A stretch of DNA of 64,000 nt, taken from the NCBI GenBank assembly GCA_945900735.1, contig CAMDJX010000001.1:1-64000 (forward strand), written 5' to 3'. The translations under genes were made by a program, and so were the position numbers. This DNA comes from Acidimicrobium ferrooxidans DSM 10331 (GTDB taxonomy: Bacteria; Actinomycetota; Acidimicrobiia; Acidimicrobiales; Ilumatobacteraceae). The notes beneath the pieces are model-generated. The model was not told the DNA's origin. It did not search any database and was given only the letters and a program-made list of their open reading frames with translations. Below are positions 1 to 64,000 of this stretch, one piece after another. The number at the start of each line of letters is the position of its first letter. The stretch's first letter is position 1.

Positions 1-1908
1 TCTGCGCCGCTTGCATTGTTCGGTGGCTCAGTAACTCTTCCGGTAGCCGCTCGCCAAAGCGTGAAGCGCGGTTTGACTGGGTTGGAGTGGGGTGTTGGAG
101 TGCCCGGATCTATCGGCGGCGCTGTACGAATGAATGCTGGTGGTCATGGGTCGGACATGGCGTCATCGCTCGAATCGGTCCGGGTGTTTCATTTGCGCAA
201 AGGAAGGGAGTTCGACCTTGAAACAGATGATCTTGGTTTGCGCTTCAGGGGCTCTGCACTCACTGATCATCACCTGGTGTTGAGCGCGACGTTGCGATTG
301 GGTTGGCTGTCGGAAGGCGACTCGGGTGAGGACAGGCTGACCGAAATTGTGCGCTGGCGTCGAGAGAATCAGCCGGGCGGGCAGAACGCAGGTTCTGTAT
401 TCGTCAACCCAGTTCCAGGAGAAGTGTCAGCAGGGGCGCTAATCGACGAGTGCGGCCTGCGTGGTTTCCGTATTGGTACTGCGCAGGTGTCGGAGAAGCA
501 CGCAAATTTCATCCAAGCAGATGAAGGCGGCTTGTCCCACGATGTAGTTGCGGTGATGGCCGAAGTTCGGCGGCGTGTGTATGAACAGCACGGACATCAA
601 CTACGAAGCGAAATTCGCCTCGTAGGTTTTGATGCTGAAGCCAACCCGCAGTTCGCGGATGTGCTGTCGAGCGAATCCGACACCAGCGTTGCAACTATTC
701 GTTTGGAACAGATCATTGAGCGCATCGTGACCAGCGAGTCTCGTCCAGACGCCTCAATTCCGCTTTCGGTGCTCAGCGGTTCACAACTTCCCGCTCAAGA
801 AGCAGACCTTTCGCCTGAAGTGTTGGACGAATTGCGTGAGGCATTTGCTAAAGACCCAACTGGTGGAATCGCGCAGCCAGAAACTTCGCGAGTTGTGATT
901 GTAGATCCGTCGATAGTGGAGATGGAACCGGTGGAGGAAATAGATCCAACGACGGGAGGAACGGGTTCATCCTCAACCAGAGTGGTCATTGTCGACGAGG
1001 ACTTGCGCCAATCAACGGACGATGACTTTCCGGCCGACACCGCATCGCAAACAGTTCATCACGCTCCCACAAGCACCCGGGTGCGGATTTTTGACGAAGA
1101 CGGTTCGGATGTTTCACTCGCAGAGATAGTCGAACCTGCGCAGTGGGGTGCCACGGGATCTATTCGCAACCGATTAGCGAGATTGTTCAGGCGCGACGGT
1201 ACGGCAACCAAAAATAGACGCAAACAGTTGCTTATCGCGGGTGCTTCTGCTGTCGGTTTTCTATCCTTGACGATCGTCCTTCTGGCGTCGCCAATTTTTT
1301 CGGTTCGCAACGTAAAAGTTGAAGGTGTGCGATACGCCAATTCTGAGTTGATCGAAAGTGTTGTCTCGTCTCTGAAGGGCGAATCAGTGTTGACAGTGGA
1401 TACCAATGTGCTGCAGGACCGCTTGGAAAGCGACCCATGGATCGAATCCTCGCGAATAAAGACATATTTGCCAAGTACTGCCGTAATTGAGATCAACGAG
1501 AGGATTCCTGCCGCGTGGTTTGTCGGCGTCGACAATCGTGCGCGCGTAATTGATGTGGATGGCCTTGTTCTGGCGGTGCTCGACGGAAGGCCTACCGAGT
1601 ACATGCTGATCGATGGTGTCGGCCCGAATCTCATTGCCGGTGCAACGACTGCGCCGGAGTACCGCGCCGCAGCACAACTCGCGCAGTCGATTCCCGTTGA
1701 GATCCAGACGCTCGTCAAAAACCTGGGGGTTGGCGGGTCCGACTCTGTCACGATGACCCTGACTACGGGAACTCTGGTGAAGTTCGGTGAGCCAGTGGAT
1801 ATGCGTAACAAGCTGGTCAATGTGGTCGTCCTGTTACGTCGTCAAGACCCCAATGGAATCCTAGAAATCGATGTCTCCGGAGGGACTCCGGTCGTTAAAT
1901 CCGCATAA
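1..1908 (+). CDS. murB-ftsQ: MurB (UDP-N-acetylenolpyruvoylglucosamine reductase) fused in frame to FtsQ (POTRA division protein); 5' end lies outside the window
   Basis: Frame open from nt 1. MurB motifs GLEWGVGVPGSIGGAVRMNAGGHG and NAGSVFVNP, then a ~190 aa linker, a TM segment (LLIAGASAVGFLSLTIVLLASPIF) and a POTRA-like FSVRNVKVEGVRYANSELIESVV segment; directly upstream of ftsZ. Confidence 0.88.
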   Translation, partial: SAPLALFGGSVTLPVAARQSVKRGLTGLEWGVGVPGSIGGAVRMNAGGHGSDMASSLESVRVFHLRKGREFDLETDDLGLRFRGSALTDHHLVLSATLRLGWLSEGDSGEDRLTEIVRWRRENQPGGQNAGSVFVNPVPGEVSAGALIDECGLRGFRIGTAQVSEKHANFIQADEGGLSHDVVAVMAEVRRRVYEQHGHQLRSEIRLVGFDAEANPQFADVLSSESDTSVATIRLEQIIERIVTSESRPDASIPLSVLSGSQLPAQEADLSPEVLDELREAFAKDPTGGIAQPETSRVVIVDPSIVEMEPVEEIDPTTGGTGSSSTRVVIVDEDLRQSTDDDFPADTASQTVHHAPTSTRVRIFDEDGSDVSLAEIVEPAQWGATGSIRNRLARLFRRDGTATKNRRKQLLIAGASAVGFLSLTIVLLASPIFSVRNVKVEGVRYANSELIESVVSSLKGESVLTVDTNVLQDRLESDPWIESSRIKTYLPSTAVIEINERIPAAWFVGVDNRARVIDVDGLVLAVLDGRPTEYMLIDGVGPNLIAGATTAPEYRAAAQLAQSIPVEIQTLVKNLGVGGSDSVTMTLTTGTLVKFGEPVDMRNKLVNVVVLLRRQDPNGILEIDVSGGTPVVKSA

Positions 1909-2043
1909 AAGTAGCGGTTTTCGGTGGGACTGAATGCGGTATGGCTCGGGGCAACCCTCGTTTTATGTAAGGCTGAAGGGCAAGTTAAAAAAGTACATAC
2001 GGTTTTTTCGATGCTTCCCATCGATCGCAGGAGGAAAATAACT

Positions 2044-3150
2044 ATGGCTGGTGCCCCACAGAACTATCTCGCAGTGATCAAAGTGATCGGTGTCGGTGGT
2101 GGTGGCGTTAATGCCATCAACCGAATGATCGACGCAGGTTTGCGAGGAGTCGAGTTCGTTGCGGTGAACACCGACGCCCAGGCTCTGTTGATGAGTGATG
2201 CTGACTTCAAGATCGATATTGGTCGCGAGCTCACTCGCGGTTTAGGCGCTGGAAGCGATCCAGAAATCGGTCGTGAAGCTGCAGAGACTTCGCGCGCAGA
2301 CATCGAAGAGCTTGTGAGTGGAGCCGACATGGTGTTCATCACTGCAGGTGAAGGTGGTGGCACCGGCACGGGAGCCGCGCCGATCATCGCTGAAATCGCT
2401 CGCGCTGCCGGCGCACTTACGGTGGGCATCGTTACACGCCCATTTGGTTTCGAAGGTCGACGTCGCTCGCTGCAAGCCGAGTCCGGAATCAACAAATTGA
2501 AAGACAAAGTAGACACGTTGATCATCATTCCGAACGAACGGTTGCTCTCCGTTGCTACCGACAAGACGAGCCTGCTCGATGCCTTCCGCAAAGCGGATGA
2601 TGTATTGCTGCAGGGTGTTGCGGGTATTACCAACCTGATCACTACGCCTGGCCTGATCAACACCGACTTCGCCGACGTCAAAATGATTTTGACAAACGCG
2701 GGCAGCGCACTCATGGGCACCGGTAAAGCAACTGGCGACAACCGAGCAATCAATGCCGCAAACGCAGCCATTAACTCACCGCTGCTCGAATCCTCAATTG
2801 AGGGTGCACGCGGCATTCTGCTCAACATCACTGGCCCGTCCGACATGGGCTTGTTCGAATTGAACTCGGCTGCCGAAATCGTTCATGGCGTTGCGCATCA
2901 AGACGCCAACATCATTTTCGGAACCGTTATCGACGATGAGCTTGAAGATGAAGTTCGCGTCACGGTCATCGCAGCAGGGTTCGATCGAACCGAGTCATCG
3001 GGCTCGCGCGCTGCAGCTCGTGACCAACGGTCAGGCGACGGGCGTCCAGGTGAAAACAAGGGCAGCCGTTTGAAAGAGTTGTTTGGTTCCGGAGAAGATC
3101 CGTTGCGTGATGACAGCGACGGCCTCGACGTACCTTCGTTCTTGAAATAA
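2044..3150 (+). CDS. ftsZ: Cell division protein FtsZ
   Basis: Tubulin signature [11 protein letters not shown]-terminal peptide [16 protein letters not shown] Shine-Dalgarno before ATG 2044 (the listed ORF start at 1924 is too early). Confidence 0.97.
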
Positions 3151-3166
3151 CACTTTTCAATCGGGC

Positions 3167-3814
3167 GTGAACGCCGCAGAGGTAGCACAGCGTGTTGCAA
3201 CAGTGCGTCAGCGCATTGTTGATTCTGGCGGTATGCATGTATCGCTCGTTGCGGTGACAAAGACGTTTGACGAATCTTCGTGGCATGCGGCTCGAGAAGC
3301 AGGCGCTGACGGAATCGGTGAAAACTATGCACAAGAGATTGTAGCTAAAGCCCAAGAGGTTCCAGTCGAGCTTCGACCGCCTGTGCACTTCATCGGACAG
3401 TTGCAAAGTAACAAAGTGAAGTCGCTGGTCGGGATCGTGGACGTGTGGCAATCCGTGGATCGGGCCTCGATTATCGATGAGATCATTCGTCGAAGCCCTA
3501 ACGAAACGGCCCGCATGTATGTGCAGGTCAACACGACAAATGAGCTTGGGAAGGGTGGTTGCGAGCCCGATTCTGTGGCGGACTTAGTGGCCCACGCGAC
3601 AAGGATTGGGGCAGTTGTGGAAGGCCTGATGACGGTGGGCCCAACCGACGGTGATGCGGTCAAAACTCGGATGGCTTTCCGTTTGTTGCGATCCATGGCG
3701 AGCGATCTCGGTCTCCATGGGTTGAGCATGGGGATGACAAACGACCTTGAGATTGCCGTGGAAGAGGGTTCGACATTGGTTCGCGTCGGCTCGGCCATTT
3801 TTGGCAGTCGCTAA
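3167..3814 (+). CDS. YggS/PROSC-family PLP-binding protein
   Basis: VAVTKTF, GENYAQE, HFIGQLQSNK, LSMGMTNDLEIAVEEGSTLVRVGSAIFG motifs. Confidence 0.93.
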   Translation: MNAAEVAQRVATVRQRIVDSGGMHVSLVAVTKTFDESSWHAAREAGADGIGENYAQEIVAKAQEVPVELRPPVHFIGQLQSNKVKSLVGIVDVWQSVDRASIIDEIIRRSPNETARMYVQVNTTNELGKGGCEPDSVADLVAHATRIGAVVEGLMTVGPTDGDAVKTRMAFRLLRSMASDLGLHGLSMGMTNDLEIAVEEGSTLVRVGSAIFGSR

Positions 3815-3873
3815 CGTACGGGATAGACACGAATAACGCGCACGAATATGCGTGTTGGGCTAGTCTTTCGGGG

Positions 3874-4413
3874 ATGTCAATGTTTCGAAAAGCAATGGAT
3901 TACCTGGGTCTCGGGCCAGATGATGCATATGACGATTACGACGCTTCCGTGGCGCAAGTTCGCCCAGAGCGCCAGCGGCAATCTCGCGCCCCACAAGGCC
4001 GTTCTACGCGTCCCGTCGCTCAAGAATACGACGATTACGAAGAAGAGTACGACGAGCCAATGCCAGAACCACGAGCGGTGCGAGCAAGGCAGCCACAAGT
4101 CCGTGACGACTCCAGCGTGCAGCTGCGTCCTTCCTCAAATCGTTCGGTGCCAACGGTGCGTCCACTTTCAGTTTCAACGGCCGAAGCAGTGACTGTTCGC
4201 CCAACTCGCTACGACCAAGCCAAAGATATTGCAGACTTGTTGAAGTCCGGTCAACCTGTTGTCATGAACATCTCCGGCGCCGATGAAGAAACTGCGCGCC
4301 GTCTCATCGATTTCGTGTCAGGTCTTGTCTATGGGCTCGAAGGTCAGATCGAAAAAGTTTCACCAGGTGCATTTTTAATTAAGCCTTCCGGAGTCCGCGT
4401 CACACGCGGCTAA
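3874..4413 (+). CDS. sepF: Cell division protein SepF
   Basis: N-terminal MSMFRKAMDYLGLG, disordered linker, C-terminal DIADLLKSGQPVVMNISGADEETARRLIDFVSGLVYGLEGQIEKVSPGAFLIKP. Confidence 0.95.
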   Translation: MSMFRKAMDYLGLGPDDAYDDYDASVAQVRPERQRQSRAPQGRSTRPVAQEYDDYEEEYDEPMPEPRAVRARQPQVRDDSSVQLRPSSNRSVPTVRPLSVSTAEAVTVRPTRYDQAKDIADLLKSGQPVVMNISGADEETARRLIDFVSGLVYGLEGQIEKVSPGAFLIKPSGVRVTRG

Positions 4414-4429
4414 CGAAACGACATCACTC

Positions 4430-4684
4430 ATGATCAGAGAGTTGCTTTGCCAGTTAGTTAGTTTTTATGTGTTGCTAATCATCATTCGGGTAATTAGTTC
4501 ATGGTTTCCAGCCAACCCAAATGGCCCTTTTGGTCAGATCATTCGCTTAGTCTTTCGCGCAACAGATCCTGTCTTGCTGCCAGTTCGGCGCGCGGTGCCA
4601 TTTGCTGGTCCACTCGATTTGTCGCCGATCATTGTTGTGCTATTTCTCAATATCGTCGTTCAACAATTCATTCTCGGCTGCTAG
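4430..4684 (+). CDS. YggT family membrane protein
   Basis: ISSWFPANPNGPFGQIIRLVFRATDPVLLPVRRAVP; follows sepF. Confidence 0.9.
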   Translation: MIRELLCQLVSFYVLLIIIRVISSWFPANPNGPFGQIIRLVFRATDPVLLPVRRAVPFAGPLDLSPIIVVLFLNIVVQQFILGC

Positions 4685-4724
4685 TTCCTGCACCCCGAGT
4701 GCCAAAGCCGTACACTGACGCACC

Positions 4725-7700
4725 GTGACGTATCCATCGGTAGAGCCGCAGCCAAAGTTTCCGGCGCTTGAAAACGAGACGCTTGCATATTGGGCGAGTG
4801 ACAAAACGTTTGAGGCATCTATCGCGCAACACGAGGCTGGCGCAAACGGCGAAAACGAGTACGTCTTCTACGACGGGCCACCATTTGCGAACGGACTTCC
4901 TCACTACGGTCACTTGCTGACGGGTTTCGTCAAGGATGCCGTGCCCCGCTATCAGACCATGCGTGGCAAGCGTGTAGAGCGTCGATTTGGCTGGGATTGT
5001 CACGGTTTGCCTGCAGAAGCCGAAGCTGAAAGACAATTGGGTATTTCGGGTACACAAGCAATCACAGATTTTGGAATTGAGAAATTCAATGACTATTGCA
5101 AAGTTTCGGTTTTGCAATACACCAGTGATTGGGAGCGTTACGTAACGCGTCAAGCCCGTTGGGTCGACTTCGCCAACGATTACAAGACTCTTGATATGCC
5201 TTACATGGAGAGTGTGATGTGGGCATTCAAGACCCTTTGGGACAAGGGGCTTATTTATGAAGGCTTCCGCGTTTTGCCCTACTCATGGGCTCTTGAAACG
5301 CCGCTTTCTAACACTGAAACACGCATGGACGATGCGTACAAGCAGGTGCAAGATCCAGCCTTGACCGTTGGGTTTGTCTTAGAAAATGGTGACTCGCTTT
5401 TGGCATGGACAACCACGCCCTGGACATTGCCAAGCAACTTGGCCCTTGCCGTTTCGCCCGATGTTGAATACGTTCGCGTGTCGCATGAAGGCAAGATATT
5501 TGTTATTGCACAGGCTCGACTAGAGGCCTATGCCAAAGAGCTGGAGGGCGCAGAGGTTCTCGAATCAGTATTGGGTTCAACACTTGTCGGTATGCGCTAC
5601 ACGCCGTTGTTCCCGTATTTCGCAGATCATGCGGATGCATTTCGGGTATTGTCGGGTGATTTTGTAACCACAGAAGACGGAACAGGTGTTGTGCATATGG
5701 CTCCCGGTTTCGGTGAAGACGACCAACGCGTATGTAAAGAAAATGGAATAGAGCTCGTAGTCCCGGTCGACAGCAGGGGACAATTTACTAGTGAAGTGCC
5801 CGACTTCCAGGGGCAACTAGTTTTTGATGCAAACCCATTGATTATTCGTGTTCTGAAAGACCGTGGAGTGGTGTTGCGTCACGAAACGTACGATCACGCA
5901 TACCCCCACTGTTGGCGCACGGGCAAGCCACTCATTTATAAGGCCGTAAGTTCTTGGTTCGTCAACGTGACCATGATCAAGGATCGAATGGTCGAACTCA
6001 ACAACACCATTACATGGGTGCCCGAACACTTGCAGCAGGGAAGTTTCGGTAAGTGGCTTGAGAATGCTCGTGATTGGACAATTAGCCGCAACCGCTTTTG
6101 GGGTTCCCCAATTCCTGTTTGGCGAAGCGACGATCCGACGTATCCGCGCATTGATGTGTACGGGAGCGTGGCCGAATTAGAACGCGACTTTGGTGTCAAA
6201 GTTGCTGATTTGCATCGCCCGATCGTTGATGACTTGGTTCGGCCAAACCCAGATGATCCAACAGGCAAATCAATGATGCGTCGGGTGCCCGAAGTGTTGG
6301 ATTGCTGGTTTGAAAGCGGCTCCATGCCGTTTGCTCAAGTGCATTATCCGTTCGAAAACCAAGAATGGTTTGAGAAGCACAACCCAGGCGATTTCATTGT
6401 TGAATACATTGGCCAAACACGCGGATGGTTCTACACGTTGCATGTCTTGGCGACGGCATTGTTTGATCGTCCCGCATTTTCCACCTGTGTCAGCCATGGC
6501 ATTGTCCTCGGCGCGGATGGGGCCAAGATGTCCAAGAGTCTGCGTAACTACCCAGACCCAATGAATGTTTTTGACACCTACGGCGCTGATGCAATGCGCT
6601 GGTATCTCTTGTCTTCATCGATTTTGCGTGGTTCCGACTTTGCCGTCACCGAGGAGGGCATTCGTGACACCGTTCGACAAGTGATGCTGCCGCTTTGGAA
6701 CAGTTGGTATTTCCTTTCGCTGTACGCAAACGCCGAGGCAAAAACTGGATCAATCAGTTATTCGTCGACAAATGTCTTGGACGTATACATCTTTTCCAAA
6801 CTGCACAATCTGGTTGAAGAGACAACAAAGCTGATGGACTCGTACGATCTGTTCGAGGCATGCCAGCAAGTGCGGTCGTTTCTCGATGCTCTGACCAACT
6901 GGTACATCCGTCGTAGCCGTGACCGTTTTTGGGCGGGTGATCAAGAAGCAATCGATACCTTGCACACAACGCTTCAAGTTTTGACACGGGTGATTGCTCC
7001 GCTGTTGCCGCTTACGAGCGAGAAGATATTTCGGGGCCTAACTGGCGAACGCAGTGTTCATTTGCAGTCGTGGCCCTCACCTAACGAGATCCCTTGCAAC
7101 AATGATTTGGTAACAGTGATGGACCAAGTACGAGATGTTTGCAGCAGCACCCTTTCGCTTCGCAAAGTGCACTCCCGTCGGGTTCGTTTGCCGCTATCAA
7201 AGTTGACGGTTGCATCACCACTAGCCGAAGGTTTGCGACCATTTGTTTCCATCATTACCGACGAAGTCAATGTCCAGGAAGTAGTGCTGTCCACGGACGT
7301 TGCCGGTGTTGCGCGGCACGAATTGCAAGTTATTCCAGCCGCACTCGGGCCGAGACTTGGTTCGAATACACAAAAGGTAATTGTCGCTGTCAAGAAGGGC
7401 GATTGGAAGCAAACTGGAGAAACAATTGTTGCTGGCGGTGTCGAATTGCAGCCGCACGAATTCCAGTTGAAACTGATGGCTGCAGTAGGCGACGCAGAGT
7501 CTCTTGCCAGTGCTGCGTTGCAGGATGGCCAGGGGATTGTGCTGCTGGATATTCAGCTATCTCCTGCGCTTCTGGCTGAGGGGGCGGCTCGCGACGTGGT
7601 ACGCGCAGTGCAGCAAGCCCGCCGAGAAGCCAAGCTTTTGGTGTCCGACAGGATCACCCTTACCCTTGGACTTCCGGAAGATCTCGCCCAGCAGATTGCC

Positions 7701-7823
7701 CCATTCATGTCGTACATCGCTACGGAGACGCTGGCGGAGCACACAATGATGGACTCCAATGCGGTACGGGTTACCGATTTGGACGGGACTCCCATCTATG
7801 TCGGGGTTGAGCGACTACGGTAA
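4725..7823 (+). CDS. ileS: Isoleucyl-tRNA synthetase
   Basis: [35 protein letters not shown] motifs; 1032 aa. Confidence 0.97.
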
Positions 7824-7843
7824 AGCGCCAAGTCAGGGAGAGT

Positions 7844-8830
7844 GTGATGCCTACATCAAAAAAGAAGATCGCTAAAAAGAAGCCGGTAGCTAAGAAAAAG
7901 TCGGCGCCGAAGAATGTACCTGCAGCGAAGAAAGCTGCAGCCAAGAAGAAGGCCGAGTTGGCCAAGAAGTTGGCTGCTAAGAAGAAGGCTGATGCCCTGA
8001 AAGCTGCGGCAAAAAAGAAGGCCGAATTGGCCAAGAAGTTGGCCGCCAATAAGAAGGAAGCTGCCAGGAAAAAGATCGAGGCCCAGAAATTGGCAACAGC
8101 CAAAAAGGCCGCCGAAGCCGCCAAGAAGAAGGCGAAGCGCGAGGCCGAGATTGCCAAAAAGAAACTTGCTGCCGAGCGAAAGAAACAACAGATCATTGCT
8201 CAAAAACAGAAGATTCTTGCGGCCAAGGAAAAGGCCAAGGAAAAAGCTCGCGTCGAAGCGGAGCGACTAGCTGCCAAAGCTGCTCTTGAGGCAGAACGCA
8301 ATGCAGCACGTGAGGCTAAAGAGGCTGCACGTTTGTTGGCGTTGGCAGAAAAAGAAGCAGCTCGAGAAGCAGCGCTTCGCGCCAAGAGGAAACCAGAGCC
8401 ACCGCCACGTCCGCCAATTATCAAAACCGAGTTCGTAGACGGTCTGCAAGCAACAAAAGAGTTTGATCTCAAGTTCCTCACATCCCAACGGGAAATGTTG
8501 TTGGAGAAGCGTGGGCTACTTACGCGTCAGGCGGTGCGGTTAGAAGATGAGGCGAATGCGATGATTGAAGACGTCGAAATGGGAGACGTGCAGTTTGACG
8601 AAGAGGGTGGCGAAGGCGACACCATGGTTGTCGAGCGCGAGCGCGACTTGATGTTGTCCGCACAGGCACGACAAGAAGTCGAAGAAATTGATGCCGCACT
8701 CGAGCGTTTGAAATCGGGAGAGTACGGATACTCGGTACACAGTGGTATGCCAATTCCTCGCGAACGCTTGAAAGCAATTCCGTGGACGACCGAATCGGTG
8801 CAAGAGCGCGTCGGTGGCATTGGTCGTTAA
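7844..8830 (+). CDS. DksA/TraR-like C-terminal region with a long Lys/Ala-rich histone-like N-terminal arm; zinc-finger cysteines absent
   Basis: N-terminal (AAAKKKAELAKKLAA) repeats; C-terminal EEIDAALERLKSGEYGYSVHSGMPIPRERLKAIPWTTESVQE aligns by eye to the DksA/TraR finger with S/S/S/E replacing C/C/C/C. Confidence 0.75.
   Translation: MMPTSKKKIAKKKPVAKKKSAPKNVPAAKKAAAKKKAELAKKLAAKKKADALKAAAKKKAELAKKLAANKKEAARKKIEAQKLATAKKAAEAAKKKAKREAEIAKKKLAAERKKQQIIAQKQKILAAKEKAKEKARVEAERLAAKAALEAERNAAREAKEAARLLALAEKEAAREAALRAKRKPEPPPRPPIIKTEFVDGLQATKEFDLKFLTSQREMLLEKRGLLTRQAVRLEDEANAMIEDVEMGDVQFDEEGGEGDTMVVERERDLMLSAQARQEVEEIDAALERLKSGEYGYSVHSGMPIPRERLKAIPWTTESVQERVGGIGR
7934..8071 (+). repeat. Two tandem 69-bp (23-aa) units in the DksA-like gene
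   Basis: AAAKKKAELAKKLAAKKKADALK followed by AAAKKKAELAKKLAANKKEAARK. Confidence 0.8.
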
Positions 8831-9336
8831 TGACCGATAGTCGGCGAATTCGTCGATTGAGCATTTCTATCGCAGTTGTTGTGGCGGTGCTTGATCAGAT
8901 AACAAAACACTGGGCGCTCAACAAATACAACGACGGATCATTTACCGACCTCGTTGGTTCGTTGCGATTTAAGCTCACCTATAACCAGGGCATGGCGTTT
9001 TCGCGGGGCACCGGCGTCGGGCCTGTCATCGGGGTTTTGGCACTCATCATTATCGCGGTCATGTTGCTGTCGTTGAAGCGTGCCGATACTCGGTCCTCCC
9101 GTATTGCGGCAGGGCTGATCATTGGTGGTGCGGCTGGAAACGTTTTGGACAGAGCGTTTAGGGGGTCTGGATGGATGCGAGGCGCGGTCATTGATTTCAT
9201 CGATCTCCAGTGGTGGCCTGTGTTCAATGTCGCCGATGTAGCGATCGTTTCGGGTGCGATACTGATGATGCTCTCGCTGATCATGGAAAAGCGTGAACCA
9301 TCCGCAGTACAAGCAGAGGCAAAACATGTTGATTGA
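8830..9336 (+). CDS. lspA: Lipoprotein signal peptidase
   Basis: LDQITKHWAL, NQGMAFS, GGAAGNVLDRAF, VIDFIDLQWWPVFNVADVAI; start overlaps the preceding stop (TAATG). Confidence 0.94.
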   Translation: MTDSRRIRRLSISIAVVVAVLDQITKHWALNKYNDGSFTDLVGSLRFKLTYNQGMAFSRGTGVGPVIGVLALIIIAVMLLSLKRADTRSSRIAAGLIIGGAAGNVLDRAFRGSGWMRGAVIDFIDLQWWPVFNVADVAIVSGAILMMLSLIMEKREPSAVQAEAKHVD

Positions 9337-10240
9337 ACTTATTCCCGCGGCGTTACACGAACAACGATTAGATCGGGTTGTCTCGCTCATCTCCGACATC
9401 AGCCGCGCGTCGACTGCAACCCTTATTTCGGTTGGCGGGGTTCAAGTTGATGGTGTGATTGCGACCGCTGGCAAAGTGAAGGTTCGAGAAGGTCAGCAAG
9501 TAGCAATTGATACGTCGTTATTGCCGCGTAAAGAGTTGCCGCAGCCAGATCCAACGATTTCTCTCGACATTGTGTATCAAGATTTGGATGTAGCCGTAAT
9601 CAATAAGGCTCCCGGAATGGTGGTGCACCCAGGTGCGGGCAACCCTGTCGGAACAATGGTCAACGGTGCGCTTGCACTTTTCCCCGAAATGGCCACTGTG
9701 GGTGACACGTTGAGGCCAGGTGTTGTGCATCGTTTAGATGCGGGAACAACCGGATTAATGGTGATGGCTCGTACACAAAAGGCTTACGATTTTTTGGTTG
9801 ATGCGCTTTCTCGTCGTGATGTCACTCGAAAGTATGTTGCTTTGGTGTGGGGTCACCCAAGCGTGCAGGAGGGCATCATTGATGCACCGATTGGTCGCGA
9901 TCACAGAGACCCTACGAAAATGGCAGTAATGGTGGATGGTAAGTCGGCTCGAACGAAGTTTGACGTAGTTCGCCTCTTCGATTTACCGCAGCCATGCGCA
10001 CTCATCGAATGCCAATTAGAGACTGGGCGAACTCATCAGATTCGTGTTCACCTGGACTCCATTGGGCATCCCGTTGTGGGCGACGCAACATATGGCGGCG
10101 CTCGAAGTTCGCTTTCGTGCTCTCGACCAATGTTGCACGCAACTGCATTGAGTTTTGCTCACCCTGATTCCGGAGAAGAGATGGGTTTCGAGGTGCCAAT
10201 CCCAGATGATATGAATCAGATCGTTGGGCGTTGCTCGTAG
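9326..10240 (+). CDS. rluD: RluD-family pseudouridine synthase
   Basis: PGMVVHPGAGN, VVHRLDAGTTGLMVMA, TGRTHQIRVHLDSIGHPVVGD motifs. Confidence 0.94.
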   Translation: MLIELIPAALHEQRLDRVVSLISDISRASTATLISVGGVQVDGVIATAGKVKVREGQQVAIDTSLLPRKELPQPDPTISLDIVYQDLDVAVINKAPGMVVHPGAGNPVGTMVNGALALFPEMATVGDTLRPGVVHRLDAGTTGLMVMARTQKAYDFLVDALSRRDVTRKYVALVWGHPSVQEGIIDAPIGRDHRDPTKMAVMVDGKSARTKFDVVRLFDLPQPCALIECQLETGRTHQIRVHLDSIGHPVVGDATYGGARSSLSCSRPMLHATALSFAHPDSGEEMGFEVPIPDDMNQIVGRCS

Positions 10241-10244
10241 AAGT

Positions 10245-10691
10245 CTAGTGATGAAGTTCGGGCCATGGGTCGGAACCCTGGGCAGCCCTTGCAATTTTCG
10301 CCAACGTATAGTCGGCAAGGTGATGTCGCATGTGCTCGCCAGCAACATTCCAAATCGCTAGCAAAACGCAGTGACCTTCGTGGTCGCAAGAACCATCCTG
10401 GTGCGGTTGTCCGAAGTCGCCCAATGTGATTGGCCCGTCGGCTGCCGCAATGATTTCGGAAAGCAAAATCTCCTCGGGAGGGCGGGATAGCACGTAGCCG
10501 CCGCCGACTCCACGCTTAGATTTCACAAGACCGGCACCTTTAAGCACGAGCAAAATTTGTTCTAAGTATGGTTGGGGTAGTGCAGTGCGAGCAGCGATGT
10601 CACGAACGGACGTAGGTCCTGTTTCGTCAGCATGTAAGGCCAGTGAAAGCAAGGCTCGACACGCATAATCGCCTCTTGTAGAAACACGCAC
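10245..10691 (-). CDS. Rrf2-family transcriptional regulator
   Basis: RVSTRGDYACRALLSLALHA, RDIAARTALPQPYLEQILLVLKGAGLVKSKRGVGGGYVLSR; CDHEGHC cysteine pair; GTG start at 10691 preferred. Confidence 0.88.
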   Translation of the reverse strand: MRVSTRGDYACRALLSLALHADETGPTSVRDIAARTALPQPYLEQILLVLKGAGLVKSKRGVGGGYVLSRPPEEILLSEIIAAADGPITLGDFGQPHQDGSCDHEGHCVLLAIWNVAGEHMRHHLADYTLAKIARAAQGSDPWPELHH

Positions 10692-10696
10692 AGATG

Positions 10697-10703
10697 TAGT
10701 GTA
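10697..10703. promoter_or_regulatory. Overlapping divergent -10 elements (TAGTGT on + / TACACT on -)
   Basis: TAGTGTA lies exactly 6 nt from ATG 10709 (+) and 6 nt from GTG 10691 (-). Confidence 0.5.
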
Positions 10704-10708
10704 GAACA

Positions 10709-11818
10709 ATGGTTCAACCAAGGCTTCCTCTCTATGCGGGGGGGAATGTGTCGGCAATTATTCCCGCGCTTCTTGGCCCGCAAGGCACACGTGTAATCCC
10801 TACATGGATGCCTGCCCCGGTTGAAGCCGCACGAAGTGTGGTGCTCCTTGTTGTCGACGGCTTAGGGTGGCATCAATTGCAGGCACACAAGCAGTTCGTG
10901 CCGACGCTTTCGTCCATGGTCGGTGGTGCCATAACCACCGTTGCTCCTACAACAACGGTCACTGCCCTCACGTCAATCACCACGGGCTTGGCGCCGGGCG
11001 AACACGGAATGATGGGCTACCGGATGGACATGGGCCGTCAAGTCGTACAAATGCTGAGATGGGCCGACGACAAGGGTGACTTACGTGCCTCGTTTCCTCC
11101 CGAGATTGTGCAACCTACGCCTCCGTTTATGGGGTCGTCGGTTCCAGTGGTGAGCAAAGCCGAGTTTGATAACACTGCGTTCACGGCTGCACACCTGCGC
11201 GGAACCCGTTCGTTCGGGTGGCGAGCTGCATCCAGCATTGCTGTAACGGTCGGGTCATTGCTCCGTGCAGGACAAAAATTTGTGTATGCGTATTACGACG
11301 GAGTCGACAAAATTGCACACGAGCGTGGTTTCGGCGAGTTCTACGAAGCAGAACTTCGAACAGTGGATCGTTTAATTGGCGACATAGCCGAACAACTCAC
11401 CCCAGATTCGGTGCTGGTCGTTACTGCCGATCATGGTCAAGTACATGTGGGCAGTAACACCATCGTTCCGCACTCAGATGTTGTAGCGGGGGTTTCCTAT
11501 CAATCAGGCGAAGGTCGCTTTAGGTGGTTGCACACAAAAGGTGGGGCAACCGAAGATGTTTTGGCGGCAGCAAAATCCCACTATGGAGATGTCGCGTGGA
11601 TTGTTTCGCGCGATGAGGCAATCGACGGGGGATGGTTCGGCCCCCGCGTTACCGATGCGGCGAGAAAGCGGCTCGGGGACGTGGCGCTCCTTCCATTCAC
11701 GGACACCAGTTTTGAAGACGCCGGCGATACCGGGCCTTTTCAACTCATCTGTCGCCATGGTTCGCTTACCGAGGCCGAAGTTGATGTGCCGCTGTTGGCG
11801 CTTCGCAGTCACTCCTGA
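10709..11818 (+). CDS. Alkaline phosphatase / type I phosphodiesterase (nucleotide pyrophosphatase) family protein
   Basis: VVLLVVDGLGWHQL, TTVTALTSITTGLAPGEHGMMGYRM, VVTADHGQV motifs. Confidence 0.85.
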   Translation: MVQPRLPLYAGGNVSAIIPALLGPQGTRVIPTWMPAPVEAARSVVLLVVDGLGWHQLQAHKQFVPTLSSMVGGAITTVAPTTTVTALTSITTGLAPGEHGMMGYRMDMGRQVVQMLRWADDKGDLRASFPPEIVQPTPPFMGSSVPVVSKAEFDNTAFTAAHLRGTRSFGWRAASSIAVTVGSLLRAGQKFVYAYYDGVDKIAHERGFGEFYEAELRTVDRLIGDIAEQLTPDSVLVVTADHGQVHVGSNTIVPHSDVVAGVSYQSGEGRFRWLHTKGGATEDVLAAAKSHYGDVAWIVSRDEAIDGGWFGPRVTDAARKRLGDVALLPFTDTSFEDAGDTGPFQLICRHGSLTEAEVDVPLLALRSHS

Positions 11819-11870
11819 CCGAACAGGTCACTGCTAAAGTCGGCGTTCCGCCAGCCTGAAGGAGTTTGCC

Positions 11871-14800
11871 TTGGGGGATTCATTCACCCATTTGCACGTG
11901 CACACGGAGTTCTCCATGTTGGACGGCGCTTCACGTCTGAATGAACTCGTCGGTAAGGCGAGCGAAGAGGGCATGCCAGCACTCGGCATCACCGACCATG
12001 GCAACATGTACGGAATTCTCGACTTCTATCGCGAATGTAATGAACACGGCATTAAGCCCATTATTGGCACCGAGGCCTACATGGCCCACGAGCATCGCTC
12101 GGAGCGGCCTAGTCGTCGCGGGAAGATCGACGACTCTGGTGGCGATACCGAAACTGGCGGGAAGGTGTATTACCACCTGACGTTGCTCGCCGAAAACAAC
12201 GACGGTTACAAAAACTTGATCAAGTTGTCCAGCCTTGCTTTTTTGGAGGGCTACTACTACCAGCCCCGAATGGACTGGGAGCTTCTCGCACGCCATAGCA
12301 AGGGGCTCATTGCAACGAGCGGCTGCTTGGGCGGGCACGTGCTGCAGCGCCTGATGAAGGGTGATGTTGCTGGGGCGCAACAGTGTGCGGGAAGATTGCA
12401 AGAGATATTCGGCAAAGACAATTTCTTTATTGAACTACAAGATCACGGCATTGCCGAACAGCGCCAGACCAACCCGCAGCTTGTAGAACTTGCAAAAAAG
12501 ATCGGTGCGCCACTGTTGGCCACCAACGACACCCACTACACGCATAAGCATGATCATGAAGCCCATGACGCATTGCTCTGCGTACAAACCGGATGCACCA
12601 TTGCAGATCCGAACCGATTCAAGTTTGAAGGCACCGAGCATTATCTGAAATCGGCACACGAAATGCGTTACCTCTTTCGTGAGCAGCCAACAGCATGCGA
12701 CAACACGCTGTGGATTGCCGAGCGTGCAAACGTAGAGATCGAGTTTGGGAAGCCAGTTCTTCCTAACTTTGAGTTGCCCGCAGGTTTCGCTGACGAGACT
12801 GCATATCTCAAGCACTTAACGATGGAAGGCGCTTCTAAGCGGTGGGGCGCATCGATCCCGCCGTCCGTTGTCGAACGATTGGGTTACGAACTCAAAGTCA
12901 TCTCAGACATGGGGTTCAGCTCCTATTTCCTCATCGTGTGGGACTTGATTCGTTATGCGCATGAACAAAACATTCGAGTCGGCCCGGGCCGTGGTTCCGC
13001 CGCTGGTTGTGCCGTTGCTTACTGTTTGCAAATAACCAATATGGACCCAATTAAATACGATTTGTTGTTCGAACGTTTTTTGAATCCCAGCCGCGTGTCG
13101 ATGCCCGACATCGACATGGACTTTGACTCGCGCTATCGCGATCAAATGATCAAATATGCAGCCGACAAATATGGCCGCGATCATGTTGCCCAAATCATTA
13201 CATTTGGCACCATTAAGTCACGCAACGCGGTACGCGATGCCGCTCGAGTCTTGGGCTATCCGTATGCCCTCGGCGACAAGATTGCCAAGCTCATGCCGCC
13301 AGTGGTGATGGGCCGTGACACTCCTTTGAAATATTGTTTCGAAGAGGACAAGCTTGACAAAGAACACCGTGCTGGTTTTCAAGCTGCGGCCGAACTTCGT
13401 GATCTATGCGATGTTGACCAAGACGTCAAACGGATCATGGACGTTGCTCGAGGACTCGAGGGTCTCAAGCGATCGGTCGGAATCCATGCGGCTGCAATGG
13501 TGATCACGAAAGAGCCGCTCACCGAATACTTGCCAGTCCAACGCAAGCCGGAACAGGGTCAAAAGCCAGAGGACGCGCCAGTAGTCACGCAATACGAAAT
13601 GCACGGCGTGGAAGCACTCGGGCTTCTCAAGATGGACATCTTGGGTCTTCGCAACTTGGATGTTTTGTCGGACGCAAATGAGATGATTCGAGCCAAACGG
13701 GATCCCAATTTTGATATTGACAACATACCTATGGACGACAAGTCGACTTATGCGCTTCTTTCGCGTGGCGACACCATCGGTGTGTTCCAGCTGGAATCAC
13801 CGCCGATGCGGGCGCTTCTACGTTCGTTGATTCCGGAACGTTTCGAAGACCTTTCTGCAGTGTTGGCTCTCTATCGTCCTGGCCCGATGAGCGCAAATAT
13901 GCACAACGACTTCGCGGACTTTAAAAATAAGCGCAAAAAGAACACCTATTTCCATCCCGATGCAGAAGAGACCCTTGGCGACACTTTTGGGCTCATGATC
14001 TACCAGGAAAGCCTCATGCGCGTTGCCCAGAAATTTGCTGGCTACTCGCTTGCAGAGGCTGACAACCTTCGTAAGGCTTGCGCAAAGAAGGTGCCCAAGT
14101 TGATGGAGGAGCAGCGCGAGACGTTTGAAGCGGGTTGCGATCGCCTTGGTTACGGCAAAAAATTGGGTGAGGAGCTCTTCGATGTCATTGTCAAATTCGC
14201 CGATTATGCGTTCGCGAAGAGCCACGCATATGGCTATGGCCTCATTTCCTATCAGACGGCTTATCTGAAGGCTCATTTTCCTGTCGAGTACATGGCGTGT
14301 TTGTTAACAAGCGTAAAAACCAACTACGAAAAAGCGGCCACGTATCTCTCGGATGCACGCACGAGCAACATCACCGTGCTCACACCAGACATCAACAAAT
14401 CTGGTGTCAACTTCGAACCAGTCGTGGTGGATGATGTAACCAAAATCGCCTTTGGGCTTTCCGGTATTCGCAACGTCGGAGAAGCGCTAGTTGGTTTGGT
14501 GGTTCAGTATCGAAACGAACATGGGCCATTTGAATCTTTTTATGACTTCGCCGAACGAGTGCCTGAGCAGGTGCTGAACAAGCGTGCGGTCGAGTCGCTG
14601 ATCAAGGCGGGCGCGTTCGACAATTTGGGCCATCCGCGCAAGGGTTTGTTGGCCGTGTTCGAGTCGGTCATTGACACGACAATGGCGAGGCGTCGCGAAC
14701 GGGATCAGGGCGTGATGAGTTTGTTCGGTGATTTGGGAGAAACAGCAGAAGGTTTCTCGGAACGACAAGTCATTCCTGATTTACAATTTGATAAAGCGGA

Positions 14801-15407
14801 GCAGTTGAAGTTTGAAAAAGAGATGCTTGGTTTGTACGTTTCTGATCACCCGTTGATGGGTATTGAAGGCGCACTACGACGAAGAGTAGATTGTTCCATT
14901 CCAGATGCGCTCGAATCGGCGGACGGTGCCTTCGTCGTGATCGGTGGGATCATCAATAATCTCAAACGGCGCTACACACGCAAGGGCGACCAAATGGCCA
15001 CGTTTGATCTCGAGGATTTGCAGGGATCAATTGAAGTTACGGTGTTTCCAAAGACGCTCGAAAAATATGGGCATCAGTTAGTTGACGACATCATTGTCTC
15101 AGTGAAGGGACGACTAGATCGACGAGACGACTCTCGGGTTGGTTTCATGGCTATGGACGTCACGGTGCTCGAGGGGCTTCGCGTTCTTCAAGAGGCTCTA
15201 CACATCAAGGTTGCGGCGCAGGCTATTACCGAGACAATGATTGATGACTTAAAGGCCACACTGAGCGAGCATCCAGGCAATTCGCCCGTGTTCCTTCATG
15301 TCGCTGGCGACAAAGCCCTTCGCCTCAGTAGCGAGTTCGATGTCAACCTGGACCGAGTTATTGGCCAGTTGCGAGCAACGTTTGGTGATGCTGCGTACAT
15401 CGCCTGA
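11871..15407 (+). CDS. dnaE: DNA polymerase III subunit alpha
   Basis: PHP domain FTHLHVHTEFSMLDGA; VGPGRGSAAG, PDIDMDFD; 1178 aa; GAAGGAG before TTG start. Confidence 0.97.
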   Translation: MGDSFTHLHVHTEFSMLDGASRLNELVGKASEEGMPALGITDHGNMYGILDFYRECNEHGIKPIIGTEAYMAHEHRSERPSRRGKIDDSGGDTETGGKVYYHLTLLAENNDGYKNLIKLSSLAFLEGYYYQPRMDWELLARHSKGLIATSGCLGGHVLQRLMKGDVAGAQQCAGRLQEIFGKDNFFIELQDHGIAEQRQTNPQLVELAKKIGAPLLATNDTHYTHKHDHEAHDALLCVQTGCTIADPNRFKFEGTEHYLKSAHEMRYLFREQPTACDNTLWIAERANVEIEFGKPVLPNFELPAGFADETAYLKHLTMEGASKRWGASIPPSVVERLGYELKVISDMGFSSYFLIVWDLIRYAHEQNIRVGPGRGSAAGCAVAYCLQITNMDPIKYDLLFERFLNPSRVSMPDIDMDFDSRYRDQMIKYAADKYGRDHVAQIITFGTIKSRNAVRDAARVLGYPYALGDKIAKLMPPVVMGRDTPLKYCFEEDKLDKEHRAGFQAAAELRDLCDVDQDVKRIMDVARGLEGLKRSVGIHAAAMVITKEPLTEYLPVQRKPEQGQKPEDAPVVTQYEMHGVEALGLLKMDILGLRNLDVLSDANEMIRAKRDPNFDIDNIPMDDKSTYALLSRGDTIGVFQLESPPMRALLRSLIPERFEDLSAVLALYRPGPMSANMHNDFADFKNKRKKNTYFHPDAEETLGDTFGLMIYQESLMRVAQKFAGYSLAEADNLRKACAKKVPKLMEEQRETFEAGCDRLGYGKKLGEELFDVIVKFADYAFAKSHAYGYGLISYQTAYLKAHFPVEYMACLLTSVKTNYEKAATYLSDARTSNITVLTPDINKSGVNFEPVVVDDVTKIAFGLSGIRNVGEALVGLVVQYRNEHGPFESFYDFAERVPEQVLNKRAVESLIKAGAFDNLGHPRKGLLAVFESVIDTTMARRRERDQGVMSLFGDLGETAEGFSERQVIPDLQFDKAEQLKFEKEMLGLYVSDHPLMGIEGALRRRVDCSIPDALESADGAFVVIGGIINNLKRRYTRKGDQMATFDLEDLQGSIEVTVFPKTLEKYGHQLVDDIIVSVKGRLDRRDDSRVGFMAMDVTVLEGLRVLQEALHIKVAAQAITETMIDDLKATLSEHPGNSPVFLHVAGDKALRLSSEFDVNLDRVIGQLRATFGDAAYIA

Positions 15408-15449
15408 TGTACCTGTCCGAAAGCCTTTTTTTGCTGGCAGAATAGAGAT

Positions 15450-16115
15450 ATGTCAGTTGAGGTAGATACACGAGATTGTGCGTCCCTTACAGAAATCGAA
15501 TTAGAGGAATTAGCTGCCCTCGGTGGTGCCTTTGGTCTCGCTCACATAACGAAGGCAAAAGAAGACTGGGTGCTTTTCACCAGCGCTCATATTGATGGCA
15601 AATTGCATGGTTTCACATTCTCGACGCTCGAGCGCATTGGTGGCACGCCGTGTGTCTTGCTCGGCATGATGAGCATCAAACGAACTGGAAAGCGTGATTC
15701 TGTGCTCAAAGGGCTCATGTCTGAGGCCTATCACCGCGCGCTGATGGCTTTCCCCGATGAGGACGTAGTTGTTGGATCAAGGTTTGCTAGCGCCGACGCG
15801 CTTGAGGCATTTAAGTCGTTAACTGAACTCATTCCAAGGCCGGGGCATCGCGCTGTGGGCGAAGAGCGCGCATGGGGCAAGCGTTTGGCGCGGCGCTTCG
15901 GTGTCGAATCTGCTTACGACGACCAGACATTTGTTGTCAAAGCAAACGGCACCGGTGGCTTTCTTGACCACGAGTCAACTAAGCCCGAGAAAGTTCACCA
16001 AGACATCGCCGATCAGTTCAAGCCAGTGCCAAAGGCAAAGGGCGGAACATTGATCGTTCATGGTTGGACAATGGCCGAAGTTCTGGCAAAACTCGGCAAG
16101 CTCGATAAGCAATAG
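15450..16115 (+). CDS. Protein of unknown function
   Basis: Complete 221 aa ORF, co-directional between dnaE and nitroreductase; no family recognised. Confidence 0.7.
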   Translation: MSVEVDTRDCASLTEIELEELAALGGAFGLAHITKAKEDWVLFTSAHIDGKLHGFTFSTLERIGGTPCVLLGMMSIKRTGKRDSVLKGLMSEAYHRALMAFPDEDVVVGSRFASADALEAFKSLTELIPRPGHRAVGEERAWGKRLARRFGVESAYDDQTFVVKANGTGGFLDHESTKPEKVHQDIADQFKPVPKAKGGTLIVHGWTMAEVLAKLGKLDKQ

Positions 16116-16124
16116 CGAGTAACG

Positions 16125-16727
16125 GTGCAGTTTGCCGACGTAGTGCGAAGCCGGCGAATGACTCGGGCATTCTCTGCGCAAAGCGTAGACCCATTGGTCA
16201 TCTCTTCATTGGTAGACCTTGCTTCGAGAGCTCCCTCAGCAGGCAAGACTCAGGGCTGGCATTTGGTTGTCCTGCAAGGAAGTGATGTCCCAAAATTCTG
16301 GGATGACACACTCCCAACTAGTCGTCGAGAGGCCTTTCGTTTCAAAAAGCTTCTGGATGCTCCGATTATCGCGCTTCCATTCGCCGATCCAAATGCATAT
16401 GTCGAGCGTTACTCCCTCCCAGACAAAAAGCAAACTGGTCTTGGCGCTGGTGTGGATGCGTGGCCTACTCCATACTGGACAGTTGATACTTCGTTCGCGG
16501 TAATGACACTGTTGCATGCTGCGCACGATTTGGGTTTAGGTGCATTGTTCTTCGCTGTATTCAACGGGGAAAGCGAGCTACGTGCCCGTTTGGAAGTTCC
16601 CGAACATATGCAGCTACTGGGTGCAGTAGCAATTGGTTGGCCGTCGGTCGAGGAATCGGCAGTTGGTGCTAGTGCTCAACGTCAAAGACGGAATCCTGAC
16701 GAGATCATTCACTACTCCAAGTGGTGA
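16125..16727 (+). CDS. Nitroreductase family protein
   Basis: VVRSRRMTRAFSAQSVDPLVISSLVDLASRAPSAGKTQGWHLVVL; AHDLGLGALFFAVF. Confidence 0.88.
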   Translation: MQFADVVRSRRMTRAFSAQSVDPLVISSLVDLASRAPSAGKTQGWHLVVLQGSDVPKFWDDTLPTSRREAFRFKKLLDAPIIALPFADPNAYVERYSLPDKKQTGLGAGVDAWPTPYWTVDTSFAVMTLLHAAHDLGLGALFFAVFNGESELRARLEVPEHMQLLGAVAIGWPSVEESAVGASAQRQRRNPDEIIHYSKW

Positions 16728-16740
16728 AGTAATTACTTCA
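16725..16740. repeat. Perfect 16-bp palindrome at convergent gene ends
   Basis: TGAAGTAATTACTTCA contains the stop codons of both flanking genes. Confidence 0.75.
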
Positions 16741-18727
16741 GTGCCTCGCGCAATGCTTCGACGAATTCTGCAGGGTTACTACTTGGAGACATACAGGAAT
16801 ATTGTTTGCAGACATAGGCCAAGTCTGGTTTTCGGTGGGCAAAGAGTGGGGAGTCGTAGGTTTCTCCCCATGCAATTACCGCCGTTGGTAGCCAGCGCTT
16901 ATTGAATTCTCGAAGTAGATCGTTTCGTGAACCTGTGATCACAACTTCTGTAACACCAACGTGTCGTAGATGAACTGCGTTGAGGAGATTGCTAAATGCG
17001 GTTGGCGCACTTGTGGAGATACGCGAAAGAAGGCGCAAAATACTGTCGGCGTAACGCGCGTATCTTTCTTCGCCAGAGAGCGAAGCAAGGCGATAGAGGG
17101 CGTTAGCGGACGTCGAATTCGCCGACGGTGTGGCGTTATCCATGACGTCTTTCTGACGCACGATGAGAGCTTCTCCGGTTTTCGGCGTTGTAAAGACTCC
17201 ACCGCGTTCGTCGTCCCAATAATTCTCCAAGAGACTGTCGGCGGTTTCTCGAGCATATGACATCCATTTTGCTTGTCCGCTCGCTTCGCAAAGACGCGTG
17301 AACGCGTCTATCAGGTGGGCAATGTCTGCTGCGAGTGCATGATGACGAGCCTTAGGCTCGCCGCTGTCGTGCCAGCTTCGTTTCCAAACACCGTTTTGGT
17401 CGCGCAAATTGCTCACGAGGAATTCACCGTTCTTCAGTGCGGCCTCGAGCCAATCGGCACGATCCAATAGCGATGCTGCCTCCGCAATCGTTGAAAGCAT
17501 CATTGCATTCCACTCGGTTACCACCTTGTCGTCGAGACCTGGCCTCGCACGGGTATTGCGGTGGTCAAACATAATTCTGCGTGCTTGTTCGACATCCGCA
17601 GGGCGAGTGATGTCGCCGCGATGATTTAGTCGGGAAGGAATGTTTGAGCCCTCGAAGTTTCCTTCTTCGGTTATCTCGTACCAATCGAGTGCTTGCTGGG
17701 TCAAATGGGAAGGCAGCACATCGTTAACTTGTTGTTTGCTCCAGACATAGAAATGTCCTTCGTGGCTGTGTCCATTGTCGTCCAAAGAGTCGGCGTCTTC
17801 GGCGCTAAAGAAGCCTCCTTCTGGGTGTCGCAAATCTCGAAGTACATAGTCAATAATTTCTGACGCGACATCGAGCCAGTTCTTTCTTCCAAAGACGATG
17901 CCCGCGTGCAGATATATCCTTGCAAGTAGTGCTTGGTCGTAGAGCATTTTTTCAAAGTGCGGAACCAGCCATTTCTCATCGACGCTGTACCGAGAGAATC
18001 CACCCCCGATGTGGTCGTACATTCCGCCAGATGCCATCGCGTCGAGCGTTGTCGTGATGATTGTCTGAATCTCATCGGATTCGCTATTGAGTACTTCTCG
18101 AAGCAGTAGTTCAAGGCTCATTGTGCTTGGAAACTTGGGAGCCGAGCCGAATCCGCCCCAATGCGGGTCAAAACTATTTCGAAGTTGAGCAACTGCGCCA
18201 CTGAAAACATCAATACTTGGAAGATCTGCGGCTTGCTCGATCTTGGTCGTTCGCTCAAGTGATTCCATTAGGGCAAGAACATTGCTCTCGATGTCACTGC
18301 GGCGGTCTCTCCATGCATCGTTGATGGCATTCATGAGTTGCAAAAACGAGGGTTTGGGAAAGTACGTTCCTCCATAGAAGGGCTTGCCCTCTGGGGTAAG
18401 AAAAACGGTCATTGGCCAGCCGCCCCGTCCCGTCATTGCTTGCACCGCATCCATGTAGATGGCGTCCACATCGGGCCGCTCTTCGCGATCCACCTTGACG
18501 TTGACGAAAAGCGTGTTCATCAACGTTGCCGTCTCCACGTCTTCAAAGCATTCATGTGCCATGACGTGGCACCAATGGCAAGCCGAGTAACCCACGGATA
18601 GCAGGACGGGAACATTCCGACGCTTGGCTTGATCGAAGGCCTCTTCGCCCCATGCATACCAGTCGACAGGGTTGTCGCGGTGCTGGCGCAGGTACGGGCT
18701 TGTTTCATTTTCGAGACGATTAGTCAT
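16733..18727 (-). CDS. Thioredoxin domain-containing protein, DUF255/YyaL family
   Basis: [29 protein letters not shown] and [17 protein letters not shown]. Confidence 0.93.
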
Positions 18728-18755
18728 GAGTGTTTCCTTTGCGCGAAAGAAATGT

Positions 18756-20249
18756 TTAGTTGACTGGAAGCAACATCGTGAAGCCGAGCGCTGGGAACGG
18801 TGCAGCAGCCTTAATCGAAACCTTTAACTTGCAGGAGGTTGCGTTAGTAGAGGCCACGATTGTCTTCGGCTTGACCACACAGTTTTTGTCTAACGAAGTA
18901 ATCGATAGCTTGCCCTTTGAAGCCGTTCCGATGAGTAAATCGATGGGTGTCTTCGAACCCGGTGTCACTGATGAAGTCTTGGCCCAAACTCCCGATTCAG
19001 CTCCATTCGTCGAGGAGAAAAATGTTCCAGTTGAGAGTGTGACCGAGAATCGAAGAAACTTGCGTAAGTCACGCACTGTTGTCTGGTAACTAGGTGCAAC
19101 CGCATTCTTGATTTCAACGCAATCGGCCGGCTTGTTGGTGGCCGCCAATCCTGGTTCGTTGCATCTGTACCACTGCATTTTGGTGTTTGAAGCTGCGGTC
19201 ATGGCGCTTCCCAGCGCAACATCTCCGATGTGTCCACTAGTGATGAAAGTCGGAGTCACTGACGACGGGAAGAGTTTGAAAAGTTCGACGAATGCAGCTG
19301 GAAGATTGACTAGTCCAGCACCGAAAGTTGCGTCTCGACCGGCAACACCCAAATCGGTGGCTGTGCGCAGCAAAATATCTCGCACTTGTGTCGATGTGAT
19401 TGTTGGCTGCGCGGAGAAGAGGAGTGCCGCCGCGCCGCTGATGAAGGCGGCCGACATGCTCGTGCCATTTAAGGCCTTGTATCCACCAAGAGCTGTAGAG
19501 AGGATGTTTACGCCTGGCGCGGCAATGTCGATGTAGTCGCCGCGCTGAGCAAAGATCCCTACGTTGTTGTTGATATCGGTCGATGTGACAGCAAGCGTGA
19601 GATCGGATGCCGCGGGCCATTTAGGAGCTGCGTCTGCAAATCCGTTTCCCGATGCTGCGACGACCAGAACGCCTTTGTCCACTGCATATTGAATGGCGCT
19701 TGTAAGGGAGGTGCTTTCAATCGAGCCGCCCAGAGACAAATTGATGACGCGCACGCCACTGTCGGCTGCAAATCGGATGCCGCGTGCAACATCTCGCGAA
19801 TCCCCAGACCCTTCAGAATCGAGCACGTGAATCGGAAGGATTCGAGCTTTAGGTGCCACTCCGGCAACGCCAATGCCGTTATCCGCAACTGCACCAATGA
19901 TGCCTGCAACGTGCGTGCCATGACCATCTTTTAGGTCGACGTCGGAAGCCCCATCACTTTCGATGAGAGAGAAGAAGGTTCGGCCCGCATCCAAATTTGT
20001 AGTGAGGTCGGGGTGAGGTCCGCTGCCGCTGTCAACAACCGCCACGGTTACTCCGGCGCCCTGTGTAAATTGCCAAACTTGTGGAGCGCCAATTGCACTG
20101 AGACCCCATTGTTGAGCAGCGAACGGGGCGGTTGGCGATGTGCTTGCAGCGGCGAACGTGGTGTCTACATTTACTACCGCTAAACAGATAGCGCTTGCGA
20201 CAACAGCACGAACAACATTGCGTCGAACAACTGTTGATACAGGGTTCAA
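18756..20249 (-). CDS. Secreted S8 (subtilisin-like) serine protease with C-terminal extension
   Basis: Catalytic D ([14 protein letters not shown]), H ([12 protein letters not shown]), S ([18 protein letters not shown]); N-terminal signal-like segment. Confidence 0.92.
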
Positions 20250-21017
20250 TTAGACACCCATTGCGTGATAGCCGCCATCAACATGAACAACTTCGGCGGT
20301 AGTGGCTGGGAACCAGTCTGAAAGCAGAGCCACACATGCTCTTGCAACGGCGGTCGAGTCGTTGACATCCCAGCCCAAAGGAGAGCGAACATCCCAAACA
20401 TCTTCGAAAGTCTTAAATCCTGGGATTGATTTTGCGGCCATAGTTTTTATTGGGCCCGCAGCCACAAGATTGCATCGGATATTTTTCCCACCCAACTCTT
20501 TCGCCAAATATCGGCTCGTTGATTCGAGCGCCGACTTTGCGACTCCCATCCAGTTGTATGCGGGCCAAGCAACGGTGTTGTCAAAATCAAGCCCAACAAA
20601 CGAACCACCGGCAGTCATCAACGGCGCAAACGCATCTGCGAGGGTTTTCAACGAATAAGCAGAAATCTGCATGGCGATGGCGACGTCATTCCATTTGGCC
20701 GCCATGAAGTCGTCGCCTAAGCAAACTGCTGGAGCGAATCCAATCGAATGCAGGACGCCGTCGACTCGTCCAAGGTGCTGCAGGGCGGCGGCCCGCGCCG
20801 ACTCCACGTGCTCTTCGACTGTGACATCAAATTCGACAACAGGTACAGGTGTGTCCAATTTCCGCGCTGTCCGCTCGGTTATTGACATGCCCCGACCCGC
20901 CCCAGTGAGCAATACGTTGGCTCCCTCGCGTTGTGCCAACTGCGCGACCCCGAAGGCCAGCGAGGCATCGGTGAGGACTCCGGTGACGACAATATTCTTC
21001 CCAGTCAAAATTCCCAT
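20250..21017 (-). CDS. fabI: Enoyl-[acyl-carrier-protein] reductase, InhA/FabI type
   Basis: MGILTGKNIVVTGVLTDASLAFGVA; FDNTVAWPAYNWMGVAKSALESTSRYLAKELG. Confidence 0.93.
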   Translation of the reverse strand: MGILTGKNIVVTGVLTDASLAFGVAQLAQREGANVLLTGAGRGMSITERTARKLDTPVPVVEFDVTVEEHVESARAAALQHLGRVDGVLHSIGFAPAVCLGDDFMAAKWNDVAIAMQISAYSLKTLADAFAPLMTAGGSFVGLDFDNTVAWPAYNWMGVAKSALESTSRYLAKELGGKNIRCNLVAAGPIKTMAAKSIPGFKTFEDVWDVRSPLGWDVNDSTAVARACVALLSDWFPATTAEVVHVDGGYHAMGV

Positions 21018-21063
21018 GGCTATGACCGTAGTTGGCGACACCCGTTTGTGTAAGGCTTGCTAT

Positions 21064-21759
21064 ATGCGCATTGGGATTATTGGAGGTACGGGGCCCGCCG
21101 GAAGTGGCCTTGCTATACGTCTCGGGGTAGCTGGTCACGACGTCGTGATCGGGTCTCGATCAAAGGATCGCTCGGTTGAGAAGGTTGCCGAGCTCGTTGC
21201 TCTGTGGCCGAACCATCAACTTCGATTGACAGCGGGCGATAACGCCGACGCGGTTGGTTGTGAAATCGTGGTTGTTGCAACGCCGTGGGATTCGACCGCC
21301 ACGATTGTCGGCGAGTTCGCCGAAGATTTGCGAGGCAAAGTTGTGATCACGATGGCGAATGCTCTTGTCAAGGTCGGCAAAGAGTTTCAACCACTTGTGC
21401 CCCCGCGCGGAAGCATTGCGGCCCATGTGCAAGCGGAGATACCTCACAGCCGGGTCGTTGCAGCGATGCAACATTTACCCGCAAAAGAGTTGGGCAACCT
21501 CGATCACAAGGTTGATAGCGACGTGTTGATTTGTAGCGACTTTCCAGAAGCCATTGAAGTAGTGAGCGATCTGGTGCAGCAAATACCCGGTTGTCGTCCC
21601 TTGAACACTGGTCGACTGTCGAATGCGTTGGCACTCGAAGCATTTACTGCAGTTCTCTTGCAATTGAACGTTCGATACAAGACAAGAGTTGCACCTCGCC
21701 TTACTGGCATCCCCGATATCGATCCGCGTAACGGACGAAAGACAACAATCTCGGAATGA
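21064..21759 (+). CDS. npdG: F420-dependent NADPH reductase (NADPH:F420 oxidoreductase) family
   Basis: MRIGIIGGTGPAGSGLAIRLGVAGHDVVIGSRS; TMANALVKVG; listed ORF start at 20671 is antisense to fabI and too early. Confidence 0.87.
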   Translation: MRIGIIGGTGPAGSGLAIRLGVAGHDVVIGSRSKDRSVEKVAELVALWPNHQLRLTAGDNADAVGCEIVVVATPWDSTATIVGEFAEDLRGKVVITMANALVKVGKEFQPLVPPRGSIAAHVQAEIPHSRVVAAMQHLPAKELGNLDHKVDSDVLICSDFPEAIEVVSDLVQQIPGCRPLNTGRLSNALALEAFTAVLLQLNVRYKTRVAPRLTGIPDIDPRNGRKTTISE

Positions 21760-22889
21760 TGCGTCTGTACGACACCGCTCTGCAAAACGTTGTTCCGTTT
21801 GAACCAGGGCCAACAGTGTTGATGTACACGTGTGGAATTACTCCCTACGATGCAACCCACTTGGGTCATGCATTCACGTTTATCTCGTACGACGTGTTGC
21901 AACGCAGGTTGATTGATATGGGGCACCAAGTTAAGTGTGTTCGAAATGTGACCGATGTTGACGACCCGCTGTTTGCAAAGGCTCGCGAACTAGGTGTGCA
22001 CTATCTCGACTTAGCGGCTGGGGAGGAGGAACGCTTCGAACGCGACATGGATGCCCTTAATGCCTTGAAAGTGCACAGCACCCCACGCGCGTCATCTGCC
22101 ATTCCCGATATTCGCGGGTTTATCGGCATGGTTATCGACCGCGGCTTTGCTTATCAGGCCGGTTGGTCGGTTTATTTCGATGTTACGAAGTCGGCAAATT
22201 TTGGTGACATCTCGCATTACGACAGCGAAACCATGATTGCCCTTGCTCGTGAGCGCGGAGGCAATGTGGAGGACACCAACAAGCGCCACCCACTGGACTT
22301 TGTGTTGTGGCATCCGTCGGCTTCTGATGAACCAAGTTGGGACACGATGTGGGGTGCTGGTCGGCCGGGTTGGCATATCGAGTGTTCGGCGCTTGCATTG
22401 CGAGAACTTGGCACGACTATCGATCTTCATGGTGGTGGAAGCGACCTGATCTTTCCTCACCACGAATGCGAGCGCGCACAGTCTGAAGCTGCGACCGGAG
22501 CTCCGTTTGTTAAACACTGGATGCATGTGGCGATGGTGTCGATGGACGGTCACAAGATGTCAAAAAGTCGAGGCAATTTGGTTTTTGTAGACAAGTTGCG
22601 AACCGAGAACGACCCGATGGCGATTCGACTCGGGTTGATTGAGCACCACTATCGAGTCGAGTGGGAATGGGACGAAGGTTTGATGACCAGGAACCAGGAA
22701 CGCCTCAGTAAATGGCGCGCGACACGGTCCGCGACGAAGGTGGCTAACGGTCGTACCGTGTTGGAAGATGTTCGAGATGCGCTTGATGACGACCTGGACA
22801 CACCGGCGGCTGTTCGGATGATTGACGATGCGGCTCAACGAGGTTTTGACGTTGGAGATGCAGCGGCGCTATTGGGTGTATTGATGTAA
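21756..22889 (+). CDS. mshC: MshC-like cysteine:glucosaminyl-inositol ligase (mycothiol biosynthesis)
   Basis: CysRS-like fold with MshC-style MYTCGITPYDATHLGHAFTF and NVTDVDDPL, WHIECSAL, KMSKS; short, 377 aa. Confidence 0.77.
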   Translation: MMRLYDTALQNVVPFEPGPTVLMYTCGITPYDATHLGHAFTFISYDVLQRRLIDMGHQVKCVRNVTDVDDPLFAKARELGVHYLDLAAGEEERFERDMDALNALKVHSTPRASSAIPDIRGFIGMVIDRGFAYQAGWSVYFDVTKSANFGDISHYDSETMIALARERGGNVEDTNKRHPLDFVLWHPSASDEPSWDTMWGAGRPGWHIECSALALRELGTTIDLHGGGSDLIFPHHECERAQSEAATGAPFVKHWMHVAMVSMDGHKMSKSRGNLVFVDKLRTENDPMAIRLGLIEHHYRVEWEWDEGLMTRNQERLSKWRATRSATKVANGRTVLEDVRDALDDDLDTPAAVRMIDDAAQRGFDVGDAAALLGVLM

Positions 22890-23629
22890 TGATGAGCAAT
22901 CGGCAGCCGCGCGACGTATATCGAGGTGCGACGCAGTTGCAGTCGCGTGCGAGGCGTGTAGTGCGTCCGCTTTCACGTGCGCTTTGGAAGTTTGAGTTAA
23001 ACGGTTTCGACCAGATCCCAACCGACGGCCCAGCAATATTGTGTGCCAACCACGTCAGTTTTCTTGACTCCGCCTTCATCATGGTGCACGCTCCACGAAA
23101 CATTTCCTTTGTCGGCAAAAGTGAATATATGGATTCCTGGAAGACCAAATTCTTGTTTCCCGCCTTAGGGATGATTCCCGTCGACCGTGAAGGTGGAGAA
23201 AAAGCTAATACGGCGCTGGTAGCTGCTGAGGGCGTGCTTCGACGTGGTGAACTATTCGGAATATTTCCCGAAGGGACTCGAAGTCGCGATGGCATGTTGT
23301 ACAAAGGTCATACGGGCGCCGCACGACTTGCTCTCAAATTGATGTGCCCAATATTTCCGGTTGGTGTGGTTGGCACCCGCGAGATTCAACCCCCGGATGC
23401 AAGACTCCCGAAAACAGGTGGGCGAGTGTCGATCACAGTTGGAAAGGCAATTTCTCCAGAGCGTTATGCATCCCGAACTGATGATCACTTTATCATGCGC
23501 GAGATGATTGATGAAGTGATGTTCGAGATTCAATCCATTACAGGGCAGGAGTACCGCAACGTTTATGCCAACAAGAGAATCAACATTGCCGAGCCTGCCG
23601 ACGGCTCACGTGATTTCACCTCTGTTTAA
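22889..23629 (+). CDS. 1-acyl-sn-glycerol-3-phosphate acyltransferase (PlsC family)
   Basis: NHVSFLDSAFIM and FPEGTRSRDGMLYKGHTGAARLAL motifs. Confidence 0.92.
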   Translation: MMSNRQPRDVYRGATQLQSRARRVVRPLSRALWKFELNGFDQIPTDGPAILCANHVSFLDSAFIMVHAPRNISFVGKSEYMDSWKTKFLFPALGMIPVDREGGEKANTALVAAEGVLRRGELFGIFPEGTRSRDGMLYKGHTGAARLALKLMCPIFPVGVVGTREIQPPDARLPKTGGRVSITVGKAISPERYASRTDDHFIMREMIDEVMFEIQSITGQEYRNVYANKRINIAEPADGSRDFTSV

Positions 23630-23658
23630 TTGCTCCAAAATTCGGTAGTAAGAGAAAC

Positions 23659-23664
23659 TAGACT
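23659..23664 (+). promoter_or_regulatory. Candidate -10 box of thrS
   Basis: TAGACT 9 nt before ATG 23674. Confidence 0.4.
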
Positions 23665-23673
23665 TAAGCGAAG

Positions 23674-25671
23674 ATGACTGCCTCTGCCGCGACTATTGAT
23701 GTTTCTTTACCGGATGGTTCGGTGCGCACCTTGCCTCAAGGTTCGACAGGTCTTGACCTGGCTAAAAGCATCGGTTCGCGCTTGGCCAAGGCTGCGGTCG
23801 CAACCGTAATCAATGGGGCCGAGTCCGACCTTGGCATACAGCTTCCGTCTGGGGCAGTTGTCGCAATTATCACATCCGATTCGGATGCAGGTCGTCACGT
23901 ACTTCGGCACTCGACTGCGCATGTGCTGGCACAAGCCGTTTTGCAGTTATACCCGGGTGCAAAGTTTTCTATTGGGCCTGCTATCGAAGACGGCTTCTAC
24001 TACGACTTCGATTTACCCGGCGCGGCGACATTCAGCGATGATGACCTCTCCAAAATTGATTCGAAGATGCGTGAAATCATCAAAGCTGGTCAACCCTTTG
24101 TGCGCAGCGAGATGTCTTCCGCTGACGCGTTGAAACTATTTGTCGATCAGCCTTATAAGTGCGAAATCATCGAACGCGTTACGACGGGCGCTGCCGACGG
24201 TACAGATGTCAGCGAAGTCCAAGCCGGCGATGTAGTGAGCGTGTATCGCAACACCGAAACATTCGTGGATTTGTGTCGTGGGCCGCACGTCGCGACCACG
24301 TCGGCGCTCGGGCACTTTGCTTTGATGAAGGTTGCAGGCGCGTATTGGCGGGGCAATGAAAAGGGTCCAATGCTGCAGCGAATCTACGGCACGGCATGGG
24401 AGTCAAAATCGGCTTTAGACGAACACATCACTCGACTCGCAGAAGCGGAGAAGCGTGACCATCGAAAGCTTGCTGTTGAAATGGATTTGCTTTCGTTCCC
24501 GCAAGAACTAGGCGGCGGATTGGCGGTTTGGCACCCTAAGGGCGCGATCATTCGCAAGTTGATGGAGGACTACAGCCGCCATCGACATCAGACGGGTGGC
24601 TATCAATTCGTCTTTACTCCGCATATCGCCAACGCCGAGTTATTCGAAACATCTGGACACTTGCATTTCTATAAAGACGGAATGTATCCGCCAATGGAGA
24701 TGGATAACGGCACGTATTATCCCAAGCCGATGAATTGTCCGATGCACTGCCTCATTTACCGCGATCGACAACGCAGTTATCGTGAGCTTCCGCTTCGACT
24801 GTTCGAGCTTGGCACCGTTTATCGCTATGAACGAGCTGGAACACTGCATGGTCTATTGCGCATTCGTGGTTTCACTCAGGACGACAGTCATATTTTCTGC
24901 ACAGAAGATCAAATGGCAGATGAGATTACGTCACTTCTTGATTTCGTTCTATCTGTACTGCGCCAGTTCGGCTTTGAGGATTTCGAATTCAAACTTTCCA
25001 CGCGCGATCCTGATAAATCAGTAGGAACCGACGAAATTTGGGGCAAGGCGACTACTGCTCTGCGCGAAGCTCTAGAGCGCCATGGCGTGCAGTATTCGGT
25101 TAAGGAAGGCGATGCTGCTTTCTATGGTCCAAAGATCGATATCGATGTGCGCGACGCGATCGGCCGCAAGTGGCAATTGAGCACGATTCAATGCGACTTC
25201 AATCTTCCCGAGCGCTTCGGTCTCGAATACATCGGTGCCGACAACGCACGGCATCGTCCAATCATGTTGCACCGCGCCCTGTTCGGTTCGGTGGAGCGAT
25301 TCTTCGGAGTTTTACTCGAACATTACGGCGGCGCATTCCCAACGTGGCTTGCTCCAGTTCAAGTTCGTGTTCTCGCGGTTACTTCTGGGCACGAGGCCTA
25401 TGCGCAGTCACTGGTCGATCAGCTAGTTGCAGAGGGTTTCAGGGTCGACACCTCGACCGCGGATGAGCAGCTTGGCAAACGTATTCGCAGCGCCAAACTC
25501 GAGCGAATTCCGTACGTGCTGGTGGTGGGCGATGATGATGTTGCTCACCAAACAGTCGGTGTCAATCCCCGCGGCGGTGAAGTAGTTCGCGACGTAAAGT
25601 TTTCTGCATTCGCTGAGCAGCTTCGGGTCGAGACTCAGTCAGCTGCAAACATTTCGGGCCTTCGGGGCTAG
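23674..25671 (+). CDS. thrS: Threonyl-tRNA synthetase
   Basis: TGS domain; HSTAHVLAQAV; MNCPMHCLIY; RGFTQDDSHIFC. Confidence 0.97.
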   Translation: MTASAATIDVSLPDGSVRTLPQGSTGLDLAKSIGSRLAKAAVATVINGAESDLGIQLPSGAVVAIITSDSDAGRHVLRHSTAHVLAQAVLQLYPGAKFSIGPAIEDGFYYDFDLPGAATFSDDDLSKIDSKMREIIKAGQPFVRSEMSSADALKLFVDQPYKCEIIERVTTGAADGTDVSEVQAGDVVSVYRNTETFVDLCRGPHVATTSALGHFALMKVAGAYWRGNEKGPMLQRIYGTAWESKSALDEHITRLAEAEKRDHRKLAVEMDLLSFPQELGGGLAVWHPKGAIIRKLMEDYSRHRHQTGGYQFVFTPHIANAELFETSGHLHFYKDGMYPPMEMDNGTYYPKPMNCPMHCLIYRDRQRSYRELPLRLFELGTVYRYERAGTLHGLLRIRGFTQDDSHIFCTEDQMADEITSLLDFVLSVLRQFGFEDFEFKLSTRDPDKSVGTDEIWGKATTALREALERHGVQYSVKEGDAAFYGPKIDIDVRDAIGRKWQLSTIQCDFNLPERFGLEYIGADNARHRPIMLHRALFGSVERFFGVLLEHYGGAFPTWLAPVQVRVLAVTSGHEAYAQSLVDQLVAEGFRVDTSTADEQLGKRIRSAKLERIPYVLVVGDDDVAHQTVGVNPRGGEVVRDVKFSAFAEQLRVETQSAANISGLRG

Positions 25672-25681
25672 AGCACTCACC

Positions 25682-26188
25682 ATGTTGGACAGAATATGGA
25701 ACGGTTGGCGAGCCCAATACGTTCAGCGCGATTCTCATGCAAAGCCCAGCGATGTTTCTGTATTCAGCGAGATACTTTCATCGGGTCTGCCAGACGAGGA
25801 AACCTTTATTGTCCACCGTGGTGAAACGTGTTTTGTAATTCTCAACGCGTTTCCATATTCGCCTGGGCACTTATTGGTCATTCCGTTCCGCGAGGTTCCC
25901 GACCTTGAACTGCTTACAAGCCAAGAACATGCTGAGATTTGGTCGCTCGTTACAAAAGGCGTTCAGGTGTTGAAGGCGGAATACAAGCCGCAGGGTGTGA
26001 ACGTAGGAATCAATTTGGGTCAAGCAGCGGGCGGCAGCGTTGCGCAGCACCTGCATGTGCACATAGTGCCGCGCTGGGGTGGAGACTCCAACTTTATGGT
26101 TGCCATTGCCTCTACAAAGATTTTGCCGGAAGCGTTGGACGTCACAGCACAGCGAGTTCGCGCGCGATGGAAAACTCTGGCAGTGTAA
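25682..26188 (+). CDS. HIT-domain protein (AP4A hydrolase/phosphorylase-like)
   Basis: HIT motif QHLHVHIVPRWGGDSNFM; located between thrS and the PIM genes. Confidence 0.9.
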   Translation: MLDRIWNGWRAQYVQRDSHAKPSDVSVFSEILSSGLPDEETFIVHRGETCFVILNAFPYSPGHLLVIPFREVPDLELLTSQEHAEIWSLVTKGVQVLKAEYKPQGVNVGINLGQAAGGSVAQHLHVHIVPRWGGDSNFMVAIASTKILPEALDVTAQRVRARWKTLAV

Positions 26189-26192
26189 AGAC

Positions 26193-26690
26193 ATGAATAC
26201 CAACGGAGCATCAAGCGACGAAGTTCGCGATCAGTTGCCGCACGATCTCGACGTATCCGCGTTCGTCGGTCCATATCAGTTTCCAGATAACAGCCGAAGG
26301 CGTATTCCTGCATTCATCTACGCATCGTTTTCAGTGGTTTGCCTTGGTGTTTGGCTAATCGCTCGCAATTCCAATTCGGGCACAGTAAATAATGGTTTTG
26401 CAATTGCAGGTATTTGTTTGGCTGCTATTGCGCTCTTCGTGTGGTCGTCATCATGGAAGATGACCGTCAATGAAACCGAGGCATTGGTGTGCGCATCTCG
26501 CGCAGTCGACTTTGCGGTCGGTCATGCTTCCGCGCAACAGGTTTGGCGCGGTCTTCGCAGTCGTCCAACATGGAGAGTTTTCTGTTACAGCGCAGAGGAG
26601 CCGCCGCGAAAACGTGCACTGGTGTTGGTCGATGCCGTTGACGCCAGCATTGTGGAGCAATTGGTGGAGGCCAACCCAGACAAGGTGTAA
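26193..26690 (+). CDS. Putative two-TM membrane protein, unknown function
   Basis: Two hydrophobic segments (FIYASFSVVCLGVWLIA; GFAIAGICLAAIALFVW); ATG 26193 follows the HIT gene stop. Confidence 0.65.
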   Translation: MNTNGASSDEVRDQLPHDLDVSAFVGPYQFPDNSRRRIPAFIYASFSVVCLGVWLIARNSNSGTVNNGFAIAGICLAAIALFVWSSSWKMTVNETEALVCASRAVDFAVGHASAQQVWRGLRSRPTWRVFCYSAEEPPRKRALVLVDAVDASIVEQLVEANPDKV

Positions 26691-26725
26691 CAAGCCTGGG
26701 GGTGTCTAAAGGTAGGGTATTGCCA

Positions 26726-27415
26726 ATGTTTGACGGCAACTTTCGTGTTCACTTCGAAAAGGCATTGCGTCCGGTCGGCGAGTCTCTTCGCCGAACGGGT
26801 CTCTCCCCAGATCATTTCACCGTCCTCGGCCTTGTTGTCGCCGCAGCCGCTTCGGTAGCAATTGGCGCGGGATACCTACAACTGGGTTTGTTGCTCGTTA
26901 TTGCCTCGGCGCTTCCCGATTTGCTGGACGGCGCATTGGCAAAGGCGTCCAATTCTGCTAGTCAGCGCGGCGCTTTTTTTGATTCGGTAATCGACAGAGT
27001 GAGCGATGCACTGATGTTCGGTGGCATTGCTTGGTATTTCGGAAATACACGTGGTGGTACAACTGCGGTCCTACCGTTCGCTGTCATGGGCGTTTCGTTT
27101 CTCATCTCATATGAGCGCGCCAAAGCTGAGGCCCTTGGCCTGAATGCAAAAGGTGGATTAATGGAACGAGCGGAGCGCATCATTCTTGTGTGCTTCGGTT
27201 TGCTTTTCGAGTCGCTGTTGTTTGCGGTCATGTGGGTAATGCTCCTGCTTGTCACCATCACCGCAGTGCAAAGGTTCATCAAGGTTTGGCGTCAGGCCGC
27301 TGTAGCCCCAGTGACCGCAGAGAAAATGGCTGTAAGACGTTCGCGCCGTGCATCTCGCCGTGCCCGTCGTGACGACTATCGCGCACGCTTTCAGCGACGT
27401 CGGCGCACACAGTAA
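26726..27415 (+). CDS. pgsA: CDP-alcohol phosphatidyltransferase (phosphatidylinositol phosphate synthase-like)
   Basis: DLLDGALAKASNSASQRGAFFDSVID matches the CDP-OH-P motif with K at the usual R; ATG 26726 preferred over GTG 26702 because of a TAGGGT box 7 nt upstream. Confidence 0.87.
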   Translation: MFDGNFRVHFEKALRPVGESLRRTGLSPDHFTVLGLVVAAAASVAIGAGYLQLGLLLVIASALPDLLDGALAKASNSASQRGAFFDSVIDRVSDALMFGGIAWYFGNTRGGTTAVLPFAVMGVSFLISYERAKAEALGLNAKGGLMERAERIILVCFGLLFESLLFAVMWVMLLLVTITAVQRFIKVWRQAAVAPVTAEKMAVRRSRRASRRARRDDYRARFQRRRRTQ

Positions 27416-27417
27416 GC

Positions 27418-28362
27418 GTGAACGGCAAGCCTGCTTCAAATCAGGATGCGTTCACAGTTGCGGGGTATCGAGCCGCCTCGTTGTTCGCAAAATTGACACC
27501 TGGGCCAATTGCCCATGCCTCAGCATTTGCATTAAGTGGTCCCCTTTCAATTGCAATGCGATCAAGGCGTTTGATTGTCGAACGCCACCTTCGTCGAATC
27601 AACCCCTCTTTGTCTGGCTTCGCCCTGCGTCAAGCAGCGCAAGAGGCATTCCAAAGTTACGCACGGTATTACCTCGAAACATTTAGGCTCTCCACTCTTT
27701 CACGACAACAGATCGATGATGGATTCAAGATCGAAGGCTTTGAACATATTGAGCACGCTGTGGGTGCTGGCAAGGGAACTGTGTTGGCTTTGCCTCATCT
27801 GGGTGGCTGGGAATGGTCTGGTCGGTGGCTGGTCGATCGGGGTTACGGTCTGACGGCTGTTGTGGAGAAGTTGGACAATGATGATTTGTTCGAGTGGTTC
27901 TTGGAGATGAGAACACGGGTTGGGTTTGACATAATCCCGCTTGACGACAGTGCAGGGTTAAAAGTTAATGAAGCACTCAGGGGCAATAAGATCGTGTCAC
28001 TTCTGTGCGATCGCGACATTGTTCGGGCGGGCGAGAGATCTGGTGTCCAAGTGCAGTTCTTCGGTGAGCAAACCACGGTGCCTGCCGGGCCAGCATTCTT
28101 TGCTCTCCGAACAGGCGCTGCACTCATTCCATTGGCTACGTACTTCACCAAACGCGTAGATGGCCACTTCACGGTTGTTCGACCGCCGATACCGGTGGAT
28201 CGGCAAGGTTCGTTGCGCGACGATGTTGCGCGAATCACACAGTTATTGACAACGGAAATCGAATTGTTGATTCGTCGAGCGCCGGAACAATGGCACTTAT
28301 TTCAACCTAATTGGCCCAGTGACCCTGGCTATCTGGGTATGAACACATCGTTCACTGTTTAA
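27418..28362 (+). CDS. patA: Phosphatidylinositol mannoside acyltransferase (LpxL/HtrB-like)
   Basis: LALPHLGGWEWSG, WHLFQPNW motifs; adjacent to pgsA. Confidence 0.85.
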   Translation: MNGKPASNQDAFTVAGYRAASLFAKLTPGPIAHASAFALSGPLSIAMRSRRLIVERHLRRINPSLSGFALRQAAQEAFQSYARYYLETFRLSTLSRQQIDDGFKIEGFEHIEHAVGAGKGTVLALPHLGGWEWSGRWLVDRGYGLTAVVEKLDNDDLFEWFLEMRTRVGFDIIPLDDSAGLKVNEALRGNKIVSLLCDRDIVRAGERSGVQVQFFGEQTTVPAGPAFFALRTGAALIPLATYFTKRVDGHFTVVRPPIPVDRQGSLRDDVARITQLLTTEIELLIRRAPEQWHLFQPNWPSDPGYLGMNTSFTV

Positions 28363-28718
28363 CGCAGAACATCTCGTAATTCGCTCAGTCGTTCAGTATT
28401 GATGCGATACCAAACCCAGGTTCCACGTTTCGTGCTGGTGATCAACCCTGCTTCGCGTAGAACCTTCAGGTGATGGCTGACGGTCGGCTGGGATCTTCCA
28501 ACTGGTTTGACGAGGTTGCAGGCGCACACTTCTTTCGTCGGCGAAGAGGCGATGATGTTGAAAACCTTAAGTCGGATGGGGTCGGAGAGCGCTGCAAACC
28601 CAGCAGCAAGATGCTCGGTGTTGGGTTTGGACAATCGCTCGTCGCTCAGCGGCGAACAGCAATTGATGTCCTTTGGGATCCGACTGCGAGAAGAAGTTTG
28701 TTGTATATTGATACTCAT
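28359..28718 (-). CDS. arsR: ArsR-family metalloregulator
   Basis: AALSDPIRLKVFNIIASSPTKEVCACNLVKPVGRSQPTVSHHLKVLREAGLI; N-terminal CC pair. Confidence 0.92.
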   Translation of the reverse strand: MSINIQQTSSRSRIPKDINCCSPLSDERLSKPNTEHLAAGFAALSDPIRLKVFNIIASSPTKEVCACNLVKPVGRSQPTVSHHLKVLREAGLITSTKRGTWVWYRINTERLSELRDVLR

Positions 28719-28725
28719 CAATATA
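28704..28725. promoter_or_regulatory. Candidate ArsR operator
   Basis: Perfect 9-bp inverted repeat TATATTGAT-ACTC-ATCAATATA between divergent arsR and arsI, covering the arsR start codon. Confidence 0.7.
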
Positions 28726-28742
28726 TACCAATGGAGGCCAAG

Positions 28743-29171
28743 ATGTCGCGAGTTCAACTGGCGCTGAATGTTCAAAATCTGCAGGATTCAATTGCTTTCT
28801 ATTCCAAGATGTTTGGAACTCAGCCCGCAAAGGTGAGAGAGGGCTACGCAAACTTCGCCATCGCCGAGCCGCCGCTCAAATTAGTGCTTATCGAGACCAA
28901 ATCAGATGGCGTATCCGAATACCAACACCTCAATCATCTTGGTGTGGAGTTGGAGAGTCCGCAGTTGGTGGAGCAGGCAATCGATCAATTCTCGGATCTC
29001 GGATTGGTGGAGAAGATCGAAAAAAGCGAAACGTGTTGTTACGCGGTTCAGGACAAAGTCTGGATGACAAGCCCCGATGGTGCGCCATGGGAGTACTACA
29101 CAGTCCTCGCAGATGCGCCTACTTTCCGAGCAAACATCGCTGCCGCTCCAGGTGGAGATTGCTGCTCGTGA
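28743..29171 (+). CDS. arsI: ArsI/CadI-family VOC metalloenzyme (candidate C-As lyase)
   Basis: MSRVQLALNVQNLQDSIAFYSKMFG; LNHLGVELES; ETCCYAVQDKVWMTSPDGAPWEYYTVL; C-terminal GGDCCS. Confidence 0.87.
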   Translation: MSRVQLALNVQNLQDSIAFYSKMFGTQPAKVREGYANFAIAEPPLKLVLIETKSDGVSEYQHLNHLGVELESPQLVEQAIDQFSDLGLVEKIEKSETCCYAVQDKVWMTSPDGAPWEYYTVLADAPTFRANIAAAPGGDCCS

Positions 29172-29824
29172 TCCGTCGCTTAGCCGCTGAAGCGTTAGGA
29201 ACTGGCTTGCTCATTGTTGCGGTCATAGGTTCCGGAATCATGGCCACGAACCTGACAGACGATGTTGCGTTGCAACTGCTCTGCAATGCAGTGGCCACTG
29301 GAGGAGCACTTGTCGCATTAATCCTCATCTTTGCCCCAGTAAGCGGAGCCTCATTTAATCCGGCTGTTGGAATCGTCGGTGCGCTGCTCGGTGAGGTGAC
29401 TTGGAAACAAACAGCCTTGTATGCAATTGCACAAACAGTTGGCGGTTGCCTGGGCGCTATGACTGCAAACGTCATGTTCGAACATCCAGTGGTGGAGTTA
29501 TCAACGAAGGTGCGCGACGGATCAAACATCTACATTTCCGAAGTCGTAGCAACCGTTGGACTGCTGCTCGTGATTTGGGGAACAATTCGTGCAAACCGAT
29601 CAAACTTGGTTCCGTTCACCGTTGCCGCATGGATTACAGGTGCCTACTTCTTTACATCTTCCACGAGCCTTGCGAATCCTGCTGTGAGTATTGCTCGCTC
29701 ATTGAGTAATTCGTTTGCTGGTATTGACCCGAGCAGCGTGCCAGCATTTATATCGATGCAGATCATCGGCGCCTTCGTCGGTTACTTCATCATTCGCTGG
29801 CTGTTTGATTCGGAGACGAAGTAA
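29168..29824 (+). CDS. MIP/aquaporin family channel in ars cassette
   Basis: Two NPA motifs (SGASFNPAVG and LANPAVSIARSL), six TM-like segments; GTG start overlaps arsI stop. Confidence 0.88.
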   Translation: MIRRLAAEALGTGLLIVAVIGSGIMATNLTDDVALQLLCNAVATGGALVALILIFAPVSGASFNPAVGIVGALLGEVTWKQTALYAIAQTVGGCLGAMTANVMFEHPVVELSTKVRDGSNIYISEVVATVGLLLVIWGTIRANRSNLVPFTVAAWITGAYFFTSSTSLANPAVSIARSLSNSFAGIDPSSVPAFISMQIIGAFVGYFIIRWLFDSETK

Positions 29825-30231
29825 TGGGTATCCGTAAACCCGGCGTCTTGTTTCTTTGCGTGCATAATGCTGGACGTTCACAAATGGCCGCAGGGTTCAT
29901 GCGCCAAATTTCTGATATCGCCGTTTTTTCTGGTGGGTCTGAGCCAGCCAGTTCCTTAAATCCCGCAGCGGTGGAAGCGATGCATGAAAAGGGTATTGAC
30001 GTTTCTCAGTATGTTCCCCAGCGATGGACGATGGAGCTTTTGGAATCAGTCGACGTGGTCGTCACCATGGGTTGCGGCGACGAATGTCCTTTCATCCCAG
30101 GCAAAAAATACATTGACTGGCCGCTTACTGATCCAGCCGGTCAAGGTTTAGAAATGGTGCGCGGCGTACGAGACGAAATAGAGCAAAAGGTGAAGTTGCT
30201 CGCTGCCGAGTTATTGAACGATCAGCGGTAA
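29824..30231 (+). CDS. arsC: Arsenate reductase (LMW-PTP-like ArsC)
   Basis: VLFLCVHNAGRSQMAAGFM P-loop; WPLTDPAG; TAATG overlap with the MIP gene. Confidence 0.92.
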   Translation: MGIRKPGVLFLCVHNAGRSQMAAGFMRQISDIAVFSGGSEPASSLNPAAVEAMHEKGIDVSQYVPQRWTMELLESVDVVVTMGCGDECPFIPGKKYIDWPLTDPAGQGLEMVRGVRDEIEQKVKLLAAELLNDQR

Positions 30232-31139
30232 GCGTCAAACAGCTCAGTAATTGCTTTTGCTTGGCCACCGCTCGTCGATGACATCACTGCAATTGGCAGC
30301 ACTCCCTTGTCTGACCATTTTGCGAGTTGCTCGCGCACTGCTGCTGCGCTTCCCGATGCCGTACAGTCGCGCAGCCATCGATCGCTCATAACTTTTTGCA
30401 GTGATTGCGCAAGTTCTTCCTTTGGAACAGTTTCTAAAATGATTTCTGCTGCGTTCATTTCATCTTCGTAACCTGCCTGGCGCCAGTAATTACGGTAATT
30501 GGGCAAGGAGATATAGCCAGTTAATGTCTTTTTGTGGATCGCAAGCGCGGCCTCTTCGTCGTCGCTGATCACCGTTGGAATCATGTTCGCCATGAAAAAG
30601 TCGGATCTGCGTTCGTTTGGAACCAAGCCAACTTGCCGTGAGATATCAGACAGCGAAGCATTCGCCCAAATGGCTCCTTCCGCAATATCGACAGACAATG
30701 CCAACATCTTGTCGCGCAACGCCGCAAGGTAGACGGGGGGAAGCTCTCCACTAAATCTCGAATTTTGGCGCATCGCTGCAACGTAGTCAGACATGTCAGA
30801 GAGAGGCTTGCCGGTTGTGACTCCAAGTCGTTGGACAACTGGAGCGTGGCTCACGCCCAGTCCAATCCCAAAGCGGCCACCAGATATCTCGTGAATGTGT
30901 GCTGCGGTGTTGGACATCTCGACGGGGTGGTTGTAGTACACAGGTTGAATCGAAGTCCAGAACCTAATGGTGGAAGTGGCGTGGGCGAGCGAAGTGCACA
31001 ACCCCAGCGTTGCGCCGAGGCTTGGGCACGCAAGCCCCGCAAAACCGCGGGACTCGGACTCTTGGGCAAGCTGCAAAATAGCGGACCGTTTCGTTGGGGT
31101 AGCAACGATTGAGATTGCTGGGAGCGAGTATGAATTCAT
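30222..31139 (-). CDS. Luciferase-like (LLM, probably F420-dependent) oxidoreductase
   Basis: HIHEISGGRFGIGLGVSHAPVVQRLGV; NHPVEMSNTAAH. Confidence 0.85.
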   Translation of the reverse strand: MNSYSLPAISIVATPTKRSAILQLAQESESRGFAGLACPSLGATLGLCTSLAHATSTIRFWTSIQPVYYNHPVEMSNTAAHIHEISGGRFGIGLGVSHAPVVQRLGVTTGKPLSDMSDYVAAMRQNSRFSGELPPVYLAALRDKMLALSVDIAEGAIWANASLSDISRQVGLVPNERRSDFFMANMIPTVISDDEEAALAIHKKTLTGYISLPNYRNYWRQAGYEDEMNAAEIILETVPKEELAQSLQKVMSDRWLRDCTASGSAAAVREQLAKWSDKGVLPIAVMSSTSGGQAKAITELFDAYR

Positions 31140-31183
31140 GGTGTGGTGAAACTCCTTCGCCGTCTACCGTATACAACGTGAAC

Positions 31184-32350
31184 ATGCTGAGGGTCGCTAT
31201 GGTCAGCCCTTACAGCGTTTCTATTCCAGGCGGCGTGCAGGCACAAGTGATGGGCTTGGCACGCGAGCTGCGCCGTATCGGACACGAGGTGCGTGTGCTT
31301 GCTCCCTGCGATGGCCCACCACCCGAACCGTTCGTTACGCCGTTAGGCAAGAGTCTGCCAACAGCAGCCAATGGTTCGGTTGCTCCGCTTGCGCCGGATC
31401 CATCTGCGGCGTTGCGCACCATTCGTGCGCTGAACGACGAAGCCTTTGACATCATTCATTTACACGAACCAATTGCACCCGGGCCAACTGCGACTGCATT
31501 ACTGCTGCAGTTAGCACCGACGGTGGGAACGTTCCATGCCGCGGGAGACTCCAGTTCCTATCGCGTACTGAATAAAACTGCGCGGTGGGCAGCAGACCAA
31601 CTCAGTACGCGTGTTGCGGTGTCGGATTCTGCAAAAGAGCTGGCACACCGCTATCTCGGCGGTGATTACACCGTTTTGTTTAACGGCATCGAGACAGAGC
31701 GTTACCGACGTCCGGCAGTGGAACGAAGTGTCGAGCCAACTGTGTTTTTTGTTGGGCGCCATGAGCCACGCAAGGGCCTAGAAGTTTTGCTTGAAGCAAT
31801 GTCGGAGTTGCCGGCCAATGTTCGGCTTTGGGTTGCCTCTGACGGTGAGAGCATCGACGCACTTAAGGAACGCTTCCGAAACGACCTGAGAATTGAGTGG
31901 CTCGGTCGAATATCGGAAGAAGACAAGTTGGATCGTCTCGCACAGTGCACAGTATTTTGCGCGCCTTCACTTCGCGGCGAATCATTTGGGATCGTGTTGT
32001 TGGAGGCAATGGCAGCTGGTGCTGCACTTGTAGCCAGCGGCATTGATGGCTATGTCAACGTTGCCACAAATGAAAAGGATTCGCTATTGGTTCCACCCGG
32101 CGACGTGCAACATCTTGCAGACGCCATCAACAAAGTGATTATCGATGGCCAGTTGCGCGCCGAGTTGATTAAACATGGTCATCTGCGGGCAGAGCAATTC
32201 TCAATGAGTCTTCTCGCCGAAAAGTATGTCGATATCTATCGAACGTTGCTTGAATCCGAAGCATCCAACGAACTACAAGTTCGACCAAACCGTTTCGTCT
32301 CCATGTTCCCCGATCGGCTGCTTCGCAGGCCTTGGTCTAGCCGCCCGTAA
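31184..32350 (+). CDS. pimA: GT4 glycosyltransferase, PimA-like phosphatidylinositol mannosyltransferase
   Basis: RVAMVSPYSVSIPGGVQAQVMGLARELRRIGHEVRVLAP; GTFHAAGDSS; FVGRHEPRKGLEVLLEAM; ESFGIVLLEAMAAGAALVAS. Confidence 0.87.
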   Translation: MLRVAMVSPYSVSIPGGVQAQVMGLARELRRIGHEVRVLAPCDGPPPEPFVTPLGKSLPTAANGSVAPLAPDPSAALRTIRALNDEAFDIIHLHEPIAPGPTATALLLQLAPTVGTFHAAGDSSSYRVLNKTARWAADQLSTRVAVSDSAKELAHRYLGGDYTVLFNGIETERYRRPAVERSVEPTVFFVGRHEPRKGLEVLLEAMSELPANVRLWVASDGESIDALKERFRNDLRIEWLGRISEEDKLDRLAQCTVFCAPSLRGESFGIVLLEAMAAGAALVASGIDGYVNVATNEKDSLLVPPGDVQHLADAINKVIIDGQLRAELIKHGHLRAEQFSMSLLAEKYVDIYRTLLESEASNELQVRPNRFVSMFPDRLLRRPWSSRP

Positions 32351-32368
32351 CCAACACATTTGCTGACA

Positions 32369-32374
32369 TAGACT
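32369..32374 (+). promoter_or_regulatory. Candidate -10 box of lemA (leaderless)
   Basis: TAGACT 6 nt before ATG 32381. Confidence 0.45.
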
Positions 32375-32380
32375 GAGCGC

Positions 32381-32932
32381 ATGAACCTGGTCATTGTGGT
32401 CGTTGTTGTTGCTGTCATAGCCTTGATCGTTGGTGGTATCTACAACCAATTGGTGCGTCGACGCAATGAGGTTGACAACGCTTGGTCGCAAATTGATGTC
32501 CAGCTGAAGCGAAGGCTCGATCTGATCCCCAACCTGGTGGAAACGGTCAAGGGTTATGCCGCCCACGAAAAGACTGCTCTCGAGGCAGTGATTTCGGCCC
32601 GAAATTCCGCGATGTCCACCGGTGCCTCTCCACATGAACAAGCTGCTGCGGACAATGCGGTTAGTTCGGCATTACGCCAGTTGTTTGCATTGTCCGAGGC
32701 CTACCCGGATTTGAAGGCGAATCAAGGCTTCGTGTCTTTGCAAGATGAATTATCGAACACGGAAAGTCGCATTGCCTATGCGCGACAGTTCTATGGCGAT
32801 GCAGTTGAAACCTACAACACGGCAATCCAGAAATTTCCAGCCGTTTTCGTTGCATCTGTGTTTAAGTTCTCTGAACGCGAATTCTTCGCTGCCGAAGAAG
32901 CGGCCCGCAGTGTCCCCGAAGTCAAGTTTTAA
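32381..32932 (+). CDS. lemA: LemA family protein
   Basis: YNQLVRRRNEVDNAWSQIDVQLKRRLDLIPNLVETVKGYAAHEK. Confidence 0.94.
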   Translation: MNLVIVVVVVAVIALIVGGIYNQLVRRRNEVDNAWSQIDVQLKRRLDLIPNLVETVKGYAAHEKTALEAVISARNSAMSTGASPHEQAAADNAVSSALRQLFALSEAYPDLKANQGFVSLQDELSNTESRIAYARQFYGDAVETYNTAIQKFPAVFVASVFKFSEREFFAAEEAARSVPEVKF

Positions 32933-32941
32933 GGACTCCCG

Positions 32942-33847
32942 ATGAACGATTTAATCGCGGCAAACAAGCGTCGAACATTTTTTTTGCTCTTTGGTTTCGT
33001 AGTGATAACGCTGCTCGTCGGCGTGTCAGTTGGTTCACTGATCGGCAACGGCACAACCGGAACACTGATAGCACTCGTGATCGCCGCAGTGATGGCGTTC
33101 AGTTCATACTGGAAATCCGACAAAATCGCGCTTGCTGTCAGCCGGGCACACCCAGCAGATGAGCAGGAGTATCGACGCCTGCACAACCTTGTAGAGGGTC
33201 TGTGCATCGCAGGAGGCTTGCCAAAACCAAAGGTGTACATCATTCAAGACGATGCACCGAACGCTTTTGCAACTGGACGTAATCCAAAGAACGCCGCTAT
33301 TGCAGTAACCACCGGTTTGCTTCATGTCATGAATCGTGTCGAGCTTGAGGGTGTGGTTGCGCACGAGTTATCGCACATCAAGAACTATGACATTTTGGTT
33401 TCAACGTTGGCCGTGACGCTTGTTGGAACCATCGCAATTGTCACAGATTTAACTTTGCGAATGATGTGGTGGAACGGTGGGCGAGTGGCCCGCAGTGGCG
33501 ACCGCAACGACCGCAACAACCCTCTGGCTTTAATTGGATTGGTGCTGTTATTGCTTGCTCCGATCCTTGCCAAAGTGATGCAGGCGGCAGTGAGTCGACG
33601 TCGCGAAACCTTGGCGGATGTATCTGCCGTCCGCATGACAAGATATCCGCCCGGATTGATCTCGGCACTGGAAAAACTTCAAGCGGATAACACGGTTACT
33701 CATTCCGCCAGCATGGCTACGGCTCATCTGTGGATCGAGCAGCCGATGTCAGGTGTGAAAGACGCGGGCAGGTTGGGTATGTGGCATAAACTTTTCAATA
33801 CCCACCCACCACTTGCCGAGCGAATTGCATTGCTCAGGGAGATGTAA
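32942..33847 (+). CDS. htpX: Zinc metalloprotease HtpX-like
   Basis: VVAHELSHIKNYDI HEXXH-type motif; RRETLADVSAV. Confidence 0.92.
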   Translation: MNDLIAANKRRTFFLLFGFVVITLLVGVSVGSLIGNGTTGTLIALVIAAVMAFSSYWKSDKIALAVSRAHPADEQEYRRLHNLVEGLCIAGGLPKPKVYIIQDDAPNAFATGRNPKNAAIAVTTGLLHVMNRVELEGVVAHELSHIKNYDILVSTLAVTLVGTIAIVTDLTLRMMWWNGGRVARSGDRNDRNNPLALIGLVLLLLAPILAKVMQAAVSRRRETLADVSAVRMTRYPPGLISALEKLQADNTVTHSASMATAHLWIEQPMSGVKDAGRLGMWHKLFNTHPPLAERIALLREM

Positions 33848-33852
33848 ACACC

Positions 33853-34899
33853 ATGAAGTCACGTCGCATCATTGCAGTAGGCCTTTCAATTTCAGCGCTC
33901 GCAGTGCTTGCGGCATGTAGCGGTTCGTCTTCTTCTAGCGAGTCCAGCGGTCCTGTCGATACCGAAGTAACCGAAACCACAGTCGGTGTAGTCGTCGACC
34001 CACTCACGGGGCTGCCAAACCAAGACGCATCCACGCTTGACCGTCCGGCAATGGTGGTGAAGATCGATAATCACCCATCGGCTCGCCCGCAGTTGGGCAT
34101 TAACCAAGCCGACATTATTTTTGAAGAAAACGTCGAAAAGCTCACCCGCTACGCGGCGGTATTTCATAGCGAAGGTTCCGACCCCGTCGGCCCAATTCGC
34201 AGTGGTCGTTTCCAAGACATCAACCTTGTGGGTTCGTTGAACAAGCCGCTATTCGTTTGGAGCGGTGGTAACGAAAAGGTCTCGGCAGCCATCAAAGACT
34301 CCGACCTCGTCGACTTGAGCTACACAGTTGCAAATAAAGATGGCGGTTTTGCGCGCGACAGCGAACGTTCTGCACCACACAACCTGATTGCAGAAACAAC
34401 CAAACTGTGGACGCTGGCTCCGGAGGGCGCGTCGGCACCGCAGCAGCAGTTTGCCTACCGCTCGGCTAGCGATGCCAATGCGTCAACCTCAAAAGATGTT
34501 GCGGGTGTAAAGGTTTCAATGGACGGCGTCAAAGTCCAGTGGGATTGGGATAAGACGACCAAAGAATTCCTACGAATTCAGGACGGCACCCCAGTTGTAG
34601 ACACTGAAGACATTCCATTGGCGGTGCCAAACGTTGTTGTGCTCGAGGTTGAATACAGCAATAACTACAGCCCCACCTCAAAAACATTGGGTGGCGGCAA
34701 GGCGTTTGTTTTCACAAATGGAGTGGTCTACGAGGGCACATGGTCGCGTAAGACACGCCTAGAACCGTTTACCTTGAAGGACTCTGCAGGCGCGGAAATC
34801 AAATTGACCCCGGGTCAAACCTTTGTGGAAGTGGCCCGCGCAACCAAGACAGCAATCGTGCCAGTCGGCACAAGCCCCGACGACGTCAAGTTCCTTTAA
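33853..34899 (+). CDS. DUF3048-type lipoprotein
   Basis: Lipobox LAVLAACSG; LTGLPNQDASTLDRPAMVVKIDNHPSARPQLGINQADIIFEE; VGPIRSGRFQD. Confidence 0.88.
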   Translation: MKSRRIIAVGLSISALAVLAACSGSSSSSESSGPVDTEVTETTVGVVVDPLTGLPNQDASTLDRPAMVVKIDNHPSARPQLGINQADIIFEENVEKLTRYAAVFHSEGSDPVGPIRSGRFQDINLVGSLNKPLFVWSGGNEKVSAAIKDSDLVDLSYTVANKDGGFARDSERSAPHNLIAETTKLWTLAPEGASAPQQQFAYRSASDANASTSKDVAGVKVSMDGVKVQWDWDKTTKEFLRIQDGTPVVDTEDIPLAVPNVVVLEVEYSNNYSPTSKTLGGGKAFVFTNGVVYEGTWSRKTRLEPFTLKDSAGAEIKLTPGQTFVEVARATKTAIVPVGTSPDDVKFL

Positions 34900-34947
34900 T
34901 CAGAGATAATCCGTGGCTCGCTTATAGGGCGAGACATTTTCGGTCGG

Positions 34948-34953
34948 TACGCT
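34948..34953 (+). promoter_or_regulatory. Candidate -10 box of pdxS (leaderless)
   Basis: TACGCT 6 nt before ATG 34960. Confidence 0.4.
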
Positions 34954-34959
34954 AAAAGC

Positions 34960-35856
34960 ATGACGAAAAACGCAGCATCCGGCGCAACGGGTTCCATGAA
35001 TATCAAACGCGGTTTGGCAGAAATGCTCAAAGGCGGAGTGATCATGGACGTTGTAACACCTCTACAAGCAAAAATTGCCGAGGATGCTGGTGCGATAGCG
35101 GTAATGGCTCTCGAACGCGTTCCGGCAGACATTCGTCGCGATGGTGGAGTCGCCCGCATGAGCGACCCAGAGATGATCGAAGGCATTAAGGCAGTTGTCT
35201 CCATCCCCGTAATGGCAAAAGCGCGCATTGGTCATTTTGTCGAAGCACAAATTCTTGAAGCGCTCGGCGTCGACTTCATCGACGAATCCGAAGTACTTAC
35301 CCCAGCCGACGAAACTCATCACATCGATAAGTTCGCATTCACTCCGCCCTTCGTGTGTGGTGCCACAAACTTGGGCGAGGCGCTCAGGCGTATCAGCGAA
35401 GGCGCAGCACTTATTCGCTCGAAAGGCGAAGCAGGAACCGGCAACGTTGTAGAAGCCGTTCGACACTTGCGCAACATTTTGGGAGATATTCGCAAAATCA
35501 CTCAAGCCGACAATGCCGAATTATTTGATTGGGCAAAGAAACTGGGCGCACCGTTGCCGCTCGTTCAAGAGATACAGCAAACCGGCAAACTGCAAGTTCC
35601 TCTATTCTGCGCAGGAGGCATCGCAACACCAGCCGATGCGGCTCTCGCAATGCAACTTGGTGCCGAAGCAGTTTTCGTCGGATCGGGCATCTTCAAGAGC
35701 GATGATCCAGCGCCACGCGCGAAGGCGATCGTTGAAGCAACTGCTCACTTCCGCGACGCGAAAGTACTCGCCAGAGTGAGCCGTAACCTGGGCGCACCGA
35801 TGACAGGCATTGGCATGGACCAGATCAACGAGCGCTACGCCGAGCGTGGCTGGTAG
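34960..35856 (+). CDS. pdxS: Pyridoxal 5'-phosphate synthase subunit PdxS
   Basis: [53 protein letters not shown]. Confidence 0.97.
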
Positions 35857-36447
35857 ATGACAAGAGGCCCCGCGGTGGGTCGAACGGTTGGTGTCTTAGC
35901 GTTACAGGGTGCTTTTTTTGCGCATCAAATTGCTTTCGAGTCGCTTGGTCAGCAAACAATCCAAGTGAGAAACGAAGAAGATCTCGGTTTGGTTGACGCT
36001 CTGGTTTTCCCAGGTGGCGAATCAACCGCGATGTCTCATCTATTGCGGACATCTGAAATGTTTGAACCTATTCAGGCACGACTTTCCGAAGGTATGCCGG
36101 CGTTCGGTACCTGTGCAGGAATGATCATGCTGTCAACGGCAGTCATAGACGGACGACACGATCAACGATCATTCGGTGTGATTGACATAGACGTTCAGCG
36201 AAATGCCTATGGGCGTCAGATAGATAGCTTCGAAACCGATATCAACGTAGAAGGCTTGCACGAACCTTTTCATGCTTCGTTTATTCGCGCTCCGCAGGTG
36301 GTTCGCTGCGGTAGCGGCGTAAGCGTCCTTGCCAGCCTTGCCGATAGCCCAATTCTTGTAAAACAGAATTCGGTTATGGTTGCAGCGTTCCATCCGGAAC
36401 TTGGCGTCGATAGTCGAGTTCATGCAATGTTTTTAGAAATGCTGTAG
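35857..36447 (+). CDS. pdxT: Pyridoxal 5'-phosphate synthase glutaminase PdxT
   Basis: GVLALQGAFFAH, FPGGESTAMSHLL, FGTCAGMIML, AAFHPELG. Confidence 0.95.
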   Translation: MTRGPAVGRTVGVLALQGAFFAHQIAFESLGQQTIQVRNEEDLGLVDALVFPGGESTAMSHLLRTSEMFEPIQARLSEGMPAFGTCAGMIMLSTAVIDGRHDQRSFGVIDIDVQRNAYGRQIDSFETDINVEGLHEPFHASFIRAPQVVRCGSGVSVLASLADSPILVKQNSVMVAAFHPELGVDSRVHAMFLEML

Positions 36448-36459
36448 AGAGGATCAGTT

Positions 36460-37212
36460 ATGTCCGGTCATTCCAAATGGGCAACCATCAAGCACAAAAA
36501 AGGCAAGGCGGACAAAGCCCGCGGTAAGACATTTGCAAAACTTTCGCGCCAGTTGGAGGTTGCGGTTCGCGAGGGTGGCGGCCCAGACCCATCATCAAAC
36601 GCATCACTTCGCACCGTCGTGCTCAAAGCCAAGTCCGCACAAATGACTAACGATGCAATCGATCGCGCGATCAAGCGCGGTGCTGGTGTTCAAACTGGTA
36701 GCGCATACGAAAGCATCACCTATGAGGGTTACGCACCAGGTGGTGTTGCGCTTCTAGTTGATGCACTTACAGACAATCGCAATCGAACAGCTTCCGATGT
36801 ACGTCTTGCCTTCAGCAAGTCGGGTGGCGCCATGGCCGAACCAGGAGCAGTTGGTTGGCAATTTTCACGGCGCGGTGTTGTGCTCGTGGGGAAGAATAAA
36901 ACCGAGGAAGACGTGATGATGGTTTCGCTGGATCACGGTGCAGAAGATGTCGTTGATGACGGCGAACACTGGCGTGTGCTGTGCGATCCGCATACTCTGT
37001 TCGATTTGAAGGCTTCTCTCGAACAAGCAGGAATGACAGTTGTTTCAGCTGAGAGCACAATGGTCTCCTCAATGTCGGTTGCGGTAACAGATATTGCTGA
37101 CGCCAAGGCTATTTTGAAGATCATGGATGATCTCGAAGAGAATGATGACGTACAAGATGTATATTCCAATTTTGACATTTCCGACGAGATTTTGAACGAG
37201 GTTGCATCATGA
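36460..37212 (+). CDS. yebC: YebC/PmpR family DNA-binding protein
   Basis: MSGHSKWATIKHKKGKADKARGKTFAKLSRQLEVAVREGG. Confidence 0.96.
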   Translation: MSGHSKWATIKHKKGKADKARGKTFAKLSRQLEVAVREGGGPDPSSNASLRTVVLKAKSAQMTNDAIDRAIKRGAGVQTGSAYESITYEGYAPGGVALLVDALTDNRNRTASDVRLAFSKSGGAMAEPGAVGWQFSRRGVVLVGKNKTEEDVMMVSLDHGAEDVVDDGEHWRVLCDPHTLFDLKASLEQAGMTVVSAESTMVSSMSVAVTDIADAKAILKIMDDLEENDDVQDVYSNFDISDEILNEVAS

Positions 37213-37667
37213 GCATCAAAGTTGGCGACAAGGCCCCTTCATTCGTACTTCCTGGAACTGGCGGCGCGTCGTACACACTCGAACAATTTGCAGGTGCTCC
37301 TCTCGTATTGGTGTTTTATCCAGGCGACAACACGCCAGTGTGCACGAAGCAGCTGAATTGCTACAACGATGAACTTTCGCAGTTCACCGAAGTTGGAGCC
37401 CAAGTTGTTGGCATATCTGCACAGGACGTTTCCAGCCACGACAACTTCTCCCAGAAGCACGGGTTCGGTTTCCCGTTGCTCGCCGATACCGACAAGGCCG
37501 TCGCCAGCGCATACGGGGTGGTGGGCCCACTTGGCTTTCCGCGGCGCAGCGTCTTTGTGATCGACGCCAAGGGCGTAGTTTCCTATGTCCACAGGGCATT
37601 GGCTGGCATAACCTTCAGGCCAGTTTCCGAGCTAGTTGCCGCCGTGGAGTTGGCGAAGAAAGCCTAA
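37209..37667 (+). CDS. bcp: Peroxiredoxin (Bcp/AhpC family)
   Basis: KAPSFVLPGTGG; VFYPGDNTPVCTKQLNCYND. Confidence 0.92.
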   Translation: MSIKVGDKAPSFVLPGTGGASYTLEQFAGAPLVLVFYPGDNTPVCTKQLNCYNDELSQFTEVGAQVVGISAQDVSSHDNFSQKHGFGFPLLADTDKAVASAYGVVGPLGFPRRSVFVIDAKGVVSYVHRALAGITFRPVSELVAAVELAKKA

Positions 37668-37686
37668 ACCTCCACAGCCGAGCAAC

Positions 37687-37692
37687 TAAGAT
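37687..37692 (+). promoter_or_regulatory. Candidate -10 box of ruvC (leaderless)
   Basis: TAAGAT 6 nt before ATG 37699. Confidence 0.4.
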
Positions 37693-37698
37693 GAACAT

Positions 37699-38253
37699 AT
37701 GTTCGCCCCAAAGCCGGATACTCAAAGCCAGTCGGGGTTCGTCGTTCTAGGGGTCGATCCAGGCCTCACTCGATGCGGTTATGCGGCAATTGAAGTTGGC
37801 CAATCTCGTGTGCCCAAACTTCTCCAGATGGGTGTAATGACCACCGCTGTGTCTGACGATTTGCCGGTTCGATTGGCCACGTTGCAAGCCGACTTCGAAA
37901 TTCTGATGGACGAAGTAACGCCGCAAGCAGTTGCTGTCGAGCAGGTCTTCTTCCAGAACAATGTTCGAACGGCAATGGGCGTCGGTCAGGCCAGTGGATT
38001 GGTGCTCGCTATGGCTGCGCGTCGCGGTATCCACGTAGTGCAGTACACACCAAGCCAAGTGAAGAGTGCAGTCACGGGTTCGGGTACCGCAAACAAACTG
38101 CAAGTGCAACAAATGGTGCAGCGTCAGTTGAAGCTTCGGTCCTTGCCTCAGCCTCCCGATGCTGCCGATGCGGCAGCACTTGCGCTTTGTCATCTCGCTG
38201 TTTCTCCAATCCGCCAATCAATTGCGCGAGCCTCAGTGGGAGCCCGTTCATGA
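37699..38253 (+). CDS. ruvC: Holliday junction resolvase RuvC
   Basis: VLGVDPGLTRCGYAAIEV; VEQVFFQNNVRTAMGVGQASGLVL; DAADAAALALCHL. Confidence 0.96.
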   Translation: MFAPKPDTQSQSGFVVLGVDPGLTRCGYAAIEVGQSRVPKLLQMGVMTTAVSDDLPVRLATLQADFEILMDEVTPQAVAVEQVFFQNNVRTAMGVGQASGLVLAMAARRGIHVVQYTPSQVKSAVTGSGTANKLQVQQMVQRQLKLRSLPQPPDAADAAALALCHLAVSPIRQSIARASVGARS

Positions 38254-38843
38254 TCGGTTCGCTTCGTGGAAAAGTTGTTGAGCGCAATAACGACGGAACG
38301 GTATTGCTCGAAGTCGGCGGGGTTGGCTACCTCATTCATGTCACACCACGTACGCTCGCCGAGCTAGAACCAACTAGTGCAGCCTTTGTCTATGTCCACC
38401 ACCACATTCGCGAAGACGCACAAACATTATTTGCGTTTCTCGAGCGAGACGAGCGCCGCAGTTTCGAGATACTCATCGCGACGCATGGCATTGGGCCGTC
38501 AATGGCGATGTCGATACTTGCCACACATTCTCCGCGCGTACTCATCGATATTGTCGCTACGAACGATCTTGCAGCACTCACGATGGTTCCGGGTGTGGGC
38601 CGCAAAACGGCCGAGCGTCTTCTCGTTGAATTGAAAGACCGACTCAATTTGCCGCACATCGACACACCTGAGTCAACTGGAGCAGCTGGGCACTCGGCAG
38701 TAGTGGATGTCCGTGAGGCCCTTACAGGTTTGGGTTATTCGAGCGAAGAAATAAGGGAAGTACTGCGCGAACAATCTGCAACCGACTCTGCCGAGAATAT
38801 GTTGCGCAATGCACTCAACCAGCTGGGGGCCCGCCGTGCGTGA
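38250..38843 (+). CDS. ruvA: Holliday junction DNA helicase RuvA
   Basis: [51 protein letters not shown]. Confidence 0.96.
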
Positions 38844-39864
38844 AGAATATGTTGATCCAGAAATTCGCTCAGGTGAAGAGTTGGATGCCACAGAAGATGG
38901 TGGTTTAAGACCACGAACTCTCGCCGAGTTTGTCGGTCAACGAGAACTGAAGGAACATCTCAACATTGTGCTCGAGGCCGCCAGGCGGCGGGGTCAAGCA
39001 GCCGATCACTTGTTGTTGGCTGGGCCGCCGGGGCTTGGCAAGACGACAATGGCAACCATCGTCGCAATTGAAATGGGTGCACATATTCATGTCACGTCGG
39101 GCCCTGCGCTCGAACGTGCTGGCGATTTAGCTGCAATCCTCACAAAACTAGAACCGAATGACGTGTTGTTCATCGATGAAATACATCGGTTATCTCGCAG
39201 CGTCGAAGAGATCTTGTACCCAGCTATGGAAGATTTTCAGATCGACATTGTTGTTGGCAAAGGTCCTTCTGCATCGTCTATCCGTCTCACGCTTCCAAGA
39301 TTTACGCTGATTGGTGCAACCACCCGTACCGGCATGATTACTGGTCCTCTTCGAGATCGTTTTGGTCTCGTAGCCAGGCTTGATTTCTATGATGACGAAG
39401 AACTCCAGCTCATTGTTCAGCGAGCAGCATCTATTTTGCAGGTGGACATCGATGCGCAGGGAGCAGGAGAAATTGCCCGACGATCACGCGGCACACCACG
39501 TATCGCCAATCGTTTGTTGCGCAGAGTTCGCGATTTTGCAGAAGTGCGTAAGGACGGAACGATCTCTCAGCAAACAGCCAATGAAGCACTCGTCGTTTTC
39601 GGCGTAGACAAACTTGGTCTCGACAAGGTAGACCGAGCGGTACTGGGCGCGCTTTGCCAACAATTCAACGGAGGTCCGGTTGGGCTTTCGACGTTGGCAA
39701 TCAGCGTCAGCGAACAAACCGAAACCATTGAAGATGTATATGAACCTTTCCTTATTCAGCAGGGCTTGCTTGCAAGAACGCCCAGGGGCCGAATAGCGAT
39801 GCCCGCTGCATGGGATCATCTTGGTCTTCCCCGACCAGAACAAGATTCACAACTGTTTTCTTAA
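38836..39864 (+). CDS. ruvB: Holliday junction DNA helicase RuvB
   Basis: [58 protein letters not shown]. Confidence 0.97.
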
Positions 39865-39884
39865 CCTGCTCGTACATTTAGATC

Positions 39885-40913
39885 ATGCAATTGTCCGACA
39901 TCGATTACCAATTGCCGATCAAACTCATTGCGCAGACGCCCATCGAACCACGAGATTCGGCTCGGCTGCTTGTGGATCAAGGTGCGCAGCTGCCTCTCGA
40001 CCAACACGTTCATGATTTGTGCGACTTTTTGATGCCATATGACGTAATTGTGCTCAATCACACACGTGTGTTGCCGGCGCGGTTGCGCGCGCGCCGTTCA
40101 ACGGGCGGTGCTGTGGAGATACTGCTCCTTAATCAAATCAACAATGACTCTTGCGCATGGGAGGCAATGATTAAACCGGGCGGAAAGTTGCACGATGGCG
40201 AGATCTTGTCAGTTAACCAATCCGAAATGAGCGTTGAAGTCGGCGAGCGAACTATTCACGGCGACACATTTGCAATCAAACTGCTCGCCTCAAATGTGTT
40301 GGCAGAGCTGTTGAGGGTCGGCGAAGTCCCTTTGCCCCCATATATAACTGAGACACTTCAAGATTCTGAGCGTTACCAAACAGTCTTCTCGCACGATCAG
40401 CGATCTGCTGCGGCGCCAACAGCTGGCCTGCACTTTACGCACGAACTCTTGCAGCGGATCCGCGATTTGGGTGTGCGCATACTCGAGGTAGAACTTGTAG
40501 TCGGGCTGGACACATTCAAGCCGATTTCTGAAGATGATCCTCTCAAACACCTCATCCACAGCGAGGCGTACTCCGTGTCACAAGAGGTTTTAACCATCTG
40601 CGTCGAGGCGCGTGCGAGCGGGGGTCGAATAGTCGCAGTTGGCACGACCGCAACACGGGCATTGGAAAGTGCCGCAACAACGGGGTTGCTATCGGGGAAT
40701 ACAACGCTGTACATCACCCCTGGTTACCAGTGGAAGTTGGTTGACGTCATGATGACTAATTTCCACATGCCGAAAACAACATTGCTTTTGATGATTGAAA
40801 GTTTTATAGGCAAACGATGGCGATCGTTATATCAACACGCAATGGATAAGAAGTATCGAATGCTTTCATTCGGTGATGCAATGCTGTTGCATCGACATAC
40901 AGATACCGTATAA
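39885..40913 (+). CDS. queA: tRNA preQ1(34) S-adenosylmethionine ribosyltransferase-isomerase
   Basis: IDYQLPIKLIAQTPIEPRDSARLLV; AAPTAGLHFTHELL. Confidence 0.96.
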   Translation: MQLSDIDYQLPIKLIAQTPIEPRDSARLLVDQGAQLPLDQHVHDLCDFLMPYDVIVLNHTRVLPARLRARRSTGGAVEILLLNQINNDSCAWEAMIKPGGKLHDGEILSVNQSEMSVEVGERTIHGDTFAIKLLASNVLAELLRVGEVPLPPYITETLQDSERYQTVFSHDQRSAAAPTAGLHFTHELLQRIRDLGVRILEVELVVGLDTFKPISEDDPLKHLIHSEAYSVSQEVLTICVEARASGGRIVAVGTTATRALESAATTGLLSGNTTLYITPGYQWKLVDVMMTNFHMPKTTLLLMIESFIGKRWRSLYQHAMDKKYRMLSFGDAMLLHRHTDTV

Positions 40914-40916
40914 CTG

Positions 40917-42014
40917 ATGTTCCCTGTTCGGTTTGAAACTGAAGCAACCGATGGTTTGGCGCGTGCCGGCACAGCCTCCACGCACCGAGGGCAGTACACC
41001 ACACCAACCTTCATGCCAGTTGGCACTCGCGGCGCAATCAAATACCTCAGTGCATCCGATTACGAAGATCTTGGTGCGCAAATTGTGTTGGGAAATACTT
41101 ATCACTTAATGCTTCGACCGGGGGCCGAAACTGTTTCAACCTTGGGCGGGCTCGGTAAATTCGCAGGATGGGGTGGGCTCACTCTCACCGACTCTGGAGG
41201 GTTCCAAGTTTTCTCACTCAATCCATCTGTCGACGATGACGGTGTCACTTTTCGTTCAACGTATGACGGATCTTCTCATCGCTATACGCCGGAGGGGGCT
41301 GTAGACACGCAGCAGTTACTCGGGGCGGACATTCAGATGGTGCTTGATGTATGTCCTCCTTTGCCTTCCGAGACATCGGTCGTGCGATTGGCACTTGAGC
41401 GCACTTCGGCTTGGGCAAAGAGGGCACAGGTACATCACAAACGAACCGACCAATCTTTATTCGGCATCGTTCAAGGTGGCATTGACGTGAACATGCGAGA
41501 AGAAAGCGCAAAGCGAACGGCTGATCTTGATTTTGATGGTTACGGAATCGGGGGACTGTCGGTTGGTGAAACACGGGAACAGATGATTCCGGCGTTAGCG
41601 GCAGCGCTCGCTCATCTTCCGACGGACAGGCCTCGATACTTGATGGGCGTAGGCGATCCAGCATCTTTGGTTGAGGCGGTGAACCTTGGTGTCGACCAAT
41701 TCGACTGCGTGTTGCAAACCAGGCTTGGTCGTCATGGCACCGCACTTACGTCAGTTGGCAGAGTCAATCTCAAACGCTCTGAATTTACCCTGAGTGAAGA
41801 TCCGATCGATTCGGCATGTGGATGCATGGTCTGCAGACGCCACACCCGTGGTTACATCCGTCACCTGTTTCAGGTGGGCGAGCCAACTGCCTCGCGATTG
41901 GTCTCGATTCACAACATTGCGTGGACGCTCAATTTTATGACGTCCATGAGAGAAGCCATAGTTGAGGCACGTTTTGCAGAATTCAGGCAATCAACATTGG
42001 CTATCTGGGGCTAG
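40917..42014 (+). CDS. tgt: tRNA-guanine transglycosylase
   Basis: GTRGAIKYLSASDYEDLGAQIVLGNTYHL; LTDSGGFQVFSL; GIVQGGID. Confidence 0.96.
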   Translation: MFPVRFETEATDGLARAGTASTHRGQYTTPTFMPVGTRGAIKYLSASDYEDLGAQIVLGNTYHLMLRPGAETVSTLGGLGKFAGWGGLTLTDSGGFQVFSLNPSVDDDGVTFRSTYDGSSHRYTPEGAVDTQQLLGADIQMVLDVCPPLPSETSVVRLALERTSAWAKRAQVHHKRTDQSLFGIVQGGIDVNMREESAKRTADLDFDGYGIGGLSVGETREQMIPALAAALAHLPTDRPRYLMGVGDPASLVEAVNLGVDQFDCVLQTRLGRHGTALTSVGRVNLKRSEFTLSEDPIDSACGCMVCRRHTRGYIRHLFQVGEPTASRLVSIHNIAWTLNFMTSMREAIVEARFAEFRQSTLAIWG

Positions 42015-42050
42015 TAGCTGGCACTGCCGTTGCGTATAGAGTGACACCTT

Positions 42051-42395
42051 ATGTTTAACGCACTGAACCTTTTGTCCGCCGCCGAAACGAAAAACAGTGG
42101 AGGTTCCATTCTTGGAATGCTTCCATTGGTTGCAATTTTTGCTGCGATGTACTTTCTTTTACTTCGTCCACAACGCAAGCGTCAGAAAGAAACCCGCAAT
42201 CTGCAGACCAGCTTGCAAGAGGGCGACGAGATCGTAATGGCATCTGGCCTGTACGGCTGGATCTCGTCGGTCGAAGACAATTACTTTTGGGTCGAAATTG
42301 CCAAGGACACCGAAGTGCGGGTTTTGAAGAGCGCGGTTTCCAGCCGAGTTTCAACAAATTCGCAAGGCTCGGATAATTCGGAAGACAAAAAATAA
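42051..42395 (+). CDS. yajC: Preprotein translocase subunit YajC
   Basis: MYFLLLRPQRKRQKETRNLQTSLQEGDEIVMASGLYGWISSVEDNYF; upstream of secD. Confidence 0.92.
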   Translation: MFNALNLLSAAETKNSGGSILGMLPLVAIFAAMYFLLLRPQRKRQKETRNLQTSLQEGDEIVMASGLYGWISSVEDNYFWVEIAKDTEVRVLKSAVSSRVSTNSQGSDNSEDKK

Positions 42396-42423
42396 CGAGC
42401 GCGATTGCGTCGTTATCTAATTC

Positions 42424-43920
42424 ATGGTTCGCCGTTTAGTCATTTCCCTCGTCGGGGTAGTAGTCATCGTTTTCGGTTTGTTCGCTGCCAATTTGGTTGC
42501 AGGCAACGTTCCCTCATTGGGTCTCGACTTGCAGGGTGGCGCCTCAATCACATTGCAACCAGAAGGTGAATATGACGAGATTGCACTGGACGTTGCGATC
42601 AACATCATTCGATCACGCGTCGACTCCATCGGTGTTGCCGAGCCAGAGATCATTCGCCAAGGAGACACAGTTGTTGTCAACTTGCCTGGTGTTGATGATC
42701 AACAACGAGCGTTAGACATCATTGGCCGCCAAGGCCAAGTGCTGCTTCGTCCGGTTTTACAGGCCGGTGCGCTCGACACGGCGGCTACATCAACGTTGCC
42801 TGGTCAAACAACTCTTCCTTCAGATTCGACGCTGCCAGGTGCGGCCAGCGGGCCGGGCAGTGCACGCGTGCGTGGCGCTGCAACTACGACGGTTCCTGCT
42901 TCATCGGATACAACTGGACAAAACATTCAGGTTTCGGATGACCCAAACGATCCTTCGGCTAACGCTGTTCTTACCGACGGAAAAGGCGGCGGTTTTCTCG
43001 TTGGCCCAGCTGGTGCCGATGGCCTGGTGTTCACGAACGACGCCACTGCCGAGATAAACAACGGTAATTGGGTCGTCAATGTTGGATTGCAAGACGGCCC
43101 AACTGGCGCTGATCTTTGGAATGCCCTAACAACGAAGTGCTTCAATCGAGACGCAGTTTGCCCTACTGGGCAGATTGCGATTGTCCTCGACGGAAAAGTA
43201 ATCTCGGCGCCAGTTGTTCAGGAGGCCATATTCTCTGGTGGCACTGTTCAAATTTCCGGCGATTTCACTGAAGGTGAAGCACGCGACTTAGCAAAGATCC
43301 TCGAGTTCGGCGCTGTTCCCGTCAAGTTCGTGGTTGCCACGGTCCAGACCGTCTCACCAACGCTAGGTAAGGACTCGCTTCGCGCCGCGGTCATCTCTGG
43401 CCTTGTTGGTGTTCTGCTCGTCGTGCTGTTTTTCTTCTTCTACTACCGCCTACTGACGATTGTCATTCTCGGCGGTCTCACCATTTCATTTTCGTTGTTG
43501 TGGAGCGTCGTTGCATTCCTGTCAAAGACCAATGGCCTCGCACTCACCCTTTCCGGTGTAGCAGGAATCATTGTTTCAATCGGCGTTACGGTCGACTCTT
43601 ACGTAGTTTTCTTTGAAAAGATGAAAGACGAATTGCAGCAAGGCAAAACCTTGCGTGGTTCTGCGCAACGAAGCTTCGCATCGGCATGGCGCACAATTTT
43701 GGCTGCCGACACGGTTTCGTTCCTGGGTGCTCTCACGCTTTGGTGGCTAACCGTCGGTTCGGTTCGCGGCTTTGCGTTTTTCCTTGGTCTATCAACGTTG
43801 TGTGACGTGATCGTCGCGTATTTCTTCACAAGACCGTCGGTTCTGTTGCTCGCACGAACACGGTTATTGAATGGTCGAAAGATCTTGGGAGTCAAGCTGC
43901 CGGAAGGGGTTACTCAATGA
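42424..43920 (+). CDS. secD: Protein translocase subunit SecD
   Basis: LGLDLQGGASITLQPEG; NIIRSRVDSIGVAEPEI; TVSPTLGKDSLRAAVISG. Confidence 0.95.
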   Translation: MVRRLVISLVGVVVIVFGLFAANLVAGNVPSLGLDLQGGASITLQPEGEYDEIALDVAINIIRSRVDSIGVAEPEIIRQGDTVVVNLPGVDDQQRALDIIGRQGQVLLRPVLQAGALDTAATSTLPGQTTLPSDSTLPGAASGPGSARVRGAATTTVPASSDTTGQNIQVSDDPNDPSANAVLTDGKGGGFLVGPAGADGLVFTNDATAEINNGNWVVNVGLQDGPTGADLWNALTTKCFNRDAVCPTGQIAIVLDGKVISAPVVQEAIFSGGTVQISGDFTEGEARDLAKILEFGAVPVKFVVATVQTVSPTLGKDSLRAAVISGLVGVLLVVLFFFFYYRLLTIVILGGLTISFSLLWSVVAFLSKTNGLALTLSGVAGIIVSIGVTVDSYVVFFEKMKDELQQGKTLRGSAQRSFASAWRTILAADTVSFLGALTLWWLTVGSVRGFAFFLGLSTLCDVIVAYFFTRPSVLLLARTRLLNGRKILGVKLPEGVTQ

Positions 43921-45020
43921 GCGGTGTGCTCTCACGCCTATACCGAGGCGAGACAACCTTCAACTTCGTAGGGCGACGCTGGTGGGGTTTTGGCTTGTCG
44001 CTGTTTCTCATCGTGGTAACGATGTTGTCGTTATTTACCAGAGGCCTGAACCTAGGCATCGACTTTGAGGGTGGAGTTGCCTGGGAGGTTCCCGCTGCTT
44101 CAATCACCATCGAAGACGTGACCACAATTCTCGAATCGAACAAGATCGACACAGCAGATGCAAAGGTCCAATCGCTGAATGGTTCGGATGGGCCGCGCAT
44201 TCGCGTGCAAGTCGCAGAGCAAAGTGACGCCACGAAGTCGGCTGTTCAGGGCGAGCTCGCTGCAAAAGCCATTGTTGACGTCCAAGATGTCAGCGTTTCG
44301 TCCGTCAGTTCGTCTTGGGGTCGCAGCATCACCGAAAAGGCCGTGCGAGCTCTTCTTATCTTCTTCGTTCTGGTCTCAATATTCATTGCGTGGCGCTTTG
44401 AATGGAAGATGGCACTTTCAGCAATTTTAGCGATGGCCCACGACGTGCTGATCAGCGTCGGTTTGTATTCTGTAACGGGGCTTGCGGTAACACCAGCAAC
44501 GGTCATTGCGTTTTTAACCATTCTCGGTTTTTCCCTGTACGACACAATCGTGGTGTTCGACAAGGTTCACGACAACACCGCAAAGTATTCAGCCTCAAGG
44601 GTTTCGTATGCCGACATCACAAACGTTTCCATGAACCAGGTTTTGATGCGTTCAATCAACACATCGCTCGCTGCGGTGCTCCCGGTACTTTCTTTGCTTG
44701 TGCTTGGATCCTGGGTGTTGGGCGCCGTTGCTTTGGAAGAATTTGCTATTGCTTTGTTGGTTGGCCTTTTGCTTGGTGCTTACTCGTCGATTTTTGTTGC
44801 CACACCGCTGTTGGCGGTATTTAAGACGCGTGAATCCAAATATGCGTCTTTGGCCGATGAGGTCCATACGGGGGTCGAAATGGCGCGTATTGCAGGCTCT
44901 GGCAAGAAGACGGTTCAGCGTGTCGTCGCTACCACCACTGAAGATTCCGAGCGCGAACTTGTTCTTGCAAGTTCGGCCCTTACGCATCCGCCCCGACCAC
45001 GTAAAAAGCGTCGCCGTTAG
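43917..45020 (+). CDS. secF: Protein translocase subunit SecF
   Basis: GLNLGIDFEGGVAWEV; FLTILGFSLYDTIVVFDKVHDN; VLMRSINTSLAAVLPVLSLL. Confidence 0.95.
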   Translation: MSGVLSRLYRGETTFNFVGRRWWGFGLSLFLIVVTMLSLFTRGLNLGIDFEGGVAWEVPAASITIEDVTTILESNKIDTADAKVQSLNGSDGPRIRVQVAEQSDATKSAVQGELAAKAIVDVQDVSVSSVSSSWGRSITEKAVRALLIFFVLVSIFIAWRFEWKMALSAILAMAHDVLISVGLYSVTGLAVTPATVIAFLTILGFSLYDTIVVFDKVHDNTAKYSASRVSYADITNVSMNQVLMRSINTSLAAVLPVLSLLVLGSWVLGAVALEEFAIALLVGLLLGAYSSIFVATPLLAVFKTRESKYASLADEVHTGVEMARIAGSGKKTVQRVVATTTEDSERELVLASSALTHPPRPRKKRRR

Positions 45021-45063
45021 TCAACAAACGTTCCCGTACACTTTTAGTTATGAGAGGCTCTAA

Positions 45064-47298
45064 ATGAGCACAACTTCGAGGGTTTTGCCGTGGCGGCGCA
45101 ATCAGTCCGCCGTCAATCAAGAGTTGCTGCCGCTTCTTAGCGCCTTTAAACAGAATCATCCGAAGGCATCGATTGCGCAGGTTAATGCCGCTTACGAGAT
45201 GGCTAGCTCTGCTCACAAACATCAGTCGCGAATGAGTGGCGAATTGTACGTCAGCCACCCTCTGGCTGTTGCCCGGATCGTTGCAGAAATCGGTCTAGAC
45301 GAGGTTTCTTTAGTTGCAGCACTGTTGCACGACGCCGTCGAGGACACCGAGATAACACTTGCTGATGTCGAGAGCAACTTTGGAGCCGAGATTGCGGGAA
45401 TCGTTGACGGTTTAACAAAACTCGAACGCTTGCAATTTGATTCGCGCGAAGCTCAACAGGCAGCAACCATGCGAAAGATGCTTGTTGCAATGGCTCGCGA
45501 CTTAAGGGTTCTTATCATCAAGCTTGCCGATCGTCTACACAACATGCGCACTATCGCATCGGCGCCAATAGACAAGCAACGGCGAGTCGCGCAAGAAACG
45601 CTCGATATTTACGCTCCGCTCGCGCATCGCTTGGGCATGCAAGAAATGAAGCAGCAGCTGGAAGATCTTTCGTTCGCGGCGCTGTATCCAAAGCGATACG
45701 CAGAATTGGATTATTTGGTTTCTACCCGCGCACCCGAGCGCGACGTGTATCTGGCGAAAGCACTTGGTCAGGTTGATGGTTGGCTGAATGAAGTAAATAT
45801 CAAGGCGGAACTGACGGCACGCGGCAAACACCTTTGGAGTTTGTACGAGAAGATGGTGCAAAAGGGACGCGACTTTGATGAAATTTTCGATCTCATGGCC
45901 GTGCGAATCATTGTTGATTCGGTCAAAGATTGTTATTCGGCCTTAGGTTGCATCCACGGGCATTGGAAACCTGTAGTTGGCAGGTTTAAGGATTACATCG
46001 CAATGCCTAAATTTAATCTGTATCAGTCGTTGCACACGACGGTGATTGGTCCGGGTGGCAAGCCGATAGAAGTGCAGATCCGATCGCGCGATATGCACCA
46101 GCGTGCGGAGTGGGGTGTTGCGTCTCATTGGTCCTACAAGGACGGCATCGCGAGCACGGATATCGACTGGCTCAATCGAATCATCGACTGGCAAGACGAA
46201 GTCTCCGATCCAAGACAATTCTTGGAGAGCCTCAAGACCGATCTCGATCAGGACGAATTGTTCGTGTTTACACCGAAAGGAAGAGTGGTCTCGCTCCCGG
46301 TCAATGCGACCCCTGTCGATTTTGCCTACGCAGTGCACACCGAGGTCGGTCACTCCTGCATCGGCGCCCGCGTCAATGGTCGGTTGGTTCCTCTCGATTC
46401 AATACTTAATTCGGGCGATACCTGCGAAGTGCTTACATCTACAGCCGACGAGCCCGGCCCGATGGAGGAGTGGATCAACTCGGTAGTTTCCCCCAAGGCG
46501 AAGAGCAAGATCAAACAGTGGTTCTCGCGTGAACGCTTGGAGGACTTGGTCGAGACCGGGCGAGACGATCTGGTGGAGCAGATTCGCCACCTGGGCATGC
46601 CCGTTCAGCAAGTTCTAGAGTCCGAAGCTTTCAATCTTGAGATGTCGGCTATGAACTATTCGGAAGCTGCGGCGTTGTACTTGGCAATTGGCGAAGGGCA
46701 TGTCGCTGCAGATACATTCGCAAATCGTTTATCGAGGGCGTTTGGCGACGGCGCGTTTGGTGAACAACTTTCGGTAGGAATGCGTTTCGATTCGGCTGGG
46801 TTGGTCAGCAACCAGCAGGCAGGAATCCACGTTGAGGGGCTTGACCAGAGCATCGTTCGTTTGTCGAAGTGTTGCACGCCTGTTCCTGGCGATGAGATCA
46901 TCGGATTTATTGTCGCCGATCGCAGTGTCAATGTTCATCGGTCCGATTGCTCAACTGCGATCATGGCCATATCCAGCAATGTCGGTCGCGTCGTTGACGT
47001 GGAGTGGAGCGGCAACCTGAGAGGAGCCACCTTTGTGGCGGCAGTTGAGGTAGTGGCTTTAGACCGTTCGCGTCTATTGAGGGATGTGGCCAATGCCCTC
47101 AGCGAAGAACATGTCAATATCGTTGCTTGTACAACTCAAACCGGACAGGATCGAGTGGCCAAAATGCGCTTCGAGTTCGAATTCGCAGACCCAAGCCACC
47201 TGCAGTCGGTATTGCGAACGATTAAGCGGATCGATTCTGTCTACGACGCATATCGTGTGATGTCAGGCGAGCATCCAGCGTCTAATCTTCCTGTGTGA
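45064..47298 (+). CDS. relA: Bifunctional (p)ppGpp synthetase/hydrolase (Rel/RSH)
   Basis: HD motif LLHDAVEDTEITLADVE; synthetase RFKDYIAMPKFNLYQSLHTTV; TGS and ACT-like regions. Confidence 0.96.
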   Translation: MSTTSRVLPWRRNQSAVNQELLPLLSAFKQNHPKASIAQVNAAYEMASSAHKHQSRMSGELYVSHPLAVARIVAEIGLDEVSLVAALLHDAVEDTEITLADVESNFGAEIAGIVDGLTKLERLQFDSREAQQAATMRKMLVAMARDLRVLIIKLADRLHNMRTIASAPIDKQRRVAQETLDIYAPLAHRLGMQEMKQQLEDLSFAALYPKRYAELDYLVSTRAPERDVYLAKALGQVDGWLNEVNIKAELTARGKHLWSLYEKMVQKGRDFDEIFDLMAVRIIVDSVKDCYSALGCIHGHWKPVVGRFKDYIAMPKFNLYQSLHTTVIGPGGKPIEVQIRSRDMHQRAEWGVASHWSYKDGIASTDIDWLNRIIDWQDEVSDPRQFLESLKTDLDQDELFVFTPKGRVVSLPVNATPVDFAYAVHTEVGHSCIGARVNGRLVPLDSILNSGDTCEVLTSTADEPGPMEEWINSVVSPKAKSKIKQWFSRERLEDLVETGRDDLVEQIRHLGMPVQQVLESEAFNLEMSAMNYSEAAALYLAIGEGHVAADTFANRLSRAFGDGAFGEQLSVGMRFDSAGLVSNQQAGIHVEGLDQSIVRLSKCCTPVPGDEIIGFIVADRSVNVHRSDCSTAIMAISSNVGRVVDVEWSGNLRGATFVAAVEVVALDRSRLLRDVANALSEEHVNIVACTTQTGQDRVAKMRFEFEFADPSHLQSVLRTIKRIDSVYDAYRVMSGEHPASNLPV

Positions 47299-48557
47299 GT
47301 TCATTTGCCTCAAGCCCTGGGACAAGAGACATCCTGTCTCCAGACTCTTCCCGTTGGCGCCTTTTTCAAGCAACATTCGCCGAAGTTGTAGAGCGTGCTG
47401 GATATCAGTACATAATTCCGCCGATGTTCGAAGAACTTGGTGTGTTCTTGCGTCTGGGAGATTCGACCGAAGTTGTCACTAAGGAAATGTACGACTTCGA
47501 AGATAAGGGCGGTCGGCGAATTGCGCTGCGTCCCGAACAAACGGCCAGCGTCTGCCGTGCTTTTGTGGAGCACAGGCCAACTACCCCTTGGAAGGTTTGG
47601 TACGCCGGGCCCAATTTCCGTTACGAGAAGCCTCAGCAAGGTCGCTATCGACAATTTGATCAAGTTGGCATAGAGGCCCTTGGCGTTGACGACCCAATGC
47701 TCGACGCCGAGGTCATATCGCTTGCAAGCAACTTCTACCAAGAACTTGGGCTCCAACAGGTGCAGCTGTTCATCAACACGCTTGGCGATGAAGGCGATCG
47801 CGATAAGTACACAGAGGCACTTCGTTTGTACTTCACCGAAAATTTGTCGCTGCTGAGTGCCGAATCACGAATAACACTCGAAAAGAATCCTCTTCGGGTG
47901 CTGGACTCTAAGCGCCCCGAAGATCAAGCAATCATCGGTGGGGCTCCGACAATCCGCGACTATCTAAGCGATGGTGCGGCAGAGCATTTCCAGGCAGTCC
48001 TGTCGGCCCTTGATGCGATGAACATTAAGTACACATTGTCGGATCGGTTGGTACGTGGCCTCGACTACTACCGCCGCACAACATTCGAGTTTGTTAGCAC
48101 CGCACTCACTGCGGCACATACTGCGATTGGCGGGGGCGGACGCTACGACGGTCTGGTGGAGCAGTTGGGTGGCCCAGCCACGGCCGGTATTGGCTTTGCA
48201 ATCGGTCTCGACCGAACGCTGCTTGCTTGCGATGCCGAGAATGTTTTTGCCGCGCCTAACACCAGCGTTTCGGTTTTTGTTGTTGACACAACGGGTGGCA
48301 TCCATGCCGCAGAGTTGTGTCTTTTGCTCAGGTCAAATGGTGTCTCAGTCGATCGCGCGTTTGATCATCGCAGTATGAAGGCTCAGATGAAGGCGGCCGA
48401 TCGCAGGGGTGCCGCCATTGCGGTGATCATCGGATCTGACGAGGTAGAGCAAGGAACGGTTGTCATTCGTCCGATGGGCGATGGACAGCAGTTCAGTTGC
48501 CCAAAGTCCAATGTGTTGGAAACGATTCGATTGGAACTCCAGAAACTAGGCTCTTAG
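47295..48557 (+). CDS. hisS: Histidyl-tRNA synthetase
   Basis: GTRDILSPDSSRW; ALRPEQTASVCRAF; GRYDGLVEQLGGP; ATCRG-like GLDYYRRTTFEF. Confidence 0.96.
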   Translation: MSSFASSPGTRDILSPDSSRWRLFQATFAEVVERAGYQYIIPPMFEELGVFLRLGDSTEVVTKEMYDFEDKGGRRIALRPEQTASVCRAFVEHRPTTPWKVWYAGPNFRYEKPQQGRYRQFDQVGIEALGVDDPMLDAEVISLASNFYQELGLQQVQLFINTLGDEGDRDKYTEALRLYFTENLSLLSAESRITLEKNPLRVLDSKRPEDQAIIGGAPTIRDYLSDGAAEHFQAVLSALDAMNIKYTLSDRLVRGLDYYRRTTFEFVSTALTAAHTAIGGGGRYDGLVEQLGGPATAGIGFAIGLDRTLLACDAENVFAAPNTSVSVFVVDTTGGIHAAELCLLLRSNGVSVDRAFDHRSMKAQMKAADRRGAAIAVIIGSDEVEQGTVVIRPMGDGQQFSCPKSNVLETIRLELQKLGS

Positions 48558-48561
48558 GCTC

Positions 48562-50349
48562 ATGCCTACTCAACAGAACCGCAGCATCGAGTCCACATCG
48601 TTACGAACCCATCTCTGCGCAAATTTGCGCGCATCCGATGTCGGATCGACGGTAACGGTATGTGGTTGGGTTGCTCGTCGTCGCGAGCACGGCGAACATC
48701 TTGCCTTCCTCGATGTTCGTGACTATTCGGGAATCGTGCAATGTGTGGTTGATAACGCCGTCGATGTGCGAAGCGAATGGGTAGTCCAAATCACTGGCAA
48801 AGTTCAACCCAGACCAGATGGCACCGTTAACAAGAATTTGTCCACAGGAGAGATCGAGCTTTCAGATTGCACCATCACCGTGCTCAATGCCGCGGAACCA
48901 CCTCCTTTTCCGATTGACGCCCGTGCCGACGATGTGGACGAAAACGTTCGATTGAAGTATCGCTACTTAGACATTCGACGCGAGCGGATGCAACGCAACC
49001 TCCGAATCAGATCCAAAGTCAACTCCGCCATTCGCGGCGCGATGGAAGCGCAGCAGTTTGTAGAAGTAGAGACACCTTTCCTCATGCCAAGTACGCCAGA
49101 GGGCGCTCGTGAATTTCTCGTTCCTTCGCGCAAGGAACCTGGATCCTTCTACGCACTTCCGCAGTCACCGCAGCTCTGGAAGCAGTTACTTATGGTTGCT
49201 GGCATCGATCGTTATTACCAAATAGCGCGTTGCTTGCGCGATGAAGACTTGCGTGCCGATAGGCAATACGAATTCATGCAGCTAGACGCCGAGATGAGTT
49301 TCGTTACCAAAGACGATGTTCTGGCGGCCATTAGCAAGGCGGTAGTCGCTGCCGCCGAAGCTGTACTTGGCGAAACCCCACCAACCATCGAGCAAATAAC
49401 CTGGCGCGATGCAATGAATAGGTTCGGGGTGGACAAGCCCGATATGCGATTTGGTATGGAACTTGTAGAACTCACTGCCGTATTTTCGTCTACCGAGTTC
49501 AAAGCGTTCTCATCAGCTGCTTGCATCAAAGGAATCCGGGTCGATGCGACGCTGTACCCAGAACAGGCTGCCTACGGCCGCAACAAACTTGATGCACTAA
49601 CTGATCGTGCTAAACAAATCGGAGCAAAAGGCCTAGTTTGGATGAAGGTTGGAGAAGGGCTTGCGCTTGATTCACCTGTAGCCAAGTTCTTGTCTGATGC
49701 CGAGAGGGCGTCATTGGTTTCATCGATGGGTGCTCAAAACGGCGACTTGCTCTTGCTTGTTGCCGATGAGTGGGCGACAACCTGCGAGGTGCTCGGCACC
49801 CTGCGCAACGATCTTGCTCGACCTCCCGTGCACGAAGGTCCCTACAAGTACGTGTGGGTGATTGATTTCCCCTTATTCGTTGGAGTTAACGCCACTACGG
49901 GGAAACCGCAGCCAGGACATCACCCGTTTTGCCAGCCGCATCCGGATGATATTGAGCGACTCGAATCCGATCCCATGAGCGTTCGCGCTCTTGCCTACGA
50001 CCTTGTACTCAACGGTTGGGAGCTGGGTTCGGGCTCCATTCGTATTCACGATCCTGAGATGCAGCGAAGAGTATTCAGGCAACTTGGTATTTCTGATGAA
50101 GATGCAGACAAGCGGTTTGGTTTCTTTTTGCAGCCATTTAAATATGGAGCCCCTCCCCATGGCGGTTTTGCATTCGGAACCGATCGGCTAGTAGCGATTT
50201 TGGCTGGAGAAGAAAATATTCGAGAAGTAATTGCCTTTCCAAAGACGCAGTCGGGGAGCGACCCAATGACTAACGCTCCGACGCCAGTTAACCCGGCACA
50301 GCTGAACGAATTGGGTATTCGTCTTTTGCCGCCACCGGCAAAGAGCTAG
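48562..50349 (+). CDS. aspS: Aspartyl-tRNA synthetase
   Basis: VCGWVARRREHGEHLAFLDVRDYSGIVQCV; ALPQSPQLWKQLLMVAGIDRYYQIARCLRDEDLRADRQYEFMQLDAEMSFV. Confidence 0.96.
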   Translation: MPTQQNRSIESTSLRTHLCANLRASDVGSTVTVCGWVARRREHGEHLAFLDVRDYSGIVQCVVDNAVDVRSEWVVQITGKVQPRPDGTVNKNLSTGEIELSDCTITVLNAAEPPPFPIDARADDVDENVRLKYRYLDIRRERMQRNLRIRSKVNSAIRGAMEAQQFVEVETPFLMPSTPEGAREFLVPSRKEPGSFYALPQSPQLWKQLLMVAGIDRYYQIARCLRDEDLRADRQYEFMQLDAEMSFVTKDDVLAAISKAVVAAAEAVLGETPPTIEQITWRDAMNRFGVDKPDMRFGMELVELTAVFSSTEFKAFSSAACIKGIRVDATLYPEQAAYGRNKLDALTDRAKQIGAKGLVWMKVGEGLALDSPVAKFLSDAERASLVSSMGAQNGDLLLLVADEWATTCEVLGTLRNDLARPPVHEGPYKYVWVIDFPLFVGVNATTGKPQPGHHPFCQPHPDDIERLESDPMSVRALAYDLVLNGWELGSGSIRIHDPEMQRRVFRQLGISDEDADKRFGFFLQPFKYGAPPHGGFAFGTDRLVAILAGEENIREVIAFPKTQSGSDPMTNAPTPVNPAQLNELGIRLLPPPAKS

Positions 50350-50363
50350 TTCGGGTAGACGGT

Positions 50364-51617
50364 GTGAATCACGCCGATGATCTTTTCTCTTCTGCGGTAG
50401 CAGATCGATTACGTTCGCAGTCTCCACTGGCTGCGCGGCTTCGGCCGCGGTCATTGGATGAGATTGTTGGTCAACAACACTTAGTTGCAGCAGGAGCTCC
50501 GTTGCGAATCTTGATTGAAGCCGATCGATTGTCTTCGGTCATTTTGTGGGGTCCGCCGGGGACTGGCAAGACGACTTTGGCCGAAGTTGTGGCGTCGACA
50601 ACGAACCGCGCATTCGAGCGGCTATCGGCAGTCACATCAGGCGTAAAAGATGTGCGCGAAGCAATAGAGCGAGCAACCGAGCGTTTAGGGCAACTCGGCC
50701 GGTCGACAATTGTGTTTGTCGACGAGATCCATCGTTTCTCAACTTCGCAGCAGGACGCGCTTCTTCCATCGGTAGAAAACGGAGTCATTACGTTGATCGG
50801 AGCAACGACTGAGAACCCTTTCTTCGAAGTAAACGCACCTCTTCGCAGTCGATCAACTTTATTTAGGCTCGAACCATTGACTGTCGAAGACGTCACCATG
50901 TTGTTGCTGCGCGGCGTAGAGGCAGAGGGTGTGACAATCGAAGATGATGCGCTTGCATTGTTAGCTCAGAGATCCGGAGGGGACGGTAGACAAAGCCTGA
51001 CTGCCTTGGAAGTTGCATGTGCTTTAGCCCGGCCCGATCGTGTTGCGATTAAACATGTCGAGGCAGCGTTAGGTACGAGTGCATTGAAGTACGGTCGCGA
51101 TGATCACTATGACGTGATATCGGCATTCATAAAGTGCATGCGAGCAAGCAATGTGGACGCTTCAGTTTTTTGGCTGGCTCGGCTGCTCGAGTCGGGGGAT
51201 GATCCATCATTCATTGCACGAAGAATGATCATTTTTGCAAGTGAGGACATTGGCATGGCCGACCCGCAGGCACTTGTCGTTGCAGTCGCTGCAGCCCAAG
51301 CTCTTCATGCCGTGGGTCTTCCGGAGGCCCAGCTCAACCTCGCGCAGGGGGCGGTTTATCTGGCGCGCGCGCCGAAGAGCAACAGCGTTGCGCAGGCCAT
51401 ATGGACTGCACGTGAAGACGTAAGAAGTGGCGCCGACGTGGAAGTGCCTGCACATCTCCGCGACTCCCACTACTCGGGAGCAAGTGAATTGGGGCATGGC
51501 GTTGGCTATCAGTCTCCGCATAACGTGGGTTCGGACGCAATAAAGGTGGAACATGACTACCTTCCTGCGCAAACTGAAGGACGCGCAATGAGGCGTTCAC
51601 CCTATTTTCGGGGTTAA
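50364..51617 (+). CDS. rarA: Replication-associated recombination ATPase RarA/MgsA
   Basis: LAARLRPRSLDEIVGQQHL; WGPPGTGKTTLAEVVA; FVDEIHRFSTSQQDALLPSVE. Confidence 0.95.
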   Translation: MNHADDLFSSAVADRLRSQSPLAARLRPRSLDEIVGQQHLVAAGAPLRILIEADRLSSVILWGPPGTGKTTLAEVVASTTNRAFERLSAVTSGVKDVREAIERATERLGQLGRSTIVFVDEIHRFSTSQQDALLPSVENGVITLIGATTENPFFEVNAPLRSRSTLFRLEPLTVEDVTMLLLRGVEAEGVTIEDDALALLAQRSGGDGRQSLTALEVACALARPDRVAIKHVEAALGTSALKYGRDDHYDVISAFIKCMRASNVDASVFWLARLLESGDDPSFIARRMIIFASEDIGMADPQALVVAVAAAQALHAVGLPEAQLNLAQGAVYLARAPKSNSVAQAIWTAREDVRSGADVEVPAHLRDSHYSGASELGHGVGYQSPHNVGSDAIKVEHDYLPAQTEGRAMRRSPYFRG

Positions 51618-51652
51618 CCCGTTGTTGCCGAGATGAAAGAGGGATGTAGGTC

Positions 51653-51904
51653 ATGATGAAACGACTTTTCTGGTTTGTTCTGGGTGCTGTAGCTGGGATT
51701 TTTGGTCTTCGATATGTCAAAGAAAAAGCTCGTGATGCTGCGGATCAATTGACTCCAGCGCAGATCGCGTCGGACATCTTTGATGGAGCGGTCAAATTGG
51801 TAAATCAAGGTATTGAAATTGTCCGCAACCTACGAGCAGATGACGTTGAAGTATCTAAGTCAGAATCAGATGTGTTGCTTAATCAGGACCCAAACTCCCG
51901 ATAA
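51653..51904 (+). CDS. Small membrane-anchored protein, unknown function
   Basis: 84 aa, one N-terminal TM (LFWFVLGAVAGIFGLRYV) plus polar tail; in the rarA-alaS gap. Confidence 0.65.
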   Translation: MMKRLFWFVLGAVAGIFGLRYVKEKARDAADQLTPAQIASDIFDGAVKLVNQGIEIVRNLRADDVEVSKSESDVLLNQDPNSR

Positions 51905-51934
51905 ATAAAGCGGGATCACTCAATTCCAGATAAC

Positions 51935-51940
51935 TAGACT
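51935..51940 (+). promoter_or_regulatory. Candidate -10 box of alaS (leaderless)
   Basis: TAGACT 7 nt before ATG 51948. Confidence 0.45.
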
Positions 51941-51947
51941 GAGGTCA

Positions 51948-54578
51948 ATGTCTGGAATTCGCTCTGCGATCTCAAGCGCAAACGATCTGCGCAAGGCCTT
52001 TGAGGGTTTTTTTGCGTCTAAGGCGCACACGGTAGTTCCGTCTGCAAGTCTGATTCCTCATGATCCAACAGTGTTGTTCACGGTTGCGGGGATGGTGCCA
52101 TTCAAACCATATTTCGTCGGTGATGAGGCGGCGCCGTTTAAACGTGCAGTTACCGTGCAGAAATGTACGCGTGCAGGTGGCAAACATAACGACCTCGACG
52201 AAGTAGGGCGCACCAAACGTCATCTCGTTTTCTTCGAGATGATGGGCAATTTTAGTTTTGGTGACTATTTCAAAAGTGATGCCATTCCATGGGCATGGGA
52301 GTTAGTTACCGAGGTCTTTGGTTTCGATGGCGATCGACTGTGGATCACGGTTCACGAAAGCGATGACGAGGCCGAACAGATTTGGCACGATGTTGTAGGC
52401 GTACCGATGGATCGCATCCAGCGGCTTGGCGACGAAGATAATTTCTGGCAAATGGGTGACTCGGGGCCATGTGGTCCGTGTTCCGAAATTCACATTGATC
52501 GCGGTCCAGCCTTTGGTCCAGAAGGTGGCCCACTTCACGATCCCCACGGCGATCGCTATATGGAGTTTTGGAACTTGGTATTCATGCAATACAACCAGGC
52601 AAAAGATGGAAGCCGCACGCCGCTTCCGAAGCCGTCCATCGATACTGGCGCCGGGTTGGAACGGATACTTGCACTCATGCAGGGAACCGATTCCGTATGG
52701 GAAACAGACGTGCTCTTCCCGATGATCGAAAGCGCGCAGTCGCTTACTTCGAAAAAGTACAAAATCGGAGATTACAACGACCGCGAAAGCTTCAGTCTTC
52801 GGGTTCTTGCAGAACATGCACGTTCGTCAATGATGTTGGTCAACGACGGTGTTTTCCCCTCCAACGAGAACCGCGGCTATGTGCTGCGTCGTATCATCAG
52901 GCGCGCTGTTCGCCACGCCTATCTCCTGGGTACCGAGAAATTGGTCATGCCAACGCTTGCAGAAACTGCCATTTCGGTTATGTCTGGTGCGTATCCCGAT
53001 CTGTTGACCAATAGGGATTTTATTGTCAATGTTCTTTCGCGTGAAGAGGAACGTTTCAGACAAACACTGAAGACTGGGCTCAATATCTTGGAAGGTGAGC
53101 TTGCTACAGGCGCAAAGAAGATGAGCGGATCCACTGCCTTCACCTTGCACGACACCTATGGGTTTCCGATCGAGTTAACCCAAGAGATCGCTGGCGAAAG
53201 AGACGTCTTGGTTGATGTTGCGGGTTTCGGTAAAGAGATGCAAGAGCAACGCGACCGTGCCAAAAGCGCGCGAAAGGGTTCATCAGTAAGCGCCGCAACG
53301 GTGGATTCTTACCGCGAAGTGATGGAGCAGTTTGGCACAACCAATTTTGTGGGGTATGTCAGCAATCAATGCGAAGCAACTGTTCTGGCAGTGTTGCGAA
53401 ACGCAGAGGCAGGGCCCGATGTAGTCGAGATTTTCCTCGATGTTTCACCCTTCTATGCCGAGAGCGGCGGACAGGTGGGAGATACGGGCACCATTCGTAC
53501 GGAGAGCGGTGAGGTTCACGTACTCGACACGACATTTGCTCTTCCAGGCCTACGTCGGCACACGTGCTCTTTCGTAAATGGTTCGATCGAAGTTGGGCAG
53601 AGCGCGAAGGCTTCAATAAACGTTGTTGCTCGCGAAGCAACTCGTCGCAATCACACCGCCACTCACATGCTGCACTGGGCGTTGCGCCAAGTACTTGGCG
53701 AACATGTCAAACAGGCGGGTTCACATGTTTCACCCGAACGTCTGCGATTCGATTTCAGCCATTACGCGCCCGTCAGTGCGGATGAGATTGAGCAAATCGA
53801 GCGATTGACGAACGAGCAATTGATTGGCAATAGCGACGTTCGTGCTTATGAAACGTCGAAGGACGAAGCAACTGCAGCAGGAGCAATTGCATTCTTCGGC
53901 GATAAGTATGGCGACATCGTCCGAGTTCTTGAAGCTGGAGTATCCGTAGAGCTTTGCGGTGGTACTCATGTGAGCGCCCTAGGCGATATCGGCTTGGTCA
54001 AAGTGGTGAGCGAATCCTCGATTGGCTCAAATCTCAGACGCATCGAAGCGGTTACTGGCACAAATGCGGTCGAATATGTTCTCTCGCACCATCGCACGCT
54101 TTCGGCGGCTGCTTCTTTGCTCGGCGCCCAGCCAGCCGACCTTGTTTCAGCAATCCAACGGAAAATTGATGAAAGTAAGGCGCTCGGGGATGAACTTAAG
54201 TCTTTGAGATCGGCGCAAGCAACTTCTCGCGCATCGGAAATGGCTGCTTCAGCACAGGGTGGAGTAGTCGTCTCCCGTGTTGACGGCGTTACTCCAAATG
54301 ATCTTCGAGAACTGGCCCTAGCAATCCGTCAGAATTCGGCAATCAAGATTGTTGTATTGGGCGGCGTAACCGATACAGGCGGCGTTGCTCTTGTTTCGAC
54401 TGTTGCGTCGGCGGTGTCGGTTTCGGCAGGGGACCTTATTCGTGATGCAGCGAAAGCAGTTGGTGGCGGTGGCGGAGGCAAGGGCGATATCGCCACTGCT
54501 GGTGGCAAGGACCCTTCCGCGATCGATGCCGCTTTGGAGCTTGCTCGCTCTGCCGTTGCGAAGGTGCTTTCGACTTAG
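51948..54578 (+). CDS. alaS: Alanyl-tRNA synthetase
   Basis: FFASKAHTVVPSASLIPHDPTVLFTVAGMVPFKPYF; CGPCSEIHID; TRRNHTATHMLHWALRQVLG; C-terminal GGGGGGKGDIATAGGKD. Confidence 0.97.
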   Translation: MSGIRSAISSANDLRKAFEGFFASKAHTVVPSASLIPHDPTVLFTVAGMVPFKPYFVGDEAAPFKRAVTVQKCTRAGGKHNDLDEVGRTKRHLVFFEMMGNFSFGDYFKSDAIPWAWELVTEVFGFDGDRLWITVHESDDEAEQIWHDVVGVPMDRIQRLGDEDNFWQMGDSGPCGPCSEIHIDRGPAFGPEGGPLHDPHGDRYMEFWNLVFMQYNQAKDGSRTPLPKPSIDTGAGLERILALMQGTDSVWETDVLFPMIESAQSLTSKKYKIGDYNDRESFSLRVLAEHARSSMMLVNDGVFPSNENRGYVLRRIIRRAVRHAYLLGTEKLVMPTLAETAISVMSGAYPDLLTNRDFIVNVLSREEERFRQTLKTGLNILEGELATGAKKMSGSTAFTLHDTYGFPIELTQEIAGERDVLVDVAGFGKEMQEQRDRAKSARKGSSVSAATVDSYREVMEQFGTTNFVGYVSNQCEATVLAVLRNAEAGPDVVEIFLDVSPFYAESGGQVGDTGTIRTESGEVHVLDTTFALPGLRRHTCSFVNGSIEVGQSAKASINVVAREATRRNHTATHMLHWALRQVLGEHVKQAGSHVSPERLRFDFSHYAPVSADEIEQIERLTNEQLIGNSDVRAYETSKDEATAAGAIAFFGDKYGDIVRVLEAGVSVELCGGTHVSALGDIGLVKVVSESSIGSNLRRIEAVTGTNAVEYVLSHHRTLSAAASLLGAQPADLVSAIQRKIDESKALGDELKSLRSAQATSRASEMAASAQGGVVVSRVDGVTPNDLRELALAIRQNSAIKIVVLGGVTDTGGVALVSTVASAVSVSAGDLIRDAAKAVGGGGGGKGDIATAGGKDPSAIDAALELARSAVAKVLST

Positions 54579-54579
54579 C

Positions 54580-55020
54580 ATGCGAGCAGTCGGAGTTGAC
54601 TTAGGAAGCAAAAGAATCGGAATTTCGACGAGCGACGCCAGTGGCACTCTCGCCTCTCCTCATTCGGTTATTCAGCGCGGAGGTTCTCGTTCTGTTGATC
54701 ATCTTGCAATCAAATCAATAGTCGAAGAATACGAGGCTGAAGTCGTGGTGGTTGGTCTTCCAGTCAGCATGAATGGACAAATGTTGCAAGCCGCACAACT
54801 TGTGCTCTCCGAAGTGGAACAGATTTCCCAAGTCGTGGGTGTATCTGTAGTGACATTCGACGAGCGTAAATCAACTGTTACCGCAGACGAACTACTGATG
54901 CAGAATAACCTCAATGCCCAGGAACGTAGAAAGATAATTGACAAAATTGCCGCAACGGTGATTCTTCAAGGTTGGTTGGATCGCCGCAAGATTCAAAATC
55001 TGCAAGGTCAATCACAATGA
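54580..55020 (+). CDS. ruvX: Holliday junction resolvase-like RuvX/YqgF
   Basis: RAVGVDLGSKRIGISTSD; VVVGLPVSMNG; FDERKSTVTADELL. Confidence 0.93.
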   Translation: MRAVGVDLGSKRIGISTSDASGTLASPHSVIQRGGSRSVDHLAIKSIVEEYEAEVVVVGLPVSMNGQMLQAAQLVLSEVEQISQVVGVSVVTFDERKSTVTADELLMQNNLNAQERRKIIDKIAATVILQGWLDRRKIQNLQGQSQ

Positions 55021-56219
55021 TTGACCCACTCCTGAGGAGAAAGAAAGTACAGTCCGAAGTCGCTGAATCTTGGCGCGACGACCCATGGGATCAGCCTTCA
55101 GCACTTGCGGCAAGGCCAGACGTCGAGACCGATTTTGTTAAGCCCGAGCTTCGCCACCTTTCCAGGCCACTTGGTTTGGCCGTGCTCATCGTTGTCGCAG
55201 TTTCATTGCTATTCGGAATAGTCGGTCTTTGGTATCTACACGAAGTTAACCCTTCGGGTGGTTCGGGTATCGAAGAAACATTTACTGTCAATGAAGGTGA
55301 CAGCATCGCCTCAATAAGCGGGCGCTTGCGTGACGAAGGTTTCATTTCTAATGCTCCAGTTTTTCGATGGTACGTCGCCCGAAAGGGTGGGGTAGATCTC
55401 GTTCCCGGTTATTACCAGATAACGCCAATGTCGCATATGGGCGACATCATGGCGCGACTAAAGATTCCGCCATCTGCAACATTTACCAAAGTCACGTTTC
55501 CTGAAGGCTTCGTCATTACGCAAATGGCCGAACGGTTAGCAGATAAAACCAAGCGACTCAGTGCGGAGCAATTTGTTGCATCGGCCAACGATCCCAGCAT
55601 TGTGTCTCAGTATCGGCCGCCAGCGGTGAGCACGTTGGAGGGTTTGCTTTTCCCTGACACGTACCAAGTTTCCGGTGATGAAAATGAGGCCCAAGTTGTT
55701 CAGCGAATGGTTGCTTTGCTTGAACGCGTTGCCAGACAAGTAGGGCTTGACGATTCTCAGAAACTGGTAGGGGTGAGCCCATACAAAGCACTTATCGTTG
55801 CATCGATGATTGAACGAGAAGCAAAACTAGGTGCCGACAGGGCAAAGATTGCGCGAGTGATTTACAACCGACTTGAAATCGGTATGAAGCTTCAAATTGA
55901 CGCAACGCTGTATTACAACGCGCCTGCCGACGCAACCTTCAGTGATTTGAAAGCTTTAGACAGCCCATACAACACGTATCTCTACAAAGGTTTGCCCCCG
56001 ACACCGATTGCAAGCCCTGGTAGGGCAGCAATAGATGCTGCACTTCATCCAGCGCCAAATCCGTCAAGCGGTGACCCGATCTGTAACGGCGCACCATCAC
56101 CTTGTCGCTACCTGTATTACGTGTTGTCCGACGCGGACGGTGGGCATGCGTTCGCTGCAACTCTTACCCAACACGAAGCAAATGTTGCGACTGCAAAAGC
56201 TGCAGGTTTACTCCCATGA
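55017..56219 (+). CDS. mltG: Endolytic murein transglycosylase MltG
   Basis: N-terminal TM; LEGLLFPDTYQV; IVASMIEREAKLGADRAKIARVIYNRLEIGMKLQIDATLYY. Confidence 0.93.
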   Translation: MIDPLLRRKKVQSEVAESWRDDPWDQPSALAARPDVETDFVKPELRHLSRPLGLAVLIVVAVSLLFGIVGLWYLHEVNPSGGSGIEETFTVNEGDSIASISGRLRDEGFISNAPVFRWYVARKGGVDLVPGYYQITPMSHMGDIMARLKIPPSATFTKVTFPEGFVITQMAERLADKTKRLSAEQFVASANDPSIVSQYRPPAVSTLEGLLFPDTYQVSGDENEAQVVQRMVALLERVARQVGLDDSQKLVGVSPYKALIVASMIEREAKLGADRAKIARVIYNRLEIGMKLQIDATLYYNAPADATFSDLKALDSPYNTYLYKGLPPTPIASPGRAAIDAALHPAPNPSSGDPICNGAPSPCRYLYYVLSDADGGHAFAATLTQHEANVATAKAAGLLP

Positions 56220-57067
56220 ACATGTTCGGTAACGATAAGAGTATTAAGGCGGCGGTCGTTGGGTATCCAACCACGCAGAGCCTCTCTCCTGCAATGCATA
56301 ATGCAGTTTTTCAACATCAGAATCTGGACTCAACGTATGTTGCGGTCGATGTGGCAGTCGAGAAGTTCTCCGAGATGCTTAACGACGCTCGAACTGCAGG
56401 GTTGCGAGGTTTATCCGTAACGATGCCATACAAAGAGCTTGCATATTCCCTAATGGATCGGTGTGACGATCGGGCACTGGAATCTCAATCGGTCAATACC
56501 GTCATGTTTGAGACAGACGGACAGATGATCGGTACCAATACAGACGGCGACGGAGCCTGTGCAGCCTTGATGCATCATGGTGCAGTTATACAGGGGGCAA
56601 GTTGCGTTGTTTTGGGCGCGGGCGCAACGGCTAGAAGCATTGTGCTTTCCCTTACACGAAGTGGAGCCAGCGACATAGCAATAGTCAATCGGTCGGAAGA
56701 AAATGCACAGAGTGCAGCATCTCTCGTCGAACAGGCGCGGGTTGGAAACACGGGCGACATTGCTTCTTCATCGATTTTGATAAATGCAACTTCGGTCGGA
56801 ATGGGGAATCAAGAGAGTCCGATTTCCCCATACCATTTGCATGCAAAACTCACGGTGCTTGATGTGGTGTATTTTCCATTGGAAACAGTTTTCCTGCACT
56901 TTGCTCGACAGGCGGGTGCCACAGTGGTTGACGGACTGGAAATGTTGGCTCAGCAGGCCGCATTGCAGCAGCTGGCTTGGTTCGCCAGAATGCCCGATGT
57001 AGGCGTAATGAGAAACGCAGCGCTCGGCGAATTGAGCAGGCGTTCTCGTTTGAACGGCAATAAATAG
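56216..57067 (+). CDS. aroE: Shikimate dehydrogenase
   Basis: VVGYPTTQSLSPAMHNAVFQ; LSVTMPYKELAYSLMD; GTNTDGDG; LGAGATARSIVLSL. Confidence 0.93.
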   Translation: MNMFGNDKSIKAAVVGYPTTQSLSPAMHNAVFQHQNLDSTYVAVDVAVEKFSEMLNDARTAGLRGLSVTMPYKELAYSLMDRCDDRALESQSVNTVMFETDGQMIGTNTDGDGACAALMHHGAVIQGASCVVLGAGATARSIVLSLTRSGASDIAIVNRSEENAQSAASLVEQARVGNTGDIASSSILINATSVGMGNQESPISPYHLHAKLTVLDVVYFPLETVFLHFARQAGATVVDGLEMLAQQAALQQLAWFARMPDVGVMRNAALGELSRRSRLNGNK

Positions 57068-57092
57068 ACCAAGGTCGGCTATTGGCGAGCGG

Positions 57093-57098
57093 TAGCCT
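57093..57098 (+). promoter_or_regulatory. Candidate -10 box of aroC (leaderless)
   Basis: TAGCCT 6 nt before ATG 57105. Confidence 0.4.
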
Positions 57099-57104
57099 GT
57101 ACGC

Positions 57105-58268
57105 ATGTTGCGTTACCTCACCGCGGGCGAAAGCCACGGACAAGCTCTCGTGGTCATCGTTGAGGGTCTGCCTGCCGGGCTCAATGTCACGGCCGAGCAA
57201 ATTCAAATTGAATTAGGAAGGCGTCGCCTCGGTTACGGGCGTGGTCCTCGTCAACGTTTCGAAGTTGACGAGATAGAGCTTCTGGGCGGCATTCGCCATG
57301 GCCGTACACTCGGTTCCCCCGTAGCGATTAAGATTAAGAACACCGAGTGGTTTAGAAGCGATGTTTGGCATGAGGAAATGTCTCCAGCCCCTGGAAAGAC
57401 CAAAAAGCCTCTTACTCAGCCACGCCCTGGTCACGCCGATCTGTCGGGTATGCAGAAGTATGGTCTTTCTGATGCACGCGACGTGTTGGAGCGTGCCAGT
57501 GCTCGAGAGACCGCAGCTCGCGTAGCTGCTGGCGCACTCGCAAAAATATTCCTTTCAACGATCAACGTAGACATTCTCTCCCACGTAACTCAAATGGGTT
57601 CGGCAAAATCTTTGTCTTCGGCTCGCCCAACAATCGCTGACTTGCAAAAAGTGGACGACTCTCCAGTTCGATGCTTCAACAGCGATGCGGAAGCCGCGAT
57701 GATTGCAGAAATTGAAGCTGCGGCGAAAGACGGCGATTCGCTCGGAGGCATCGTCGAAGTCTTGGCTTATGGTCTGCCCGTTGGTTTGGGTAGCTACGTG
57801 CACTGGGATAGGAAACTGGATGGCCTTCTCGCCCAAGCGTTGATGAGCATTCAGGCGGTGAAGGGTGTCGAGATCGGTGATGGATTCGAAGTCGCTGGCA
57901 GGCGAGGAAGTCAGGCCCACGACGCGATCACTTTTGATTCGGCGACTGGGGATTACCGTCGAGAAACGACACTTGCTGGCGGTACTGAAGGTGGCATGAC
58001 CACGGGCGAATTGTTGGTTGTTCGCGCCGCTATGAAGCCGCTGGCGACCTTGAACAAACCGACACTGAAAACAGTCGACACGATCACAAAAGAAGAGACC
58101 AAAAGTTTCAAGGAGCGAACGGACGTCACTGCGGTCCCCGCTATGGGTGTTGTCGCCGAGACAATGGTGGCCCTTGTATTAGCCGACGAAGCGCAACGAA
58201 AATTTGGTGGCGACTCAGTAGAAGAATTCGTGCGAAACGCGCGGTCGTTCGCCGCTTCACTGAAGTGA
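57105..58268 (+). CDS. aroC: Chorismate synthase
   Basis: MLRYLTAGESHGQALVVIVEGLPAGL; RPGHADLSGMQKYGLSDARDVLERASARETAARVAAGALAK. Confidence 0.97.
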   Translation: MLRYLTAGESHGQALVVIVEGLPAGLNVTAEQIQIELGRRRLGYGRGPRQRFEVDEIELLGGIRHGRTLGSPVAIKIKNTEWFRSDVWHEEMSPAPGKTKKPLTQPRPGHADLSGMQKYGLSDARDVLERASARETAARVAAGALAKIFLSTINVDILSHVTQMGSAKSLSSARPTIADLQKVDDSPVRCFNSDAEAAMIAEIEAAAKDGDSLGGIVEVLAYGLPVGLGSYVHWDRKLDGLLAQALMSIQAVKGVEIGDGFEVAGRRGSQAHDAITFDSATGDYRRETTLAGGTEGGMTTGELLVVRAAMKPLATLNKPTLKTVDTITKEETKSFKERTDVTAVPAMGVVAETMVALVLADEAQRKFGGDSVEEFVRNARSFAASLK

Positions 58269-58822
58269 TCTCGGACCTTAAACAGTCCAGCGTAAAAGCA
58301 GTTGTCCTTGTGGGCTTGATGGGCTCCGGCAAGTCGTCTGTTGGTGCGAAGGTTGCTCGATGCATCGGCGCCCAATTCGTCGATACCGACGACCTCATTG
58401 CGCAGCGTACTGGTCGCTCTGTGCGCGACATTTTTGCGCAAGACGGAGAGGCAGCGTTTCGTGATGCCGAAGTGTCTGCGCTCACTGAAGCCTTTAGCAG
58501 CGCGCTTTTAGGTAATGACATCGTTATCTCAACGGGCGGAGGAATTGTTCTCAGTCCTATCAACCGAAAAGTAATAAAAGAAAAGGCCAGTTGCGTTGTT
58601 TGGTTGGATGCCCCCGTTGAGGATTTATTGCGACGAACCGGCAATGTTTCGAAGCGTCCTTTGCTAGACGGCGATGCCCTGGGTGCACTGACGAAGATGG
58701 CGAAGGATCGTTTTGATCTATACGAGGAAGTAGCAACTATTCGTATCGACACGAAAAAACTCTCGGTAGCAGATGTTGTACTTAAGGTGACTACCGCTAT
58801 TACGACAGAGGTGAAATCATGA
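58265..58822 (+). CDS. aroK: Shikimate kinase
   Basis: VLVGLMGSGKSSVGAKVAR; FVDTDDLI; GGGIVLSPINR. Confidence 0.95.
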   Translation: MISDLKQSSVKAVVLVGLMGSGKSSVGAKVARCIGAQFVDTDDLIAQRTGRSVRDIFAQDGEAAFRDAEVSALTEAFSSALLGNDIVISTGGGIVLSPINRKVIKEKASCVVWLDAPVEDLLRRTGNVSKRPLLDGDALGALTKMAKDRFDLYEEVATIRIDTKKLSVADVVLKVTTAITTEVKS

Positions 58823-59850
58823 GCCCACAAATTGTGAAAGTTCAATTGGCTGAGCGTTCGTACGATGTAGTGGTTGGGAATGGCGCCGTTTCTTCGCTTG
58901 CTGGCTATTTACCGAAGAAAGCTAAGCGTGCGGTGATCATTACGCAGCATGGCATTGAGAGTCGAGTTTCCGACATCGTTGCAGCTGCCGGTCTGCATTG
59001 CGAGACGGCATATATCGGCCAAGGCGAAGAATTTAAGTCGCTTCAAACCATTCAAGAGTTGTGTGAATCGTTCGCTCAGTGGGGCATCACCCGTAATGAT
59101 TTGATCATTGGAGTGGGAGGTGGTTTGGTCACCGATATCGCAGGGTTCGCTGCGGCATCATGGCATCGAGGCACAGATGTAATTCATGTTTCCACTTCAC
59201 TTGTCGGAATGGTTGACGCAGCCATAGGTGGAAAGACTGGCGTCAATCTCGCCGCGGGCAAAAATTTGGTCGGCGCGTTTTGGCAACCTAAAGCAGTTAT
59301 CTGCGACACTTCCTTCTTGTCGTCCCTACCAAACAAAGAACTTCGCTGCGGTCATGGCGAAATGGCAAAATATCACTTCCTCACAGGCGACGATTTGGTA
59401 TCGCTAGAGCTTGATGATCGCGTTGCGCGTTGTGTGCAGATCAAGGCAAACATTGTTGGTTCCGACGAACGTGAAGGTGGCATGAGGGCGTTGCTCAACT
59501 ATGGACACACGCTCGGCCACGCCATCGAAATCGAAACCAAATTTGCACTTGCGCATGGTGAGTCTGTTGCAATTGGTCTCGTATTTGCCGCAAGGTTGGC
59601 GCATTCCCTAGGTCGGATCAATCAGGAGAGGGTTGATTATCACCTCGGCATTGTCGGTCAGACATACGGTTTGCAGACGGCCATCCCGAAGGACTGCTCG
59701 TTTGATCGTCTATTGAGTCTGATGGCAAAGGACAAAAAGGCTGTGGATGGTCTGACATTTGTGTTGGATGGTCCGCAAGGAGTTGAAACTGTTGCAGGTA
59801 TCGACCCGCAAATCGTTCACCAAACGCTTACAACAATGGAAGTACTGTAG
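58819..59850 (+). CDS. aroB: 3-dehydroquinate synthase
   Basis: GVGGGLVTDIAGFAAASWHRGTDVIHVSTSLVGMVDAAIGGKTGVNLAAGKNLVGAFWQP. Confidence 0.97.
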   Translation: MSPQIVKVQLAERSYDVVVGNGAVSSLAGYLPKKAKRAVIITQHGIESRVSDIVAAAGLHCETAYIGQGEEFKSLQTIQELCESFAQWGITRNDLIIGVGGGLVTDIAGFAAASWHRGTDVIHVSTSLVGMVDAAIGGKTGVNLAAGKNLVGAFWQPKAVICDTSFLSSLPNKELRCGHGEMAKYHFLTGDDLVSLELDDRVARCVQIKANIVGSDEREGGMRALLNYGHTLGHAIEIETKFALAHGESVAIGLVFAARLAHSLGRINQERVDYHLGIVGQTYGLQTAIPKDCSFDRLLSLMAKDKKAVDGLTFVLDGPQGVETVAGIDPQIVHQTLTTMEVL

Positions 59851-59854
59851 AACC

Positions 59855-60298
59855 ATGTCAAAGTCTCGAAGTATTTTGTTGCTCAACGGGCCGAATCTCA
59901 ATTTGCTCGGGCAGCGTGAACCCCACATCTATGGCTCTGAGACACTGGCCATCCACGTGTCCAATGCACAATCTGCCGCAAAGGATCTTGGTTTCGAAAT
60001 AGTCGCCATGCAGTCCAACAGTTCGTCGGACTTAGTGGAAGCAATACATGCAGCTCGCGGTGTGCATTCCGCAATTGTCATTAACCCTGGCGCATTCACC
60101 CATTACGCATGGAGCATTCATGATGCGCTAAGTGCATTTGACGGGCCGGTAGTCGAACTTCATCTATCTAATCCGCAAAAGCGTGAGTCGTGGCGCCATA
60201 CAAGCGTCGTTGCTCCGGTTGCAATCGGCACTATCTCCGGCTTTGGTGCCAGTGGGTACGGGTTGGCAATTCGCGCCGTTGCAAGCCACCTTTCCTAG
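59855..60298 (+). CDS. aroQ: Type II 3-dehydroquinate dehydratase
   Basis: LLLNGPNLNLLGQREPHIYG; INPGAFTHYAWSIHDAL; VELHLSNPQKRESWRHTSV. Confidence 0.95.
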   Translation: MSKSRSILLLNGPNLNLLGQREPHIYGSETLAIHVSNAQSAAKDLGFEIVAMQSNSSSDLVEAIHAARGVHSAIVINPGAFTHYAWSIHDALSAFDGPVVELHLSNPQKRESWRHTSVVAPVAIGTISGFGASGYGLAIRAVASHLS

Positions 60299-60313
60299 CG
60301 GTTGGTCTTTACA

Positions 60314-61447
60314 GTGAGTTCACTTGCCCCGGTAGATGTTTCTGGGCGGTGTGGCCGAGCTTTCACCGCCGCATCGGAGCGCTTTGGGATTGATGCTCTT
60401 CTCGTCACCTCATTGAACGACATTCGTTGGTTGACCGGGTTTTCTGGTTCCACTGGTGTGATGGTCGTTAGGGCCGGATCAAGCACGCTCATCACGGATG
60501 GAAGATACGTGCATCAAGCTTCGGAGCAGCTCTCCAATGCTGGAGCCAACGTAGATGTCGTTTTGGCCAAGGACAGTGTCGACACTTTGGAGAGCATCTC
60601 TGACGCAGTACGAGGTTCGTCGAAATGTGGCTACGACCCAAATGAGTTAACAGTGCGCCAGCTTCAACAATATTCAGCGTCGATTACCAGCGAATTAATT
60701 GGTGTTGATGGGGTAATTCAACATTTGCGCAGAATCAAGTCCGTGCCGGAGCAGCAACGTATCTCCGCAGCCTCGGAGATTGCGGATCGCGCGCTAGCGC
60801 ACGTCGAGCCGCTGTTGACATCGGCGCTTACATCCGATGTCACCGAGCGAGATGTACGCGATGAACTGGAAATGTTGATGAGGCGCTTCGGCGCGGATGG
60901 CCCAAGCTATGAAACCATTGTTGCTACAGGAGTCAATTCTGCACTGCCGCATCATCGCCCCACATTTGCTCTTTTGCGTGAGGGCCAAAGCGTGGTTATT
61001 GATGTCGGTGCACTAGTGGATGGATATCACTCGGACATGACGCGGACGTATCTGTTGGGTGATTGCGACGCAGAGCTTGTGCGTATGCACCAATTGGTCA
61101 AGGAGGCACAAGCCCTTGGGGTGCGTGCTGTGAAGGCCGGTGTTATTGCAAGTGAAATCGATGGAGCCTGTCGCGACTTGTTCGGTCAATACGGGCTCGG
61201 GCATGAATTTAGTCATGGAACGGGGCACGGTGTCGGTTTACAAATTCATGAAATGCCCTGGTTGCGAAAAAACGCCAATGAGCCGTTGCAGGTCGGGGAA
61301 GTAGTAACGGTGGAGCCTGGGCTCTATCGTGTAGGTCTCGGCGGTGTTCGAATTGAGGATTTAGTCCTCGTTGAGTCCACTGGCTGCCATGTCTTCACCC
61401 ATAGTCAGAAAGAGCATTTGTGCCTGCGATCACCACTAACGACCTGA
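60314..61447 (+). CDS. Xaa-Pro aminopeptidase (M24 family)
   Basis: DIRWLTGFSGSTGVM; GHEFSHGTGHGVGLQIHEMP; VVTVEPGLYRVGLGGVRIEDLVLV; start could also be TTG 60302. Confidence 0.92.
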   Translation: MSSLAPVDVSGRCGRAFTAASERFGIDALLVTSLNDIRWLTGFSGSTGVMVVRAGSSTLITDGRYVHQASEQLSNAGANVDVVLAKDSVDTLESISDAVRGSSKCGYDPNELTVRQLQQYSASITSELIGVDGVIQHLRRIKSVPEQQRISAASEIADRALAHVEPLLTSALTSDVTERDVRDELEMLMRRFGADGPSYETIVATGVNSALPHHRPTFALLREGQSVVIDVGALVDGYHSDMTRTYLLGDCDAELVRMHQLVKEAQALGVRAVKAGVIASEIDGACRDLFGQYGLGHEFSHGTGHGVGLQIHEMPWLRKNANEPLQVGEVVTVEPGLYRVGLGGVRIEDLVLVESTGCHVFTHSQKEHLCLRSPLTT

Positions 61448-61983
61448 AAAATGGCATCTCACTGAATCTTGATGGGACCCTTTACACGGTTGTCGAATTT
61501 CAGCACGTTAAGCCTGGTAAGGGTGGTGCATTCGTAAGAACCCGCCTACGAAATTTGAAGACGGGCAACATGCTCGATCGCACGTTCAACGCAGGTATTC
61601 GCGTCGAGCAAGCAATCTTGGAAAAGAATGACATGCAGTTTCTGTATATGGATGGCGATGACTATGTGTTCATGGATACATCGACGTTTGATCAAATCTC
61701 TGTCAAGCCTGTTGCGCTTGGCGAAGCTGCCGATTATTTGATCGAAAATGCTGTCGCAATCATTGCTACTCATAACGACGAAATTGTCAGTGTCGAAATT
61801 CCTCCATCCGTCGAGCTCGAGATTGCGCAGACAGAGCCGGGCGTTCAGGGCGACCGCGTCTCGGGCGCACGTAAACCGGCCACGTTGCAAACTGGAAAAG
61901 TGATACAGGTGCCTTTGTTTGTCAACATTGGCGATCGTGTAAAAGTTGACACCCGAACCGGCGATTACATTACGCGGGTTTGA
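61420..61983 (+). CDS. efp: Elongation factor P
   Basis: TTNDLKNGISLNLDGTLYTVVEFQHVKPGKGGAFVRTRLRNLKTGNMLDRTF; VPLFVNIGDRVKVDTRTGDYITRV. Confidence 0.96.
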   Translation: MPAITTNDLKNGISLNLDGTLYTVVEFQHVKPGKGGAFVRTRLRNLKTGNMLDRTFNAGIRVEQAILEKNDMQFLYMDGDDYVFMDTSTFDQISVKPVALGEAADYLIENAVAIIATHNDEIVSVEIPPSVELEIAQTEPGVQGDRVSGARKPATLQTGKVIQVPLFVNIGDRVKVDTRTGDYITRV

Positions 61984-62417
61984 TGACTTCCTCACCGCGT
62001 TCGCCATTTACACTTTCTCACGACGCCAGGTCGTCCGCACGCGAACGAGCCCTTCACGTGTTGTACGAGGCGCAAGCAAAGACAAGCGCGGGTCAAACTG
62101 TTGTGCAGGCTCAAGTTCTTCCGGTCGATGATATGGCAGTCGACATCGTCGCTGGTGTTGATGAACATCAGTCAGCGTTAGACGGATTTATTGAACAGAA
62201 TCTCATAGGTTGGACGCTTGCACGGATGCCGATCATCGATCTCATTATTTTGCGAATCGCCACTTTTGAACTTGTTCACCGTTGGAGTGTTCCTCGTGCA
62301 GTAGTTATCAACGAGGCCGTAGAACTAGCCAAGCGTTTTTCAACAGAGGAGTCTGGCCGATTCATCAACGGAGTTCTTTCGGCTATTGCAAAAGACGTAA
62401 GAGCAAACCAGCAGTAG
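61983..62417 (+). CDS. nusB: Transcription antitermination factor NusB
   Basis: SSARERALHVLYEAQ; LIILRIATFELVHRWSVPRAVVINEAVELAKRFSTEESGRFINGVLSAIA. Confidence 0.94.
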   Translation: MTSSPRSPFTLSHDARSSARERALHVLYEAQAKTSAGQTVVQAQVLPVDDMAVDIVAGVDEHQSALDGFIEQNLIGWTLARMPIIDLIILRIATFELVHRWSVPRAVVINEAVELAKRFSTEESGRFINGVLSAIAKDVRANQQ

Positions 62418-62418
62418 T

Positions 62419-63840
62419 GTGCCCGCTGTGAGGCGACCTAAAAATCTGTGGTCAATTGCGGTAGTCATTCTGGTCGGCATTTATTCACTGTATTTTTCTT
62501 GGCTAACAGTCGGGGTCCACCGAGGGTTGGGTAGTTCTGCTTACGACTTTGGTCTTTACGATCAAGGCATTTGGTTGCTTTCTCGGGGTAATTCGCCATT
62601 CGTAACGTTGATGGGTCGCAATCTTTTCGGCGACCATTCGTCGTTTATTCTGCTCTTCGTAGTGCCCGTGTACTGGTTGACATCCTCAACATCTGTGCTG
62701 TTCATCATCCAATCGTTTGCGTTAGGTATTGGCGCGTTCCCTCTGTACGCGTACTCCCGACGTGCGCTAAACAGCGACGCGATGGGCTTCGTAATGGCTG
62801 GCGCCTATTTGTTGCACCCGGCTGTCGGACTAACCAACGTTGAAAATTTTCATCCGGATGCCTTTTTGGGAGTTCTGATGGGAATTGTGTGGTGGTCGGC
62901 GTTGGAAAAGAGGTGGAATTGGTATTGGGTGTCGGTTGCTCTTGCCCTCCTCGTTAAAGAGGATGTTGGCTTGATCATTCTTCCAATTGGGCTTTGGGTG
63001 GCGCTGCGGCGTGATGCTCGAAGGGGCTTGTGGACGATCCTCATCTCGCTGGGGACGATGTTGCTTATGTTTTTCGTAGTGATGCGATCGTTCACTGGCA
63101 TCGCGTTTCGAAACTCTTGGCGTATTCCCTTTGGTGGATTCTCTGGTTTGTTCCGAGTGGCGTTTCGTCAGCCGCAGGAACTGTGGAAATACTTGATCAG
63201 TGATGAGCGTCCAACGTATCTATTTCAATTGCTTACACCTACGGCGTTGGCATTCGTAATTGCGCCAAGCGTCGCTCTCACAAGTATTGGAGTAATTGGG
63301 GCGAACCTGCTCAGCACTTTTTGGTATCAGCATCAAATCGGATACCACTATTCGTTGGTCGTTGTGCCCAGTTTGATGTTTGGAACTGCATACGGAGTTT
63401 CGCGCCTGCCATTCCATACTCGTAAGCGCGTGATTGCAGCCGTTGCAGTCTGTTCACTTGCATTCGGGTATTGGCTGTCTCCACTTCCGGCCGCCCGAAG
63501 CTCGGTTGGGCAATGGTCTGCATCGAACCCGGCGGTTGTTGCTGCCCACGAACTATTTTTAACAATTCCGGATAATGCGGTGGTGAGTGCGTACCACCCG
63601 CTGACCGCCCAACTTGCGCGCAGGGAACGCATTTACTCGTTCCCCAATCCGTTCCAAAGATCGCTCTACGGGCCTGATGTGTTTGCCAAAGGAGACCGGT
63701 TGCCTTTTGCCGATGAAGTTGAATTCGTCATGCTTCCTGCAGTGTTAGATGAGGAGGCAAGCGAAGTTTGGTCGAAGGAATCCTCGGAGTTCATGGTGGT
63801 CGGTTCTAACGCCTGGTGGATTGTCTACAAGCGGCTCTAG
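62419..63840 (+). CDS. DUF2079-type polytopic membrane protein
   Basis: GLYDQGIWLLSRGNSPFVTLMGRNLFGDHSSFILLFVVPVYWL; NVENFHPDAFLGVLMG; multiple TM segments. Confidence 0.85.
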   Translation: MPAVRRPKNLWSIAVVILVGIYSLYFSWLTVGVHRGLGSSAYDFGLYDQGIWLLSRGNSPFVTLMGRNLFGDHSSFILLFVVPVYWLTSSTSVLFIIQSFALGIGAFPLYAYSRRALNSDAMGFVMAGAYLLHPAVGLTNVENFHPDAFLGVLMGIVWWSALEKRWNWYWVSVALALLVKEDVGLIILPIGLWVALRRDARRGLWTILISLGTMLLMFFVVMRSFTGIAFRNSWRIPFGGFSGLFRVAFRQPQELWKYLISDERPTYLFQLLTPTALAFVIAPSVALTSIGVIGANLLSTFWYQHQIGYHYSLVVVPSLMFGTAYGVSRLPFHTRKRVIAAVAVCSLAFGYWLSPLPAARSSVGQWSASNPAVVAAHELFLTIPDNAVVSAYHPLTAQLARRERIYSFPNPFQRSLYGPDVFAKGDRLPFADEVEFVMLPAVLDEEASEVWSKESSEFMVVGSNAWWIVYKRL

Positions 63841-63868
63841 CCCTGCTATATTTTCGCAGGTCGTTAAT

Positions 63869-63886
63869 TGAGCCCCGTGAGGCTCA
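63869..63886 (+). promoter_or_regulatory. Candidate PyrR-binding hairpin in the pyr leader
   Basis: TGAGCC-CCGTGA-GGCTCA stem-loop; AGCCCCGTGAGGCT (63871-63884) matches ARUCCNGNGAGGYU at 13 of 14 positions. Confidence 0.65.
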
Positions 63887-63901
63887 GACGAAGGGATTAA
63901 T

Positions 63902-64000
63902 GTGAGCGCAGTACCAACATCGAGCGTTGCTGTCATGACTGGCCCCGATGTGCAGCGTGCTTTAAGTCGTATCGCCCACGAAATAGTCGAAAAGAATCAT
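63902..64000 (+). CDS. pyrR: PyrR (pyrimidine operon regulator / UPRTase) N-terminus, truncated by window end
   Basis: GTG start; MSAVPTSSVAVMTGPDVQRALSRIAHEIVEKNH resembles the PyrR N-terminal RAxxRIAHEIxE motif; PyrR-loop-like hairpin upstream. Confidence 0.72.
   Translation, partial: MSAVPTSSVAVMTGPDVQRALSRIAHEIVEKNH

Follow-up and report, generated by a model that had tools for sequence, protein, structure and literature searches.

The window, a stretch of 64,000 nucleotides, opens with a single reading frame on the forward strand (frame 1) that is uninterrupted from base 1 to a stop codon at 1906–1908 and encodes 635 amino acids. Base 1 of the window is also base 1 of its contig and lies within murB, so that around 111 amino-terminal MurB residues are missing. 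What is present is the carboxy-terminal two thirds of MurB, a linker of about 190 residues, one trans-membrane helix and the POTRA and beta-domains of FtsQ (Table 1). Pfam matches are, in order, the end of FAD_binding_4 (amino acids 7–69), MurB_C (amino acids 111–208, E = 1e-26), POTRA_1 (amino acids 433–501, E = 2e-11, 44.4 bits) and FtsQ_DivIB_C (amino acids 512–615, E = 8e-4); the last, at 20.6 bits with a cut-off of 21, is marginal by sequence. The source genome, which is 91% complete, contains a single MurB_C match and a single POTRA_1 match, both in the fused frame.

The whole gene is present in a metagenome-assembled genome (MAG) that is 95% identical (locus L004/L033), where it encodes 746 amino acids with a calculated mass of 80 kDa. 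Its GTG start overlaps the end of an upstream open reading frame, which we infer from this overlap to be the end of murC. In both the MAG and the window ftsZ follows directly downstream, its ATG in the window being preceded by AGGAGG; beyond ftsZ, the window encodes a YggS-type PLP protein, sepF, yggT and ileS. Further along, at 7844–8830, a protein of 328 amino acids with a long Lys/Ala-rich amino-terminus has no Pfam match; its carboxy-terminus presumably recalls DksA/TraR-type proteins, although this is an impression only.

Table 1. Features of the fused gene and its downstream neighbour in the window.
Feature	Position	Strand	Basis
C-terminal two thirds of MurB (UDP-N-acetylenolpyruvoylglucosamine reductase)	1..645	+	Pfam and invariant catalytic residues; N-terminus lost at contig edge
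Linker: acidic, mostly disordered (predicted) FtsQ cytoplasmic tail joined to MurB C-terminus	646..1215	+	In-frame purifying selection, low pLDDT, motifs common to unfused FtsQ
Helix motif EVLDELREAF	817..846	+	Motif counts in fused and separate tails; predicted short helix
RVVIVD motif, first copy	889..906	+	Motif count
RVVIVD motif, second copy (the copy conserved in the clade)	979..996	+	Alignment, motif count
RVRIFD, degenerate third copy of the RVVIVD motif	1078..1095	+	Read from sequence
Basic juxtamembrane stretch	1162..1227	+	Net +8 in the 30 amino acids before the TM helix
Single TM helix, predicted N-terminus inside	1228..1296	+	Hydropathy of the homologous L033 stretch; helix 517–539 in the L033 model
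FtsQ POTRA_1 domain	1297..1503	+	Pfam
FtsQ/DivIB C-terminal beta-domain	1534..1845	+	Pfam, 20.6 bits against 21; Foldseek matches to the FtsQ chain of FtsQ-FtsB and FtsQ-FtsB-FtsL structures
ftsZ, next gene downstream	2044..3150	+	ORF; AGGAGG upstream of ATG

Distribution and origin of the fused gene

The uninterrupted fusion is present in 59 species-level genomes of three genera, labelled g1 (20 genomes), g4 (27 genomes) and g9 (12 genomes), that is, in all readable members of these genera in a family survey of 222 genomes. Of the 59, 56 were verified by frame analysis; the other three, all in g9, are assigned solely on a tblastn match without interruption. In the few remaining g1, g4 and g9 genomes a contig end cuts the gene or the assembly lacks it, and none of the genomes of these genera has separate murB and ftsQ genes. 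In every other genus of the family examined by frame, the two genes are separate. The fused frame, kept across three genera, is conserved beyond chance. The open frame, the Pfam domains and this conservation bear out the initial annotation, which had described an uninterrupted MurB-linker-TM-FtsQ frame directly upstream of ftsZ, as a true in-frame fusion.

An error joining two genes might be suspected, as the window is one MAG contig with the gene at its edge. However, the same open frame recurs in 58 other genomes, many of them from separate projects and sites. The chance of an assembly artefact is vanishingly small, and a sequencing error hiding a stop or start codon in the linker, raised at the outset as what would undo the fusion, is excluded by the same frame in independent assemblies.

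The fused genera appear to be Ilumatobacteraceae or close by, their MAGs seemingly from lakes and brackish water, and their genomes are small (about 1–2.2 Mb). Four loci (L051, L061, L091 and L097) come from records titled Ferrithrix or Bifidobacterium breve; as these genes sit inside the Ilumatobacteraceae-type clade, the names look wrong. Apparent tblastn fusions in g13 (G034, G102), g6 (G027) and g3 (G089) were rejected: murB and ftsQ share a reading frame at these loci (L121, L122, L123 and L124, respectively), but at least one in-frame stop parts them. Among the best-scoring rows of 199 genomes of the phylum (one phylum), none of the inspected long FtsQ frames is a MurB-FtsQ fusion; those of nine other phylum members, about 580–880 amino acids long, were rejected as such on inspection. 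Two genomes (G361 and G331, loci L161 and L162) contain an FtsQ frame of around 600 amino acids with an insertion of about 110–145 residues between the POTRA and carboxy-terminal regions. The statement that murB and ftsQ are neighbours in most actinobacterial dcw clusters holds for this order, but in four of nine other phylum members inspected no murB was seen within the few kilobases around ftsQ that were covered.

On a tree of MurB plus FtsQ (118 rows, quick method, linker left out), a single switch between the separate and the fused state is required, with an SH-aLRT of 97 for the fused side. Where the genes are separate, murB and ftsQ share a candidate 4-nucleotide overlap in 34 of 68 rows; in most of the rest they overlap in some other way or lie almost end to end. 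The simplest origin is loss of the stop/start junction in such an overlapping or closely spaced pair, which would have given rise to the fused gene in a single event.

Domains, linker and topology

The MurB part of L033 matches PF01565 (46.7 bits) and PF02873 (93.1 bits), both above the cut-off. The predicted L033 structure consists of a MurB fold, a disordered tail, a trans-membrane helix and an FtsQ fold; in Foldseek searches it matches the MurB structures 4pyt and 1hsk and clearly resembles the fold of FtsQ in 6h9o and 8hhf. Residues R194, S243 and E315 (L033 numbering), which we take to be the catalytic Arg, Ser and Glu of MurB, are invariant in 32 aligned rows and align to 1hsk, a MurB structure from S. 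aureus. By its domains and residues the fused MurB looks catalytically intact and would have NADPH-dependent reductase activity. Each g1 and g4 genome that has any MurB_C match has exactly one (these two genera were covered), so the fused MurB is apparently the cell's only MurB. A MurB domain that had lost catalysis and was retained on FtsQ purely for structure or sensing has a precedent of sorts in a MurB/MurC fusion that is without MurB activity in vitro, yet complements in vivo (PMC4803751). Nothing specific points to such a loss here: the catalytic residues are invariant, dN/dS of the MurB part is very low and no MurB other than the fused one was found, making the loss highly improbable.

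L033 has one trans-membrane segment by hydropathy, with a basic flank on the inner side. Because positive residues precede this single segment, the amino-terminus is predicted to be inside, in agreement with the earlier proposal that the FtsQ amino-terminus is cytoplasmic, where MurB acts. The best reading of the invariant residues, the single MurB_C match, the fold match and the predicted topology taken together would be a tethered, active and apparently sole MurB.

The linker length of about 190 residues given in the initial annotation is correct, although most of the linker is an ancestral FtsQ amino-terminal tail with conserved short motifs and not a new spacer. This is because the tails of unfused FtsQ proteins have the same layout: an acidic region, a helix motif, an RVVIVD-type motif, a basic stretch and the trans-membrane helix. 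The EVLxELxxxF motif is present in 45 of 50 fused and 28 of 52 separate FtsQ tails (about 0 in shuffled sequences), and the RVVIVD-type motif in 48 of 50 and 27 of 52, respectively (1–2 in shuffled sequences). Judging from these likenesses, the fusion has kept FtsQ's own tail, with MurB placed at the tail end. In the L033 model the tail is predicted to be disordered except for short helices, with low pLDDT. Both motifs recur in FtsQ tails family-wide, fused or not (L072, L089–L092, L098, L099, L105, L107, L110 and others), and look like putative binding sites for some partner. In M. tuberculosis, the cytoplasmic tail of FtsQ, 99 amino acids long, interacts with the FtsZ GTPase domain and with acidic membrane (PMC10036325). 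Like the tail in the fusion, it is long, disordered and first acidic, then basic, before the trans-membrane helix; unlike it, it carries no amino-terminal enzyme. Its binding properties offer a lead, by analogy, for what the tail of the fused clade may do.

Between close fused pairs, dN/dS of the linker is about 0.01–0.28 and its third-position excess is strong (pooled, 146, 95 and 551 by codon position), as in MurB and FtsQ. No conserved in-frame internal start with a Shine-Dalgarno match was found in the linkers across the fused clade, and several linkers are without any ATG. Together, this coding constraint and the lack of a conserved start within the linker argue for its translation in frame as part of one chain, which may still be cleaved later. 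Production of two proteins after all, whether through translation initiated inside the gene or through proteolytic cleavage of the disordered tail, would be favoured by the length and modelled disorder of the linker and by the in-frame GTG, TTG and ATG codons with weak Shine-Dalgarno-like matches that are scattered in it. It is nevertheless unlikely: none of these starts is conserved, many linkers are without ATG, the conserved EVLxELxxxF helix is located upstream of most candidate starts, and the constraint on the linker is in frame. By virtue of the fused sequence MurB would be tethered to FtsQ, unless the protein is cleaved.

Possible roles of the fusion and known relatives

The explanation that best covers these observations, and which we hold to be probably correct as a whole, is that of a tethered, active and sole MurB of single origin on a normal FtsQ. 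The product would be one membrane protein of about 80 kDa, with active MurB amino-terminal in the cytoplasm, followed by FtsQ's long, flexible, acidic tail as tether and by one trans-membrane helix; the extra-cytoplasmic FtsQ part would be normal and bind FtsB/FtsL. With apparently no other MurB in the cell, UDP-MurNAc synthesis would be coupled 1:1 to FtsQ and anchored to the membrane at the places that FtsQ occupies, and wherever FtsQ goes, MurB should go too. We infer catalytic activity, divisome co-localisation and coordinated dosage of the fusion. In favour of this explanation, MurG of E. coli depends on FtsQ for its position at mid-cell (PMC2170320).

MreB is present in all 115 genomes tested, including all fused genomes tested, and most fused genomes have two SEDS proteins, which means that elongation, too, must draw on this one MurB. 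A fused clade without MreB, making wall only at the septum, was considered and rejected; retention of MreB in all fused genomes tested rules out a MurB that serves the septum only. UDP-MurNAc is soluble and can diffuse; its septal confinement or channelling, and any gain from a local supply of precursor, would be hypothetical. As to the SEDS (FtsW/RodA) matches, genomes of g1, g4 and g9 mostly have two, against three in many other members of the family.

The fused protein might be made and yet be a near-neutral consequence of overlapping genes and genome streamlining: the stop/start junction would have been lost and the loss fixed once in an ancestor, with MurB working as if free and its product diffusing to both elongation and division. 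Such a reading does not conflict with the physical side of the preferred explanation; it disputes no more than a functional gain. The ancestral overlap, which makes a junction-loss mutation easy, the small genomes of the clade, the demand of elongation for the same MurB and the sporadic fusion of other dcw neighbours (PMC4929429) all speak for it. Against it stand the lack of any reversal among the 59 genomes of g1, g4 and g9, although a fixed fusion would be expected to persist under either view, and sister genera with similarly small genomes, in which murB and ftsQ are still separate. On balance we give a near-neutral fusion a little under an even chance.

More far-reaching, and rather doubtful, is the possibility that the fusion amounts to a built-in metabolon of divisome and precursor synthesis. 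FtsQ would carry the sole MurB, and the tail motifs (EVLxELxxxF and RVVIVD) might bind the Z-ring, SepF or MurC/MurG; the division machinery would then place and dose the UDP-MurNAc step, and division status would control the supply of wall precursor.

An essential precursor enzyme has here been covalently joined to a core divisome protein by evolution and kept in every one of the 59 readable species of g1, g4 and g9. Whether the divisome harbours an organised complex of working precursor enzymes has long been asked, mostly through weak interactions or imaging. The fusion offers a direct test of whether MurB location or 1:1 dosage matters, and points to the conserved short motifs in the long FtsQ cytoplasmic tail of the family.

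A search confined largely to open-access papers turned up no description of a MurB-FtsQ fusion, a negative that carries little weight. Tentatively, the pairing appears to be unpublished, while fusions of dcw neighbours are already known: FtsW-MurG in Kribbella flavida and MurG-MurC in Cellulomonas gilvus (PMC4929429). Both join dcw neighbours, as MurB-FtsQ does, and the former likewise combines a divisome membrane protein with a precursor enzyme; they differ in their partners and are shown for named actinomycete species, whereas MurB-FtsQ is fixed across three genera with bitopic FtsQ as partner. The MurB-MurC fusion of Verrucomicrobium spinosum (PMC4803751) also has an amino-terminal MurB in a two-function protein and is confined to specific lineages, but consists of two soluble consecutive enzymes, with no membrane or divisome part. 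In the MurE-MurF fusion of Bordetella pertussis (PMC6420597), precursor enzymes are again fused, as they are in Chlamydia MurC-Ddl; in contrast to MurB-FtsQ, these two are made up of cytoplasmic enzymes only, with neither a trans-membrane helix nor FtsQ.
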